Source of the DNA: a virus | Virus record (IMG/VR): IMGVR_UViG_3300033145_001015 | Location: 1 to 52,412 of that record | Direction: 5' to 3' (one strand) | DNA length: 52,412 nucleotides | In this document: positions 1 to 52,412 of the stretch, piece by piece | Layout of the letters: every line of letters starts with the position of its first letter | How positions within the stretch are numbered: the first letter of the stretch is position 1 | Notes under the pieces: model-generated | What the model saw: only the letters and a program-made list of their open reading frames with translations | Told to the model about the DNA's origin: nothing | Database searches by the model: none | Program-made: the position numbers and the translations under genes

Positions 1-114
1 CCCTGGGATTGATCCAGAAGAAGAAATTCCCACAACAAAGCCAGGTAGTCAGGGGTAATTGTGAAAAAAATTAGCGATGCCGAGAAATGGCGTGTTCTTT
101 TACGGAATCTAAGG
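1..114. repeat. 114-bp terminal direct repeat, left copy
   Basis: Bases 1-114 are identical to 52299-52412. The repeat begins inside the last codons of the dATP/dGTP diphosphohydrolase-like gene and ends inside the first codons of the metallopeptidase-like gene. Both genes read through intact when the ends are joined. This fits an assembly overlap of a circular or circularly permuted genome better than a physical terminus, because both reading frames cross it without a gap. Confidence 0.97.
2..58 (+). CDS. C-terminal end of dATP/dGTP diphosphohydrolase-like protein (partial)
   Basis: These are the last 18 codons and the stop of the gene that is complete at 51700-52356, seen again here because the window ends repeat. 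The fragment is acidic and proline-containing (PGIDPEEEIP). It is not a separate gene. Confidence 0.9.
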   Translation, partial: PGIDPEEEIPTTKPGSQG

Positions 115-390
115 AAATACTTTCCTGCAAGATACCCTATTCATGTATGGCACTACCCATCAAAAGGGAACTTTGGCATCACGCGATTCGACGGCAAGAA
201 GTTTCTTGTTCGTATTAGCTCGCTTGCGTTGCCAATTTATCAACGGGATGCGCTTGTCCATGAGTGGGCGCATTGTCTGGTGGATGATTGGGTAAAGACA
301 GATGCGGAGTATCACGGACCAGTATGGGGAGCCTATTACGCTATGATTTACACTGCATGGATGAATGATTTTAAGGAGCCTATGGAATGA
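61..390 (+). CDS. HExxH zinc metallopeptidase-like protein
   Basis: A 109-residue protein whose motif HEWAH (H67, E68, H71) has the form of a zinc-binding gluzincin or SprT-like active site. It sits after a basic N-terminus and a beta-rich stretch. No signal peptide is visible, so it probably acts in the cytoplasm. The start is GTG at 61, two bases after the upstream stop and preceded by an AGGGG stretch. Its end overlaps deoC by ATGA. It belongs to the end of the rightward operon. The HEWAH motif is seen; the protease function and any target are inferred. Confidence 0.72.
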   Translation: MKKISDAEKWRVLLRNLRKYFPARYPIHVWHYPSKGNFGITRFDGKKFLVRISSLALPIYQRDALVHEWAHCLVDDWVKTDAEYHGPVWGAYYAMIYTAWMNDFKEPME

Positions 391-1055
391 ACTATACTGC
401 CGAACAGATAGCCGCAAGACTCGACTTGGCTGTCCTGAAACCAACTGCGACACGTAATGACGTAAAGTGCGCCTGTGCACTAGCCAATAAGCATGGCATC
501 AAAAGCGTGTGTGTCGCACCGATCTATGTTCCATTGGCTGTATCGCTATTCAATAACGTGTCATGTGTTATTGGGTTTCCGCACGGGAATTCGATGCCGG
601 ATACAAAGTGCCATGAGGCATTATACGCAATGATAAATGGAGCCAAGGAGCTAGATGTTGTCGTTAATTATGGACGTTTTCTTGACGGGGATAGTGAACC
701 AATGGAGCTGGAGTTACAGGAAATAGTACGCGAAGCTAAGTATCATAATGTTCTCGTTAAGGCTATCCTGGAAACATGCTATTATTCTCGATTACAAATT
801 CGGGAAGCCTGTTACATTTGCGCTGATACCGAGGTTGGTTTTGTCAAAACGTCTACTGGATATGCGAGTAATGGCGCTACGGAATGGGCGGTTCAGGAAA
901 TAATTGACGCAGTGTGCTTAACGCCACTGCGCGTCAAGGCGAGTGGCGGAATCAAGACGTACAAAGATGCGGCCAGGATGCTTGATCTCGGCTGTGATAG
1001 AATTGGATCAGGTTCCTTTCATTCTCTTTTGCCGACAGAGACGAACCATGAATAA
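387..1055 (+). CDS. deoC: Deoxyribose-phosphate aldolase
   Basis: At 222 residues it has the full length of the DeoC family, a TIM-barrel class I aldolase. DeoC cleaves 2-deoxyribose-5-phosphate to glyceraldehyde-3-phosphate and acetaldehyde. The Schiff-base lysine is in VKTSTG (K154), the second lysine in VKASGG (K184) and the conserved aspartate in ELDVVVN (D90). All are present, so it is probably active. It starts by ATGA overlap with the previous gene and its stop overlaps the deoxyribosyltransferase start. With its neighbours it forms a deoxynucleotide-salvage group that could recycle host deoxyribose. Confidence 0.93.
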   Translation: MNYTAEQIAARLDLAVLKPTATRNDVKCACALANKHGIKSVCVAPIYVPLAVSLFNNVSCVIGFPHGNSMPDTKCHEALYAMINGAKELDVVVNYGRFLDGDSEPMELELQEIVREAKYHNVLVKAILETCYYSRLQIREACYICADTEVGFVKTSTGYASNGATEWAVQEIIDAVCLTPLRVKASGGIKTYKDAARMLDLGCDRIGSGSFHSLLPTETNHE

Positions 1056-1611
1056 TTTAGCTGGAATGAGATGCTATTTGGCTGGCGCAATGGAAAACAC
1101 TTCCGATAATGGTGGTAAATGGAGGGAGCAAGTCAAGCAAAACCTATCATACCTGGGAATTCAATGGCTCGATCCATACTGTAAACCAATTGAGTACGGT
1201 AGGGAGAACCAAGGGGACTTTGCTGAAATGAAAAAAAAGCGTAGTTGCGGGGAATTTGTAAGCATTAGGAGATTCATGCAAAAAATAAGAGCTGTTGATC
1301 TCCGCATGGTGGATGTTAGTGACTTTTTGATTGTTTATCTCGATCCAGATATACCCACATTCGGAACACATGAAGAGGTAGCTAGGGCAGCAAGTCAAAA
1401 CAAGCCAGTTATCATAATGATTGAGGGCGGAATACAGAAAGCTCCACTTTGGTGGTTTGCCATGCTCGATTGGCGGTTATTTTTTACTAGCTGGAAAGCC
1501 GTTCGAGAATATCTGGAAACAATTTCCCGAATACCTGGAGCACAAATGGCATCTGCGAGTGATGGTCACTGGCTTCCTTTTGACTTAGATACGAAACAAC
1601 CAAATGAATAA
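1048..1611 (+). CDS. Nucleoside 2-deoxyribosyltransferase-like protein
   Basis: A 187-residue protein that starts CYLAGAMEN and has a WREQVKQNL helix. Further on come the RMVDVSDFLIVYLD strand and the GTHEEVARAA motif, the usual order in the nucleoside 2-deoxyribosyltransferase and MTH538/TIR-like fold. The glutamates in GTHEE are the expected catalytic position. Such enzymes exchange or hydrolyse the N-glycosidic bond of deoxynucleosides. The ATG at 1048 lies eight bases before the end of deoC. The family is clear, but exchange versus hydrolysis cannot be told from sequence. Confidence 0.8.
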   Translation: MNNLAGMRCYLAGAMENTSDNGGKWREQVKQNLSYLGIQWLDPYCKPIEYGRENQGDFAEMKKKRSCGEFVSIRRFMQKIRAVDLRMVDVSDFLIVYLDPDIPTFGTHEEVARAASQNKPVIIMIEGGIQKAPLWWFAMLDWRLFFTSWKAVREYLETISRIPGAQMASASDGHWLPFDLDTKQPNE

Positions 1612-1786
1612 TCGTACAATGCGAAAAGCCGTTTCCTGGGAAGGTATCTCGAACATTGTATGCCTCGGTCTAGCGTGGTGGATGTTCGGTCATTTTGGAA
1701 ATTGCTTACTATTTACCGGGGCGTGTATAATAATAAAGTTAGTGATGTACTATTATCACGAATCCTTTTGGGAGAGTACGAGATGA
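1604..1786 (+). CDS. DUF2061-like small membrane protein
   Basis: Sixty residues with the pattern of DUF2061: a short basic N-terminus (MRKAVSWEGI), a hydrophobic hairpin (about 17-50) and the ending KLVMYYYHESFWE. The family is a small two-helix inner-membrane protein of unknown role. The ATG overlaps the previous stop by eight bases, and its own stop overlaps the next start as ATGA, so all three are translationally coupled. It may be host-derived. Confidence 0.7.
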   Translation: MNNRTMRKAVSWEGISNIVCLGLAWWMFGHFGNCLLFTGACIIIKLVMYYYHESFWESTR

Positions 1787-2115
1787 CGCGAGGCGACTGG
1801 ATATGCCCAGTGTGCGGCGAGACGATGTATATTATCAGCTCGAAATCGAAATACATGGTGTGTATCGCCGGGCATGGCAAGTTACATCGAGTTTGGGGCA
1901 TTAAGAACTTGCCGTGGGCCTATAGGGTGAGCAGCAACAGTTTCCTTATAGATAATTCGCCTCCGGGCACAGGTTATCGCTCGTATCACTATGAGTACGT
2001 CCCACATGGCCACGCCACCGCATTAAATAAAGCGCCGCGGAGGGGCGAAGTGGTGGCTTCTGTGGCCTTTCGTGGCCACAGAGCAGTAAGACTGTTCAGA
2101 CGGAAGGGAGCTTAA
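1783..2115 (+). CDS. Hypothetical protein with N-terminal CxxC
   Basis: A 110-residue protein beginning MTRGDWICPVCGETMYI. The CPVC knuckle has later Cys and His residues (C27, H30) that could complete a zinc site. The C-terminal third is basic and rich in Gly and Ala. The start was chosen for its ATGA overlap with the DUF2061-like gene; longer in-frame starts would run inside that gene. No family is recognised. Confidence 0.6.
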   Translation: MTRGDWICPVCGETMYIISSKSKYMVCIAGHGKLHRVWGIKNLPWAYRVSSNSFLIDNSPPGTGYRSYHYEYVPHGHATALNKAPRRGEVVASVAFRGHRAVRLFRRKGA

Positions 2116-2116
2116 A

Positions 2117-2284
2117 ATGAAAGCCAAGGGCTATACTAAATGGCGTAATTGGAATGGAGAGTCAATAGAATTTGACAAAGAGGATTTACGCCAGCAAATG
2201 CTCAGGGAGATTAAAAAATTCAAATTCCAACCCCCACTCAAATCACCTCACGCAACGGCCAAGTCTCCTCCTCGAACCGCGTAG
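2117..2284 (+). CDS. Short basic hypothetical protein at the convergent junction
   Basis: A 55-codon gene read directly from the sequence. The ATG lies one base after the previous stop and the product starts MKAKGYTKWRNWNGESIEF. Its helical middle (EDLRQQMLREIKKF) looks like real protein. Its last 47 bases run antisense into the 3' end of the trypsin-like gene. The C-terminus (PPLKSPHATAKSPPRTA) is probably constrained by that gene on the other strand. It is the last gene of the rightward unit. Confidence 0.5.
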   Translation: MKAKGYTKWRNWNGESIEFDKEDLRQQMLREIKKFKFQPPLKSPHATAKSPPRTA

Positions 2285-3125
2285 GATCGCGCGTGAGGGG
2301 CACTGGGACGTTTCTGTCCAAGGCCCACTCGATACCCTCTTCCTTCGCCCAAGCCCTCACGCGGCGCATGGGGACGAAGAAATTGAGACCTGGGCCTATT
2401 CCGCGAGTCAAAAGGCCGATGCACTCGCCATTTCGAGTATAAACCCCTCCGCCAGAGGAGCCAGGATAAGCCATTGAGGTAGTTTGGTCATAACGAAGGC
2501 CATCTCCGAGGTCTCGGTCTGTCTGGGAAATAATCCCGAGACTTACGCTATTGAACAAGCCAGCGGTCGAGCCTACGTGGATAATTTCGGTCCCGACGGG
2601 CTGGATACTGGCATCAGCGAACTTCGCAGAATGAAGCCACGTAAGCTGAGCACCATCGTCAAGGACTTCAAGGAGAGCTAAATCTTGGCCGTTATCCGGG
2701 TCACTGAACGCAATTACCTTTGCTGGCAAACTTTTCTTGCAAACAAATTTGCCGTGCACAGTTCGCATCTCAACTAGCACTGTAACATGAGCAAAAGAGC
2801 CATCATCTTGCTGAAGTCCATCAATAACGTGGCCAGCAGTCCACACGAAAGTCTTTTGCTTGCCTGCAATGTTACGGGTGAATACCACCCCAGAGCCACT
2901 ACCTCGTGCTGAGATTACCTTTACACTTACCTCTTGGAGCTGACGGTAAATAGCGAGATCATCAGTATGCGGAACTGGCCCGCGTGAATTCAGGCGATTG
3001 CGAAGGATGTCAATTTGGTTATTGCTGAATCGGGAATCTTTCTCGAATCCGTAATTTTCAATCCCCTGAATCAAACATACCCCCGCGACAACCAATACAA
3101 CAACGCAATTGAATACCCTCTGCAC
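2238..3125 (-). CDS. Exported trypsin-like serine protease (S1 fold)
   Basis: A 295-residue protein with an N-terminal hydrophobic segment (about 5-20) that is a signal peptide or anchor. The chymotrypsin triad follows in order: TAGHV (H99), QDLALLE (D148) and PGSSGG (S224). Spacing is that of HtrA-like or S1 proteases, but no PDZ domain follows. The GTG at 3125 is chosen because AAAGGAG lies six bases upstream. A further in-frame extension would add 25 unlikely residues that overlap the next gene. It is the final gene of the leftward unit and should act in the envelope or outside the cell. Its target is unknown. Confidence 0.85.
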   Translation of the reverse strand: MQRVFNCVVVLVVAGVCLIQGIENYGFEKDSRFSNNQIDILRNRLNSRGPVPHTDDLAIYRQLQEVSVKVISARGSGSGVVFTRNIAGKQKTFVWTAGHVIDGLQQDDGSFAHVTVLVEMRTVHGKFVCKKSLPAKVIAFSDPDNGQDLALLEVLDDGAQLTWLHSAKFADASIQPVGTEIIHVGSTAGLFNSVSLGIISQTDRDLGDGLRYDQTTSMAYPGSSGGGVYTRNGECIGLLTRGIGPGLNFFVPMRRVRAWAKEEGIEWALDRNVPVPLTRDPTRFEEETWPLREVI

Positions 3126-3145
3126 GATAGACTCCTTTCGCGTAA

Positions 3146-3433
3146 TCAAAACAAGAAATACTTTATTGCTGCGCCTACAACTATTAACAAAACAGCCCAA
3201 GCACCCCCCAGATATTTTAGCATCCTGGTTCGGCTACCGAGGAGTTTGGAAATATCGTGTAGCGCACCTGGATTTGTCTTTTTGTCACCTGGTGTGCCGT
3301 ATAAATCGAAATCAATTCCATCGACTGATTCAGCTACATTTTTTAGGTCACTAGCTAGCTCGACTACTTCTAAATGGTAGCCATGCAGCTCGTCGCGCAA
3401 CCTCTCCAGGAGTGATCTTTCCTTAATCGTCAT
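3146..3433 (-). CDS. Small membrane protein, holin-like (XhlA-type topology)
   Basis: Ninety-five residues: a charged, helical N-terminal two-thirds (ERSLLERLRDEL, EVVELASDLKNVAE) and one C-terminal transmembrane helix (about 74-93) ending AAIKYFLF. This layout matches XhlA-like haemolysin or holin proteins, though no motif proves it. It overlaps the thioredoxin-like gene by 11 bases and precedes the protease. Next to two papain-fold enzymes a holin is reasonable, but it could equally be a membrane scaffold for the cassette. Confidence 0.5.
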   Translation of the reverse strand: MTIKERSLLERLRDELHGYHLEVVELASDLKNVAESVDGIDFDLYGTPGDKKTNPGALHDISKLLGSRTRMLKYLGGAWAVLLIVVGAAIKYFLF

Positions 3434-3806
3434 TTCCTACCTTATTCTTTTCGATAATACGCACTACAATGAAAATGTTTTGTGTTCTCGTCATCCCCGA
3501 CTTAGTTTGCACGAAAAATGTCGGTACACTCGTGACACCGTATTTGCGTGCTAGGACCATGCCTTCGTGTGTATCTATGTTGATAATATCAACACTAACT
3601 CCACTCGCTTTAATGGCTATGAGAATTGGTCTGATCTTATTGCACGTTTTACACCACTTTGCAGTGAAAGCTACGACGGATACATTGGCTTCAGGGGCTG
3701 GAGCTGGCGTAGTTGGTATTGCGTAGGCAACTAGAAGCATTGCCCCAATACTAATTACAACAACGGAAATTATGAATACCATCTCATGTATAAGTTGATC
3801 GTTCAT
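3423..3806 (-). CDS. Membrane-anchored thioredoxin-like protein
   Basis: A 127-residue protein with one N-terminal transmembrane helix (about 9-30), a Pro/Ala linker and a thioredoxin fold. The active site is W51-C52-K-T-C55 and the cis-proline loop is TSVPTF (P95). Both cysteines are present, so it should be redox-active on the outer side of the membrane. It lies 15 bases downstream of an intrinsic terminator and is coupled to the holin-like gene. Likely partners are the cysteine-containing exported proteins of the same cassette. Confidence 0.87.
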   Translation of the reverse strand: MNDQLIHEMVFIISVVVISIGAMLLVAYAIPTTPAPAPEANVSVVAFTAKWCKTCNKIRPILIAIKASGVSVDIINIDTHEGMVLARKYGVTSVPTFFVQTKSGMTRTQNIFIVVRIIEKNKVGNDD

Positions 3807-3820
3807 CTCTTGCTTTCTAA

Positions 3821-3860
3821 AAATAAGGCTGGCCAGGCATATCCTTATGCGCTGGCCAGC
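3821..3860 (-). terminator. Intrinsic terminator between exported genes
   Basis: On the - strand, GCTGGCCAG pairs with CTGGCCAGC and the stem continues inward as GCATA/TATGC with one bulged base and a four-base loop. The stem (3828-3860) is followed in the transcript by CUUAUUUUUAG. It separates the 136-residue membrane-protein gene from the thioredoxin gene, so expression of the last three genes is reduced or separately controlled. Confidence 0.75.
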
Positions 3861-3935
3861 TAGCCACCTGCTTATAAGCCGACTCCTCGCTCCATGCCAA
3901 CATCATGTGGCTTCGAGAGACGCCAGGTGGTAATG

Positions 3936-4346
3936 CTACACTACACCAGCCTTCGGTGCGGTCACGACAGCAGTGACATCCTTCGCTCGGACTGCATCCT
4001 CTAGCTTTGCAGCAATCAATGCGCGACCTGCCTCCGAAGCCAAACGGGCGTCTAGCAGGCGCTCGAATACAACCTCGAACTCCTTTAGGACGGCATCGCT
4101 GCCATCGAGAAATAGCTTCGCAAGCTCGGCGATTTTCTTAGTCATGCCAGAGTAATCCCCGACAGAATAGTCAACTAGGAAATCAGGAATCTTCACGAGG
4201 CCAAGCGCAGACAGTACGCCAGCCAACTTAGCGGCTCCGCGGCGACGCCCTTCTTTCTCAGTGTCCTTCTTGAATAGAAAGACAGCTAGACCACAGGCAG
4301 CAACAGCAGAAAGGACACATACTAGAGTAACTTCAAGAACGCTCAT
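3936..4346 (-). CDS. Small membrane-anchored hypothetical protein
   Basis: A 136-residue protein with an N-terminal hydrophobic helix (about 5-25), then a lysine/arginine-rich stretch (KKDTEKEGRRRG) and a long predicted helical region rich in Ala, Glu and Leu. The positive residues after the helix suggest an N-out anchor with the body in the cytoplasm. No family is recognised. It is the last gene before the terminator at 3821-3860. Confidence 0.6.
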   Translation of the reverse strand: MSVLEVTLVCVLSAVAACGLAVFLFKKDTEKEGRRRGAAKLAGVLSALGLVKIPDFLVDYSVGDYSGMTKKIAELAKLFLDGSDAVLKEFEVVFERLLDARLASEAGRALIAAKLEDAVRAKDVTAVVTAPKAGVV

Positions 4347-4385
4347 TTCAATTCCTTCTCGTTAGGTAAAATTGTAACAAAAATC

Positions 4386-5045
4386 TCATTCGGAATAAGT
4401 TTTATTCCACTGAATAGCAACACCACCCGTGCCACCAACAAGCACACTTAGCACCAGCGTAACGACACATATCCCAGTGGGAACGCCACGTGAAACGGGT
4501 TCATCAATGAACGGCATAGCGCCATCATCAATAGGTTGTGGCTCTGGGTCTAGGTCGGGTTCCGGGACCGGGACTGGCGACGGGCAAGGACAAGCGTTTT
4601 TCTTGCGCCACGGCAAAACTGGTCGTACACTTTCAGCCATAGCGCCGTTAAGTCCCTCGGCAGACATCGGAATCTTGGTGCCAGAAACCTCGTATACTTT
4701 AGTGCCATCAGACTTCTGCATACGAATCATCGGCAGAGCAGTCACATTACTAGCATAGCGAGCTTCGTAGATTGCACTACCAAAAGTCACTGGACAGAAA
4801 TGAACCTGATCCTTCAGTTTCGCTAGTTTCTCATTGGTCTCAAACCACTTCACTAACTTATGGAAGTTAGCGTCATCCTTGCGGCCAATAACCGAAATAT
4901 ACCATTTAGCTTGGTCATTCGGTAGGTTAATAATTCGCTCTTCAGCAATAACTCCACGCGGAAAATTCTCAGCGTAGATCGGAGCTGCACATAGCAATAT
5001 AGCGATGCACAGCAATACGGACGTTACGATTCGCATTCGCTCCAC
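4386..5045 (-). CDS. Exported thioredoxin-fold-like protein with Pro-rich linker and C-terminal membrane helix
   Basis: A 219-residue protein with an N-terminal signal peptide ending near APIYA. Residues about 28-140 resemble a thioredoxin fold without the CxxC pair: WYISVIG strand, VHFCPV strand and the TALPMIRMQKSDGTKVYEVSG turn with a cis-proline position. A long proline/acidic linker (PCPSPVPVPEPDLDPEPQP) and a C-terminal hydrophobic helix (about 190-212) follow. It is probably tethered in the envelope. The fold is inferred from the strand pattern and is not certain. Confidence 0.6.
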   Translation of the reverse strand: MERMRIVTSVLLCIAILLCAAPIYAENFPRGVIAEERIINLPNDQAKWYISVIGRKDDANFHKLVKWFETNEKLAKLKDQVHFCPVTFGSAIYEARYASNVTALPMIRMQKSDGTKVYEVSGTKIPMSAEGLNGAMAESVRPVLPWRKKNACPCPSPVPVPEPDLDPEPQPIDDGAMPFIDEPVSRGVPTGICVVTLVLSVLVGGTGGVAIQWNKTYSE

Positions 5046-5050
5046 TCCTT

Positions 5051-5701
5051 CTATTTAGGTAAAGGTGCGGCGGGTGTATAAATCATAGTTACAGCCCACC
5101 CCATGCTGGCTTTCCACTCAGCGATTAGTGTCTCGCGTGGAATCCAGATGATCGTAGAAACGCTATTATTATCGAGTAGCCCGGCCCACTTATCGTCAAG
5201 ATGCACAAGTGCCACCATGTGCGCCCCGCCATTGATAGTAATGCCACAGCCTCGCCTAGTGGAGCAAGCCCACTCCAGGAAATTCACGTCTCCATTCGTG
5301 ACATAAGCATAGCGAATTCCATTCGCCTCGAACTTGGCCTGTAAGTCGGATGGCCATTCGCCATTTCCGTACCTACGTCGCCATCGGTCTGCTGTTTTGT
5401 ACCGTCCTTGCCAGCGAAATAAACTAATCATCGTCGCATGGACGCATGATCCCTCGTTTTGGTCCCCTCGCCAATTGGATTGCCTGAGAGCCTTCGGGAT
5501 ATTTACCGTGGGACGTTCATCGTTAGGCGCATTGATCTGCGTGCCGTCCACAGCTAGACACACAGAAGTCGAAAATGTACCAACAACACCACCGAGCCAG
5601 ATTGCGTATAATACAATAACCCACACACAAATGCAGGCAGATATGGCGCTATTGGAAAATTTCCTTGAAATTTTCTCCCTGAACTCGTTGAGTTCCTTCA
5701 T
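5051..5701 (-). CDS. Membrane-anchored papain-fold cysteine peptidase (C39/C1-like)
   Basis: A 216-residue protein with an N-terminal transmembrane helix (about 20-42). Papain-like residues occur in order: Q81, C86 in NEGSCVHAT, H161 in GGAHMVAL and D177/N178 in LLDNNS. The GGAH turn and the helix after the cysteine are typical of C39-like and papain-like peptidases. It should act outside the cytoplasmic membrane. Its start overlaps the preceding gene as ATGA. The substrate is unknown; it could cut a host envelope protein or another member of this cassette. Confidence 0.75.
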   Translation of the reverse strand: MKELNEFREKISRKFSNSAISACICVWVIVLYAIWLGGVVGTFSTSVCLAVDGTQINAPNDERPTVNIPKALRQSNWRGDQNEGSCVHATMISLFRWQGRYKTADRWRRRYGNGEWPSDLQAKFEANGIRYAYVTNGDVNFLEWACSTRRGCGITINGGAHMVALVHLDDKWAGLLDNNSVSTIIWIPRETLIAEWKASMGWAVTMIYTPAAPLPK

Positions 5702-6228
5702 TTTAGCCTCACTGGTTTCTGAAGGATACCTTCACGTCGCAAGCGACGAACATATTTGTTGGGGTTCCAACGGCTTGCATTTACTGTCGGGAAAATGCCG
5801 ATCTCCGACAACTTCGACGCAACAAGCTCAGAACAAAAGTAGCTTGAAAAATCCTGTTTCCATAGTAACGATTCCATTAGGGCGAACAGTAAGCCACCGG
5901 AACGCACTGCTCCGGCCATGTCATACGGAATATCTTTCGATGTCAAGAGCTTTCGATATAGCCTTCGGCTTTCGTGTGGAAAGAGATTACGGAAAAGTGG
6001 GTAAACCCACACCCTACCATTGTAGATATTTATTGTTGCGCTTGCAGGCGAGGTTGCAATAACACCGCATGTTGAAATTGCCTCCCATAAATCACCCTTG
6101 CAAATAATACCAACGTGACTAAGTGATAGGCGCGGAATTCCGTAAGTTAGTAAATTGATTGTATCAGAATGCCAGTGGTTTCCACTGAAACCAATAACGT
6201 CACCGTTCTTCAGGGGGTATTTCTTCAT
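5698..6228 (-). CDS. Permuted NlpC/P60-type papain-like hydrolase (YiiX/YebB-like)
   Basis: A 176-residue protein with the circularly permuted NlpC/P60 order: a GDVIGFSG opening, catalytic His in LSHVGI (H38), an acidic residue in LWEA (E49) and catalytic Cys in YFCSELVA (C132). Such enzymes are peptidases, amidases or acyl hydrolases; in a phage a cell-wall endolysin-like role is possible. There is no signal peptide. The ATG lies only nine bases beyond the -10 box of the promoter at 6238-6266 and has no Shine-Dalgarno site. Confidence 0.75.
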   Translation of the reverse strand: MKKYPLKNGDVIGFSGNHWHSDTINLLTYGIPRLSLSHVGIICKGDLWEAISTCGVIATSPASATINIYNGRVWVYPLFRNLFPHESRRLYRKLLTSKDIPYDMAGAVRSGGLLFALMESLLWKQDFSSYFCSELVASKLSEIGIFPTVNASRWNPNKYVRRLRREGILQKPVRLK

Positions 6229-6237
6229 CGTAACTAT

Positions 6238-6266
6238 ATTATACCACCAAACTGGTTGTAATGCAA
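6238..6266 (-). promoter_or_regulatory. Leftward promoter for the exported cassette
   Basis: On the - strand, TTGCAT is followed by 17 bases and TATAAT, preceded by GG as in the other four leftward promoters. The start site is expected near 6231-6232, leaving only about three bases before the ATG at 6228. Confidence 0.7.
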
Positions 6267-6276
6267 CTGTTTTTCA

Positions 6277-9200
6277 CTAATTTGCGTGCTTATTTCCAGA
6301 TTTAGAAGCTGCCTCCCACCACACCGCCAGTGTACCACGCAGTTCAGCCGAGTAATCCTGCGCCACCTTCAGCTTATCGCGCTGCTCATTCGTTAGGTAT
6401 TCGGTGATGAATTCAATTTCATCGCTTTCATTTAGCCTGGAAGATATAGGGTCCATGCGCCGCAAAAAACTCGTGAAACGCGATCCATAATCAGCGGGGT
6501 GTTTCTTCTGGAATTCTTTCTTCCAATCCACGAACGCATCGTAATCCTCGTTGATTGCAGCCGAGCGAGCTGTCCGATATTCCGACACGGGGTATACACC
6601 ACTTCGTGGTGATCCCTTTGACTCTAGAAATCTCATTCGCAGATCGTAAACCTCATTCAATGCGAGTGCCCGCGGGTCCAGCGTGCGATAAAAGAATCGC
6701 TGCCAGTAGTTCTTTCGCGGTCTCGTTCCATCACCGAGGGCCATTCCCTTCACCCACTTAAATTCATCGCGCAAACCAACTATGCCAGCCACAGCTTCGC
6801 CCCTATCGACGGAACGTGGAGTGAACGGAGATGGAAACAATGACTGTCCCGTCAATACCTCAAAGCCACCCTTTATATCAGGACGCAACGAGCCGACCAT
6901 CTTTTCAAGTGGCGACTTCATCATTTCCTTAATGATGTCAGTTCCTGTAACCTGGCCAGCTTTATATTTTCCAATCATCGAAATGGCTTCGTTAATCCCA
7001 AGCCACTCCAGGAAATCACCAGATGCCCCAACATTTGTAAATACGCGCATAGAACCATCTGCCGTGCGACCAAGCAAAATATGCGGATTAGCACGCTCAT
7101 TCGGTGGCAAATCATCATCATCGTCGCATCCCCAGATAAGCGGGGCCATGATGTTATTCCAGACATATAGCGCAGCCTGGCCTTGAGCAAGTCGCATTGT
7201 AGCTGCTACGGCAAACATTTTAGCAGCCACTTTACCTGTCTCGGCTCTATTTTCCCCCGTCTGAAAAGCATTGATCGCTAATCTCGGCCAACGCTTGATA
7301 TTGATTTCCTGAAACGACCAGAAGGGATATAGCTTAGTCCGAAACCATTCCCCCATTACGGTCATATTACCATAATCGCCAAGGAGCTGACGTGACATGT
7401 GTGCAGCCGCAACATCATTACCCATGTCCTTCTGTAGCTGACGAACAACCGCCCGTTTAGATGCACCGAAATGCTTCAATTCGCCCTTCGCTAATGCTTT
7501 ACGATAAAATCGCAAAGCAGCGTATCGCAGTAAATCTTCACGGAAATTATTAAGCGGACCAACTGCACCTAAATATGTCTCAACTGGATGCGTGGCCTGA
7601 TGCCAGAAACGCTTTTGCTTCGCATCAAGGTGTGCGAAGGTAGGTAACATACCAATGTTACCAATTTCTGAAGTGAAAAACCCAGATGATGTAGTACCGA
7701 GATTTCTGGCAACTTTCATTTCCTGAGTCAGCGGCGTCGTGGCCTTCATCATTTTTCGCAATTCTATTGCTGCCGCCTTTACCTCAAAAATTATTTCAGG
7801 ATGAGCCGCTAGGGCTGGTTCAAGATCACCAGTCATATTGCGTATCTCGTAAGCAGTAATTCGCTTAGGCCCAATTGTACTCAATATCTTCCATGCCCGA
7901 ATTGCCATATCGTTAAGCGCTGTAAGCCAATTAGGGTCTTGTGGTTTCTTCGCAGCTTCCAATTCAGCTACAATTTCTTTTGGTAAAACAGCAGGTCGTC
8001 GTTGATTACCAACTGCAAGGACGGTCTTAATTTGACCTTTCGTTAATTCGCAACTTTCAAGAATGCCACTCTGTAATTTCTGAGCAATCTTATCTGGAAT
8101 CGAAAACGCCCTGTAGAATGCGTTACCAGGATCAGCTTGAAATATCCCTTTTGTGCCATCCTCACGAACAACCTTATTTAACGAAACGTCACGTTGCTTA
8201 GCTTCAGTGGAGAATTTCTCGTATACATCATATTTTCTATACAATGTATCGAGTAATTGTTCTTGCTGCACTCCAGCCAGGGCATCTGCCATCCAGGAAA
8301 CTTCAGACTCCAAAAAATCAGTATTGTAATCATATTCAGCATCGAGCGATTCGAGTCCCTCGGCAGCAACACGATGTTTTTGAAAGGACTTTTTTGTTTT
8401 TTGATAAATCGAACCACCGGCATATTTAGCACTGGCGGCATGGTACATCATCACCTGTTGGTGGAAATATGTTTCGCTATTCTGCAACGCTGATTCCGGC
8501 AAAAGATCATGTGCCACCGCTGCGCCAACAACTTCACGTACCGCTTCACGACGAGATTCCAACGCTTGCTTAACATCTGGCGTTCGCTCGATAACGGCTT
8601 CCAATTTCACCTTATACGCCTCCACTTCCGCTCTATTAGCGAAGCCATGTCGTAACGGCTGACCAAGGTCAAGAGCCGCAAGTTGATTGCGTATTTGAGC
8701 ATATCGTCCGAATAATTCATATTGCTTTGGTCCCAATGGATCAAGAATAGCAGCATTTATACGAATGGCATCGTCTTTCCCCGAATGCGGAACAACCTTT
8801 AAGAGACGCAAAACCTCACGTGCCGCTGAAAATTCAGTGGTATTCGGAATATATGCATGTGCCCTAGTTGCATAATGTTTAACAGTTTCCCAGCCTTCCT
8901 TGAGTTTAGCGAGCCTGCCAGGTTTCTCCATGCCACGCGCGGCGTCTAATCGAGTATCAACCTCAGCTCGTCCAACTGAAATATCAACCTCGCCACCGCC
9001 ACCTATAACATCACTGCGTGCTCGCTGGCCGAGGGGTCCACCAGTGATAGGTCTAGCTCCAGTCTCCTCTTTCAGAAAGCCCTTCTTTTTCGGCTCGGCT
9101 TCAATGGCCTGTTGTTTTAGTTTCTCAATAAAGGGCATTAACGGAGCAGTGGGATCAAAAGTAGATGGAGCCTCACCTTCAACTGCTGATATTTCTGGCG

Positions 9201-10620
9201 TTGCTTCCTGGTTTAATATCCTAGCTTCATGTTCCGCAATTCCTTTCTTGTGATATATTTTCATTACGCCAGGATCAGTATATTCTGCTGGCTTCCCATC
9301 TGGTCCGGTAATAATAAATCCAGTACCAGATTTCTCGACTCCGTAGCCCCCTCCCTCACCCTCGGCAACTGGCGCTTTTAACGCCCCCTGCGTCATCTCG
9401 CGTATAGCCTCCGGCGTTCGCGTAACGGTTTCCGTTTCCGTGGGACCAGCAACACTCTCCTTTAAAATTTCTTTTGCTGTTTTGGCGACCTCCGCCAGCG
9501 CTTCACCCTTAGCCTTGATTTGCTTAGCCTTTTGTTCAACACTTTGCAATCGTGCCTTAGCTGATTTTCCTTCCTCGGGCTTCATGCCCCACTTCTTCCA
9601 CTGATTGCGGGTGGGGGCTTTACCGGACTCCGCGACAGAAAGCATCTCCCTTTCGGCCATTAAGCGTCTGCTAGTTTTAGATGCAGACATCACGGAAGGA
9701 GCCGACACGACGCCCATAGTAAGCAATGTCTGGACAGTTGTATCCGCAACAGTCTGAACCAGGCTGGAGGCGCTGGTGGCGTCAGGATCAACGCCAGACA
9801 CAGCACGAGCCACATTATGACCTAATTCAGTAATGACTTCTTCCGGCAGCTCCTGGAGGGTGTTTATCCCAAGCTGCTTTAGGGCACTCGACACTCCAGT
9901 TGCAACAGCAGCCTTGCCGCCCATTATTTTTTCGACGCCGCCCCATCCGACCGCTTGAAATAACCCGGCGACACTACCCTCAATTACACCCTGAGATACG
10001 GCATAACCAGCCAATTCCTTACCTTTCAAACCGGCGTCCTTGCCCTCCGTAATGGCTGAATCCCATTCAACTACGGCAGCTTGGCCTATTACGCCATAAA
10101 CGCCGAGTGGACTCGCCAGGGCCATCATGGGGACCGTCTCGCCAACACCGCGTAAACCACGCTTTACAATTGGCGGAACAATTCCAGGTTGCTTAATATC
10201 TCGTTCTGCCGCGGCCTGCCTAATGGAATCAGCATAACGATTAAAGTAATCAGCAGTCCTGCGCTGGCCAGTTAGTCTGGCGGGAATAGAAATAAAGTGC
10301 GTCCCAAGGGCAAGAGCCGTAGCACGAAGATTTGGTGCCCATGCACCCGCAAGCTGCTCGCGGCTACGACGAAGCAGGAAATCTTTAGCTTGTCGTATTT
10401 CCTCTGGTGTTTCGGCATAATGTGCCTTGCGAGTAGCAGCTAAGCCAGTCAGGGGTTTGGGTCTATTCATCTCCGCGGCTGGAACCTGCCCGGCAGCCTT
10501 GCGCATCCTGTCGATGTTAGCCCTAATTTCAGCCTCGGGAACCTCGGGGGCATCACGCCATGAGGCAACTTCCTTTTCCTCTTCCTTAAACTTTACGAGA
10601 GGTGCATCTTGCCAGCCCAT
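6277..10620 (-). CDS. Very large internal virion / DNA-ejection-type protein
   Basis: At 1447 residues this is the largest protein. The N-terminus carries two WxDAP repeats (WQDAP at 3-7, WRDAP at 21-25). A long hydrophobic, Gly/Ala-rich region follows (about 150-330), then a charged disordered linker (about 340-560), and then a helical C-terminal half. The size, hydrophobic region and position after the tail genes fit the internal proteins that podoviruses eject with their DNA (T7 gp16-like role). I see no convincing lytic transglycosylase or metallopeptidase motif. It starts by TAATG overlap with the 325-residue gene. Confidence 0.6.
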   Translation of the reverse strand: MGWQDAPLVKFKEEEKEVASWRDAPEVPEAEIRANIDRMRKAAGQVPAAEMNRPKPLTGLAATRKAHYAETPEEIRQAKDFLLRRSREQLAGAWAPNLRATALALGTHFISIPARLTGQRRTADYFNRYADSIRQAAAERDIKQPGIVPPIVKRGLRGVGETVPMMALASPLGVYGVIGQAAVVEWDSAITEGKDAGLKGKELAGYAVSQGVIEGSVAGLFQAVGWGGVEKIMGGKAAVATGVSSALKQLGINTLQELPEEVITELGHNVARAVSGVDPDATSASSLVQTVADTTVQTLLTMGVVSAPSVMSASKTSRRLMAEREMLSVAESGKAPTRNQWKKWGMKPEEGKSAKARLQSVEQKAKQIKAKGEALAEVAKTAKEILKESVAGPTETETVTRTPEAIREMTQGALKAPVAEGEGGGYGVEKSGTGFIITGPDGKPAEYTDPGVMKIYHKKGIAEHEARILNQEATPEISAVEGEAPSTFDPTAPLMPFIEKLKQQAIEAEPKKKGFLKEETGARPITGGPLGQRARSDVIGGGGEVDISVGRAEVDTRLDAARGMEKPGRLAKLKEGWETVKHYATRAHAYIPNTTEFSAAREVLRLLKVVPHSGKDDAIRINAAILDPLGPKQYELFGRYAQIRNQLAALDLGQPLRHGFANRAEVEAYKVKLEAVIERTPDVKQALESRREAVREVVGAAVAHDLLPESALQNSETYFHQQVMMYHAASAKYAGGSIYQKTKKSFQKHRVAAEGLESLDAEYDYNTDFLESEVSWMADALAGVQQEQLLDTLYRKYDVYEKFSTEAKQRDVSLNKVVREDGTKGIFQADPGNAFYRAFSIPDKIAQKLQSGILESCELTKGQIKTVLAVGNQRRPAVLPKEIVAELEAAKKPQDPNWLTALNDMAIRAWKILSTIGPKRITAYEIRNMTGDLEPALAAHPEIIFEVKAAAIELRKMMKATTPLTQEMKVARNLGTTSSGFFTSEIGNIGMLPTFAHLDAKQKRFWHQATHPVETYLGAVGPLNNFREDLLRYAALRFYRKALAKGELKHFGASKRAVVRQLQKDMGNDVAAAHMSRQLLGDYGNMTVMGEWFRTKLYPFWSFQEINIKRWPRLAINAFQTGENRAETGKVAAKMFAVAATMRLAQGQAALYVWNNIMAPLIWGCDDDDDLPPNERANPHILLGRTADGSMRVFTNVGASGDFLEWLGINEAISMIGKYKAGQVTGTDIIKEMMKSPLEKMVGSLRPDIKGGFEVLTGQSLFPSPFTPRSVDRGEAVAGIVGLRDEFKWVKGMALGDGTRPRKNYWQRFFYRTLDPRALALNEVYDLRMRFLESKGSPRSGVYPVSEYRTARSAAINEDYDAFVDWKKEFQKKHPADYGSRFTSFLRRMDPISSRLNESDEIEFITEYLTNEQRDKLKVAQDYSAELRGTLAVWWEAASKSGNKHAN

Positions 10621-11597
10621 TACTCTTCGCCCCCAGGCTTACGGCGTAACACATCGTCTGGACCAATGAATTTCGCGCCAGGTGGTAATTTCTCATAGTC
10701 AGCGTCAGATGATATATGCGACGCCCCGCCATATTCGGGATCATTCGGCGTCAACGGCGGCATCATGCGATTATTGCCAATTTCCCTATAAGACTCAGCG
10801 GGCTGCTTGCGCCCCGCTGACACCCTGCGCTCCCGCGGAGCACTGAGCAACTCCATTATTTTATTAACTTCCTCGGCTGTTCTGGGACGCTTCATACCGC
10901 CAGCTCCAGCCACATCAGTTGTTAGTAGCTTTATACGGAGATCAAATAACTTCCCCTCGCGCTTCTGCTGTGCGGAAAGTCGCGCTTGATCTAACTTAAA
11001 TTTAGCAAGCTGCGCCTGGCCACCAACTGTTTTTGCTGTGTCAATTTGCCAGGTTTCGCCGTTCTGTTTTCTGGAGGTCATTACACCTTGTTCGTCCCAA
11101 ATATCCCCAACCCCCTTGTTTTCTGGATACGGCGATAGCCTCGGAAGCCAACTTGGCTTGATATGCATTATGATTTCATCGGCCCTAGTGTTTGCATTTG
11201 CAATATCGTCTTTGCTATTCCTCGGGTCATTACTAAATACATTCTGAGCGGAACGAATACGTGAAATCGTGAGCTTTTGTTTTGCTGTATAACGGTACTC
11301 GAAATGCGCAGCATCGAATTGAGCCTTCCTGCGTACTTCCTCCCTGTCGGCTGCCATTGCCGATCCTCTCTGGCGCATAAAGGATGCCTGCTCCCTAGCT
11401 ATCCTTGCTTGATCTTCCCTAACTCTGTAATCAAGGACATCCTCCCTTTCCTGGAAATCAGCTCGTGCCGCAGCTCGTATCTTGGCAGCACGAACTGATG
11501 CTGGATTGCGTTGCTCTCTCTCTAGCATAGACATCCGCCTGTAGTCTATGGAAGTAGGAATTTTCTTGGTATAGCGAATTGATTTTTTTGTAGCCAT
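10620..11597 (-). CDS. Probable internal virion protein, basic coiled-coil
   Basis: A 325-residue, strongly basic and helical protein (runs such as EREQRNPASVRAAKIRAAAR) with a KPRTAEEVNKIMELL segment and a Gly-rich, acidic C-terminus. It lies between the Gln-rich 199-residue protein and the 1447-residue protein. Three consecutive genes of this type match the set of internal core proteins of podoviruses. That role is inferred from order and composition; no family is recognised. Confidence 0.55.
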   Translation of the reverse strand: MATKKSIRYTKKIPTSIDYRRMSMLEREQRNPASVRAAKIRAAARADFQEREDVLDYRVREDQARIAREQASFMRQRGSAMAADREEVRRKAQFDAAHFEYRYTAKQKLTISRIRSAQNVFSNDPRNSKDDIANANTRADEIIMHIKPSWLPRLSPYPENKGVGDIWDEQGVMTSRKQNGETWQIDTAKTVGGQAQLAKFKLDQARLSAQQKREGKLFDLRIKLLTTDVAGAGGMKRPRTAEEVNKIMELLSAPRERRVSAGRKQPAESYREIGNNRMMPPLTPNDPEYGGASHISSDADYEKLPPGAKFIGPDDVLRRKPGGEE

Positions 11598-11609
11598 AAC
11601 ACTTATACC

Positions 11610-12209
11610 CTAAAAAGATGGAAACTGCCACTTAGGAGCCATAGCCTGAATTGCAGCCTGCGTTATCCCAGGCTCAGGATACTTATGCTCAAAGCCCTGC
11701 ATTACACCAAGTTTAGCCTGCATCTCGGCATCACTGACACGGTTCAATGCACCCTGCCGTTCGCGTTGAATGCCAGATTGAAGCGTTGGGGCAACGGTAG
11801 TATTTGACATACCAAGCCTAGCTAGATTTTGCATGGCACCAGCTTCCTGCTGGCCATACTGGCTCATCACGTCAGCTCTCTGTTGCCCTGAGGTCGTACC
11901 CACAACACCGAGCGCCTGTTGATACTTAGCTTCATTTGCAGTCCTAGCCTCATGGAATGCTCGATTATATTCGTTAATCATTCCAGTTAAACCGCTAGTC
12001 TGCTGTTGCTGCTGTTGCGAGAACTCTCGCCAGAGGTCCGTTCTTGCCTTAAATTGATGAGCTTGCTGACCCAGCTGCCATTGTAATCCTTGCAATTGTG
12101 CTTCTGCCCCAATCCTGGCGGACTGGTAGCCGGGATCGCGCGTGAACATACCTTGGCCACCGACTCGCGGTATCGTTCGCCCCTGAACAGCGCCTATCAT
12201 GCTACTCAT
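11610..12209 (-). CDS. Gln-rich helical internal virion-type protein
   Basis: A 199-residue protein, largely helical and glutamine-rich (WQLGQQAHQFKAR, SQQQQQQTS, QYGQQEAG). This resembles the small internal virion protein (gp14-like) of podoviruses. It begins the three-gene block that ends with the 1447-residue protein. The run of six Gln comes from repeated CAG/CAA codons. Function is inferred from composition and position. Confidence 0.55.
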   Translation of the reverse strand: MSSMIGAVQGRTIPRVGGQGMFTRDPGYQSARIGAEAQLQGLQWQLGQQAHQFKARTDLWREFSQQQQQQTSGLTGMINEYNRAFHEARTANEAKYQQALGVVGTTSGQQRADVMSQYGQQEAGAMQNLARLGMSNTTVAPTLQSGIQRERQGALNRVSDAEMQAKLGVMQGFEHKYPEPGITQAAIQAMAPKWQFPSF

Positions 12210-12237
12210 TTTTGTCTCCTTCCTTAATTTCCTTGTC

Positions 12238-13368
12238 TTATTCTTCTTCGGTAATGAAAGTTTTTTCCTTCGATCTCACTACCAAAGCCCCACCGGATGA
12301 TGCATGAACTGCATCAATAAACATCTCCTGAAGTACCCCATCTTTGTATAATTCCATCACAACAGTAAGCCTGCTCTCGGAACTTCCGCCCGATGTACCC
12401 ATACACGGCTCCCCAACCCCGTAAGTTGCAGACGCCGTATACGTAACCTTAAACGTCATGCCTTTCCTGCCAGTTCGCACATACGCAGCAGAGGGCGAAA
12501 TCCACCCGTAATCACCGAAGTCACCAGTTGTCACTTCCGTAATTGTAGTTTCATAGACATGCCCCACATTAAACACAGAGTCCATATACGTAAGAGATTC
12601 CCTTTGACCCATCACATTTCCCTGGCTACACTCTATCTCAATTTTGCCCCTTTCGGTATGACTACCAGTTACCCAAGAAAGAGAATGCCACACGTCGCCA
12701 GATGTTTGGTATGCCGCCCTAACCTTTAATTCCCAAACGGTTTCTATATTAGTTACAGAAGCATCACTTCCATATATTCTATTATAGCCGGGATATGGTA
12801 CATGATCTGGACCAATACCTCCCCAGTACGCACTACTAGACGGACCCACCCTAAAGGAATATGCCACATCACCATCTTCTGTGTTGTCATCCTCGCCCGC
12901 CAACCAAATCTTGCGCGGGTTATCCCACGCCATGTGGCCGGACCCATAATGAGGGAATTCCACAAAAGTAGTATATTCTTCAGAAACCGCCTGGTCCCTT
13001 CCTTCGTCGTCATTTCTCGTAACTACCGGGACAAATATCGACGCCTTTTTGGGTGCTTTCGACAATACAATATAGAAGAAATTTCTTCCATAACCCTTAT
13101 AGTCAACGCGCTTGTTGACATTACCGCGATCTTCCTCCCGTGTCTGCATTCCACTTGTCGGATATACTATAATACGCGGTGCAGTTGGTGGGTCGCCTGG
13201 CTTGTCGTCATCATCACTCGGCTTACCTCCACCAGGCAACCCTGGCCACTCGTAATCCCTCCAGTCAAACCCAGGCGGAAACGGCCCAGGCCACGGCCAG
13301 TCGCCCCAACCTGGCGGTCGCTCGTCCTCTACTGTGACAGCAGGTTTTGCAGTGTAAGCTCCGCCCAT
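12238..13368 (-). CDS. Tail or fibre-associated structural protein with Trp/Pro-rich N-terminus
   Basis: A 376-residue protein. Residues about 18-65 are a Trp/Pro/Gly-rich flexible stretch (GWGDWPWPGPFPPGFDWRDY) followed by an acidic run. The rest is beta-rich with many Thr, Ser and Tyr, ending in charged residues. It stands among fibre genes and starts at the stop of the 67-residue gene. A receptor-binding or fibre-tip role is possible but not shown by any motif. Confidence 0.55.
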   Translation of the reverse strand: MGGAYTAKPAVTVEDERPPGWGDWPWPGPFPPGFDWRDYEWPGLPGGGKPSDDDDKPGDPPTAPRIIVYPTSGMQTREEDRGNVNKRVDYKGYGRNFFYIVLSKAPKKASIFVPVVTRNDDEGRDQAVSEEYTTFVEFPHYGSGHMAWDNPRKIWLAGEDDNTEDGDVAYSFRVGPSSSAYWGGIGPDHVPYPGYNRIYGSDASVTNIETVWELKVRAAYQTSGDVWHSLSWVTGSHTERGKIEIECSQGNVMGQRESLTYMDSVFNVGHVYETTITEVTTGDFGDYGWISPSAAYVRTGRKGMTFKVTYTASATYGVGEPCMGTSGGSSESRLTVVMELYKDGVLQEMFIDAVHASSGGALVVRSKEKTFITEEE

Positions 13369-13571
13369 TACTTAATCCCCAGCTCATCACATTTCTCAAG
13401 CAGTACGCTCCATTCAGCTATTTGCTCATCAAGTGACGCAATTTCATTCTTTTTTTGCTCACGCAACATCTGCAATCTGCACTCAATATCAATTCGCCCA
13501 AAGGTAAGTGATTGCACGCTTGTCCTGTCGCGTTTAATCTTAGTTGAACTGTGTTTACTGAACTTATCCAT
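13368..13571 (-). CDS. Small coiled-coil protein
   Basis: Sixty-seven residues: a basic N-terminus (MDKFSKHSSTKIKRDR) and a helical C-terminal half (LQMLREQKKNEIASLDEQIAEWSVLLEKC) with heptad-like spacing. Its stop overlaps the next start. It may be a fibre chaperone or small structural protein; nothing identifies it. Confidence 0.6.
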   Translation of the reverse strand: MDKFSKHSSTKIKRDRTSVQSLTFGRIDIECRLQMLREQKKNEIASLDEQIAEWSVLLEKCDELGIK

Positions 13572-13579
13572 AGCATCCC

Positions 13580-15001
13580 TTAGTTATTGAGCTTTAAAAA
13601 CCCCTGGTCCAACGTTGCGGTATTATCGGCATGAGCATTGTCCCATTGGAAGGTAACGGTAACACCGCCAACAGCCGTTGTGTCAACTGTAGTGGACGAT
13701 GTATTGGTATGCACCTTTGAATCCTTGACTTCAATATCGCCATGACTTGAAATCGTTCCAGTAGCCCCAATCGTCCTTACGGTAAACGTGAGCCTATAAC
13801 ACATCGGATCATTAGCGGCCTGCCCCGGCGTACAGGCCAATGTGACAAGCGTGACCCCATCAACCTTAACGCGAATTGTAAGTGTGGCTGAAGCATTCTG
13901 TGTTGATGCTTTACCATACCCAAGTACAGTATATACTTTTCCAGCAGCTAATATATTCGCCGGTAACACCGCTGTGAAAACCGTTATCTCTGCCGTTGTG
14001 TTTGCTGCTGTCGCTGCGGTGGTTATTACGTCACTAGCCCTTGAGATAACCCTACGCGCCCCGCTACCAGTGATATAAAATCGCGTGCCATCGTACTCTA
14101 TCGTTCCGGCTTCCGGGGTCGTAAGATTCGTGCCTGAGGTTAATTTCAGTGGTGCTGTGCCTGCCGCTGCTGAACCTGCACGAAGCGTAAGCCAGGCGGT
14201 AGGCGGTATATTCACCCCAACCTGTGCATTAAATGTAAGGTCTTGTGCCACCGCAGTTGAGGCGAACGCACCGTACATCATCGCCTTGACGCGAGCATCG
14301 GCTTCATTTGTCCTTGGGGCATTATCAATAAATAATTTACCAGAACCAGTCTCCCAATATCCAGCTTGCTTTCCAATACATATACTACCGTTTCCGGTAA
14401 CGCGATACCCGGCGTAATAGCCTATACCTATGTTATAGCTGCCGGTAACAGTACCCAGTGAAGCGACCCCTATCCCGGCGTTCGCCAAGCCAGCGGCACA
14501 AACCCCCAGGGAACTGTAGCCAAAACACATATTCTCGTTGCCGGTTGTTAAATTATCCCCGGCAAAAACACCAATTGCTACATTTTGATTCCCAGTCGTA
14601 AGGCTCTTAAGCGCCTGCCGTCCAATCCCTAAATTACGGGAAGCCCTGGAGGACGCACCGCCCGCTGGACTCATTGTAAAATTACCAGCCCGATCTCCAA
14701 TAAATAAATTCAAACCATCGGCTCCGGCAGGATGATACGAATGTATTAAGCTGTAGGAGTCTTGTTTTATTACTCCAATTGCAGAATCAGTAGTATTAGG
14801 TAAATCGAAACACTTGGATTTCAATGTCACGCCATCAAATAGTAAATTATAAGTATCCTCCAGAACGCCATCAACGCCGACCAGCACAACACGACCGGAC
14901 GTGAGTGCTGAGTTTGTTATGCCGGGGCACACTATTACATCACCGGCAGCAGTCTGCCGTACTTGCCCAGCATCAATTACTAATGGTGCTTTATCTGCCA
15001 T
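13580..15001 (-). CDS. Tail fibre protein with head-domain repeats
   Basis: A 473-residue protein. The ATG at 15001 is chosen because it follows the previous stop by one base; the longer frame would overlap that gene. Residues about 120-235 contain repeated [ST]GNxNxxIGxxAG units (TGNQNVAIG, TGNENMCFG, GSYNIGIG, NGSICIG), the repeat type of trimeric fibre heads and autotransporter adhesins. A beta-rich C-terminal domain follows. Likely role: receptor binding. The N-terminus (LVIDAGQVRQTAAGD) resembles that of the 160-residue protein upstream, suggesting a shared attachment module. Confidence 0.72.
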   Translation of the reverse strand: MADKAPLVIDAGQVRQTAAGDVIVCPGITNSALTSGRVVLVGVDGVLEDTYNLLFDGVTLKSKCFDLPNTTDSAIGVIKQDSYSLIHSYHPAGADGLNLFIGDRAGNFTMSPAGGASSRASRNLGIGRQALKSLTTGNQNVAIGVFAGDNLTTGNENMCFGYSSLGVCAAGLANAGIGVASLGTVTGSYNIGIGYYAGYRVTGNGSICIGKQAGYWETGSGKLFIDNAPRTNEADARVKAMMYGAFASTAVAQDLTFNAQVGVNIPPTAWLTLRAGSAAAGTAPLKLTSGTNLTTPEAGTIEYDGTRFYITGSGARRVISRASDVITTAATAANTTAEITVFTAVLPANILAAGKVYTVLGYGKASTQNASATLTIRVKVDGVTLVTLACTPGQAANDPMCYRLTFTVRTIGATGTISSHGDIEVKDSKVHTNTSSTTVDTTAVGGVTVTFQWDNAHADNTATLDQGFLKLNN

Positions 15002-15002
15002 A

Positions 15003-15485
15003 TCAGAGCTTAATCGGAGGCTCGACGCCAATTTCCATTTCGGTTGTGCTGGTAGCCAGCCCAACGCGCACAACAAACTGGCCAGCGGTTGAGGGGGCAG
15101 TATCGGTAAGCATACCAGCGGTAGACGGGTCGAGGTAGTAGACTGTACCGGCAGTCAAGCCGCCAGAATCCCCCGTCACCGCGTCCCACTGGCCAGTAGT
15201 CGCCGCCAGAACGCCATCAGTCTGAATCTCGCCTGAACCGGCAATTCCAATAGTAGTGTCACGAACAAGCCCCAGTAGCTCAACAGTGCCAGAAGCATCG
15301 GCTTTTCCGAGATCAACTGAGTCATTTCCATCGGGGTATACCGGCGAACCAATAACGATTGCCCCCGCGTTACTGTTTGTTGCAACGACAATATCAACAG
15401 CAGTCATTGGTGCATCTAGCGTATCGCCAGATTGCAATTGTTGCACTTGACCAGATGAGATTACGAGTGGTTTTTTGAGTGCCAT
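15003..15485 (-). CDS. Short fibre protein sharing the attachment module
   Basis: A 160-residue beta-rich protein beginning ALKKPLVISSGQVQQLQSGDTL. The N-terminus aligns with that of the next gene (ADKAPLVIDAGQVRQTAAGDVI). Its C-terminal AGTVYYLDPSTAGMLTDTAPSTAG resembles the VDYYLAEQVGAEG and GKITDTAPATSG parts of the 354-residue protein, ending in similar EI.xPIxL tails. It looks like a minimal fibre or cap unit of the same family. Confidence 0.6.
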   Translation of the reverse strand: MALKKPLVISSGQVQQLQSGDTLDAPMTAVDIVVATNSNAGAIVIGSPVYPDGNDSVDLGKADASGTVELLGLVRDTTIGIAGSGEIQTDGVLAATTGQWDAVTGDSGGLTAGTVYYLDPSTAGMLTDTAPSTAGQFVVRVGLATSTTEMEIGVEPPIKL

Positions 15486-15495
15486 GCTTTTTTCC

Positions 15496-16560
15496 TCACA
15501 GTAGTATGGGTTGTGAAATTTCTATGTCTAAAGTTGTAACTGATGTCGCATGTCCCACACGAGTAACGTGTGATCCCGATGTCGCTGGTGCAGTATCGGT
15601 AATTTTTCCGTGAACTCCCGGCGAATAAGTGTCAATCTTGAATTCGATTTCACGCTGATATTTCAGTACAATAGTCGAACCGCTAACGCCAAGTAATTGA
15701 TAGTACCTATAGCCAATTGTATTTCCGTTCAGCTCAGTTTGTGTTTGTGTGAGAACTCCAGCGAGCGTGAAGGAGTTACCAATGTTCACCCAATCAACTG
15801 CGTTGTCTGATCCCTGCCACCGCCACACACCCTGAGCGTCCGCAAGCCCCTGATACCATTTGGCTTCAGTAATCAACTTTGATATGCCTTCACCGAAATC
15901 AAATCTAATATATAATCCCGCTACATCTTGAGTCTTGAGCCAAAAAACACCGTCAGCAAAAGCTCCATCAATTAACCTTGTCCAGTCGCCGGTTCTCAGA
16001 ACGTCGCTCGTAATCGTAATTAACGATGTACGATCACCAGTTCCCCCGGCATTAGCGTAAGACGGAACACCCTCTGCGCCAACTTGCTCGGCAAGATAAT
16101 AGTCTACACCAGGTGTAAGTTCAGCAGCTCCAGCTATTGCTGTCCAGTTGTCTATTGATAACTTACCATCAGCCCTGAATTTAACCGCAGTGCCAGCGCC
16201 TTTTGCTTCAGTAGCAAACCCACCAACCTTATAACCGCTTGCTGAATCCGCGTATGCTAAATCGACAGTTCCGCCAGCCTTAATATACAGGGCGTGACCG
16301 ACTGCAACATCACTATCCGTCTCCGCGGAGTAATCCTCAATTGTTTCCTCGATAGCAGTAACTCTTACATCGAGCGCAGTAACATCAGATTCAATATCGT
16401 CGATATTGTCCTCGATGTCATCAATTTCGCCTTCGATAACTACAATATCAGCTTCAACCACGTCAATCGCATCGCTCAGCTCACCTGCACTATGCTCAAC
16501 ACGCTGAAATGCTTGACGCACTTCTGCCGGGCTGTTCGTGTTAGGGATACGATTTGCCAT
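15496..16560 (-). CDS. Tail fibre protein with N-terminal coiled coil
   Basis: A 354-residue protein. Residues about 25-75 form an acidic coiled coil (DVVEADIVVIEGEIDDIEDN) that would trimerise. Then comes a beta-rich body with a carbohydrate-binding-like stretch (VWRWQGSDNAVDWVNIG), resembling discoidin/F5-8-type domains. The C-terminal HGKITDTAPATSGSHVTRVGHAT segment is shared with the next protein. It is probably an adsorption fibre. Confidence 0.65.
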   Translation of the reverse strand: MANRIPNTNSPAEVRQAFQRVEHSAGELSDAIDVVEADIVVIEGEIDDIEDNIDDIESDVTALDVRVTAIEETIEDYSAETDSDVAVGHALYIKAGGTVDLAYADSASGYKVGGFATEAKGAGTAVKFRADGKLSIDNWTAIAGAAELTPGVDYYLAEQVGAEGVPSYANAGGTGDRTSLITITSDVLRTGDWTRLIDGAFADGVFWLKTQDVAGLYIRFDFGEGISKLITEAKWYQGLADAQGVWRWQGSDNAVDWVNIGNSFTLAGVLTQTQTELNGNTIGYRYYQLLGVSGSTIVLKYQREIEFKIDTYSPGVHGKITDTAPATSGSHVTRVGHATSVTTLDIEISQPILL

Positions 16561-18918
16561 CTAGATAATTCTCCGCCTTCCGGCGGGTTTGCAGGATGTC
16601 GTGATCGACTCGACTGCCCACTTGCGCCCCGCAGTTCCAGTTATCTTTAACGACATAGCTTGTCCCCGACACGCTGGATGAACGGTGGCGTTAAGCTCAT
16701 CGCTCCATGTCCCCGTGTCGGAGGCATCGTCATTTATCGCGCCTTCTGGCGTTAAGGAACCGACCGCAGCCCACGTCACGTCGCCACTGCCATCCGCCAT
16801 TACGGCGTCAATTGAGTAAAGCTTCCCGACCAACGAATCCCTAGCAAGTGGTATGGGTCCAATGACAGCGTATGTCTCGTAAGTTGTGCCGCAATCATTT
16901 TCGGCAAGCTCGCTGAATCTCCGCAACTTACCATCGCGGCATCCGAGAATAACGCTAGAATCCTCTATTACCCTAGACTGGTATGCGCATGTTGCAGTTG
17001 GCTCGTGATCCTCAATCATAGAAACAGGCCAGAATGTCTTTCTTGACCAATCGAACCACCAGTGAGTGCGCGAATTAAACATCACTGATGTCAAGAAAAT
17101 ATGGACCCCGCCGTCGTGCAGATCATATTCCAGTGACACAGTGAGCATATCTGGATTTAAGTTTTGGAATTCCCGCGGCAAAACCTCACGTGAAAGCGGA
17201 ATAGGCGAAGCGTCCGCGCCTGTTGGCAGGGCGTATAAGCCATCAAAAGACAGGAAAATAAGCTCACCGGCTGGTCCAAGGCACCATGCAGTCGGCCCCA
17301 CGATCCCGACAGTATGGCTTACTGAATTTAAACTGCCACCATAAGCGGGATCACCAAGTAATCGCCATAATGAATTTCGACATGCTATAACTAAATAATC
17401 ATCGTTGTGTGGTACAAGCGCAGTAATTGGATCACCAGGCACACCAGCGTCGCTTGCTGTACCGGCTACAGCTCGCTGGCTATCCTCTTGTGAGTAATCC
17501 CAATCAAGCGGATCGCTCTGGCGAGCCATATACCATACATGAGGAGCTATCTCAGCACCGGCCAATACAATGCGGTCCAGGTGGCGACAGATTAAAGGGC
17601 AACCCGTCGGAACTTGTCCGGCTGTAGCGGTCATTTGCACCAACGTACCGGCAGACGGGTCAAACACTTTAGGAGCGCGCTCAATCCGAAATGAGCATGT
17701 TCCGTTGCCCGGCGACGAGGCGAGCGTTAGCGCGCCCGCCGCCAAGCTGGAAATCTTATACGTCCCAGCGACAGTAGCACCACCAACATTGGACACAACG
17801 ACCACATCATTATAAGGCGATATATTCTGCTCTGCCCAATTTGGATTAGCGGTAGCAGTGAGTTGATCGCCAGTTACTATACCATCAGTCTGCGTGATGC
17901 GTAAATCGCCGTAGTCGGCAATGTATAAATCCTGGCCGCTCTGGACTGCCTGTAATGTCACATCATCCCGTACCGTGAGATCAGTGGTCGCTACAGTCAT
18001 GCGACCGCTAGTATCCTCTGTGTATATGTCACCGTCCGCAGACGCCACCAGCATCGAGCGCAAAGACGGTGTTTCGATAGTCGAAAAATACTGAACTCGA
18101 AACGTATTGCACAAGCATAGCCCGCCATCATTTGTGCATTCTAAACCGAAACCAACGCGCCTATTTCCTGAGTCGTGAGTATCAACGACCTGCTCGATTA
18201 ACTCAACACCATTCCAAAATACTTTTACTGTGTCACCAGTCACCACTACCGACAGCCATGCTGCCTGCGGTTCATTAAATGTCATATCGGTGACTAAACC
18301 ATAATCAGTTTTGCTCCCTGAGTCAATGGAAGAAAGTTGCATTGAATACGAATTTGTCGAACCAGCCATAGTAAGCTCAACCATGACCCCGGCACCCGCC
18401 TCCCCGATCTCCGTGAAGTTGGGGCTGCCATCATCCAATCGCAGGTATATCCTATACTTACCATGCCACGATCCACCCCACGGTACCAAAAATGCCTCAA
18501 CTGTATACGACTCAGAAATGTCAATATCAAGAACCCTGAGAACCGCTTCCCCTTCAGCGGTATTTGTATCAACAGCAGCCACGGAAGTTGGCAAAATAAG
18601 AGGAAGGGTATCAGCCCAAAACGGCAGACTCCATGAGACATCAAGCGTAGTACCAGCAAAGTTATCCGACCAAGAGGTGAAAGCGTCGCCCATTGCAAGA
18701 GTCATCGGTGATAGCATTCGCACTTCGCCACCGAGATCGTCAACGTGAGATAATGTTAATCCCGGCCTGCTACCACCCCTCTCCCTTCCTTCGAGCGTGG
18801 CGACTGCCCGCACATTCATGCAGTCTGGCGTAGTGAAGGGAGCTTGCCGCTGATAGCTAGACTTACGGTATAAGCCGCCAAGCGGAAATTCAAGAGCAAT
18901 TTGACGTGCTTTCGTCAT
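16561..18918 (-). CDS. Tail tubular/nozzle-type protein with inserted lectin-like domain
   Basis: A 785-residue protein starting FPLGGLYRKSSYQRQAPFTT and CMNVRA. Later segments are typical of podovirus nozzle proteins (T7 gp12-like): HVWYMARQSDPLDWDYSQ, ALVPHNDDYLVIACRNSLWRLLG and WCLGPAGELIFLSFDGLYALP. An extra beta-sandwich resembling a LamG/concanavalin fold appears to sit at about residues 85-275. It is the first gene after the promoter nested in a terminator at 18932-18984, so it opens the tail module. Confidence 0.7.
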   Translation of the reverse strand: MTKARQIALEFPLGGLYRKSSYQRQAPFTTPDCMNVRAVATLEGRERGGSRPGLTLSHVDDLGGEVRMLSPMTLAMGDAFTSWSDNFAGTTLDVSWSLPFWADTLPLILPTSVAAVDTNTAEGEAVLRVLDIDISESYTVEAFLVPWGGSWHGKYRIYLRLDDGSPNFTEIGEAGAGVMVELTMAGSTNSYSMQLSSIDSGSKTDYGLVTDMTFNEPQAAWLSVVVTGDTVKVFWNGVELIEQVVDTHDSGNRRVGFGLECTNDGGLCLCNTFRVQYFSTIETPSLRSMLVASADGDIYTEDTSGRMTVATTDLTVRDDVTLQAVQSGQDLYIADYGDLRITQTDGIVTGDQLTATANPNWAEQNISPYNDVVVVSNVGGATVAGTYKISSLAAGALTLASSPGNGTCSFRIERAPKVFDPSAGTLVQMTATAGQVPTGCPLICRHLDRIVLAGAEIAPHVWYMARQSDPLDWDYSQEDSQRAVAGTASDAGVPGDPITALVPHNDDYLVIACRNSLWRLLGDPAYGGSLNSVSHTVGIVGPTAWCLGPAGELIFLSFDGLYALPTGADASPIPLSREVLPREFQNLNPDMLTVSLEYDLHDGGVHIFLTSVMFNSRTHWWFDWSRKTFWPVSMIEDHEPTATCAYQSRVIEDSSVILGCRDGKLRRFSELAENDCGTTYETYAVIGPIPLARDSLVGKLYSIDAVMADGSGDVTWAAVGSLTPEGAINDDASDTGTWSDELNATVHPACRGQAMSLKITGTAGRKWAVESITTSCKPAGRRRII

Positions 18919-18931
18919 TCAAATATCTCGA

Positions 18932-18973
18932 TAAAAAAGGCTTGCGACAGTATACATTATACCGTCGCAAGCC
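18932..18973 (-). terminator. Intrinsic terminator upstream of the tail module
   Basis: On the - strand the stem GGCTTGCGAC/GTCGCAAGCC (10 perfect pairs, 18939-18973) continues inward as GTATA/TATAC after one mismatch. It is followed by TTTTTTATC. It would end transcripts arriving from the capsid side. A promoter lies inside the same stem. Confidence 0.9.
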
Positions 18974-18984
18974 CTGAATGTCAA
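18956..18984 (-). promoter_or_regulatory. Leftward promoter nested in the terminator stem
   Basis: On the - strand, TTGACA (18984-18979) is followed by 17 bases and TATAAT (18961-18956). The -10 box overlaps the loop side of the terminator hairpin. A transcript starting near 18949 contains only the descending arm, so it cannot form the terminator. Confidence 0.85.
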
Positions 18985-18992
18985 CCTCTCAA

Positions 18993-20633
18993 TTACGCGG
19001 TGTCATCAAGGCTATTGCAGGCCAAGTAAACAATACGCACCCGAACCTTACCGCCAGCCACAAACTTCTCAGACACAGCAGCACCAGCATTATCGGCAGC
19101 CTTCACTGTCACCGTTTCCGCCCCGCTAAGCACGGCGTAAGCAGGTAGTGTGTTAGTCTTGGTATTTTGGACCAAATCAGCACTCAAACCATACTTGTCG
19201 GGATCACCAGTAACACCAATACCAACCTTAGTTAGGCCATCATCACCAGTAGCATCGCCCTCCACGAGCGTATCGTTGTTAGCCTGCACCGAAAGAATAA
19301 CCGCGCCATCAGGCACAGTTTCCGTCAGGTCGCACTCCACGGCATTTGTGAGAGTCACAACTTCATCAATTACCTTAACCTCAAAACCCTCGGTAGCCGA
19401 GGCCCCGAAACGCTGAGCCACGGCAGCAGCGGCAGCACCGGCGCTAAGAGAGACCGCACCGCTTGCCCCGACATTGCGGAATTCACTTACGTCCTTGCTG
19501 GCATCAACAACCACCGCCTTGCTGGCCTCTACGGTTCCGGCGGCAGTTATGTCACAAGCATTCAATTCCGCTGGCGTAGCAGTTACCTCAACCTCAAGGC
19601 CAGTTGCACCAACGTGCAATTCAGTAGCTTTCACAACGCCGATATTGACATTTGCGTCTGCCACAACTGCCTTGCTGGCAACCTGAGTGCCAGCTACCGC
19701 ATCATCTAGCACGTCGGCTTCCGCTAGCGTAATCTGAGCAGTAGACTGCATGAGATACGACGTAGCCCCGGGATCAGGCAAGTTAATAGTTCGTGCCGCT
19801 GCCATTTCAGCTACCACGATAGAGACGGTAGTATCACCCGCTTGATCCGCACAAGTCAAGGAAACTTTTCCCTTTGACTCGGTAGATGGAAAAATATCGA
19901 CACTACCAACACTGCCCGAAGCACCAGCATCCAAGTTTTGACAATTAAGATTACGAAAGTCCCCGGCATCCTTATCTGAACTCACCACAACAGCCTTGGA
20001 TGCTACGACCGTTCCAGCCACGGCGTCATCCAGAACGTCGGCCTCAGCTAACGTAATCTGAGCGGTGGACTGCATCAGATACGAAGTCGCCCCCGGGTCA
20101 GGAAGGTGAACTGCCCTTGCCGCGGCCATCTCATCAACCACAAGCGAGACAGTCGTATCACCCGCTTGGTCAGCAACAGAGACGGCCAACTTACCCTTAG
20201 ACGCCGTAGACGGAAACACGTCAAGCACACCAGCCGCGCCAGACGAACCAACATCAAAGCTGCCGACTGAACTTACAACAGATACCTTGCCGTCCGCAGC
20301 CATAGTTGCGTCTTGTGACATGGCGACTTGCTCGAAGCTGTCGCCATCACCGACCAGGATTTCACCTTCAGTATAATCGACAGGCCCAACGTCAGCGCAA
20401 TCCGCGACAGAAAGAGACTCGGGACTTTCGAGTGCATCAAAATTGCAGGAGCTTACTGAACCTACATTTTGGTACACCGCAGTACCAGCGATACCATCAG
20501 TATGTTGAAACAGGCAACCCGTCTGATAACCGTCTGCCCCGTTAGTTGGAACAGTATCACCGGATGCAAAAAGCAAACCGCGATCCAGCTCGGGCTTCTG
20601 CATTTTGATTAAACTACAAATACGGTCGATCAT
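18993..20633 (-). CDS. Repeat-containing structural protein (head or tail fibre-like)
   Basis: A 546-residue protein with two long, nearly identical units at residues about 128-222 and 236-329. Both contain DxFPST.SKGK, ADQAGDTTVS, EMAAAR, LPDPGATSYLMQ and ITLAEADVLDDAVAGT. A third partial unit (PAELNACDITAAGTVEASKAVV) follows, then a beta-rich C-terminus. Such repeats occur in phage decoration and fibre proteins. It lies between two terminators, so its level is set separately from its neighbours. Confidence 0.7.
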   Translation of the reverse strand: MIDRICSLIKMQKPELDRGLLFASGDTVPTNGADGYQTGCLFQHTDGIAGTAVYQNVGSVSSCNFDALESPESLSVADCADVGPVDYTEGEILVGDGDSFEQVAMSQDATMAADGKVSVVSSVGSFDVGSSGAAGVLDVFPSTASKGKLAVSVADQAGDTTVSLVVDEMAAARAVHLPDPGATSYLMQSTAQITLAEADVLDDAVAGTVVASKAVVVSSDKDAGDFRNLNCQNLDAGASGSVGSVDIFPSTESKGKVSLTCADQAGDTTVSIVVAEMAAARTINLPDPGATSYLMQSTAQITLAEADVLDDAVAGTQVASKAVVADANVNIGVVKATELHVGATGLEVEVTATPAELNACDITAAGTVEASKAVVVDASKDVSEFRNVGASGAVSLSAGAAAAAVAQRFGASATEGFEVKVIDEVVTLTNAVECDLTETVPDGAVILSVQANNDTLVEGDATGDDGLTKVGIGVTGDPDKYGLSADLVQNTKTNTLPAYAVLSGAETVTVKAADNAGAAVSEKFVAGGKVRVRIVYLACNSLDDTA

Positions 20634-20658
20634 TTTACATCCCTTTCAGGGACAGAGG

Positions 20659-20684
20659 AAAAAAATTCCGGTACTTTTACCCGG
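20659..20684 (-). terminator. Intrinsic terminator after the 94-residue structural gene
   Basis: On the - strand CCGGGTA and TACCGG pair around AAAG (20668-20684, one bulge) and are followed by AATTTTTTT. It lies 15 bases after the stop at 20699. No promoter of the GGTATAAT type follows, so the next gene may depend on read-through. Confidence 0.65.
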
Positions 20685-20698
20685 CAGTTAAAAACTCA

Positions 20699-20983
20699 CT
20701 ACACAATATGTGGTCCAGGGCGGATGTCAACATCGCCATCCTGATATGTTCCAGCTCCGTTGTTGCCGATGGCGTACACGGCCCCTCGGGCTTCATGGCC
20801 ACGCAAGACAGCCGTGTCGCCTATGTTTACCAACTGGACACCTTCCCCGGCAACGGCAGCTTCGCCGAGTCCAAGTGCCACAGCAGTATCGTTGTTTTTC
20901 TGGATCAAAAGTCTATCCCTGTGTTCATCTGCCGCTACAATAACAGTGCTGGCGGCTGTTGCAGTCCACTTGCCTTTAGCCAT
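20699..20983 (-). CDS. Small beta-rich structural protein
   Basis: Ninety-four residues, Gly/Ala/Val-rich, with alternating strand patterns (STVIVAADEHRDRLLIQKNNDTAVALGLG). This is typical of small beta-sandwich decoration or fibre-associated proteins encoded beside adaptor genes. Five bases separate it from the basic 95-residue gene. Function is inferred from length, composition and place. Confidence 0.55.
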   Translation of the reverse strand: MAKGKWTATAASTVIVAADEHRDRLLIQKNNDTAVALGLGEAAVAGEGVQLVNIGDTAVLRGHEARGAVYAIGNNGAGTYQDGDVDIRPGPHIV

Positions 20984-20988
20984 AGTAT

Positions 20989-21276
20989 TCAGTCCTTCTT
21001 CTTCTTGTCGCTTAAGGCTCTAATTAAATTCCAATACCCCGACCCAGCAGGCGCAGCCCCTTCCATGATTCCTTTCCTGCGACCGGCGGCTTTTTTTGTC
21101 CTGATTTGTGACGGCGTTGACTTTGCAATTGGCTTCTTCCCTGCTCTCACTTTATTGAAATGTGCGTCAACTCGTGCCCGCTCCGCCTTTCGCGCACCCC
21201 TCTTAGCCCCGGCAGCCAAGGAACCAGGCTTCTTCATTTCCTGCATGAGAGCAGCAATGTGAGTAATAGCGCTCAT
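20989..21276 (-). CDS. Small basic hypothetical protein
   Basis: Ninety-five residues, about one quarter Lys or Arg (KRGARKAERARVDAHFNKVRAGKK), ending KKKKD. It may bind DNA or a capsid surface. Its ATG overlaps the endonuclease stop as ATGA. No family is recognised. Confidence 0.55.
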   Translation of the reverse strand: MSAITHIAALMQEMKKPGSLAAGAKRGARKAERARVDAHFNKVRAGKKPIAKSTPSQIRTKKAAGRRKGIMEGAAPAGSGYWNLIRALSDKKKKD

Positions 21277-21956
21277 AGGACCACTACCTTCGATTGTTCT
21301 AAATAATTTGCGAGACCCCGGACACGCTGAACATCATCTTTCAGCAAACCAAGTGATATATTACATTGGTGGCATAGCCAACCACGGAATTTTCCTGTTT
21401 CATGGTCATGTTCCAAGGCGAGGCGTTTATGGCATTCAGACTCAGGTATTTGGCACCCGGCGTTTTGGCATCTTCCAGTAAACGCAGCTCTGATTTCTTC
21501 CACAGTCGCCGAGCATGGTACATGAGAATTTCTGCGCGCCATCGCATCAGACTGCCTAAGAGCACATAAAAAACGATCCTTCTTCACGTATGATTTCCTG
21601 GCAATCGCCCTCTTTTGTTTCTTGTGCCTGTGATTCCATGCACGCTGTTGCTCCGCAAGACAAGCATAACACCGCGCACTTCTTTTCTTACTTCGTATCG
21701 GAAATTCAGAGAGATTCTTTTCCATACCACATTTTGTGCATTTTCGCGTCAAGCCCTCGTATTTTTGCTCTCGTTCGGCTTTTTCCTTTTGTCTTTTTTT
21801 ATAAAGATCACTTTTGCGATATTGTATTTTGCAAACAGCATTAGTGCAATCCCTACATTTATGACGATAAAAAACAACGCCACCACCTTCACGATGATGA
21901 ACCGTAAAATTGCATAGCTGCTTTTCGATACCGCACACTTTGCAAATTCGCGTCAT
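21273..21956 (-). CDS. Endonuclease VII-type HNH nuclease (copy 1)
   Basis: A 227-residue protein. Its start at 21956 lies one base after the adaptor stop. Two N-terminal CxxC zinc modules (CKVCGIEKQLCNF; CTKCGMEKNLSEF) precede the C-terminal endonuclease VII core LALEHDHETGKFRGWLCHQCN. The core cuts branched or double-stranded DNA. It interrupts the adaptor/structural series and is related to the genes at 27959-28501 and 41199-41588. It may be a free-standing homing endonuclease or a junction resolvase. Confidence 0.85.
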   Translation of the reverse strand: MTRICKVCGIEKQLCNFTVHHREGGGVVFYRHKCRDCTNAVCKIQYRKSDLYKKRQKEKAEREQKYEGLTRKCTKCGMEKNLSEFPIRSKKRSARCYACLAEQQRAWNHRHKKQKRAIARKSYVKKDRFLCALRQSDAMARRNSHVPCSATVEEIRAAFTGRCQNAGCQIPESECHKRLALEHDHETGKFRGWLCHQCNISLGLLKDDVQRVRGLANYLEQSKVVVL

Positions 21957-21957
21957 C

Positions 21958-22743
21958 TCAAATCGGCTCCCCGTTATAGAGAATGGGGTACGTCCCCCCC
22001 GTATGGCCCCGCCTAAAATCAACTAACTCCGGGTCTTGATTGCCCATCTGGCCATAACACTTCCCGCTATTTTTCCTATCACGAGCTGCTGCGTCAACAA
22101 GAAGCGCCTGGTATATTTGTGTATGAATTCCAATCTCATCATTGACTTGACTCTCGGCAACAGCCAGACATGATTCGATATAAAGCTCAGCAAACTTCAT
22201 TCCGCCAAGCGGATACGGGTATGCACTGCTCAACGCGCCGCTAAACGCCTCATACTCATACGCCATAGTCCAGCTGTCATCTGGCTCGGGTTGCAAGAGA
22301 ACTTCCTGTCGCTGCCCACTGGAGCCATCTGAACTCTTGAAACGAGTGGCGAAGTACACCGGAATGCCAGTTTGGTCAGTCATGGCCCGCAGTTCAAGAA
22401 TCCTGCTAACCGCAACCTCAACAACCGAACTCTTATATTCCTCTGCCGGGAAATGAATTTTCCCAATCAATCGCCCAAAATCATCTGGCAAATCGTAGTC
22501 CGATATGCCAGATACAACCGCCAGTGTGGTATGCGGCCTGAGCCACGACCATTCGTAAGCAAGAGTGCTGGGATCAATTGCTGGCGGGTAATACACCCTT
22601 CGCACGCCACTCTGAACTAGCCTATTGAGTATCGCCTTTTTGGCAGCCGAATAATCGTCATACGCCTTGTAGCCGTAACCGAGGAACTCCCCGGTCCGGC
22701 CAATCAGATCAGCAAAGCCTACTGACAATCCAGATTCAGCCAA
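21958..22743 (-). CDS. Head-tail adaptor-type protein
   Basis: A 261-residue mostly helical protein (DDYSAAKKAILNRLVQSGVRRV; FAELYIESCLAVAESQVND) with YPPAIDP and W-rich segments. Size and position after the capsid genes suit the gp11- or gp4-like ring that joins portal to tail nozzle in podoviruses. The assignment rests on order and pattern. Confidence 0.55.
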   Translation of the reverse strand: MAESGLSVGFADLIGRTGEFLGYGYKAYDDYSAAKKAILNRLVQSGVRRVYYPPAIDPSTLAYEWSWLRPHTTLAVVSGISDYDLPDDFGRLIGKIHFPAEEYKSSVVEVAVSRILELRAMTDQTGIPVYFATRFKSSDGSSGQRQEVLLQPEPDDSWTMAYEYEAFSGALSSAYPYPLGGMKFAELYIESCLAVAESQVNDEIGIHTQIYQALLVDAAARDRKNSGKCYGQMGNQDPELVDFRRGHTGGTYPILYNGEPI

Positions 22744-22814
22744 TGGATTACTCCTATAAGTAACCCAGCCGGAAGGTTCTTATGGCGCGACCGACTGGGA
22801 ACGAGTGTCTTGTT

Positions 22815-22848
22815 GCCTCGGCTGGAGGAGAGAATATCCAGCCGAGGC
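22815..22848 (-). terminator. Perfect 11-bp hairpin after the decoration-protein gene
   Basis: GCCTCGGCTGG and CCAGCCGAGGC pair perfectly around a 12-base loop, 26 bases beyond the stop at 22874. The downstream - strand bases (AACAAGAC) have no U-run, so it may be a weak or factor-dependent terminator, or an mRNA 3'-end stabiliser rather than a classical terminator. Confidence 0.5.
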
Positions 22849-22873
22849 TTTGCATACACCTTTCGGTATACGC

Positions 22874-23662
22874 TTATGTCACGCTACAACCGACACGACC
22901 TCTTTCATACCAGTCACCGACCCACTCGACGGTATCCTCGTCACCATCATCATCCAAGACGATGGTTTGCAAGGCAGTTGCCCCGTCAAGCTGAATGCCA
23001 TTAACGGTAATGACGAAATCATACGTGTCACCATAATCAACAACACAAACAAACTTCTTGCGCTGACCGGGCTTGGTTCCATCAGCCATTGTGAAAGTGG
23101 CGTGAGAACCAGGGGTTCCAGTCGCGTCAAGGACGGTCACTCCGCCGACCATGCAAGCGATAGCTCCGCCAGTATCAGCGTCCACGACCTGCACGAGATT
23201 AGACTCTTCGCCTTCCTGGAGGCGACAAAGAACTAGCCCAGCGTCCGTAGAACAATCTGCGGTTTGGAGCGGAACCATCGAGCCGCGGCCTTGGAATCCG
23301 GCATACCGAAAATAACCAGCATAAGTTCCAGCGGCTTCGCACGTAAAGATGCCGACACCAATCGTAGTGCTGACTTTACATAGCACGCTACACACGCTAC
23401 CTGGCAGGTAAATCTCAATAAGTTGCCCGCCAGATTGTGCTGAATAATCCCGTGCACATACCCCTGCAAAATACGGGGCATTCAGAATCGTCGGAACCTC
23501 GACGCGATTTCCACGCCGAGCATCAGAAGCCGAAGCGGTTCCGTAATCCCAGTTATAACACACCCCTTGGCCTTCAAGCAACGCAGTCGCGCCCTCAAAC
23601 CAAACCCACGCGCTAATCGTATCTGCCTGTTTCTGATAGGCATTTAGCGACCTACTAGACAT
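22874..23662 (-). CDS. Capsid decoration or head-associated protein
   Basis: A 262-residue beta-rich protein immediately downstream of the capsid gene. It has many Cys (CYNW, CARDY, CSVLCKV, CSTDAGLVLC), unusual for a cytoplasmic structural protein, and a C-terminal acidic strand region (VLDDDGDEDTVEWVGDW). Position suits a head decoration or stabilising protein. No domain is named with confidence. Confidence 0.55.
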   Translation of the reverse strand: MSSRSLNAYQKQADTISAWVWFEGATALLEGQGVCYNWDYGTASASDARRGNRVEVPTILNAPYFAGVCARDYSAQSGGQLIEIYLPGSVCSVLCKVSTTIGVGIFTCEAAGTYAGYFRYAGFQGRGSMVPLQTADCSTDAGLVLCRLQEGEESNLVQVVDADTGGAIACMVGGVTVLDATGTPGSHATFTMADGTKPGQRKKFVCVVDYGDTYDFVITVNGIQLDGATALQTIVLDDDGDEDTVEWVGDWYERGRVGCSVT

Positions 23663-23702
23663 ATCAATATCCTTCTCTTAAAAGTCGAAATTGCCTAAAA
23701 AA

Positions 23703-24746
23703 TTACGCAACCTTGGAAAACACGGCCTGGCGACGCAGGTCAGTACAAATCATCTCGAACGAACAATCGAGATCAATACGACGAACCTTGCTCTTATTCG
23801 GAACCATATACGGTTTCGAGAGTTGATTCTCCCAGCCAGCCAACACGCCGACGGCCAGCTTCTTCCAGTCAAGCATGTAGACCGGATCGGTATCATCTGC
23901 ATCGAGCTTCGGAACGTAAGTAAGTGGCGTACCCTTAAAGACAGTCTTACCGTCCTTGCTGGCAACATCATTCCCTAGATTCATATTCTGGGTTTCCAGA
24001 ATCTCCTCCATTAAACTAACGGTATTGTAGTTCGCGTAAATACCATTACCCATCCCACCCACATCAGGTTGGGAGTGGGACACGGGACTTCGGAACCTCG
24101 TTTTCATGGACGCTTCGCGCATCTTACGAATCAAATCCTCCTTGGAAACCGCAGCGTAATCAGACGCCCAATTTACCCAACGAGCATTCGCGGAAGTAAG
24201 AATATGCGCACGGCCAATAGCCTCATAGCCACTCGGATCGACGCCCTTGAAGCCATTCTCGCCCGAAGCGCATTTTTGCACCCAGAACGAAACTCCGTGC
24301 GGAGTTTTGTTATCGGTAGCTGAAGGACTCCCCCACAGAAACTCCTCCATCTTCTCGTAAAACGAAACCATCATAGCGACGTAACGAGAATAAACCAAAT
24401 CAACGATTGCCTTACCACCACGTTGAAAAGCCTTTTCGCGCTGATCGTAGATATAATGCGCGTTGACGTGTCGGGGCCGCATGTAGCCCTCAACCAACGT
24501 ATCAGTTACGCTTGAACCATCGGTCTCGAAAAGGCTGACTGCACGGGCACTGTGGTTGTGGTCAATCTGTGCCTGGAATTGCCAGTCGTCGCCACCGTCA
24601 AAGACCTTCCTGCGACCCTTCCAAAGCTCCCTTACGGCAACGTGATCCGAAAGATCAGTCTGCAAATCCAGGAACGCCCCCTTTTTAACTAGATGCTCTT
24701 GCGTTGCAATGACAGCATCGTCAATATCAGCAAATTGAATTGCCAT
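23703..24746 (-). CDS. Major capsid protein
   Basis: A 347-residue protein following the scaffold gene. The FYEKMEEFLWG, PHGVSFWVQ and NYNTVSLMEEIL segments, and the late TPLTYVPKLD and VYMLDWKKLAVGV strands, fit an HK97-fold capsid subunit with N-arm, E-loop, P- and A-domains. It forms the icosahedral shell. Assigned from order (portal, scaffold, capsid), length and composition. Confidence 0.75.
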   Translation of the reverse strand: MAIQFADIDDAVIATQEHLVKKGAFLDLQTDLSDHVAVRELWKGRRKVFDGGDDWQFQAQIDHNHSARAVSLFETDGSSVTDTLVEGYMRPRHVNAHYIYDQREKAFQRGGKAIVDLVYSRYVAMMVSFYEKMEEFLWGSPSATDNKTPHGVSFWVQKCASGENGFKGVDPSGYEAIGRAHILTSANARWVNWASDYAAVSKEDLIRKMREASMKTRFRSPVSHSQPDVGGMGNGIYANYNTVSLMEEILETQNMNLGNDVASKDGKTVFKGTPLTYVPKLDADDTDPVYMLDWKKLAVGVLAGWENQLSKPYMVPNKSKVRRIDLDCSFEMICTDLRRQAVFSKVA

Positions 24747-24784
24747 TTCTTACTTTCTGTTCTACTCCGTGAACAAATACGCCG

Positions 24785-25819
24785 CTACTTCCGTGCGAAA
24801 AATCTCGCATTTAACATCTCGGCAGCTTCCTCCAACGGAGATTGATGTCCTCTTGTTTTTCGACTATTCGCTCTCTGGATATGTTGCGAACCGCGTTTCG
24901 CAAGGTCGTCAGAGAGTTTCTTTTCACGATTTTGCTGATATGTATCTTTCAATACCAGCCTTGCCGCATCGTCAAACATTTCGTCACGATCCGGCGCTTG
25001 CATTCCCGCGGCGTTATACCCGCTGAGGAATACGGCAACTTTATTAGCGATAGCCTCCCTGGTGGCAAATTGCGCACCATATCTATCGAGTGAATTCATT
25101 TTCCCGGCCCCGAGGACCGTCTCAAAATCCTTCCCGAGTCCAGCGACCTTACCGTCGAACCAATTGGTCATTTCACTAACAACCGCCTCGTGTGATGCCC
25201 GCTCGGAATACTGGGATTGTTCGGCGATACTGGATTTTAATTCCTCTAATTCGTCATGTTGCTTTTTCGCTACGTCAAGAAGCGAATCGTACAATTCAAT
25301 AACTTCCGGTTCATATTTCTCGGGATCGAGCTTCTTGACACCGGCAAATGGGTCTACTTTTTCCTTAGGTGCTTCCTGCTCTTCCGGCGGTCGTTGCGCC
25401 TCAACGGCAGCCCGCATGGAATCAACTGCACGATCAAGCACAGCAGACGACGGGAACGACCTAGCCTCCTCTAGCGATAGTCCAGCTTGAACTGCACGAG
25501 TCAAACAAGCATCGCTTATTTCCTCCACCTGCCCTGAAGAAGTATCTTCTTTCTTAGGAGCATCTTTATCTCCCGGTTCCGTCTCGCCCTCAACACCCTC
25601 CAAATCTCCTTCGGGATCGCCAGACTTATCATCGGGATCGCCATCAGCATTAGCAGGATCACTTCGAGCATCATCCTTGCGCCCGTCGTCTTTCTTTTCC
25701 TCGATAACTCCCTCTGGCGCATCCACCCCGCCGCCTACCACCTCTTCGAGTTCCTGATCTTCAACGATAGTATCAATGGCACCATCAATCTCAGTAAGCA
25801 TTTCGTCTGCAACTGGCAT
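24785..25819 (-). CDS. Scaffolding protein
   Basis: A 344-residue protein starting at the ATG at 25819, six bases after an AGGAGAG site. The first 110 residues are acidic and disordered (repeated DDP, GDPEGDLEGVEGE). The centre is a coiled coil (LLDVAKKQHDELEELKSSIAEQ). The C-terminus is basic and helical (NSRKTRGHQSPLEEAAEMLNARFFARK), as is usual for the capsid-binding end of scaffolds. It directs procapsid assembly and is lost afterwards. Confidence 0.75.
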   Translation of the reverse strand: MPVADEMLTEIDGAIDTIVEDQELEEVVGGGVDAPEGVIEEKKDDGRKDDARSDPANADGDPDDKSGDPEGDLEGVEGETEPGDKDAPKKEDTSSGQVEEISDACLTRAVQAGLSLEEARSFPSSAVLDRAVDSMRAAVEAQRPPEEQEAPKEKVDPFAGVKKLDPEKYEPEVIELYDSLLDVAKKQHDELEELKSSIAEQSQYSERASHEAVVSEMTNWFDGKVAGLGKDFETVLGAGKMNSLDRYGAQFATREAIANKVAVFLSGYNAAGMQAPDRDEMFDDAARLVLKDTYQQNREKKLSDDLAKRGSQHIQRANSRKTRGHQSPLEEAAEMLNARFFARK

Positions 25820-25833
25820 GTTATTTTCTCTCC

Positions 25834-26178
25834 TTAACAAAATGAATTCTTATCATAAAACCCGCGTAACTTCAGGAGACGCTTGCGCTGACCAGATGAG
25901 GTATACACGGGATTTCCGTCATTCGTAACCTCAACACTCTCGCCGTGCTTCTCGAAGAATTTCCGCAACTCGGGAGCCTGGGCTGGATTTACCCCACTTG
26001 CGAGGCATTCAATCCGATAATCCCTACACGATCTCCCCTCGCAGGGTTTCCACTCCGCCGCCATGTCTCGCTTTGCTTCACGACCATTAGCAAACACAAC
26101 CTGCTCCGGGGCCTCTCCCATAGGGAAATTATGGACCTCCGTGCTGCCTGTCTCATCCGTATAGCAATACGTTGCCAT
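25834..26178 (-). CDS. Small Cys-containing protein before the scaffold gene
   Basis: A 114-residue protein with FPMGEAPEQVVFANGREAKRD, resembling the start of FmdB-like zinc-ribbon phage proteins but without the paired cysteines at the N-terminus. Later Cys residues (CEGRSCRDYRIEC) could bind metal. It is the first gene after the promoter at 26197-26225, with a leader of about 12 bases. Confidence 0.55.
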   Translation of the reverse strand: MATYCYTDETGSTEVHNFPMGEAPEQVVFANGREAKRDMAAEWKPCEGRSCRDYRIECLASGVNPAQAPELRKFFEKHGESVEVTNDGNPVYTSSGQRKRLLKLRGFYDKNSFC

Positions 26179-26196
26179 AAAATATCCCCATTTACT

Positions 26197-26225
26197 ATTA
26201 TACCATAAATAACAAAGGAAGTCAA
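26197..26225 (-). promoter_or_regulatory. Leftward promoter for the scaffold/capsid module
   Basis: On the - strand, TTGACT, 17 bases, then TATAAT preceded by GG. It lies in the 50-base gap after the portal gene. Confidence 0.85.
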
Positions 26226-26228
26226 GAA

Positions 26229-27959
26229 CTATTCGCCACTATCCGCAAGAAGCTCTTGCATCATATCCGCCGTACCCGTCGGCTCAGGTTGAGGAATCCC
26301 CCCAGCTTCGTCTGCACCAGAAGCAGGAGCACCAGTCGGAGCGACACCAGCGGGGGCACCTTGCTGGCCAGTATAATCGTCCATGAAGGTGACATACCGT
26401 CCAGCCTCAGGCATATCTGAATACTTCACCACGTCGTCTAAGATCGCCTCAACATCAATTGAACCGCTCTGCTGCTGGATGAATGGGGATAATGGCGTAA
26501 TGAATCGCTCAACTATCAACCCCAACTTCTGCAACTTCGTGGCGGGAGAATCATCCTGGCATGAATACACATCAATTTCAAGATCATAGAGATCGAATTC
26601 CCCCTGTTTTGATTCTTGATTCCATTTTACCGGAACTGAGACGCCCATTCCGGGGACTTTCTTTTCGAGATCACGCTGTTTCAGTGGGTCGCGCCACTCA
26701 TACCACGCCAATGCGTAAAAGACCTCTTTGATTGCATCAATTGTTTTGTCGGCCATGTCGCGCAATTGCGCACTCGCTGCCTCCCCTAACAACTTATCCT
26801 GGCCGACAGTCTGTGTCATTGGAGCAAGGCCACCGAGGCTATCGAGATTTCCTGCAAAATATGACGATAATTCGCGCGTTTGCAGGAAAAATGCGAGCGT
26901 CTTTGAATCAACACCACCCGCAGTAAGCGGCTCCGGCTTAGCGCCGGAATATGCAATCCCGTCGCCATCCTTCGCATTCTTAAACGCAATAACACCAGCA
27001 TCATCTCCGCCGGGAAACCCTTGGACAGTCTTTTGTGCATCGGCCTGATTGCCGAGTTTGCGGAACAAACCATTAGCAAGTTCATTGAGATCATACCAAA
27101 TTGACACCGGCGGCAGCGGAAGTAAATTACCGGGAACATCTGAATACCCAAGCCAAACATAAGGCCCGTTTTTCGGCCCTTCCCACTCAACTACATTCAG
27201 CAATTTCTTGCTTGTAACCCCATAAGTAACGAGCAGTTTCTCCCCCGGCAGCCACACATCACGCATGTGAATACGATCCTTGAAAACTTCCGGCGTACTT
27301 GCGTTTGCGATGCTCTCTGCTCGTATCTCGCCATCCTGGCCAAGCATTGTGTATTCATCTGGTTTCAATTTATCACGAGAGGATTTTTTCACCCAATCCA
27401 TTTCCATTACATCATCGTAATCCATCCAATAATCGTTCCCTTCGTATTGAATGGTGTTACGACTCCCGGTGGACATATCGCAAAAGTAATCATCGAGCGT
27501 TACGTTATCGACAAACATTTCGCCATAATTATGCCCCAAAATTTGTTCGTTGTCGCTAAGGCCAATTTTCAAAATTCCAACCGAAAATAAAGCCTCCATC
27601 ACAAAGATTCTCAATGTCCGGCTAAGCCCTATTTCATTTGGAATCTGATTCAATGCAAGCTCAAAATTAGCCGCGGTTGAGCGCAACTCATCCCGCTTGG
27701 TCGTGATTAACACACGGGGAGTATGCGCCGCAAGTTGCCTAACATAAATCTCAACTGCCAATTTCGAGATATTAACTGGCATAATTTTTTCGCTACCACT
27801 CTCCATATAACGCGAGCCGCAAAATTGCTTAATCGCCTCGACGCGCTTGCGCCGCGAAAACTCAAATTGTTTCTGACTCCAATCTATACTTTTTTGCAAT
27901 TTACTAAATTGCTTTTCGCTTAACGGATTGACACCACCACCATAAAGTTGATCTGCCAT
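26229..27959 (-). CDS. Portal protein
   Basis: A 576-residue protein. The ATG at 27959 overlaps the endonuclease stop as TAATG. It has the typical portal course: a helical N-terminus (FSRRKRVEAIKQF), VRQLAAHTPRVLITTKR, a central region with WYDLNELANGLFRKLGNQ and long stem helices (TIDAIKEVFYALAWYEWRDPLKQRDLEKK). The C-terminus is disordered and Pro/Gly/Ala-rich. It forms the dodecameric ring through which DNA is packaged. Confidence 0.8.
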   Translation of the reverse strand: MADQLYGGGVNPLSEKQFSKLQKSIDWSQKQFEFSRRKRVEAIKQFCGSRYMESGSEKIMPVNISKLAVEIYVRQLAAHTPRVLITTKRDELRSTAANFELALNQIPNEIGLSRTLRIFVMEALFSVGILKIGLSDNEQILGHNYGEMFVDNVTLDDYFCDMSTGSRNTIQYEGNDYWMDYDDVMEMDWVKKSSRDKLKPDEYTMLGQDGEIRAESIANASTPEVFKDRIHMRDVWLPGEKLLVTYGVTSKKLLNVVEWEGPKNGPYVWLGYSDVPGNLLPLPPVSIWYDLNELANGLFRKLGNQADAQKTVQGFPGGDDAGVIAFKNAKDGDGIAYSGAKPEPLTAGGVDSKTLAFFLQTRELSSYFAGNLDSLGGLAPMTQTVGQDKLLGEAASAQLRDMADKTIDAIKEVFYALAWYEWRDPLKQRDLEKKVPGMGVSVPVKWNQESKQGEFDLYDLEIDVYSCQDDSPATKLQKLGLIVERFITPLSPFIQQQSGSIDVEAILDDVVKYSDMPEAGRYVTFMDDYTGQQGAPAGVAPTGAPASGADEAGGIPQPEPTGTADMMQELLADSGE

Positions 27960-28501
27960 TATTTCACCCACTCCGCTTGTTTGTAATCCAGGAGTTGCTG
28001 AATTTTTAATTCGCTATCTTCCAGCAAGCCAAGTGCCTGGTTACACTGACCGCAAAGGAAACCGCGAAATTCCCCAGTTTCATGGTTATGATCCGCGTGC
28101 AATTTACGTTTGCCCTCGGGCCTTCCGCATGACTTACAAAAACCAGTATACGATTCAATTAACTGTTGCTTAGTTGCATTACATGGAGCATGTCCATTCC
28201 TTCGAGCTTCGTATTTCATACTCGAAAGAACAGAGGCAAATCTATCTCGTTTATATTGCTCCCTCCCTAAATCTCGCTTCCTTACTAGATTCCTTTTTCT
28301 CCACGCTGAATTCGAGGATAATTCACGAGATTTTGATACTGCCAGATAGTACCCCCTACGATAAACACTTTGGCATTCCTTGCAACGAGCCACACGGGAG
28401 GCAGTTCCGTCTTTATTTTTCTTTCCGGCGAAATAGAATAAATTAATATCCTTTTCTTTGCCGCACTTATTGCAAATTTTAGTTTTTGTTATGCTATCCA
28501 T
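27959..28501 (-). CDS. Endonuclease VII-type HNH nuclease (copy 2)
   Basis: A 180-residue protein: an N-terminal CNKCGKEKDINLFYF zinc module with CKECQ, then the nuclease core CNATKQQLIESYTGFCKSCG and LHADHNHETGEFRGFLCGQCN. It overlaps both neighbours (13 bases with the terminase, TAATG with the portal). It sits in the most conserved packaging junction, a common site for free-standing homing endonucleases. Confidence 0.88.
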   Translation of the reverse strand: MDSITKTKICNKCGKEKDINLFYFAGKKNKDGTASRVARCKECQSVYRRGYYLAVSKSRELSSNSAWRKRNLVRKRDLGREQYKRDRFASVLSSMKYEARRNGHAPCNATKQQLIESYTGFCKSCGRPEGKRKLHADHNHETGEFRGFLCGQCNQALGLLEDSELKIQQLLDYKQAEWVK

Positions 28502-30351
28502 TCAGAACTCAATTCTCTATTAGATGATCGCTTGTCATTTTCCTTTTGTATCATTCTCCACTTCAAACAACCCGGCGGAATTTCCGGCTTGTCGCGCACT
28601 GATTTTTGAATACGCTCCGACATCCCCTTAGACGCCAAGGCATCTGCCATACAGCGATCCCCGTGGTTACTCTTTGCTCCTGATGGATCATTTTTACTCG
28701 CAGAACGTGAATGTGCTATACTTCCATCTGGTGTAAAAATATACTCAAGTGTCTCCTCTACGGCAACCTTTGAGCGATTTACGCATTTCCCGCCTTCAAG
28801 CATTGCCCGGTAATGCCCCATCAACACCAACTTTATCTCGCGGTTCATGGCAACCCCGGGCATATCAGATACACGCCCGGAAATTGAAGCATCATTTTTC
28901 CTGTAGTAAATGTTTGAGTATTTCAATTCTCGTACACGCGATCCGAATTGGCCCCCGGGACCACCCGACTCCCAAATAAGAAATGACCCCCCTAGCCATT
29001 TAGCTAACGCCACAACTAAAATGGCAAACTGCTCGGGGCGCATATTTGGATTAGCATATTCAAGTATTTTTTCTTGAGTTAAAGCATTCCAACCAGAGGC
29101 GCATGAATTCGATGCACCACTTCCCGCGGATATATCGTTTCCGATAACTGTTCGACAATCAATTGATGGCTTGCCATTCCTATCAAGCAAAAACCATAAT
29201 TTCAAATTTCCATTTTCGTCCTCACGAAAACGCAACGGATCACCAGTTGTTTCGTCGTATTCCAGTTCGCCAATTAGGAATGGCGGACGTGCATGTTTCC
29301 TTATCGCCTCGTTGACAGCATCAACATTGAAATACAAATACCCAGACCCGAGATAATCAATATCAACTTCTTGCGCAATTTCCTGAGCACTTCCAGCGCG
29401 ATTGCATTGCTCCGCATACCAAGGAGAACGAACTTTATCATCGGGAAGCGGCACGCCCCGACGAAGAATAGCGGAATCAAATTTCTGCATCTCCTCTTCG
29501 GGATTTTCTATTGTCGCCCAATAAACTTCATCTATCGGAGTAAAAATACCATCTTTTCTGGAATACAAGCCGATTGCTTTGATAGGGTGAACTGACCAAT
29601 GAAGGCGAAGTTTTTTAATATCGGTTTGCCGAATACTATAAAATGCATTGTTCACGCCCTTCGGAGTCGAGTTAAATAGGCGGCACGGGGTTGCAGGCAT
29701 AGTAGCTTCGAGCACCTGATTGCCGAATTTACAATCTGCAAACTCATCAAGTAATATCGCGGATCGCCTATCACCACGAGCAAAACTTTCAGTTGTCGCT
29801 TCTCCATCCATCACTGAATCCCTTTCGGGATTTTCTATATGCGATTTGGTTCTGTGAACACCTTTATTGAAACCCTTCGGAAGAAGCCATCTTGGCAAAC
29901 CGTCGATCATGTAATCGAGTCTCTGAAATATAGCTTTCGGATTACCGGACTTGTCAACGTATTCATCGGTTCGCGAACCAAGCAGGAAATCCCTTCCGCC
30001 ACGAAACATCCAGCACCAGAAAATTGAAGCCACCGTTATCCAAGATGCACCCATATCACGACTTTTCTCTATAAGCAAATCGTGACTATTGATCGCACGT
30101 AGTATTTCGACTACTGCCTCTTCCTGAAATGGATACAATATAAATGGCAGCTTCGAGAATGGCTCGCGTCGAGTATCACGTGTGTACACAAACCCATTGA
30201 TGAAAAATAGCGGATCACGGGAGCAGGCATCAATAATGACATCAGCATACGCTGGATTTTCAATGACACGACGAAACACAGAAGCACGCCAACGAAGATT
30301 GGCGCGCACTTCTTTAGGAACCCTATTATTAAAGGGACAGGAAATCCTCAT
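28489..30351 (-). CDS. Terminase large subunit
   Basis: A 620-residue protein starting by ATGA overlap. The ATPase has a Walker A-like KSRDMGASW (about 96-104), Walker B AILLDEFAD (about 198-206) and a coupling motif NSTPKG. The nuclease domain has acidic residues in TVIGNDISAG and near the end in GDRCMADALASKG, as in RNase H-fold terminase nucleases. It packages DNA and cuts concatemers. The family strategy (headful or cos) cannot be decided from the sequence. Confidence 0.92.
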   Translation of the reverse strand: MRISCPFNNRVPKEVRANLRWRASVFRRVIENPAYADVIIDACSRDPLFFINGFVYTRDTRREPFSKLPFILYPFQEEAVVEILRAINSHDLLIEKSRDMGASWITVASIFWCWMFRGGRDFLLGSRTDEYVDKSGNPKAIFQRLDYMIDGLPRWLLPKGFNKGVHRTKSHIENPERDSVMDGEATTESFARGDRRSAILLDEFADCKFGNQVLEATMPATPCRLFNSTPKGVNNAFYSIRQTDIKKLRLHWSVHPIKAIGLYSRKDGIFTPIDEVYWATIENPEEEMQKFDSAILRRGVPLPDDKVRSPWYAEQCNRAGSAQEIAQEVDIDYLGSGYLYFNVDAVNEAIRKHARPPFLIGELEYDETTGDPLRFREDENGNLKLWFLLDRNGKPSIDCRTVIGNDISAGSGASNSCASGWNALTQEKILEYANPNMRPEQFAILVVALAKWLGGSFLIWESGGPGGQFGSRVRELKYSNIYYRKNDASISGRVSDMPGVAMNREIKLVLMGHYRAMLEGGKCVNRSKVAVEETLEYIFTPDGSIAHSRSASKNDPSGAKSNHGDRCMADALASKGMSERIQKSVRDKPEIPPGCLKWRMIQKENDKRSSNRELSSEWIA

Positions 30352-30641
30352 GCCGCGGCTTCCATGCACTTGTCATTACAGAAAATCAACACTTTATCGG
30401 TTGGCCTGCTATTACGATGGTCGCCTGGCACGAGAGCACTGAGACCCTCTGCTCGCGCTCTAAGAGCAGACCAATTGTTTCTTCCGTAAGTATGCCTAAA
30501 CGGTTGATTTGTTTCCGGGTTATCAATACCCTCGCGAACAATAGGGAATAACTTACCACAATAATCGCAACGAGCCACTATTTCAATTGACCGGCTTTTC
30601 TTTTTCTTCGGAGCACGTTTTGTATATCTTTGTTTTGCCAT
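30348..30641 (-). CDS. Small zinc-binding protein before the large terminase
   Basis: Ninety-seven residues with a basic N-terminus (KRAPKKKKSRS), CDYCGKLFP and CNDKC near the end, a split four-Cys zinc site. A GAGGAGG site lies six bases before the ATG. It is coupled by ATGA to the large terminase. It could help packaging or be a small regulator. Confidence 0.6.
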   Translation of the reverse strand: MAKQRYTKRAPKKKKSRSIEIVARCDYCGKLFPIVREGIDNPETNQPFRHTYGRNNWSALRARAEGLSALVPGDHRNSRPTDKVLIFCNDKCMEAAA

Positions 30642-30819
30642 CGTATTCCTCCTCGCATTCCCTGGAGCAGAAAAACCTGTAACTCGACCCGGTAAGCGTT
30701 ACTACGCTGATGGCCCATAGCCCGTGTAGCCTCGCCCTCATTGCAGACTCCGCGGTACGGTCACATTTTAACCCAAGCGGATTATCGCAAAAATCACAAT
30801 GAGTTGTCGTCTCTCTCAT
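30583..30819 (-). CDS. Small zinc-binding protein, related in layout to its neighbour
   Basis: Seventy-eight residues with CDFCDNPLG near the start and FCSRECEEEY later, again a split four-Cys site. It overlaps both neighbours (26 and 59 bases). The CxxC...CxxxC arrangement is like that of the next gene, so the two may be diverged duplicates. Function is unknown. Confidence 0.6.
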   Translation of the reverse strand: MRETTTHCDFCDNPLGLKCDRTAESAMRARLHGLWAISVVTLTGSSYRFFCSRECEEEYDGKTKIYKTCSEEKEKPVN

Positions 30820-31405
30820 TGTCGTCCCCTTCTAAGACGGCTAACATCGAATCAATTTCAGCTATGGACCGCCGCCCAGACTTGCGGGCATTCTTAACAT
30901 CTTCAGATTCACCAGCACCTTTTGATTCCACTTGTCCAACTTTACCGAGGAAATCCTTTGGCTCTGCCCGCGCCTGCTCATACAGATACCATGCGGCATC
31001 ACACGGACATTCAATTGGTTGTTCTCCAGTGCGCAGAAAGGCCCCCGCTGCGGTAATAGCCCACTGGAGGCTCTGGCGGTAAGTTAATTTTTCGTTTTTA
31101 CATACAACTACTTTTCCGTTATCGGAATTTCCGCCAGACGTGGCAGGATGCGAGTCCGGGTTCGGATCGAAAGTTGATAGATCATATTCTCGAAATAAGC
31201 GGGCGAGGCAGGGGTAATCCTTAGAGGCTTGCACGACAGCCTGCGGATGGGTATACCCAGCATTCGCAACATCGACAAGCTCATTGACTCTTGCTTTCCA
31301 GGCATCATAGCTCTTTTTCTCCTTGCCAGGTTCCTGTCGCCATAGCGTTGACTTGACGCGCTTCTCGAACTCAACAATGTTTCGGTTGGTTTTCGGTTTG
31401 GCCAT
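30794..31405 (-). CDS. Probable terminase small subunit
   Basis: A 203-residue, mostly helical protein. The start at 31405 is chosen because its ATG overlaps the stop of the 43-residue gene as TAATG. A TTG 32 codons upstream is possible but would run through that gene. The middle is a flexible Ser/Gly/Asn segment, followed by AWYLYEQARAEPKDFLGKVGQVE and an acidic tail. Placed at the head of the packaging operon, it is the best candidate for the DNA-recognition subunit. No HTH is certain. Confidence 0.5.
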   Translation of the reverse strand: MAKPKTNRNIVEFEKRVKSTLWRQEPGKEKKSYDAWKARVNELVDVANAGYTHPQAVVQASKDYPCLARLFREYDLSTFDPNPDSHPATSGGNSDNGKVVVCKNEKLTYRQSLQWAITAAGAFLRTGEQPIECPCDAAWYLYEQARAEPKDFLGKVGQVESKGAGESEDVKNARKSGRRSIAEIDSMLAVLEGDDNERDDNSL

Positions 31406-31536
31406 TATTTTGAGCACTTCCTCTTGGGAGAAACCTTTTTCACTGGCTTGCTCCCGTATTTCCTTGCCCATTTCATAGCAAGTTTTGGATGTTTCATCCA
31501 AAGAAAGCGACGTTGTTTTTCAGAACGAAAAGGGAT
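31405..31536 (-). CDS. 43-residue SxxQRRF/KHP-type phage protein with non-standard start
   Basis: Read directly: ATC CCT TTT CGT..., giving (I)PFRSEKQRRFLWMKHPKL and then AMKWARKYG plus a basic tail ending KCSK. The PF[RK]SxxQRR[FW]...KHPxxAxxW pattern is common in small phage proteins. The frame has no ATG, GTG or TTG before this motif: an in-frame TAG lies four codons upstream. An AGGAG site ends nine bases before the ATC. The stop overlaps the small-terminase start as TAATG. Either AUC is the start or an internal ATG (31497) makes a shorter protein. Confidence 0.6.
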   Translation of the reverse strand: MPFRSEKQRRFLWMKHPKLAMKWARKYGSKPVKKVSPKRKCSK

Positions 31537-31556
31537 TGTAGTGTACTCCTATATCA

Positions 31557-31718
31557 TTACATTAGATTATTGTACCAGAAATCCCCAATATAAAATGGCC
31601 ATAGCAATGGAGAAAAAATTCCCTCTGGATATATCAAGGCCGTCCAGCTTGCAGCCAAGCAACCTCCAGCGTACATCGTAAAGCAACACTTAGTGATACG
31701 CCTCAGAAAATTTCCCAT
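31557..31718 (-). CDS. Possible 53-residue membrane peptide leading the packaging operon
   Basis: Read directly: MGNFLRRITKCCFTMYAGG then a hydrophobic, Trp-rich stretch to the stop. It has a GGGGAAAG site four bases before the ATG and begins about 14 bases after the predicted transcript start of the promoter at 31739-31767. The basic start and hydrophobic body suggest a membrane peptide. It has no known relative and could be chance. Confidence 0.4.
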   Translation of the reverse strand: MGNFLRRITKCCFTMYAGGCLAASWTALIYPEGIFSPLLWPFYIGDFWYNNLM

Positions 31719-31738
31719 AGAACTTTCCCCATTATGTC

Positions 31739-31767
31739 ATTATACCTAAAATTACACAAAAAGTCAA
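31739..31767 (-). promoter_or_regulatory. Leftward promoter for the packaging operon
   Basis: On the - strand TTGACT, 17 bases, TATAAT, preceded by GG. Transcription would start near 31732 and run into the terminase and portal genes. Confidence 0.85.
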
Positions 31768-31772
31768 CTCGG

Positions 31773-32030
31773 CTATCCTGGCATTTGCTCGTGGTGCTTG
31801 CACGTCTTTATCATGCGCTCACGAAATTCCAGCGCCCTGTAAGCAGTTTGCGACCGTATTTCAGTAGTTAAGCCGCGGTATGACTTTGCCCCGGTACATT
31901 GACCGGACGCAATAAGCTCATCCCATGTGGCAGTACCACGTTGCACTCGCTTTCCGAGGCGATGGTAACATGTCTTGCATAGCCCCCTGGCAACAGTTTT
32001 CCTGTGGCAACCTTTGGTTATGCAAATCAT
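31773..32030 (-). CDS. Small four-Cys zinc-binding protein (tandem paralogue 2)
   Basis: An 85-residue protein starting MICITKGCHRKTVARGLCKTCY, a C-x4-C-x8-C-x2-C module. RLGKRVQRGTATWDELIASG follows, which aligns with KRVKQKRVTWKELIEVG of the next gene upstream. A basic helix follows. The shared module followed by an amphipathic helix suggests a nucleic-acid-binding regulator. The start overlaps the upstream stop. Confidence 0.65.
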   Translation of the reverse strand: MICITKGCHRKTVARGLCKTCYHRLGKRVQRGTATWDELIASGQCTGAKSYRGLTTEIRSQTAYRALEFRERMIKTCKHHEQMPG

Positions 32031-32254
32031 TATGCCATCTCCTTATTTTCTGAATTTGGAAATGCCTCCTTGAGAGCTGTTGCAAATACTCCACCCTGGC
32101 AAGAGTGCGTTGCTTCTTTGGCAAGCCCTACTTCAATAAGCTCTTTCCATGTTACCCTTTTCTGCTTAACTCTCTTATTAGCAAGTTGATAACAATTCGT
32201 ACACATCCCACGACACATACCTTCACGTTCACAACCAGGAATCAAACACTTCAT
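32030..32254 (-). CDS. Small four-Cys zinc-binding protein (tandem paralogue 1)
   Basis: A 74-residue protein starting MKCLIPGCEREGMCRGMCTNCY, with the same C-x4-C-x8-C-x2-C module as its downstream neighbour. It is the first leftward gene beside the putative origin. It has an AGGAGAAAG site and its own consensus promoter at 32295-32323. An early regulator or origin-binding role is possible. Confidence 0.65.
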   Translation of the reverse strand: MKCLIPGCEREGMCRGMCTNCYQLANKRVKQKRVTWKELIEVGLAKEATHSCQGGVFATALKEAFPNSENKEMA

Positions 32255-32294
32255 TTCTTTCTCCTACTAAGGTAATTAGAAATCGACTGTCTTT

Positions 32295-32323
32295 ATTATA
32301 CCCTGAAATTTCTTTTATGTCAA
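32295..32323 (-). promoter_or_regulatory. Consensus leftward promoter at the edge of the control region
   Basis: On the - strand a perfect TTGACA, 17 bases, TATAAT with GG before the -10 box. Start near 32288, about 34 bases before the ATG at 32254. Confidence 0.9.
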
Positions 32324-32545
32324 GCAAAAAATATCCTCACTGGAGTATTATACCCGATACGCCTGTAATAACTACATTTCACGCCCGAGGCAACTTGTAA
32401 GGATTTCTTACGAGTTGCCGGGTGGGATGATACACAACCCAAGAGTATGGTACACTGGCGCAGATACCTGTATACCATTTTGTTGGCCTCAACGAAATGG
32501 TATCGGCAAAAGAGGGGCGAGGGGTATGCGCCCTAAAGGTAGTAA

Positions 32546-32941
32546 TGTCCGCATGCAGAAAAGGGGTTGCATGCGGACAACATGCGGACAACATGCGGAC
32601 AGAACTTTTCCACCACTTAAGAGGGGAAAAATATCTAATGGTAGTAGGTCATCTAGTATAAATGAGGTACTGGTACTTCTTAGGTGGTATGAAAAGTTTT
32701 GTCCGCATGCAGTCCGCATGCAATACGGACTTGCATGCGGACAAAAACAAAAAAAAGGACACCCCCTCCTCCTTAAGTGTATAATATATATAGGTTTATG
32801 TATACTAGGGTACCCTTCTCTTATGGTTCCCCCCTTTTGGCTTTTCGTGTTTTCGGCAATTCACGATTTTCTGAGCTTTAGAGAGATTGTCTCCTTATTT
32901 CCGGCTAAGAGGGGTGTTGGTGTTTTTTCTGCATGCGGACA
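32546..32941. repeat. Eight copies of TGCATGCGGACA (iteron-like array)
   Basis: The word TGCATGCGGACA or a one- or two-base variant occurs at 32568, 32581, 32592, 32732 and 32930 on the + strand. It occurs inverted at 32546, 32700 and 32712. Each contains the palindrome GCATGC or a near form. Three cluster at 32568-32601 with 11-bp steps, close to one helical turn, and four lie in 32700-32743. The spacing is too irregular and short for CRISPR. It looks like a protein-binding array for replication, partition or regulation. Confidence 0.85.
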
Positions 32942-33253
32942 AATATGAAAGTTTATACAGCTCATAAGTAGGGTACACCCATTAGTAGGGGTGTTCTAAA
33001 AGTGGGGTATATTTTTTTCTGAATTTTTATATTTTGGAGAGGTCCGGCTATATATATATGAGAGAAGGCTGAGGTCCCCGCCGGGATTCGGGTTTCAGGC
33101 ATTTAGGGTCCCCTTAGGTAGTACGCAATGACTACATTACCCCTCATAACCCTCAAAAAACTAGCATATAGTGGCCATTAACGGGTCGTCATAGGCCACG
33201 CATGTATCATGATGATACACACTGTACCATGAGTGGTATGGACAGCGGCTTGC

Positions 33254-33312
33254 GTGTGCCCGTGATATGACAAGGGAAGAGTAACCCCGCCCATCATATA
33301 CCACGGGCACAC
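33254..33312. repeat. Inverted repeat in the control region
   Basis: GTGTGCCCGTG (33254-33264) pairs perfectly with CACGGGCACAC (33302-33312), and the pairing continues inward with ATATGA/TCATAT. The loop is about 23 bases. No U-run follows on either strand. Confidence 0.7.
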
Positions 33313-33518
33313 TACTCATAGTGTACCCACACCACGTACACTACTACCTACAGTATGTGGATACACACACTACTACATCTAGTATGTCTTGTTATGCGGC
33401 ACACAAGATACAGCGCAGCCATGCCACACCAACCGCTCAACTACGTTGCAATTCAAGCCACGTTGACATTATATATATGTAGCACAATGTAGATTCACTC
33501 GATACTTGCATCACTCAT

Positions 33519-33645
33519 CCCCCATAGGTAGTGCATCACACCTAATACCAGCCCTTTCGCCTCCATAGTCTGATTGTGAGTCCACCAGATTGCCCCGTGT
33601 TGCGTTCTGAGGGGTCAACTGGTACTCTAACACCTGCCGAATAGC
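33519..33645. repeat. Imperfect direct repeat, copy A (copy B at 33973-34089)
   Basis: The block CCCCCATaGGTAGTG ... GTGTTGCGTT ... ACTGGTA ... AACACCT ... CCGAA recurs at 33973-34089 in the same order, with about ten bases difference in spacing. The best-matching 49 bases share roughly four fifths of positions. In copy B the CAT of CCCCCAT lies at the start of the 33698-33964 gene and the block extends back to the end of the preceding gene. It is an intergenic unit repeated between small leftward genes. Confidence 0.55.
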
Positions 33646-33660
33646 AGGCCCTTAGAATGA

Positions 33661-33683
33661 GTTGTCAAGTTTTGCTTGACAAC
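33661..33683. repeat. Inverted repeat GTTGTCAAG/CTTGACAAC
   Basis: Nine perfect pairs around a five-base loop, 14 bases beyond the stop at 33698. Each arm contains a TTGACA-type -35 hexamer pointing outward, but no good -10 box lies 16-17 bases away. It may be an operator-like site or a weak terminator without a U-run. Confidence 0.5.
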
Positions 33684-33697
33684 TCGATAGCGAGGAA

Positions 33698-33964
33698 TTA
33701 CCGAACTAGCGTTCGCCAATGAACTGCCCCCTTAGGGCACAACGAATCATAATACAATCCATTGTAATAGATAACCTTGTGTAAGCCAAAATCATCGGTA
33801 TCCTCTAGGGCGTCCACCCAATACGCTTCCGCTCCCGGCATTTGCCTAGCAACCTCCTCGGCGAACTCTTCACATTCTCCGTGGTTAATAGACTCCGCAT
33901 CAGTAGCCCAGCCTTCGGTAATGAATTGAGTTACCGTATCGAGAATTACATCTGAGATATTCAC
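33698..33964 (-). CDS. Small papain/transglutaminase-like fold candidate
   Basis: An 88-residue protein with GTG at 33964 chosen for its GGGGGAG site six bases upstream. It has NHGECEEFAEEVA, then LHKVIYYNGLYYDSLCPKG. A cysteine (or GxCxxF) at the start of a helix, then His in a strand and Asp in a following YYD strand, is the Cys-His-Asp order of transglutaminase- and papain-like domains. It may be an enzyme or an inactive relative. Confidence 0.55.
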   Translation of the reverse strand: MNISDVILDTVTQFITEGWATDAESINHGECEEFAEEVARQMPGAEAYWVDALEDTDDFGLHKVIYYNGLYYDSLCPKGAVHWRTLVR

Positions 33965-34092
33965 GGCATACTCCCCCATTGGTAGTGTGTTCTCGCCTGA
34001 TACTCAGTTATCTGCCATAATGGCAGCCACCACGTCATCTGTGTTGCGTTCCGACTGACTGACTGGTATTCCAACACCTACCGAAAAGCCCA

Positions 34093-34197
34093 TTACTCTT
34101 TCGCTACTTTTCCAGTCAACCGCAGAATAATCTCACGGGCTTTACTCTTGCTTAGCCCACCTAAATACAACACCCTAATACCCAAACGGTGCGGCAT
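34093..34197 (-). CDS. Possible 34-residue basic peptide
   Basis: Starting at the ATG at 34197, this frame gives MPHRLGIRVLYLGGLSKSKAREIILRLTGKVAKE, with a plausible amphipathic basic helix. It overlaps the end of the 56-residue gene by 23 bases. A longer version of the same frame (to 34338) looks like the antisense-free shadow of that gene. Real or not, it ends four bases before repeat copy B. Confidence 0.35.
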   Translation of the reverse strand: MPHRLGIRVLYLGGLSKSKAREIILRLTGKVAKE

Positions 34198-34345
34198 ATT
34201 GCAACTGGCAATTATGCTTTTTAGCGTAGGCAATGATACCGTCGAGCGTCTTGGTCCACAATACATTCTCTGGTTTACCGTCACGGTAAAACCACGCTTC
34301 GTAGCGACTGCCTGCCCGCTCATAGAATAATGTCTCACGTTTCAT
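34175..34345 (-). CDS. Small hypothetical protein
   Basis: A 56-residue protein, MKRETLFYERAGSRYEAWF then YRDGKPENVLWTKTLDGIIAYAKKH. The start at 34345 has an AAGGGAAGGG site and lies about 19 bases after the predicted start of the promoter at 34371-34398. Charged/aromatic alternation looks like a small alpha-beta domain. No family is recognised. Confidence 0.6.
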   Translation of the reverse strand: MKRETLFYERAGSRYEAWFYRDGKPENVLWTKTLDGIIAYAKKHNCQLQYAAPFGY

Positions 34346-34370
34346 TGCGTCACCCTTCCCTTTTAGTTCA

Positions 34371-34398
34371 AGCCTACCACGCAAAATCTGGTTGTCAA
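34371..34398 (-). promoter_or_regulatory. Early-type promoter, leftward
   Basis: On the - strand TTGACA, 16 bases, TAGGCT, with GG before the -10 box. It has the same hexamers and spacing as the rightward promoter at 34835-34862. Confidence 0.7.
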
Positions 34399-34406
34399 GC
34401 GGAAAA

Positions 34407-34447
34407 CTAAAAAAGAATGGGGTCAGTGATTTGCATCGCTGACCCCA
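34407..34447 (-). terminator. Intrinsic terminator of the 71-residue gene
   Basis: On the - strand TGGGGTCAGCGAT pairs with ATCACTGACCCCA (12 of 13 pairs plus one G-T wobble; loop four bases; 34418-34447). TTCTTTTTTAG follows. It is a strong, classical terminator that isolates the gene at 34493-34708 from the next promoter. Confidence 0.92.
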
Positions 34448-34492
34448 GAGAGGTTGTGTGCCCAGAGTGGGCGGGCGGGCCTTATCGGTGTG

Positions 34493-34708
34493 TTATCCCT
34501 TTCGGTATCGTCTTGACTGTGTGGAACTGTACTCCGCCGGGAACCAACAGTTAAGGTTACGGGCTAGAGATTGCGGGAACTGATCCCCCGATGGGAATGG
34601 TTCGTCCGAGTAGTGATTCCAACAGGCTATGGCGGCCTCGGCACATTCCGCTAGGACTTGTGCTCTGGTCAACGCCACTAATCGCATCGGCAAAAGTTGT
34701 GCATTCAT
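34493..34708 (-). CDS. Small hypothetical protein, autonomous early unit
   Basis: A 71-residue protein, MNAQLLPMRLVALTRAQVLAE and then CAEAAIACWNHYSDEPFPSG. The ATG at 34708 has an AGAGGT site seven bases upstream. A longer frame to 34774 would begin upstream of the promoter's start point. Promoter (34761-34788), gene and terminator (34407-34447) form a stand-alone transcription unit, which suggests an early host-takeover or regulatory protein. Function is unknown. Confidence 0.65.
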   Translation of the reverse strand: MNAQLLPMRLVALTRAQVLAECAEAAIACWNHYSDEPFPSGDQFPQSLARNLNCWFPAEYSSTQSRRYRKG

Positions 34709-34760
34709 TGTACTACCTCTTTCGGTGTTGAAGTTCAGTTGCTTTCCGCTCTTCAATTTA

Positions 34761-34788
34761 ATCATATCACGCAATTCGGACTTGTCAA
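34761..34788 (-). promoter_or_regulatory. Early-type promoter, leftward
   Basis: On the - strand TTGACA, 16 bases, TATGAT. It drives the 71-residue gene. Confidence 0.75.
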
Positions 34789-34834
34789 GAGAAAATCCCA
34801 GATTTGTGGATTTCCATATTCTTGTAATTTCCGC

Positions 34835-34862
34835 TTGACAGTGTAATATAGTAGTGTAGGCT
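34835..34862 (+). promoter_or_regulatory. First rightward early promoter
   Basis: TTGACA (34835-34840), 16 bases, TAGGCT (34857-34862). The start site is expected at about 34868-34870, exactly at the ATG of the next gene (34869), so that message would be leaderless. Confidence 0.7.
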
Positions 34863-34868
34863 TATGGT

Positions 34869-35030
34869 ATGGCACAAAACACGAAACAACCAACTGAAAA
34901 GCGGTGCCGGCAGTGCAAGCGGTTATTGCCTGCCGCGGCGTTTACCCGTAACCCATCGAGCCGGGATGGGCTAAATCGAAAATGTACGCGATGTAATTTT
35001 GCAAAAACCAGATTACTGCATGAGGAGTAA
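34869..35030 (+). CDS. 53-residue four-Cys zinc-finger protein
   Basis: Read directly. KRCRQCKRLLPAAAFTRNPS is followed by SRDGLNRKCTRCNFAK: the CxxC-x(n)-LPxxxFxxNxxxxDGLxxxCxxC module that is usually the N-terminal part of HNH endonucleases. Here it stands alone with no nuclease core. It is the first rightward early gene and probably binds DNA. Confidence 0.75.
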   Translation: MAQNTKQPTEKRCRQCKRLLPAAAFTRNPSSRDGLNRKCTRCNFAKTRLLHEE

Positions 35031-35034
35031 CATT

Positions 35035-35190
35035 ATGACAACGAAGGAGGAGTTATTAGTCATAGCCCGTCGTTTCGTGGCGGCTTTTTCGGAGAACTGT
35101 GTTGCCCAGTTGGGTAACGGAGAAGCTAGAAGGGCTTATGAAGATTTCAGTAAGCTGTTGACACAACTAGATAGAAAGGCGAACCAATGA
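35035..35190 (+). CDS. Small helical hypothetical protein
   Basis: A 51-residue protein, MTTKEELLVIARRFVAAFSE onward, nearly all helical. The start at 35035 is chosen because the longer frame overlaps the zinc-finger gene. It ends coupled to the next gene as ATGA. Confidence 0.6.
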   Translation: MTTKEELLVIARRFVAAFSENCVAQLGNGEARRAYEDFSKLLTQLDRKANQ

Positions 35191-35375
35191 AACGATATGA
35201 GCTATTCGGTATTAAGTGGGACTTAGACCCCGGCGACAACGGGGCCGGTTTGCCAGGGCGAATAGTTGTCAACGTCGATCCCGATGATACCTTCGATCCC
35301 GAATACGACGCCGCCAGCTACCTCTCCGACAATTATGACTACTGTGTTTTGGGGTGTTCATTTAGGGAAATATAA
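35187..35375 (+). CDS. Small acidic hypothetical protein
   Basis: Sixty-two residues, strongly acidic (DLDPGDNGAG; DPDDTFDPEYDAASYLSDNYD). Such acidic early proteins are often DNA mimics or inhibitors, but nothing in the sequence proves this. Confidence 0.6.
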   Translation: MKRYELFGIKWDLDPGDNGAGLPGRIVVNVDPDDTFDPEYDAASYLSDNYDYCVLGCSFREI

Positions 35376-35382
35376 TTTTCAC

Positions 35383-35410
35383 TTGACAACGCAAAATTGT
35401 AATGTATTAT
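35383..35410 (+). promoter_or_regulatory. Rightward early promoter
   Basis: TTGACA, 16 bases, TATTAT. Start near 35417, eighteen bases before the ATG at 35435. Confidence 0.75.
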
Positions 35411-35434
35411 TGAGTAGAAAGGCAGGTAAAAGCA

Positions 35435-35551
35435 ATGAAACATTATAAGCCCTCTCCGAAAATCTCTGATAAACTGGCAACGTTTATTAATCGGCGAATT
35501 AACGACGCCAAGAAAAAGCATAAGGCCAAGAGGGCCAGTGAAAAAGGGTAA
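35435..35551 (+). CDS. 38-residue very basic peptide
   Basis: Read directly: MKHYKPSPKISDKLATFINR, then RINDAKKKHKAKRASEKG. One amphipathic helix with a strongly basic tail, preceded by an AAGGCAGG site. It is the first product of the promoter at 35383-35410. Probably binds nucleic acid. Confidence 0.6.
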   Translation: MKHYKPSPKISDKLATFINRRINDAKKKHKAKRASEKG

Positions 35552-35555
35552 AACT

Positions 35556-35732
35556 ATGGAAACTGTACAATACACTCCGGCAGCATGGCGGGAATTAGCC
35601 GAATGGAATCCAGGGCTTATAGTTCATTCCCGTGAAGTGAAGATACAAGAGTTTTCCGATGGCAATTCGGCAGCTTATGCCGAACAAGAGCTGGCAAGAG
35701 TGGAAACTTTATTGAAGGAGATTCTAGAATGA
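35556..35732 (+). CDS. Small helical hypothetical protein
   Basis: A 58-residue protein, METVQYTPAAWRELAEWNPG onward, with a C-terminal acidic helix (EQELARVETLLKEILE). The ATG lies four bases after the previous stop. An in-frame GTG at 35538 is possible. Ends as ATGA with the next gene. Confidence 0.6.
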   Translation: METVQYTPAAWRELAEWNPGLIVHSREVKIQEFSDGNSAAYAEQELARVETLLKEILE

Positions 35733-36031
35733 AACGATTCGATGAGTTGACGGTAGACCAGCAAGAGCGGGCGTTTAATGTCCACTTAACCTCACTTCTG
35801 AATGGAATTATCGAGGGTGCAATACGTTTCGATGATAAATCGAATAACGATAACCTCCAGGGGCGAATTGACGCAGCTATCGCAAAGGCGAAAAGTATGC
35901 GAACCCCGTGGTTTGCTCACGAGTATATTATGGATACTTGTGATGGATATATTCGCGGCATGGCACAATGTGATGTTGAAGGTAGCTTGTATCCAGAACC
36001 CTATGAAAGAATTATAGAGGGGATTGCATAA
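35729..36031 (+). CDS. Hypothetical protein
   Basis: A 100-residue mixed alpha protein (MKRFDELTVDQQERAFNVHL; GRIDAAIAKAKSMRTPWF). No recognisable motif. ATGA coupling upstream, and its last base begins the next ATG. Confidence 0.6.
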   Translation: MKRFDELTVDQQERAFNVHLTSLLNGIIEGAIRFDDKSNNDNLQGRIDAAIAKAKSMRTPWFAHEYIMDTCDGYIRGMAQCDVEGSLYPEPYERIIEGIA

Positions 36032-36669
36032 TGACGCAGCTTAAATTACTAGAAACGAACCCATGCTCCCGCTCTCGTATTGAACGGCTAGAGAATATAG
36101 CAGAAGCTATGGGCTATGACATCCAGTATGCGGAGGGGTGTGCCGAACCCGGTTACGACGACAAGCCGGTGGTGCTAGGCAACTGGAATGAACGGTATGA
36201 TAGGGTCGGGAAAATTACCGACAATACCATGCCCCGCCTCGCCCGTTTATTCGAGAAACTAGGCTATGCCGTCGAGTGGGAGGACGAATGGATAATTTGT
36301 GGCGGGTGTAATAAGATAATACGGTCGCAAGGCAATTCGTATTCGTGGCGGCAGTATTTCTGGCTGAATCCTGATGAGTGCGATGTTTCCTGCGGTAATT
36401 GCGTCAAGGATGATCCGGCTGACTACCTAAAGCATCTTTCCGGCAACTGGAGAAATTGCGACACTATTGGCCTAGACTTGTCGAAGCATGGGTATGCGAT
36501 GCACGAGGAGGGTTTCGAGGCGGGCTGGTATGATCGGCATGACGAACCGGAGGAAGTAGCCGACACATTGTACGTTATGGGAATAACGGACTTCATTTTC
36601 AAGCTGGACTATCAGGGACAGTTTGCCCTTGGATTTTCGGTTTGGACGAAGGAGAAAATATCGTGTTGA
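36031..36669 (+). CDS. Hypothetical protein with paired CxxC
   Basis: A 212-residue protein. The middle holds CGGCNKI (about 90-96) and VSCGNCVKDD, a likely zinc site. The C-terminal third is GYAMHEEGFEAGWYDRHDEP then DTLYVMGITDFIFKLDYQGQF and FALGFSVW, a well-formed alpha-beta domain. It is the largest of the tiny-gene cluster. No family is known to me. Confidence 0.65.
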   Translation: MTQLKLLETNPCSRSRIERLENIAEAMGYDIQYAEGCAEPGYDDKPVVLGNWNERYDRVGKITDNTMPRLARLFEKLGYAVEWEDEWIICGGCNKIIRSQGNSYSWRQYFWLNPDECDVSCGNCVKDDPADYLKHLSGNWRNCDTIGLDLSKHGYAMHEEGFEAGWYDRHDEPEEVADTLYVMGITDFIFKLDYQGQFALGFSVWTKEKISC

Positions 36670-36743
36670 CTGGAATTGAGATTGTACTATTCGCATGTGT
36701 TGTTGCGTCAGTTAGTTGGGACATTTTCCGAAACGAAACTTGA
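36663..36743 (+). CDS. 26-residue single-helix membrane peptide
   Basis: Read directly from GTG at 36663 with GGAG nine bases upstream: MLTGIEIVLFACVVASVSWD then IFRNET. One transmembrane helix. Overlaps the previous stop by seven bases. Its own stop codon lies inside the -35 box of the promoter at 36740. Confidence 0.5.
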   Translation: MLTGIEIVLFACVVASVSWDIFRNET

Positions 36744-36767
36744 CAATCGAGAAAAACATGGTAGACT
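36740..36767 (+). promoter_or_regulatory. Rightward early promoter
   Basis: TTGACA, 16 bases, TAGACT, GG before the -10 box. Start near 36774, leaving about 70 bases before the TTG start at 36843. Confidence 0.7.
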
Positions 36768-36832
36768 CAATAATAGCGTCTATTGCATTGGTTTTTGCTA
36801 TCACCTTACAATGGTTCACAATTTACCGATAG
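36758..36832 (+). CDS. 24-residue membrane peptide overlapping a promoter
   Basis: Read directly: MVDSIIASIALVFAITLQWF then TIYR. A single hydrophobic helix, similar in style to the preceding peptide. The ATG lies upstream of the start site of the promoter at 36740-36767, so it could only be made from read-through transcripts. Confidence 0.35.
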   Translation: MVDSIIASIALVFAITLQWFTIYR

Positions 36833-36842
36833 GAGGTGAAAC

Positions 36843-37169
36843 TTGATTAAGTGTACTTTGATCGTTCCCGTGACGTACAATGATGGAACGCCAGTGTCTA
36901 CGCGGAAATTAAAGGGTTACTGTTACACCGTGACTGAATTGTCTGGCGGTTGTACTATTTCCAAGACTCTCGGTTTATTTTGCATGGCTGACGGCGAATA
37001 TAAATCAGAACGTGGAGTTGCATTTAGTATTGTCTGTAATTTAGACAGGCTACAGAAACTCCGTGATTTTGCTTGGCGGATAGCCTGCGAATTGAATCAA
37101 GAGTCGGTTTATCTCGACTGGCAGGATATAAATGTAGAGTTTGTCACGCAGAATAAGAGAGAAGCATGA
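36843..37169 (+). CDS. Hypothetical beta-rich protein
   Basis: A 108-residue protein from TTG at 36843 with AGGAGGTGA just upstream, a strong site that decides the start. MIKCTLIVPVTYNDGTPVST onward; a beta-hairpin-rich N-half and a helical LDRLQKLRDFAWRIACEL. Unknown function. Confidence 0.6.
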   Translation: MIKCTLIVPVTYNDGTPVSTRKLKGYCYTVTELSGGCTISKTLGLFCMADGEYKSERGVAFSIVCNLDRLQKLRDFAWRIACELNQESVYLDWQDINVEFVTQNKREA

Positions 37170-37462
37170 GCAACCAAATTAACGTATATTGCAATATCTG
37201 TTTGGCACCAATGACAACTGATTGTGATGTCAGGGGGCATAACTTCTGTTGTGCGACATGCCGTGATTGTGGGATGAGAAAACGCAACGCAGAAGCAATG
37301 CGACATTTTGCCGCGTTCATTCCAAGCGGTCGGGTGCCCGTTGCCCTACGTATGGCAATAGCCCAGCCGCCGCTGCCCGTTAGAACAGTAAGGCAAAGTT
37401 ACCACCCCAACCATGCACTGCGGTTGCATGGCGAAAGGGCTACTACGAAACCCTCACGCTGA
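37166..37462 (+). CDS. Cys-rich zinc-binding protein
   Basis: Ninety-eight residues with CNICLAPM (about 9-12), CDVRGHNFCCATCRDCG (20-36) and a basic Pro/Arg-rich tail (VALRMAIAQPPLPVRTVRQS). Two zinc sites (RING/treble-clef-like) are likely. It is coupled by ATGA to the previous gene. Confidence 0.6.
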   Translation: MSNQINVYCNICLAPMTTDCDVRGHNFCCATCRDCGMRKRNAEAMRHFAAFIPSGRVPVALRMAIAQPPLPVRTVRQSYHPNHALRLHGERATTKPSR

Positions 37463-37471
37463 CGGGAAAAT

Positions 37472-37681
37472 ATGAGTAATTCACAAAACATCATATCGAA
37501 CATTATAACCTTTGACCCAACAGTCCCCATTGGCGTAATGGGGAATCAGCATAAGGCGAAGTTTATTGGTGTTCTCCCACAACTGCTGGTCGAGAAACTT
37601 CGAGAATATGGTGCTAGTGTATACCGAGGGTGCCAGCTAGGTGGCGTAACAACTATTGTGACGTGGAAAGGGGAAAGATGA
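37472..37681 (+). CDS. Small hypothetical protein
   Basis: A 69-residue alpha-beta protein (IGVMGNQHKAKFIGVLPQLL; LGGVTTIVTWKGER). It ends in the repeated junction GGGGAAAGATGATGG that starts the next gene. Confidence 0.55.
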   Translation: MSNSQNIISNIITFDPTVPIGVMGNQHKAKFIGVLPQLLVEKLREYGASVYRGCQLGGVTTIVTWKGER

Positions 37682-37878
37682 TGGGGAAGATGACAAAAGA
37701 GACGTGTATAAAATACCGAATTGTGGCGAGGGACATTTACTTTACCTCAGATTGCCAAATTGACGATGACGCTAAATTAGCTGAAGTGAAGCAATTTGGG
37801 AAACGAATTGGTGCCTGGGTGGCTGCGTTCGTTTGGGTATTCAGTGAGGATATGACCGAAAGTGAGATAGTGCAATGA
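37678..37878 (+). CDS. Small hypothetical protein
   Basis: A 66-residue protein MMGKMTKETCIKYRIVARDI onward, alpha-beta. Start at the first ATG of ATGATGG, coupled to the previous stop; the GGGGAAAG before it serves as ribosome site. Confidence 0.55.
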   Translation: MMGKMTKETCIKYRIVARDIYFTSDCQIDDDAKLAEVKQFGKRIGAWVAAFVWVFSEDMTESEIVQ

Positions 37879-38051
37879 CGAAGAAAGACTTTGAGGTTAT
37901 CGCCGCTATTATTGCTAGAATTGAAACAAAACATATCAGGGAAGTTGTCGCGGCGAAGTTTGTCGTCGATTTTAATGACCGCTTTATGCGTTTTAAGCCA
38001 GAGATGTTTTACCGTGCTTGTGATGTCTTACCAACTAAAGGGGAAAGATGA
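37875..38051 (+). CDS. 58-residue helical hypothetical protein
   Basis: Read directly: MTKKDFEVIAAIIARIETKH then IREVVAAKFVVDFNDRF. It starts by ATGA overlap and ends in the same GGGGAAAGATGATGG junction, so it is tightly framed by its neighbours. Confidence 0.65.
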   Translation: MTKKDFEVIAAIIARIETKHIREVVAAKFVVDFNDRFMRFKPEMFYRACDVLPTKGER

Positions 38052-38338
38052 TGGGTAGTTCAATTAGCAAGGTGCAATACGGCGATACCATTATTCAGAA
38101 TGGCCTGAGTGGTTTTCTGGTTTTGGCGTCGTGCGATTTCGATGATTTTCCTGTCGCTTTAGTGAACTCCCGGGAGCTTGCCATTGCAATAGCGGATGGA
38201 ATGATAAGTAGAGTTCCGCAGTATATTCAGGATATTTTCCGTATGGACGCATCGGAGCTTGCTTGTTTCAAGGTGCTGAGGTTTCAGGAAGGGCGACCTG
38301 CGGAAATTATCCACACATATACCCCGAGGGCAAAATGA
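38048..38338 (+). CDS. Hypothetical protein
   Basis: A 96-residue protein, MMGSSISKVQYGDTIIQNGL onward, with a beta-rich start and helices later (SRELAIAIADGMISRVPQYI). Start inside ATGATGG. No family. Confidence 0.55.
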   Translation: MMGSSISKVQYGDTIIQNGLSGFLVLASCDFDDFPVALVNSRELAIAIADGMISRVPQYIQDIFRMDASELACFKVLRFQEGRPAEIIHTYTPRAK

Positions 38339-38649
38339 AAAATAATAAACCACTACCTGTTGTTTTGAGAGTTTGGCTTCACGGCTACGAACGCGGCGAC
38401 GTGATGGCACTTTTCCCTACATGGGCATACGATATTTACGGGAATCATTGTGCTAGTTACGAGCATATAGGGCAACATGGGGCGGCGGATTATCACGGCT
38501 GTATTGAGTGCACCCGTCCTGCAACAGTAAAAGAAGCAAGGCCGCTCTTGGATGAATTGCTGCAAATAGGCTATGATAATCTGCGGATAGTCAAGCGAGC
38601 TACGCGGAAGATGCACGACGAGCGAATTTCTGACGCATACGAGATGTAA
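38335..38649 (+). CDS. Hypothetical protein
   Basis: A 104-residue protein from 38335 (ATGA). VVLRVWLHGYERGDVMALFP then HIGQHGAADYHGCIECTRPA and a helical C-terminus. The CIEC pair is alone. No recognised function. Confidence 0.6.
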   Translation: MKNNKPLPVVLRVWLHGYERGDVMALFPTWAYDIYGNHCASYEHIGQHGAADYHGCIECTRPATVKEARPLLDELLQIGYDNLRIVKRATRKMHDERISDAYEM

Positions 38650-38840
38650 TGGAAACTCCACACATGAGAACCGAACGTAAGGGCACCGCTTGGTGGATTA
38701 CGAATATCCCCGATTGCGATGATTGCGGCCCTTACGATAGGAAAGACGATGCCGAGGATGATCGAAGGGGACTCGAACGATTTTACAAATATCACGAAGA
38801 ACCAGGATTCATCACGGGGGAAAAGTGCTATGGAATATAA
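38649..38840 (+). CDS. Small hypothetical protein with CDDC
   Basis: Sixty-three residues, charged, MRTERKGTAWWITNIPDCDD then CGPYDRKDDAEDDRRGLERF. The pattern of a beta-strand, PDCxxCGPY and a downstream helix suggests a very small DNA- or protein-binding domain. It starts by TAATG overlap. Confidence 0.6.
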   Translation: METPHMRTERKGTAWWITNIPDCDDCGPYDRKDDAEDDRRGLERFYKYHEEPGFITGEKCYGI

Positions 38841-38979
38841 TGTAACATTCACGTTAGGCGGCTATATTACAGTAGAAGCTGAATCTGAGGAAATTGCCGA
38901 AAATCAAGTCGAGGATTTAAGCGAAAGAGAATTGGCGTGTTATTGCGAGCTTGAGATTCAATCGGTAGAGGAAGCATGA
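38830..38979 (+). CDS. Small acidic hypothetical protein
   Basis: A 49-residue protein: MEYNVTFTLGGYITVEAESE then EIAENQVEDLSERELACYCE. Strands then a helix, similar to DpnD/PcfM-type small domains. The start at 38830 overlaps the previous stop region and is preceded by GGGGGAAAAG. Confidence 0.55.
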   Translation: MEYNVTFTLGGYITVEAESEEIAENQVEDLSERELACYCELEIQSVEEA

Positions 38980-39012
38980 CAACTAAATTCTACTGGCAAC
39001 GCAGACATTGAA

Positions 39013-39246
39013 ATGACAAACCATCGTTTTCAGATAATGTTACATGGGGGGCCATTAAATGGCATAATGCACGAGTTATGGATAGAATTATCTTGCCCTG
39101 CTGCGTTCACTTGGCTCATGCCGTCAAGGGTCGGTTTGCCTTCTGTTGGGCTTGACGGCGAAATAGAAAAGTGCCACACTATAGCATGGTACAGTATTCG
39201 TAACGGAAAAGGATATTATCAATGGACAGAGAACACAAAGAAATAA
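39013..39246 (+). CDS. Small hypothetical protein
   Basis: A 77-residue protein: MTNHRFQIMLHGGPLNGIMH onward, with a HGGPLNG motif common in short phage proteins that form a beta-barrel. It overlaps the recombinase start by 25 bases. Confidence 0.6.
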   Translation: MTNHRFQIMLHGGPLNGIMHELWIELSCPAAFTWLMPSRVGLPSVGLDGEIEKCHTIAWYSIRNGKGYYQWTENTKK

Positions 39247-39917
39247 AACAAGCAATTATCTACTGCCGGTTTTCGCCGAGACCAAACGCAAAAGAGTGCG
39301 ATAGTAACAAATATCAAGCTCAGCGATGTCGTAATTTTTGTCTAATGCAGAAATATAATGTAATTCACGAGTTTGCAGATGCGGCCATTTCCGGCAAAAC
39401 ACTCGACCGCCCGCAGTTGACCGCGGCAATTACGGCCCTACGGCCCGGCTGGGTGCTGGTAGTTGATAGCCGTGACCGGCTTGCAAGGGATATGCTCGTA
39501 TCTCTCACGATCTACCAGTGGGTAAAAGAAAAGGGCGCAACTATCGAAGTAGCAGATGGTTCACCATCCAGGGAAACGCCAGAAGGAAATTTAGTGGCGA
39601 ATATCCTGGATGCAATCGCTCAGTACGACCGCGAACGCTTCGCAAGACGAACGAAGGCGGGGCTTGCGAGGAAAAAGGCGAACGGGGAATGGTTAGGCAA
39701 GCCGCCTATCGGGTGGAAATACAATGCGAGAATGAAGCGGCTTGAAAGATGTGCCGAGGAAAAATATGCAATTGAGTGTATTTTAGAGCAAACCAGAGGC
39801 GGAGCTACAGTAACTAGGATCGTTGAAATCCTGAACCATAAATACGGTTCTTGTCGCGGTAAACCGTGGTCTACTCGGACTGTTCGGCGTATTATCGCCA
39901 GAAAGAAAGAAAAATGA
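39222..39917 (+). CDS. Small serine recombinase (resolvase/invertase family)
   Basis: A 231-residue protein. The catalytic domain has the family start AIIYCRFSPR with the nucleophile S18, a VVDSRDRLARD helix and EGNLVANILDAIAQYDRE. A short recombinase domain follows (GLARKKANGEWLGKPPIGWK) and a C-terminal HTH-like end. It lacks the long C-terminal region of large integrases. Without a visible repressor it may resolve genome dimers or invert a segment rather than integrate. Confidence 0.9.
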   Translation: MDREHKEIKQAIIYCRFSPRPNAKECDSNKYQAQRCRNFCLMQKYNVIHEFADAAISGKTLDRPQLTAAITALRPGWVLVVDSRDRLARDMLVSLTIYQWVKEKGATIEVADGSPSRETPEGNLVANILDAIAQYDRERFARRTKAGLARKKANGEWLGKPPIGWKYNARMKRLERCAEEKYAIECILEQTRGGATVTRIVEILNHKYGSCRGKPWSTRTVRRIIARKKEK

Positions 39918-40168
39918 CAAAAGATGATTTAGTTTGTGGACATGTTTATGAAGCTAAACGACCAAGGCAAACGTTACGTAACTTCTGTAACGATAGGATG
40001 GTTGTTTATGTAGGGGCTACTGTTGTTCAGTATGATTCCGCTGCACTTTCATCGGGTAGACGTTATCCGAGCGTGGTAATAGAGAAATTTCTCGCTTGGG
40101 TGGGTCGAGACGTTACGGACGAGACTCCCGATGGAACGTGGCGAAATTGGAATAACAGGAAAAAGTAA
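39914..40168 (+). CDS. Small hypothetical protein
   Basis: An 84-residue protein, MTKDDLVCGHVYEAKRPRQT onward, beta-rich with an SH3-like pattern (VYVGATVVQYDSA; FLAWVGRDV). Coupled to the recombinase by ATGA. Confidence 0.6.
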   Translation: MTKDDLVCGHVYEAKRPRQTLRNFCNDRMVVYVGATVVQYDSAALSSGRRYPSVVIEKFLAWVGRDVTDETPDGTWRNWNNRKK

Positions 40169-40176
40169 CTTTTTGC

Positions 40177-40204
40177 TTGACATGGCGTTCTGGCTAGGTA
40201 CAAT
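40177..40204 (+). promoter_or_regulatory. Rightward promoter for the recombination/replication operon
   Basis: TTGACA (40177-40182), 16 bases, TACAAT (40199-40204), GG before the -10 box. Start near 40211, ahead of the gene at 40233. Confidence 0.8.
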
Positions 40205-40232
40205 AGTAGAAGTTCATTAGGACAAGGGAAAG

Positions 40233-40430
40233 ATGATGGATCGAGACATTTTTATCATAACATCGAGCGATGAACTAAATGTTGGGACCGTCGGTGAGAT
40301 TCTTTCGGAAGTAGACGATCCGCAAAGGCGATCATCGGATTTTGCCATTGCGATCCGTGACATAATCGACGAACTGGCGTTTAGTAGCGACGGCGCGGAA
40401 CAAACGAACATCACTATTGAAATAAGGTAA
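40233..40430 (+). CDS. Small acidic hypothetical protein
   Basis: A 65-residue protein: MMDRDIFIITSSDELNVGTV onward, acidic, strand-helix. It begins with the repeated GGGAAAGATGATGG junction and is the first gene of the replication operon. Confidence 0.6.
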   Translation: MMDRDIFIITSSDELNVGTVGEILSEVDDPQRRSSDFAIAIRDIIDELAFSSDGAEQTNITIEIR

Positions 40431-40435
40431 AAGAC

Positions 40436-41206
40436 ATGGCATTTAATCTCGACTCTATTACGTCGGGCATTTGTGTTCGCCCTCCGCGAATTATTTTATT
40501 GGGTGAACCAAAAGTCGGCAAAAGCACGATGGCATCTCAGGCTCCCAATCCAATTTTTATCCCTATTGCGAAAGAGGATGGCTTGGATAGTATTGAGTGT
40601 GCTCAATTTCCAGTTAGCAATTCTTTTGCAGATGTTATGTCGTGTCTTGGCACACTATATACAGAAAATCACGAACACCAAACAGTAGTGATTGATTCCG
40701 CCTCTGCGTTGGAACCGCTTGTGTGGTCTGCTGTATGTCAACGAAGCGGGCCGGTTAATTCAATTGAGAAGGTCGGGGGGGGATACGGAAAAGGCTATGC
40801 TTTTGCATTAGATGAATGGAGGCAATTAGCAGAAGGGCTGGATGCCCTCAGAGATAAAAAAACAATGGCGTGTATTTTAACTGGACATACTAAAGTACGC
40901 CGTTACGATGATCCACTAGAGGGTAGTTACGACAGGCACGAGTGGGATATTCACACTAAGGCAGAAAGTTTTTTGTACCGCTGGGCTGACGCCGTGCTTT
41001 TTGCTGCTTTTAAGACCGTGGTTTTCAGGGAAGATGTTGGTTTCAATAAAGAAAAAAAGCGAGGTATTGACACATCGAGTGGACAGCGTTTCTTGTATAC
41101 GCAACGTCGTCCAGGGCATCCGGGGGGTGGAAGAGGAAGCTGGGGGAAATTACCATACGAATTGCCGTTAGATTGGAATTCGCTTGCAGGGGCATTAAAT
41201 GTATGA
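40436..41206 (+). CDS. RecA-like phage ATPase (Sak4/AAA_24 type)
   Basis: A 256-residue protein with Walker A GEPKVGKST (23-31), Walker B TVVIDSASAL and AILTGHTKVRRYDDP later. This is the compact RecA core of Sak4-like recombinases, which assist single-strand annealing together with a phage single-strand-binding protein. The DUF669-like gene two genes downstream is the usual partner. Length is normal. Confidence 0.85.
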   Translation: MAFNLDSITSGICVRPPRIILLGEPKVGKSTMASQAPNPIFIPIAKEDGLDSIECAQFPVSNSFADVMSCLGTLYTENHEHQTVVIDSASALEPLVWSAVCQRSGPVNSIEKVGGGYGKGYAFALDEWRQLAEGLDALRDKKTMACILTGHTKVRRYDDPLEGSYDRHEWDIHTKAESFLYRWADAVLFAAFKTVVFREDVGFNKEKKRGIDTSSGQRFLYTQRRPGHPGGGRGSWGKLPYELPLDWNSLAGALNV

Positions 41207-41588
41207 CCATAAAGTCTATATGAAACAATGGCGTATAGAAAATGCCCAAAAGTATCGTGATGGTATGCGGCAATGGAGGGAGAAAAATCGGTTTCATGTT
41301 TCACTTGAAAAATCCCGAGAACATGCCGCCAATAAGGGGCATACGGCGTGTAATGCTACTGTCGATGAATTAAGGGCTTCCTTTACTGGATATTGTGAAT
41401 TATGCGGTAAAAGTGAGCACAATAAAAAACTCCACATGGACCATGACCATAAGACAGGGAAATTCAGGGGGTGGCTCTGTAGGAAGTGCAACTCTGCTGC
41501 GGGGTATGTTAATGATTCGCCTCAAATAGCATTTGCGTTAGCGTTGTATCTTGAGCGTAATTTTAATTTCAAGAAAAAAGGTTCCTAA
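41199..41588 (+). CDS. Endonuclease VII-type HNH nuclease (copy 3)
   Basis: A 129-residue protein without an N-terminal zinc module. The core GHTACNATVDELRASFTGYC, then CGKSEHNKKLHMDHDHKTGK and FRGWLCRKCN, matches the other two copies closely. It is inserted between the Sak4-like gene and the single-strand-binding gene with overlaps of eight and one bases. Confidence 0.88.
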   Translation: MYDHKVYMKQWRIENAQKYRDGMRQWREKNRFHVSLEKSREHAANKGHTACNATVDELRASFTGYCELCGKSEHNKKLHMDHDHKTGKFRGWLCRKCNSAAGYVNDSPQIAFALALYLERNFNFKKKGS

Positions 41589-42157
41589 TGAGTAGTTTAG
41601 CTGAAGTGTTTGGCAATAATGCCTTCGATGTGAATTCCGTTGAACCAACGAGCGATTTTGACGTACTGCCACCAGGGAAGTATCCAGTCTTGATCGAAAA
41701 GTCCGTAGTCAAGACGACGAAAAAAAACGACGGAGCATATCTCGAATTAACCATGACGGTACTTGAAGGCCAATTCAAGAATCGCAAGCTATGGTCCAGG
41801 ATTAACGTAGCGAATCCATCGTCAAAATGTGTGGAGATTGGCAGGAGGGAGTTGTCGGCACTCGGCAGGGCCACGGGGGTTGCTGTTGTCAATGACGAAA
41901 ATCAATTTCTCGGGAAGGCGTGCGTTGCTTCTGTGGTTGTCAAGGACAACCAAAACGTTATTAGGACGTACTCCGCTATGGTGCAACAAGCCGCGGATAC
42001 CGGGGCACCTGCTGCATACTGCGCCCCACCCGGCGGGCAAGCTGGTTGTCGTGATGTGACCCCCGCGACTGGTGGATATATCCAACCCACAACTCAGCAG
42101 CCGCAACCCACTGCTGTCGGTGCCCCGGCTACTCCCCCGCCGTGGGCTAGGAAGTGA
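41588..42157 (+). CDS. DUF669-like single-strand DNA-binding protein
   Basis: A 189-residue protein: LPPGKYPVLIEKSVVKTTKK and LTMTVLEGQFKNRKLWSRIN form the family's OB-like barrel. SSKCVEIGRRELSALGRATG follows, then a Gly/Pro/Gln-rich tail ending PPPWARK. The PPW tail resembles the acidic or Trp-tipped tails that contact partners. Partner of the Sak4-like ATPase. Confidence 0.8.
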   Translation: MSSLAEVFGNNAFDVNSVEPTSDFDVLPPGKYPVLIEKSVVKTTKKNDGAYLELTMTVLEGQFKNRKLWSRINVANPSSKCVEIGRRELSALGRATGVAVVNDENQFLGKACVASVVVKDNQNVIRTYSAMVQQAADTGAPAAYCAPPGGQAGCRDVTPATGGYIQPTTQQPQPTAVGAPATPPPWARK

Positions 42158-42408
42158 TACTCAGAATGCTTGCACCTGGAGATACTATGACATTCATACC
42201 TGATAGTGGTGTTGATATATCATATTATACAAAACATGCCACAAAACGCAAATTATACGGCGTTCAAGAATGGAATCTGCGATTCCAAAAGTGGGGCTAT
42301 ACGCGATGGTATACTTCCAGGAAAGCACAGGAACAGGCATACAACCGCCTGTCGAAATTGATTGCACTTAGTAAATTCAATACAGACAGTATCAGGAGAG
42401 TGGAATAA
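42154..42408 (+). CDS. Small hypothetical protein
   Basis: An 84-residue protein. The GTG at 42154 is coupled (GTGA); an internal ATG at 42166 would shorten it by four residues. SYYTKHATKRKLYGVQEWNL; KAQEQAYNRLSKL helix. No function known. Confidence 0.55.
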   Translation: MILRMLAPGDTMTFIPDSGVDISYYTKHATKRKLYGVQEWNLRFQKWGYTRWYTSRKAQEQAYNRLSKLIALSKFNTDSIRRVE

Positions 42409-42593
42409 TGAAGGCTACGATAATTGATGTGGATATACCGAGTAGCGACGGCAGAATTTTCGATACCGGAATAAAATTCCGTGGTTACACATTATTCCTA
42501 GAATCTACCGGGGATAATACAAGGGATCGGTATCACAAAAAACTCATAAGAGATAAATTTCAAGATTATCTCCTTAGAAAACTCGGGGCATGA
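42408..42593 (+). CDS. Small hypothetical protein (paralogue A)
   Basis: A 61-residue protein starting MKATIIDVDIPSSDGRIF and carrying ESTGDN before a basic helical C-terminus. Its first half aligns with the gene at 42628. Confidence 0.6.
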   Translation: MKATIIDVDIPSSDGRIFDTGIKFRGYTLFLESTGDNTRDRYHKKLIRDKFQDYLLRKLGA

Positions 42594-42627
42594 TTTAGTG
42601 TGTCATTAGTATTAGGGAAATCGGAAG

Positions 42628-42810
42628 ATGGAAATTGCAATAATTGATGTTAGCATTTCCGGTTCTTATGATTGCAGATTATTCCCGAGGGCTTACGAAA
42701 TTACCCTAATATCAGAAAGTCCCGCAAATGATCCAGCATATCACTTTCGTATTGCTACTTGCTACTCCGCTCACATTCACAACATACCATCCAGTACGCC
42801 ATGTGAATAA
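42628..42810 (+). CDS. Small hypothetical protein (paralogue B, altered C-terminus)
   Basis: A 60-residue frame starting MEIAIIDVSISGSYDCRLF and similar to 42408-42593 through ESPAND at about residue 34. From there it diverges, exactly where the metallopeptidase-like gene begins (42728). The C-terminal 26 residues are read in the other frame of that gene, which suggests truncation or replacement of the 3' end. Confidence 0.45.
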   Translation: MEIAIIDVSISGSYDCRLFPRAYEITLISESPANDPAYHFRIATCYSAHIHNIPSSTPCE

Positions 42811-43429
42811 TTTCGGTCCCGTGGTGACGGACATCGAGAGCCACCTGCATGCTGGCCATCCGTACCGCGAGGCCGATCTAATTGGCTGGGTACATGAGGG
42901 TACGCATGGAATCAACGCAGATTTACGCAGTAAATTCAGATGCCCTTGCTTCTATGTATTAAATAACAGGGTGGTGCGAATTCAACACGAACCAGCTACT
43001 ACTATTACGCGAGTATCGAGGCTTGTGCCAATATCGCTTCGTGGTGCCGTCTATAAGTCCTACCTGATCGATTCCAGGCAATACTGGGAACACCAGCCGT
43101 CATATCTCTGGGATGAGTGGGTGGCTTACACGAATGGAGCGGAGGCGCGTCGGCAACTAGCCATCCATGAGCGAGGGGAAACCGTGGAACACATGATGGA
43201 GTTTTGTGTATATTCTGCATGTGTCGCGTGGTCCGCAAAATCAGACGATCCACAAATACGGTTTTTTATTATGTGGCAAATTGAACGCTCTCTATCAATT
43301 TGCAGGGCTTCCGGTATTCGTAATACTTATTTTGTGCGTCTGCGTGCATCGCCGGATGCCGAAGTTCTCCGTGTATATATGCGAAATTACTTTGGGGTAA
43401 AATGGACACTTGAAACACTGGGGTTCTGA
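42728..43429 (+). CDS. Putative exported HExxH metallopeptidase-like protein
   Basis: A 233-residue protein with a short hydrophobic N-terminus (MIQHITFVLLLATPLTF) resembling a signal peptide. The zinc motif is WVHEGTHGIN (H56, E57, H60), with a possible third ligand in LWDEWVAYTNG (E130). No membrane helix appears later. A shared HExxH and downstream Glu is the gluzincin pattern. It sits inside the replication operon beside unrelated genes, an odd place for an exported enzyme. The start is weakly supported: its ribosome site is poor. Confidence 0.65.
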   Translation: MIQHITFVLLLATPLTFTTYHPVRHVNNFGPVVTDIESHLHAGHPYREADLIGWVHEGTHGINADLRSKFRCPCFYVLNNRVVRIQHEPATTITRVSRLVPISLRGAVYKSYLIDSRQYWEHQPSYLWDEWVAYTNGAEARRQLAIHERGETVEHMMEFCVYSACVAWSAKSDDPQIRFFIMWQIERSLSICRASGIRNTYFVRLRASPDAEVLRVYMRNYFGVKWTLETLGF

Positions 43430-43827
43430 TGGACCATGAAGCACTTGAGGAGCTTGCGGCGCTTTCTAATGAATTACTTGCTGCAAAAATTGCGGAGGCG
43501 CTTGCACGAAGTACGAGGGTTGATATTGAAAACCGCATTGCAGCTATTGTTCCTACAAAAGATACCGGCCAGAGGACAATAACGCTACCGGAGGGCCAAA
43601 AGCTCACCGTGAAGCGTGGGTTGAATTACAAGGCAGATGTACAGGCCATAGAGAAAATCTTTAGTGAGCTAGAACAGTTTGCCCCGCTGAAATCAAAGAC
43701 GACCGTGGAACTTGATGTCGCGGGATACGAGTATTATCGTGAAGGCGAGCCTGAGTTTTTCGGGGTGCTGTCGCAGCATGTTATTGTCACTCCTAGAAAA
43801 GTAGCCATTTCAGTTAAGGCGAAATAA
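43429..43827 (+). CDS. Helical recombination-accessory-type protein
   Basis: A 132-residue protein: an N-terminal coiled coil (EELAALSNELLAAKIAEALA), then ITLPEGQKLTVKRGLNYKAD. This is the layout of small phage proteins that commonly precede PD-(D/E)XK nucleases (helix then beta-hairpin). It starts at the preceding stop and its end abuts the nuclease start. Role inferred from context. Confidence 0.55.
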   Translation: MDHEALEELAALSNELLAAKIAEALARSTRVDIENRIAAIVPTKDTGQRTITLPEGQKLTVKRGLNYKADVQAIEKIFSELEQFAPLKSKTTVELDVAGYEYYREGEPEFFGVLSQHVIVTPRKVAISVKAK

Positions 43828-45161
43828 TGCCTGCTCTTTCCGACCTACTTCCGAAACAATCACAGACTGTGGAGGCGATATATGACACCCATAAGAAAAA
43901 GGGCGATAGCGAACAGCCCCGAGGCTATCTCGGGATGTCAAGTATCGGGCATTATTGTGAACGCTACCTTTGGTATCAATTTCGTTATTGCTGCGGGTCT
44001 GATTTCGACGGCAGGATGTATCGGCTCTTTGAGACGGGTGATTTAGCTGAAAAACGCTTTATCAATGAACTTCGCGCAATTGGATGCGAGGTCTACGACG
44101 TAGATGAGAATGGCAATCAGTTTGCTTTATCAGCTCATGGCGGTCATTTCTCTGGCCACATGGATGGTTGTGCTTACGGCATACCGGAAGCCCAAAAAAC
44201 CTGGCATGTGCTGGAATTCAAGACACATAACGCCAAGTCATTTGCGAAATTAAAAAAAGAGGGGGTCGGAAAAGCTAAACCCCAGCATTTAGCACAAATG
44301 ACTATGTATATGCATCATACTGGCATGACGCGGGCGCTGTATCTTGCTGTCAATAAAGACAATGACGAAATTTATTCCGAACGTGTGCAATTCGATAAAA
44401 CGTATTCTGATTTCTTGATGCACAAGGCATACGAAATAATTTTTAACACTACTCCACCAGAACGTATTTCGGGACGTTCCGATTACTATTTATGCAAATG
44501 GTGTGACGCAAGAGCGATTTGCTGGAGTATTCAAGATGAGGGGCATTGCCAGGCACTACCTATCCCGGCCATTTCATGTCGTCAATGCTGTCATGCGACG
44601 CCGAAGATGGACGGTAATGCTAGGTGGGTGTGCGAAAAACACAAGCGAGGCTTATCAGAGGCCGATCAAGCAAGAACATGTGATGATCACCTGTGTTTAC
44701 CCGGACTATTCGCCTTCGCTCAGCCCCATGAGTATGGCCAATATGAAGGGTCTAGTGGCGAATACATAGATTTCAAGAACAATGGAAATGGAGAAATTTG
44801 GCAACATGGTTATGGCGAGGGCGGGTTTATAACCAAGGAGCTTATGCGTCTTTCGCAGCAGCAACTCTCAAATGGCATGGTATCTGCCGCAAAAAAGCTA
44901 TTCGAGGCCGAGATAACTAGCGTGTCCGGTGACGATGTTTCAGCACGATATCCAGCCGAAGATTCAGAAATTTTATGGCATGGGAAAGTAAGCCAACTGG
45001 AGGAAAAATGGCTTGAGTTTGCCGGGGAACCGATGACCCCCAGCGCAGTTAAACACCGGGAAGATAATTTCGATTGTCAGGCTGCCGAATTCGATACTGG
45101 TATGGCGGTTTTCATTTGGCCGGATATTAAGGAAGCGGAGATTAGAAAGGGTAAGGAATGA
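43827..45161 (+). CDS. PD-(D/E)XK nuclease (RecB/Cas4-like)
   Basis: A 444-residue protein. The nuclease core: SSIGHYCERYLWY (40-50), GHMDG (D113), LEFKTH (E130, K132), and KPQHLAQMTMYMHH (Q153), all as in RecB-family exonucleases. A Cys-rich region (CKWCDARAIC; CRQCCHATPK; CEKHKRG) may hold an iron-sulfur cluster or zinc as in Cas4. It probably resects DNA ends for the Sak4/DUF669 pair. Confidence 0.88.
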   Translation: MPALSDLLPKQSQTVEAIYDTHKKKGDSEQPRGYLGMSSIGHYCERYLWYQFRYCCGSDFDGRMYRLFETGDLAEKRFINELRAIGCEVYDVDENGNQFALSAHGGHFSGHMDGCAYGIPEAQKTWHVLEFKTHNAKSFAKLKKEGVGKAKPQHLAQMTMYMHHTGMTRALYLAVNKDNDEIYSERVQFDKTYSDFLMHKAYEIIFNTTPPERISGRSDYYLCKWCDARAICWSIQDEGHCQALPIPAISCRQCCHATPKMDGNARWVCEKHKRGLSEADQARTCDDHLCLPGLFAFAQPHEYGQYEGSSGEYIDFKNNGNGEIWQHGYGEGGFITKELMRLSQQQLSNGMVSAAKKLFEAEITSVSGDDVSARYPAEDSEILWHGKVSQLEEKWLEFAGEPMTPSAVKHREDNFDCQAAEFDTGMAVFIWPDIKEAEIRKGKE

Positions 45162-45358
45162 GATTTTTACATACCGCCGTAGGTAGCGTTAAGGAAACAA
45201 CGAAATTCCTCTTGTTACCGATGCGTATTGATTTGGAAACACGTTGGTTGGAGAGGGTGACGATTCAGTGGCAATACGTTATTTTCGGGAGTAGTGCTCT
45301 TTGGCAACCGATCAAATTCATGCAGCGAAAAGATGAAGTTGAGGAGGATGGGGAATAA
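45158..45358 (+). CDS. Small hypothetical protein
   Basis: A 66-residue protein: MRFLHTAVGSVKETTKFLLL onward, with aromatic-rich centre (LERVTIQWQYVIFGSSALWQ). Coupled on both sides (ATGA, TAATG). Confidence 0.55.
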   Translation: MRFLHTAVGSVKETTKFLLLPMRIDLETRWLERVTIQWQYVIFGSSALWQPIKFMQRKDEVEEDGE

Positions 45359-45501
45359 TGCACAGCAGCGAGACATTTTTCGTACAGGCCGATGAAGGTA
45401 TTCTCTATTCTATATTATGGGAATTATGGGAATGTAATCTCATGTTGTCCTTGGTTGTCGCCCCACTATCAAAAAACCGACCGTATGGAATTGATTTTTA
45501 G
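45358..45501 (+). CDS. 47-residue hypothetical protein
   Basis: Read directly: MHSSETFFVQADEGILYSIL then WELWECNLMLSLVVAPLSKN. It begins by TAATG overlap with the previous stop. Possibly a single hydrophobic helix near the middle. Unknown. Confidence 0.55.
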   Translation: MHSSETFFVQADEGILYSILWELWECNLMLSLVVAPLSKNRPYGIDF

Positions 45502-45517
45502 TTGAAGGGTAATAATA

Positions 45518-45685
45518 ATGGCGCAGGGTGTTGAACAAGCCGATGGTTGGAGCAAGGCCGGAAAGGGCGGCAAGTGTTATCATTGGTGGCTAAAGAAATG
45601 GAAAGCTCGCAAGGAACGTCGTGCCGCGAAGAAAAACCCACAATGTAATCCAGGTTACGGGAAATATAAGGGGTATGAATTATGA
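45518..45685 (+). CDS. 55-residue basic aromatic protein
   Basis: Read directly: MAQGVEQADGWSKAGKGGKC then YHWWLKKWKARKERRAAKKN. Rich in Lys, Arg and Trp, so likely nucleic-acid-binding. ATGA coupling to the next gene supports it. Confidence 0.6.
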   Translation: MAQGVEQADGWSKAGKGGKCYHWWLKKWKARKERRAAKKNPQCNPGYGKYKGYEL

Positions 45686-45939
45686 GTAAAGAAAGCATAC
45701 GCGCAAGACTTAAGCGCTTTCTGATTGCCGATGGTACATTTCATAAACAGGTTGCCATAATACCAGATGATTTGTATCAAGAAGCAAAGGAAGTAGCGAA
45801 AAGAACCGACAACATTGTTGGTATTCCATCGTCGGACGAATGGAACATTTGCCTTGACAGTAGGATTGTTTTGATAACGAAGGAAATTGCGCTCATTCGG
45901 CTGGCACAGTATCAACAGATAAGAAGAATAGTTTCCTGA
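45682..45939 (+). CDS. Small hypothetical protein
   Basis: An 85-residue alpha-beta protein: MSKESIRARLKRFLIADGTF onward with FHKQVAIIPDDLYQEAKEVA. Ends directly before the helicase start. Unknown. Confidence 0.55.
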   Translation: MSKESIRARLKRFLIADGTFHKQVAIIPDDLYQEAKEVAKRTDNIVGIPSSDEWNICLDSRIVLITKEIALIRLAQYQQIRRIVS

Positions 45940-47583
45940 ATGATGTTTCAGCCACGCCCCTATCAGCTTGATGCAGAGAATGCTTTGCATGAGTATATCT
46001 GCGCAAAACAGACGAATCCATGTGTCGTCGTGCCGACGGGCGGCGGTAAGTCCGTCATTATGGCCAATACAATCAAACGCTGGCGTGGGGATGCACCGTG
46101 GGTACGTGGGTGCATCCTTGCCCATAGGAAGGAACTAGTGGAACAGAATGCAGACAAATTACGTGCAGCTCTTGGAGCGTCTAGTGGAGCAGATGATATT
46201 GGAATTTTTGCCGCCGGACTTGGTAGACGAGATTACAATTCGCCTATCCTGTTCGCCTCCATTGATTCAATTTACAAAAAGGCGGGGGAATTCCAGCCAT
46301 TCGATTTCTTGTTCATTGATGAGGCTCACCGAATTCCGCCTTCCGGTGAAGGAAAGTATCGAACTTTTATTGCAGGCTGCAAAAGATTCAACGGGGCATT
46401 ACGTACAGTGGGCTGGACGGCAACGCCGTTCAGGATGGGGTGCGGCTCCATCTGTCATGCCGACCACATTCTTAACGAAATTTGCTACGAAGCCAAAATT
46501 ATGGAGTTAATTAACGATGGATACTTATGCAAACTTAGATCGAAGGTTGGCAGAAATCAGCCGGAATTGTCAGGGGTCAAACGAAATTGCGGAGGCGATT
46601 ACAGACTCAATTCACTTGTTGAGGCTACGAATAAAACCGAAATTATTGAGTCGGCTGTCGCAGAAGCAGTTCACATTATTAGGGCTGAAGATAGACGAGC
46701 TACTGTGTTCTTCTGCGTTGATGTGGACCACTGTAAGCGAGTGTCTAGAGAGTTGCGAAAACATGGAATCTACGCTCCAGACCTTACGAGAAAAACGAAA
46801 CGACATGACAGAGATAAGCTGATTCGTGATTTCAAGGCTGGCCGAATTCAAGCAGTCTGCAATGTAAATGTCTTAACGGAAGGTTTCGATGCTCCTCGTA
46901 TTGATTGCATTGTACTTTTGCGGCCTACTCTTTCTCCTGGTTTATATTCTCAAATGGTCGGTCGTGGTTTGCGGCCATATAACACTAAACGAGATTGCCT
47001 TGTTTTGGATTTTGCTGGCTGTATTGATGAACATGGTCCAATTGACTTACTTGGCGAAAATCAACGGGTTATAATGGCAACTTGTTCGCAATGCCGCGAA
47101 TCATTTAGTCGCGCCATTAGGGTATGCCCGCAATGCGGATGGGAAATCCCAAAACAGGAAATAGAGCGTCTCGAATCAGTCGAACGTGAACGGCGTATGC
47201 ACGGTATCAAGGCATCCGGCAAGTCGATACTGTCGAATGAACCGCAGATAATGGAAGTCAATACTGTTTTCGTTTCGCGCCATGTTAAGGCTGGTTCGCC
47301 AGACTCCCTGAGGGTACAATACAGATGCGGTATTGGAATGTATCGTGAATGGGTGTGTCTCGATCACGATGGGGTAGCCGGGCAAATTGCAGACAAATGG
47401 TGGAGGAAACGTTTCGGTGACAAATCAACCGTGAATGAGGCGTTAGGTAATTTGTTTTTAAGTCAACAAATTCTCGAATACACAAAAACAATTACTGTTA
47501 AGAGAGTCAAGAGATATTACGAGATTATCGCATATAATCAGCCAATAGGAGGGGAACGAGATGTACAGATGCAGAATATGTAA
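45940..47583 (+). CDS. DEAD/DEAH-box (superfamily 2) helicase
   Basis: A 547-residue protein with all motifs: RPYQLDA (Q/upstream), Walker A VPTGGGKS (31-38), DEAH in FLFIDEAHRIPP, GWTATPFR, GFDAPRIDC and QMVGRGLRPY. A C-terminal zinc ribbon (CSQCRESFSRAIRVCPQCGW) follows. Of the ResIII/Rad3-like type common in phages, it unwinds DNA in replication or recombination. Confidence 0.92.
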   Translation: MMFQPRPYQLDAENALHEYICAKQTNPCVVVPTGGGKSVIMANTIKRWRGDAPWVRGCILAHRKELVEQNADKLRAALGASSGADDIGIFAAGLGRRDYNSPILFASIDSIYKKAGEFQPFDFLFIDEAHRIPPSGEGKYRTFIAGCKRFNGALRTVGWTATPFRMGCGSICHADHILNEICYEAKIMELINDGYLCKLRSKVGRNQPELSGVKRNCGGDYRLNSLVEATNKTEIIESAVAEAVHIIRAEDRRATVFFCVDVDHCKRVSRELRKHGIYAPDLTRKTKRHDRDKLIRDFKAGRIQAVCNVNVLTEGFDAPRIDCIVLLRPTLSPGLYSQMVGRGLRPYNTKRDCLVLDFAGCIDEHGPIDLLGENQRVIMATCSQCRESFSRAIRVCPQCGWEIPKQEIERLESVERERRMHGIKASGKSILSNEPQIMEVNTVFVSRHVKAGSPDSLRVQYRCGIGMYREWVCLDHDGVAGQIADKWWRKRFGDKSTVNEALGNLFLSQQILEYTKTITVKRVKRYYEIIAYNQPIGGERDVQMQNM

Positions 47584-47710
47584 TTGCCTAATTAGCGAAG
47601 AGGATTACGGAATATGCGATCTTTGCGCAGAGGAAGAATGGGAGGCAGATTGCGCTGGTGATTTCGATAACTATTTGCTTGATAGTTATTCAGTTGATGG
47701 AGAAGAATAG
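47561..47710 (+). CDS. 49-residue zinc-ribbon acidic protein
   Basis: Read directly: MYRCRICNCLISEEDYGICD then LCAEEEWEADCAGDFDNYLL. The CxxCxC and CDLC pairs make a small zinc ribbon with an acidic tail. AGGAGGGG just upstream is a strong ribosome site. It overlaps the helicase end by 23 bases. Confidence 0.65.
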   Translation: MYRCRICNCLISEEDYGICDLCAEEEWEADCAGDFDNYLLDSYSVDGEE

Positions 47711-47727
47711 CCAGCAAGGAGGCCAGT

Positions 47728-50016
47728 ATGAGCAACTTACTTGAAGCAGCGCTACGATACGCTGATCTTGGGTGGTATGTTTTCCCCATTACCCCCGGTA
47801 AGAAAACACCAATTACAACTCACGGAGTTAAGGATGCAACAACAGATACGAAACGAATTCAAGAATGGTGGGCTAAGTGGCCGAATGCAAATATCGCTGT
47901 TGCATGTGGCAGGAAAAGCGGAGTCTACGTCATTGATGTTGATGTCACTACGACAAGAGATGTTGATGGAAAAGCCTCACTCGAAGAGTTCCCCAAATTA
48001 CCTGGAACTATACGACAGAATACTCCGCGCGGTGGATTCCATGCGTTCTTTAAAGCGGGGAATCCACCAGTTAATAAAAACGGATTCCGGCCCGGAATCG
48101 ACATCAGAGGGGATGGATACTACGTTCTCCTCGCCCCGAGTATCCGAGCTGACGGAGTACAATATGCCTGGATGAAGGGGTATTCTCCGTGGGAAATTCC
48201 CGCGGCTGAATATCCCGATTTTATGCGCCCGGTTGCGAAATCCTCCCAGGCGTCCCCGGTGCCAGCTATACGGCCTGTTGCTGCACAGTCACCTCAGCAC
48301 TCCAATGACACCATGCGACGCGCCAGCGCGTACCTGGCGGCTTGTGAGCCTGCAATTCAGGGGCAAGCTGGCCACGATAAGCTGCTGTACGCTGCTTCCC
48401 GAATGGTTCATGGATTTCTCTTGACAGACACTCAGGCATACGGTATACTTGCTAGTGAGTACAATCCACGGTGTATGCCGCCGTGGGATTTAACAAGCCA
48501 AAGTGACGAAAGGGATTTCAGGAGAAAGGTCACGGAAGCGCGAAAATTGCAGCCACAACACCCCCCTGGATGGTTATTAAACAATGATGATTATAGTAAT
48601 AACAGTTCTGGCGATAAATTTTGCATTGTGGATATTGACGTTCTTTTGCGTAAGGCGAAATGTCGCAACTGCGGATTGGAATTTCAACAAGATAATGGGG
48701 CGAATCGATGCGATAAATGTTTACCTGAGTGTACCGCCGGGAACCATAAAGCCGAATTACGGTTCCTCTGCCAACCCACAGGACTACTCGGAGAAATTTG
48801 CTCATGGTTAAACTCAACCTCGTTGCGATCCCAGCCCTTCCTTTCACTTGCTGCCTCATTGACTTTTCTCGGTGCTTTATTCGGAAGGAAAATCCGAGAT
48901 TGCTTAGGAAGCCGGACAAACTTATATTGTATGGGAGTTGCACCATCCTCCGCCGGGAAACAACATGCACTTAATCAACTCAGAAATCTCGCAACAGCAA
49001 CCGGATGTGTGGAGTTGCTTGGCGGCGACTATATCGCTTCCGATTCCGCTATTGAAGAACGCATGTCTCGAAGTCCTACTACGTTATTTTTATGGGACGA
49101 GATTGGTCATTTGCTTGCTCATATTAGGTCTGGGGCAAGCCACAATCACGCTCAGGTAGTCTCGCTTTTAATGAAACTTTATTCATCTGCCGGGAGTATG
49201 TATCTTGGACGAGAATATGCAGAAGCCGACCGCCAGCGAACTGTTATCCAGCCGTGCTGTTGTATCTATGGCACGTCTACGCCTGAGAGATTCACTAGCG
49301 GAATTAGTCCAGAGGAGTTGCAAGATGGATGGCTTTCCAGATGTCTTGTATTTGTTTCTGGGGATAATCCCAGAAAAAACAGAAACGCAAATTTCGATAC
49401 CAAAATCCCAAATTCCATAATGCAGCAAATTGGTGCGTGGAGGGAATTTTCGGTTGAAAAGGAATCGAATAATGAATTGTCTAAATATGTTACCCCAGGA
49501 TATTGCGAAGCCCCACCAGCTCAATTTATAGTTCCGGCTTCGCGGGATGCTGAGGAGATTTTTGTTTCATTTGATGATGAAACTACAAAGTATGGACAGA
49601 AACATCCGCTTCTCGCTTGTCTCTGGAGGAAGGGCGAAGAGAATGCAAGGAGAATTGCGCTTATTATTGCAGCGGGTAATAGCTGTAATGATCCGGTCAT
49701 CACTTCAGCAGATGCAAATTATGCCTGTCGGTTAATTCGGTACTTGCTAATTAGTTTTGGTACGGAAATTGCACCCGAAATTACGTCATCCGAGGCGGAA
49801 AGAAGCAAGCGTAAAGTGTACCGGGTAATCAGGGACGCGGGAACCAGGGGAATTTCATTGCAGCGACTCACCAAAGCTACGCGATGGGCAAACCAGAAAA
49901 GTAGGCATGACCTGCTGGGTGATCTCATTGCTGCTGGAGATATTATTTCCGAACTTCGTAGCGGAGCGCCGACATATTGGACTGCCGAGGATTATATAGT
50001 AGGAACTAATGCCTGA
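47728..50016 (+). CDS. Primase-polymerase fused to a helicase-like ATPase domain
   Basis: A 762-residue protein. Residues about 1-180 form a bifunctional primase-polymerase (Prim-Pol) domain: GWYVFPITPGKKTP, IDVDV (D70, D72) and RGGFHAFF (H105). A linker with a zinc ribbon follows (KCRNCGLEFQ; RCDKCL). The C-terminal part is DUF3987-like, with SSAGKQHALN, LWDEIGHLL and SPEELQDGWLSRCLVF. The Walker A form GVAPSSAGKQ has the usual lysine but Gln for Ser/Thr. Likely the replication initiator. Confidence 0.85.
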   Translation: MSNLLEAALRYADLGWYVFPITPGKKTPITTHGVKDATTDTKRIQEWWAKWPNANIAVACGRKSGVYVIDVDVTTTRDVDGKASLEEFPKLPGTIRQNTPRGGFHAFFKAGNPPVNKNGFRPGIDIRGDGYYVLLAPSIRADGVQYAWMKGYSPWEIPAAEYPDFMRPVAKSSQASPVPAIRPVAAQSPQHSNDTMRRASAYLAACEPAIQGQAGHDKLLYAASRMVHGFLLTDTQAYGILASEYNPRCMPPWDLTSQSDERDFRRKVTEARKLQPQHPPGWLLNNDDYSNNSSGDKFCIVDIDVLLRKAKCRNCGLEFQQDNGANRCDKCLPECTAGNHKAELRFLCQPTGLLGEICSWLNSTSLRSQPFLSLAASLTFLGALFGRKIRDCLGSRTNLYCMGVAPSSAGKQHALNQLRNLATATGCVELLGGDYIASDSAIEERMSRSPTTLFLWDEIGHLLAHIRSGASHNHAQVVSLLMKLYSSAGSMYLGREYAEADRQRTVIQPCCCIYGTSTPERFTSGISPEELQDGWLSRCLVFVSGDNPRKNRNANFDTKIPNSIMQQIGAWREFSVEKESNNELSKYVTPGYCEAPPAQFIVPASRDAEEIFVSFDDETTKYGQKHPLLACLWRKGEENARRIALIIAAGNSCNDPVITSADANYACRLIRYLLISFGTEIAPEITSSEAERSKRKVYRVIRDAGTRGISLQRLTKATRWANQKSRHDLLGDLIAAGDIISELRSGAPTYWTAEDYIVGTNA

Positions 50017-50392
50017 ATCCATAACTGTAATCCTGCCAATTCCAAATAGAGCCTTGTCGCCTAATTTCATGGTCGGCGGAATTGGTGGTCGCATGATGAA
50101 GGCTAAGGCAACAAGCAAGCTGCGGCGTCTTGCGTGTGAGGCTATTGGAGCTGAGCGTATCGAGTCGTTGCCGTGGAATAAGGTAATGGTATCGGCGGTA
50201 TTTTCCCACAAAACAAAACGCAGGCGTGACCAAGATAACGCAATGGCATCACTTAAGGCAGCTTATGATGGAATAGTTGATGCTGGTGTTGTGCCGGACG
50301 ATGACTATGAGCACATGAACCGCGGTACACCAACATTCAATTATGATACGGAATTTCCAAGAGTCACTTTAACAATTGAGAGAATATCGTGA
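50009..50392 (+). CDS. RusA-like Holliday junction resolvase
   Basis: A 127-residue protein of the size of RusA. The catalytic aspartates D74 and D76 occur in RRRDQDNAMASLKAAYDG (with K83 and D87), and an acidic cluster VVPDDDYEH follows. It cleaves four-way junctions made by annealing or replication. It overlaps the primase gene by eight bases. Confidence 0.85.
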   Translation: MPESITVILPIPNRALSPNFMVGGIGGRMMKAKATSKLRRLACEAIGAERIESLPWNKVMVSAVFSHKTKRRRDQDNAMASLKAAYDGIVDAGVVPDDDYEHMNRGTPTFNYDTEFPRVTLTIERIS

Positions 50393-50649
50393 ACAAAGAA
50401 AAAGCAAGAACATTACCGAAAGACCTTGTTGATGGAACTTTACCTAAACCGAGGCCGACATGGTATGAAAAACTTTCAGCAGAACACCGAAAATACGTAT
50501 TGGATGTTGTTTCCGTTATGCTGCAAAGTCCTGGTGTTTCTACGTACAGGGTAGCTGAAGCCATTAAAGAAGAGCTATCTTTAGTTACTCATAAGAATAC
50601 AATAGTTAGAACGTTGCAGGAAATGTTGAAAGTGAGGATGGAGAAATGA
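50389..50649 (+). CDS. Small helix-turn-helix-type protein
   Basis: An 86-residue protein from GTG at 50389 (GTGA). LSAEHRKYVLDVVSVMLQSP is followed by STYRVAEAIKEELSLVTHKN and a winged-helix-like end TIVRTLQEMLK. A small DNA-binding regulator is plausible. No family is named. Confidence 0.55.
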   Translation: MNKEKARTLPKDLVDGTLPKPRPTWYEKLSAEHRKYVLDVVSVMLQSPGVSTYRVAEAIKEELSLVTHKNTIVRTLQEMLKVRMEK

Positions 50650-51698
50650 GGCATAAGAAGCCAGGGGAACTTGTTGCGTGTGTCAACACGGTTGATGCGG
50701 AAATCAAAATAGCCAAGTTGAAAGGTGAGATACTATCTTACCGGGCTAAGCAGCGGCAGGCTATGGCGCAAGCCATTAACCTGGAGACGCAACTTGATGT
50801 TGTCATGTCAATAAAAGACAAGCCAAAGAAGCGAATTCTCGGGTCTATTGCAAAGTCCGCCCCGGATGGAGTTGCAGTAATCGTTCCGGCTTCGGATTGG
50901 CATGTCGAGGAGACGATTGAAAGTTTCGGCGTTAATGGGAAAAATTTCTTCAATCTCGTTGAGGCAGAACGGCGCATTAAGCGTTTCTATAACAAGATAG
51001 TTGAGCTAATTGATTGGCAAAATGGCCTTGCACCCGTAGCTGAGCTTTGGCATCCGTTGCTCGGTGATCTAATGACTGGGTATATCCATGAAGAGCTAAT
51101 GGAAACGAATTCCCTTAGTCCAACTGAAGCATGCGTGTTCCTTCAGGATATGATCTGTGCCGGAATTGATTTCCTCCTGAAAAAAACAAAGTTGCCAATT
51201 TTCATTCCAACATGCGTTGGAAATCATGGCAGAACGACACCAAAGAAGCGTATCAAAACAAGCTACAAGAATAGCTATGAGTGGCTACTTTATATGATGT
51301 TAGCTAAGCGATATGAGAATAATAAACGTGTGATGTGGGATGTCGGGAGGGGTTACCATAATACGCAGACTATTGTCGGGCGCAAGGTGCGTTTCCACCA
51401 CGGCGATGGTCTACGGTACAATGGTGGTGTCGGTGGCATTACTATCCCAGTGAATAAGTCCATTTCGCAATGGGACAAAGTGCAAGCGGTTGATCTTGAT
51501 GTGTTTGGCCACTGGCATACTTTCATGTCTTGTTACCCTAAGTGGATATGCTGTGGATCGCTCATGGGCTATAGCGAATACTCCGTCGAAATCAAGGCGG
51601 AATTCCAACATCCAACCCAGGCGTTTATTGTTCTCGACCGGCGATATGGTCTTACGCAAGCCACGCCGATTTTTCTCACAAAACCAAAGAGGAAATAA
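50646..51698 (+). CDS. Calcineurin-like phosphoesterase (Mre11-like)
   Basis: A 350-residue protein with coiled-coil N-terminus. Metal motifs in order: ASDWHVE (D84, H86), LLGDLM, CVGNHGR, RFHHGDGL and VFGHWHT. These are the five motifs of metallophosphoesterases. A DNA nuclease or phosphatase role in replication is likely. The GxH (GHWHT) and GNH are intact, so it should be active. Confidence 0.85.
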   Translation: MRHKKPGELVACVNTVDAEIKIAKLKGEILSYRAKQRQAMAQAINLETQLDVVMSIKDKPKKRILGSIAKSAPDGVAVIVPASDWHVEETIESFGVNGKNFFNLVEAERRIKRFYNKIVELIDWQNGLAPVAELWHPLLGDLMTGYIHEELMETNSLSPTEACVFLQDMICAGIDFLLKKTKLPIFIPTCVGNHGRTTPKKRIKTSYKNSYEWLLYMMLAKRYENNKRVMWDVGRGYHNTQTIVGRKVRFHHGDGLRYNGGVGGITIPVNKSISQWDKVQAVDLDVFGHWHTFMSCYPKWICCGSLMGYSEYSVEIKAEFQHPTQAFIVLDRRYGLTQATPIFLTKPKRK

Positions 51699-51699
51699 G

Positions 51700-52356
51700 A
51701 TGGAATCAAGAAATAAATTCACAGAACAGTGCAAGGCGAAATCTAAAAGGTGGTTCAGGGAGACGCTCCAAAAAGCTGGGGATACTTACACAATCAATAT
51801 ACCGAAGGATTTAACACTAGGGGAATCTCGTGAAATAGCCAAAGAAGTGGAACGAGAAAAGACAGAACTACAAGCAGGGAGTGAAAATATCATGCGACAA
51901 TTCGATACTGGAGCAACACGAGACTCGGATACTCTAAAGCTCGATTACGATGGTTTTCTTAGCCCGCTCGTATTAAGGCGATATGCTGAATATCTGAATA
52001 AACATCGCACTCAAGCTGATGGCAAATTACGCGATAGCGATAACTGGCAAAAGGGAATCCCGCTTACGGCTTATATGAAATCTCTATGGCGCCACTTCAT
52101 GGATGTATGGTCTTATCATAGAGGAATAGGGCAAGTTTCGCACTCTGTTGATAAATGCCTCAGAGAAGAGGCGTTATGTGCTGTGATTTTCAATGCTTCG
52201 GGATATTTGCATGAAATCCTTAAAAAAGAACGTTCGGATATTGCATCTCTTTCCTCGCAAGAAGAACTCAACGAACGTTATTTTAAGTATAGCAATTCCC
52301 CTGGGATTGATCCAGAAGAAGAAATTCCCACAACAAAGCCAGGTAGTCAGGGGTAA
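51700..52356 (+). CDS. dATP/dGTP diphosphohydrolase-like protein (DUF5664/PF18909-type)
   Basis: A 218-residue protein. The ATG at 51700 is chosen over a longer frame that would run inside the phosphoesterase gene. The helical domain holds LSPLVLRRYAEYL, NWQKGIPLTAYMKSLWRHFM, DVWSYHRG and CLREEALCAVIFNASGYLHE, the pattern (GIP...L.RH...W) of phage dATP/dGTP diphosphohydrolase N-terminal domains. With DeoC and the deoxyribosyltransferase it forms the nucleotide group of the operon. Confidence 0.75.
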   Translation: MESRNKFTEQCKAKSKRWFRETLQKAGDTYTINIPKDLTLGESREIAKEVEREKTELQAGSENIMRQFDTGATRDSDTLKLDYDGFLSPLVLRRYAEYLNKHRTQADGKLRDSDNWQKGIPLTAYMKSLWRHFMDVWSYHRGIGQVSHSVDKCLREEALCAVIFNASGYLHEILKKERSDIASLSSQEELNERYFKYSNSPGIDPEEEIPTTKPGSQG

Positions 52357-52412
52357 TTGTGAAAAAAATTAGCGATGCCGAGAAATGGCGTGTTCTTTTA
52401 CGGAATCTAAGG
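52299..52412. repeat. 114-bp terminal direct repeat, right copy
   Basis: Identical to 1-114 (see that entry). It closes the genome map at about 52,298 bp. Confidence 0.97.
52359..52412 (+). CDS. N-terminus of HExxH metallopeptidase-like protein (partial)
   Basis: The first 18 codons of the gene that is complete at 61-390, repeated because of the window overlap. Start GTG at 52359. Confidence 0.9.
   Translation, partial: MKKISDAEKWRVLLRNLR

Follow-up and report, generated by a model that had tools for sequence, protein, structure and literature searches.

A probable composite promoter-terminator between late genes of a podovirus-like phage, and the recurrence of its nested form in other phages

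A short intergenic element on the minus strand of an uncultured virus record, analysed here over its whole length of 52,412 bp (hereafter the window), is very probably a composite promoter-terminator serving as punctuation among the late genes. Its order on that strand is TAA-TTGAGAGG-TTGACA-TTCAGGGCTTGCGACGG-TATAAT-GTATACTGTCGCAAGCC-TTTTTT-ATCGAGATATTTGA-ATG, and stop codon, terminator, promoter and start codon are thereby packed into about 75 bases between a fibre-like and a tail-nozzle-like gene (Table 1).

Table 1. Positions of the element, of its surroundings in the window and of nested elements elsewhere.
Feature	Position	Strand	Remark
-35 hexamer TTGACA	18979..18984	-	8 nt past the stop codon of the upstream gene
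-10 hexamer TATAAT	18956..18961	-	preceded by GG, like other late-strand promoters
Terminator stem-loop	18937..18975	-	ascending arm in spacer, loop over -10, descending arm in initially transcribed region
T6 tract	18933..18938	-	predicted 3' end of incoming transcripts
Predicted new start, G18948 or A18951	18948..18951	-	inside descending arm; inferred from spacing to -10
546-aa gene, fibre- or adhesin-like	18993..20633	-	N-terminal ~70 aa conserved, remainder variable
785-aa gene, podovirus tail nozzle/hub-like	16561..18918	-	low-confidence model, fold matches
Major-head-protein-like gene	23703-24746	-	
Terminase	28489-30369	-	
TTGACT-N17-TATAAT	26197..26225	-	likely start of the head-gene unit, whose end would be the element
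GGTATAAT copies	32302, 31746, 26204, 18963	-	TTGAC-type -35 box at 17 nt
GGTATAAT copy	6245	-	weaker -35 box
GGTATAAT copy	32354	-	sixth copy
RB49 nested element	NC_005066 3201-3154	-	absent from the promoter features of its record
Staphylococcus phage K, nested promoter/hairpin/T-run	NC_005880 28095-28037	-	
DnaJ-linked nested elements	~60 bases upstream of DnaJ-like gene		phage contigs L439-L518

The two hexamers match the sigma-70 consensus at 12 of 12 positions, a consensus which is assumed and may not be that of the host, and their spacer of 17 nt lies within the 16-18 nt of sigma-70-type promoters. The window holds only two promoters of this perfection, where a dinucleotide shuffle is expected to yield 0.01 with a spacer of 17 or 0.03 with a spacer of 16-18. 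The overlapping hairpin comprises 18 contiguous pairs, G-U pairs included, around a 3-nt loop and is followed directly by T6, which gives it the GC-containing stem-loop and U-run of an intrinsic terminator. Its folding energy is -28.5 kcal/mol, where shuffled sequences average -8.35 (z -7.58) and none of 200 shuffles equalled it, and it is the strongest combination of hairpin and T-tract found when both strands of the window were scanned. TATAAT overlaps the apical pairs and the loop, as is seen in GGTATA-ATG-TATAC. The minus-strand TTGACA-N17-TATAAT promoter, the strong terminator predicted to overlap it and the self-complementary GTATA/TATAC with the -10 box at the loop had all been described in an earlier note on this DNA, and are borne out at the same coordinates. 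The element is present as one copy, and neither the terminator scan nor the half-site scan of the window recovered a second full one. An exact search for TTGACA-N17-TATAATGTATACTG returned four sites, none with the terminator of the element; Rfam and tRNA scans gave no matches, and the surrounding DNA shows no similarity to known phages.

The promoter at 18984 appears from its sequence to be part of a group of promoters on the late strand, of which it is the sole member fused to a terminator. The late (minus) strand has the motif GGTATAAT at six places and the plus strand at none, and these candidate late promoters look like plain host promoters. Among the promoters in the window that score at least 10/12, the one at 18984 alone has an adjoining terminator.

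In the proposed mechanism, a host polymerase that has transcribed the head/fibre unit, with the promoter at 26225 as its probable origin, copies both arms of the stem. The incoming RNA would fold into the 18-bp hairpin and stop in the U-run near 18933. A fresh polymerase recruited by TTGACA/TATAAT would begin RNA synthesis inside the descending arm (about 18948-18951), and its RNA would carry the U-run without a hairpin partner and continue into the tail-nozzle gene. Since only the incoming RNA carries both arms, incoming transcripts should stop while native ones continue; and both signals would fit into about 52 bp because the 17-nt spacer, hardly read by sigma-70, can serve as the ascending arm. 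When the native RNA was folded with +1 set seven bases after the -10 box, leaving 11 nt ahead of the U-run, it was predicted to fold to 0.0 kcal/mol, in line with the earlier claim that transcripts born here lack the hairpin; at the other nested sites described below at most -0.7 kcal/mol was predicted to be retained. From these features we infer termination as well as initiation, their start and end positions, transcription by a host polymerase of the sigma-70 type and an effect on the head-to-tail ratio. The U6, at about +11 to +16 of the native transcript, could hinder promoter escape. The earlier note had tail-gene expression fixed independently of capsid level; such independence of the two units is not guaranteed, as a terminator placed downstream of the promoter gives it no shield from passing polymerase, and read-through, occlusion of the promoter by passing polymerase, or reinitiation could couple the head and tail units. 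The term "switch", which the earlier note had used, is not retained, as neither a regulator nor a second state is evident.

One variant of the composite reading keeps the same element and changes the polymerase traffic: the polymerase terminated at 18933 would stay on the DNA and reinitiate at the promoter lying just behind it, coupling the nozzle unit to the head unit. After intrinsic termination in vitro, E. coli polymerase for the most part remains on the template, diffuses and reinitiates at promoters nearby, more so with sigma (PMC6978380), and in the window no more than about 50 bp separate the promoter from the stop that follows it. However, according to the same source reinitiation has so far not been sighted in vivo, and the sequence reads the same for this traffic as for independent initiation; on balance we regard it as rather unlikely. 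That nested promoter-terminators form a general, repeatedly evolved phage device which hands a terminated polymerase to the promoter just crossed is a wider proposal that we consider quite unlikely. If true, one 50-bp element would reset the transcript and yet keep the polymerase.

The gene setting agrees in part with the earlier description of transcripts arriving from the capsid genes. The block upstream is co-oriented as described, but the gene immediately upstream is the 546-aa fibre-like gene, and the end of the major-head-protein-like gene lies about 4.7 kb farther upstream. The terminator sits directly at the 3' end of the 546-aa gene. The pattern of this gene, with 70 fixed N-terminal residues and a variable rest, is as in swapped fibre or receptor-binding modules; a search of viral contigs for its relatives confirmed none. 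A second terminator suspected before it, at about 20660-20690, was rejected on a folding z of -0.23. For the 785-aa gene downstream, viral contigs provide 22 relatives, most of them sharing 50-60% identity and three 37-42%, and a tblastn search against known phages gave no matches. Its structure model is poor (mean pLDDT 50), and the best fold matches of this model are the podovirus tail nozzle/hub complexes of SU10, Pa223, VP1 and P22; weak PHROG tail-protein matches occur in 2 of 11 relatives. A small hairpin at its start codon (TGACG-AAAGCA-CGTCA, 18902-18917, minus strand) may be due to chance. Elsewhere on the minus strand, two related genes with endonuclease VII domains (21273-22022 and 27959-28501) stand amid the structural genes and are possibly homing-type insertions, while two small neighbours (31773-32030 and 32030-32254) match the same place in the relatives G008 and G019, which suggests a tandem duplication.

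In the relatives of the window the terminator is the part that can be followed. In G011, G007 and G006 a strong terminator precedes the start codon of the nozzle gene at a distance of no more than about 65 bases, and a hairpin before the nozzle gene is visible by eye in L004/L005, so that a terminator emerges as a repeated feature of the boundary between head and tail genes in this group. In many relatives, the nozzle gene follows without any intergenic gap. As the relatives with the terminator show no consensus promoter recognisable before the nozzle gene, conservation of the promoter was not found in the window's own lineage. This would suit a real head/tail terminator with a promoter match that is either incidental or of negligible strength, given that the position of the terminator is kept without an evident promoter. 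T7-type phages likewise part head from tail-tube and nozzle genes by a strong intrinsic terminator, in which, to our knowledge, no promoter is nested. In the T7-like phage LUZ100 a strong terminator follows directly downstream of the MCP gene (PMC10134795), whereas in the window the fibre-like gene and others lie between the MCP gene and the terminator. Against a terminator acting on its own, a 12/12 promoter at 17-nt spacing is very unlikely to arise by chance, the GG before its -10 box is common to other late-strand promoters, and the promoter scan of the window offers no better candidate close before the nozzle gene. We therefore hold this explanation to be very unlikely and retain the composite element as the preferred reading.

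In order to assess how widely the nested arrangement occurs, viral contigs were scanned with the pattern TTGACA-N17-TATAAT-N(8-26)-T6, which yielded 81 sites at 80 loci among the matches listed. A hairpin lies across the -10 box in 11 of these 81 listed matches, against 0.35 expected when spacer and gap are shuffled, and starts inside or shortly after the -10 box in another arrangement, termed adjacent, in 21 of the 81 listed matches (0.13 expected by shuffling). With A6 replacing T6, the nested form fell to 1 of 82 sites and the adjacent form to 0 of 82 (Fisher p 0.002 and 9e-8, respectively, values which are indicative only because related records in the survey, namely L064/L068/L089, L054/L055/L093/L117 and L082/L110/L120, lower the count of independent cases). 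As the A6 control is close to zero, the hairpins track the U-run, a coupling expected of terminators but not required of operators. The T6 scan of bacterial and archaeal genomes recovered one nested and two adjacent cases in 80 sites, which suggests, as far as such patterns can tell, that phages often carry nested elements and bacterial genomes seldom do. At four of the adjacent elements (L062, L079, L080 and L099), judging from the ORF ends, the TGA stop of the upstream gene apparently lies within the -35 tTGAca.

The genes at the nested cases include a DNA polymerase of the phrog_17 kind, a DnaB-like helicase, a RecD/Dda-like helicase and an ATP-dependent protease, a mixed content which argues against a single lineage. 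Known phages also carry the form: a nested promoter, hairpin and T-run is found in Staphylococcus phage K, and RB49 and Phi1 carry TTGACATACAAGGGAGATTCTCTATAATGGGAGTCTCCCTTTTCTTTT, nested with the -10 box in the loop. The predicted nested form is thus one that recurs in several unrelated phage groups.

The dependence on the T-run also bears on the possibility that the inverted repeat is bound by a repressor dimer sitting on the promoter, with a T-run that is incidental. An 18-bp dyad over the -10 box does occupy the usual place of an operator, but the preference of such hairpins for T6 over A6 speaks against this role, and no convincing second half-site is present in the window, where four extra matches at 2-3 mismatches compare to 1.1 expected. 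Further evidence against it comes from a family of nested elements linked to DnaJ-like genes, whose arms vary while their pairing holds, unlike a fixed protein site. Altogether an operator seems highly improbable.

This family was reached through three nested survey sites that stand upstream of DnaJ-like genes. Relatives of these genes provided 55 distinct upstream regions, 47 distinct elements of the right promoter form and 46 aligned elements. TTGACA is found at -35 and TATAAT at -10, each in 42 of 45 distinct sequences, whereas changes in one arm are matched in the other (GGCTCC/GGAGCC, GGTCTCC/GAGACC, GGTCCAAT/ATTGGACC, TGCTCC/GGAGCA and AGCTCC/GGAGCT). Native hairpins average -19.4 compared to -4.6 when shuffled, and when the arms of different loci are combined, the mean loss reaches about 9 kcal/mol, growing with the difference between the arms. 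The near-invariant hexamers together with the covarying arms indicate that both the hexamers and the stem pairing are maintained in this family. The DnaJ-linked elements resemble that of the window in the succession of TTGACA, an arm in the spacer, TATAAT at the loop, the second arm and the U-run, but differ in their unrelated sequence and gene context and in their AT-richer stems; their covariation bears on the architecture as a class and not directly on the element in the window.

Among bacterial systems, the E. coli ampC attenuator/frd terminator is one hairpin common to two units, and at nlpD1-penA of Burkholderia pseudomallei the terminator is hindered by a promoter lying near it (PMC6045580). 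By analogy with ampC/frd, where promoter and terminator likewise adjoin, the hairpin in the window might attenuate transcripts of its own promoter under regulation. The ampC promoter, however, lies upstream, so that its transcripts cross the hairpin, whereas the predicted start in the window falls inside the descending arm and the native RNA, holding less than the whole hairpin, would be unable to form it; such attenuation is therefore extremely improbable. The penA promoter differs in having arisen by mutation. The hairpin promoters of phage N4 are short, of 5-7 bp, and accompany a gene for a virion RNA polymerase. They were discarded as a model, since the stem in the window measures 18 bp and the largest protein encoded there (1447 aa) has no polymerase match.

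The composite element, as favoured above, comes closest to the promoter-early stem-loops (PeSLs) of T4-like phages, as far as the titles of Arbiol 2010 and Comeau 2014, cited in PMC4503421, indicate. Like these, it joins a compact sigma-70-type promoter and a terminator stem-loop into one composite unit, an intergenic cassette between genes of the same strand. PeSLs reportedly occur in several copies per genome, as early cassettes that sit in the variable regions of T4-like phages and are associated with gene shuffling, and RB49 and Phi1 are said to be the phage pair in which they were first studied. The element in the window, in contrast, is a single copy, with no similar copies to recombine with, among late structural genes of a podovirus-like phage. 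The 52-kb record, with its podovirus-type nozzle and Prim-Pol primase, is not a T4-like genome, and its TerL is only about 22% identical to that of a T4-like cyanophage. Lacking both the T4-like genome and the several copies, the element was not filed as a PeSL by descent. The earlier proposal of one element that stops one unit and starts another hence stands as to its anatomy, with both signals well above chance expectation, folding in agreement and recurrence in unrelated phages, but not as a new idea, since the T4-like cassettes precede it.

Composite phage promoter-terminators are thus already known, and the window adds a case in the late genes of a non-T4, podovirus-like phage. Taking the sequence evidence together, the feature is real and most probably a bifunctional stop/start element. 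The main addition is the survey, in which the nested form is found in several phage groups, tied to U-runs and covarying in the one family examined deeply. It also provides a searchable rule, namely an ascending arm within the promoter spacer and a -10 box at the loop. For phage annotation this matters in that separate promoter and terminator predictors would each report half of the element.
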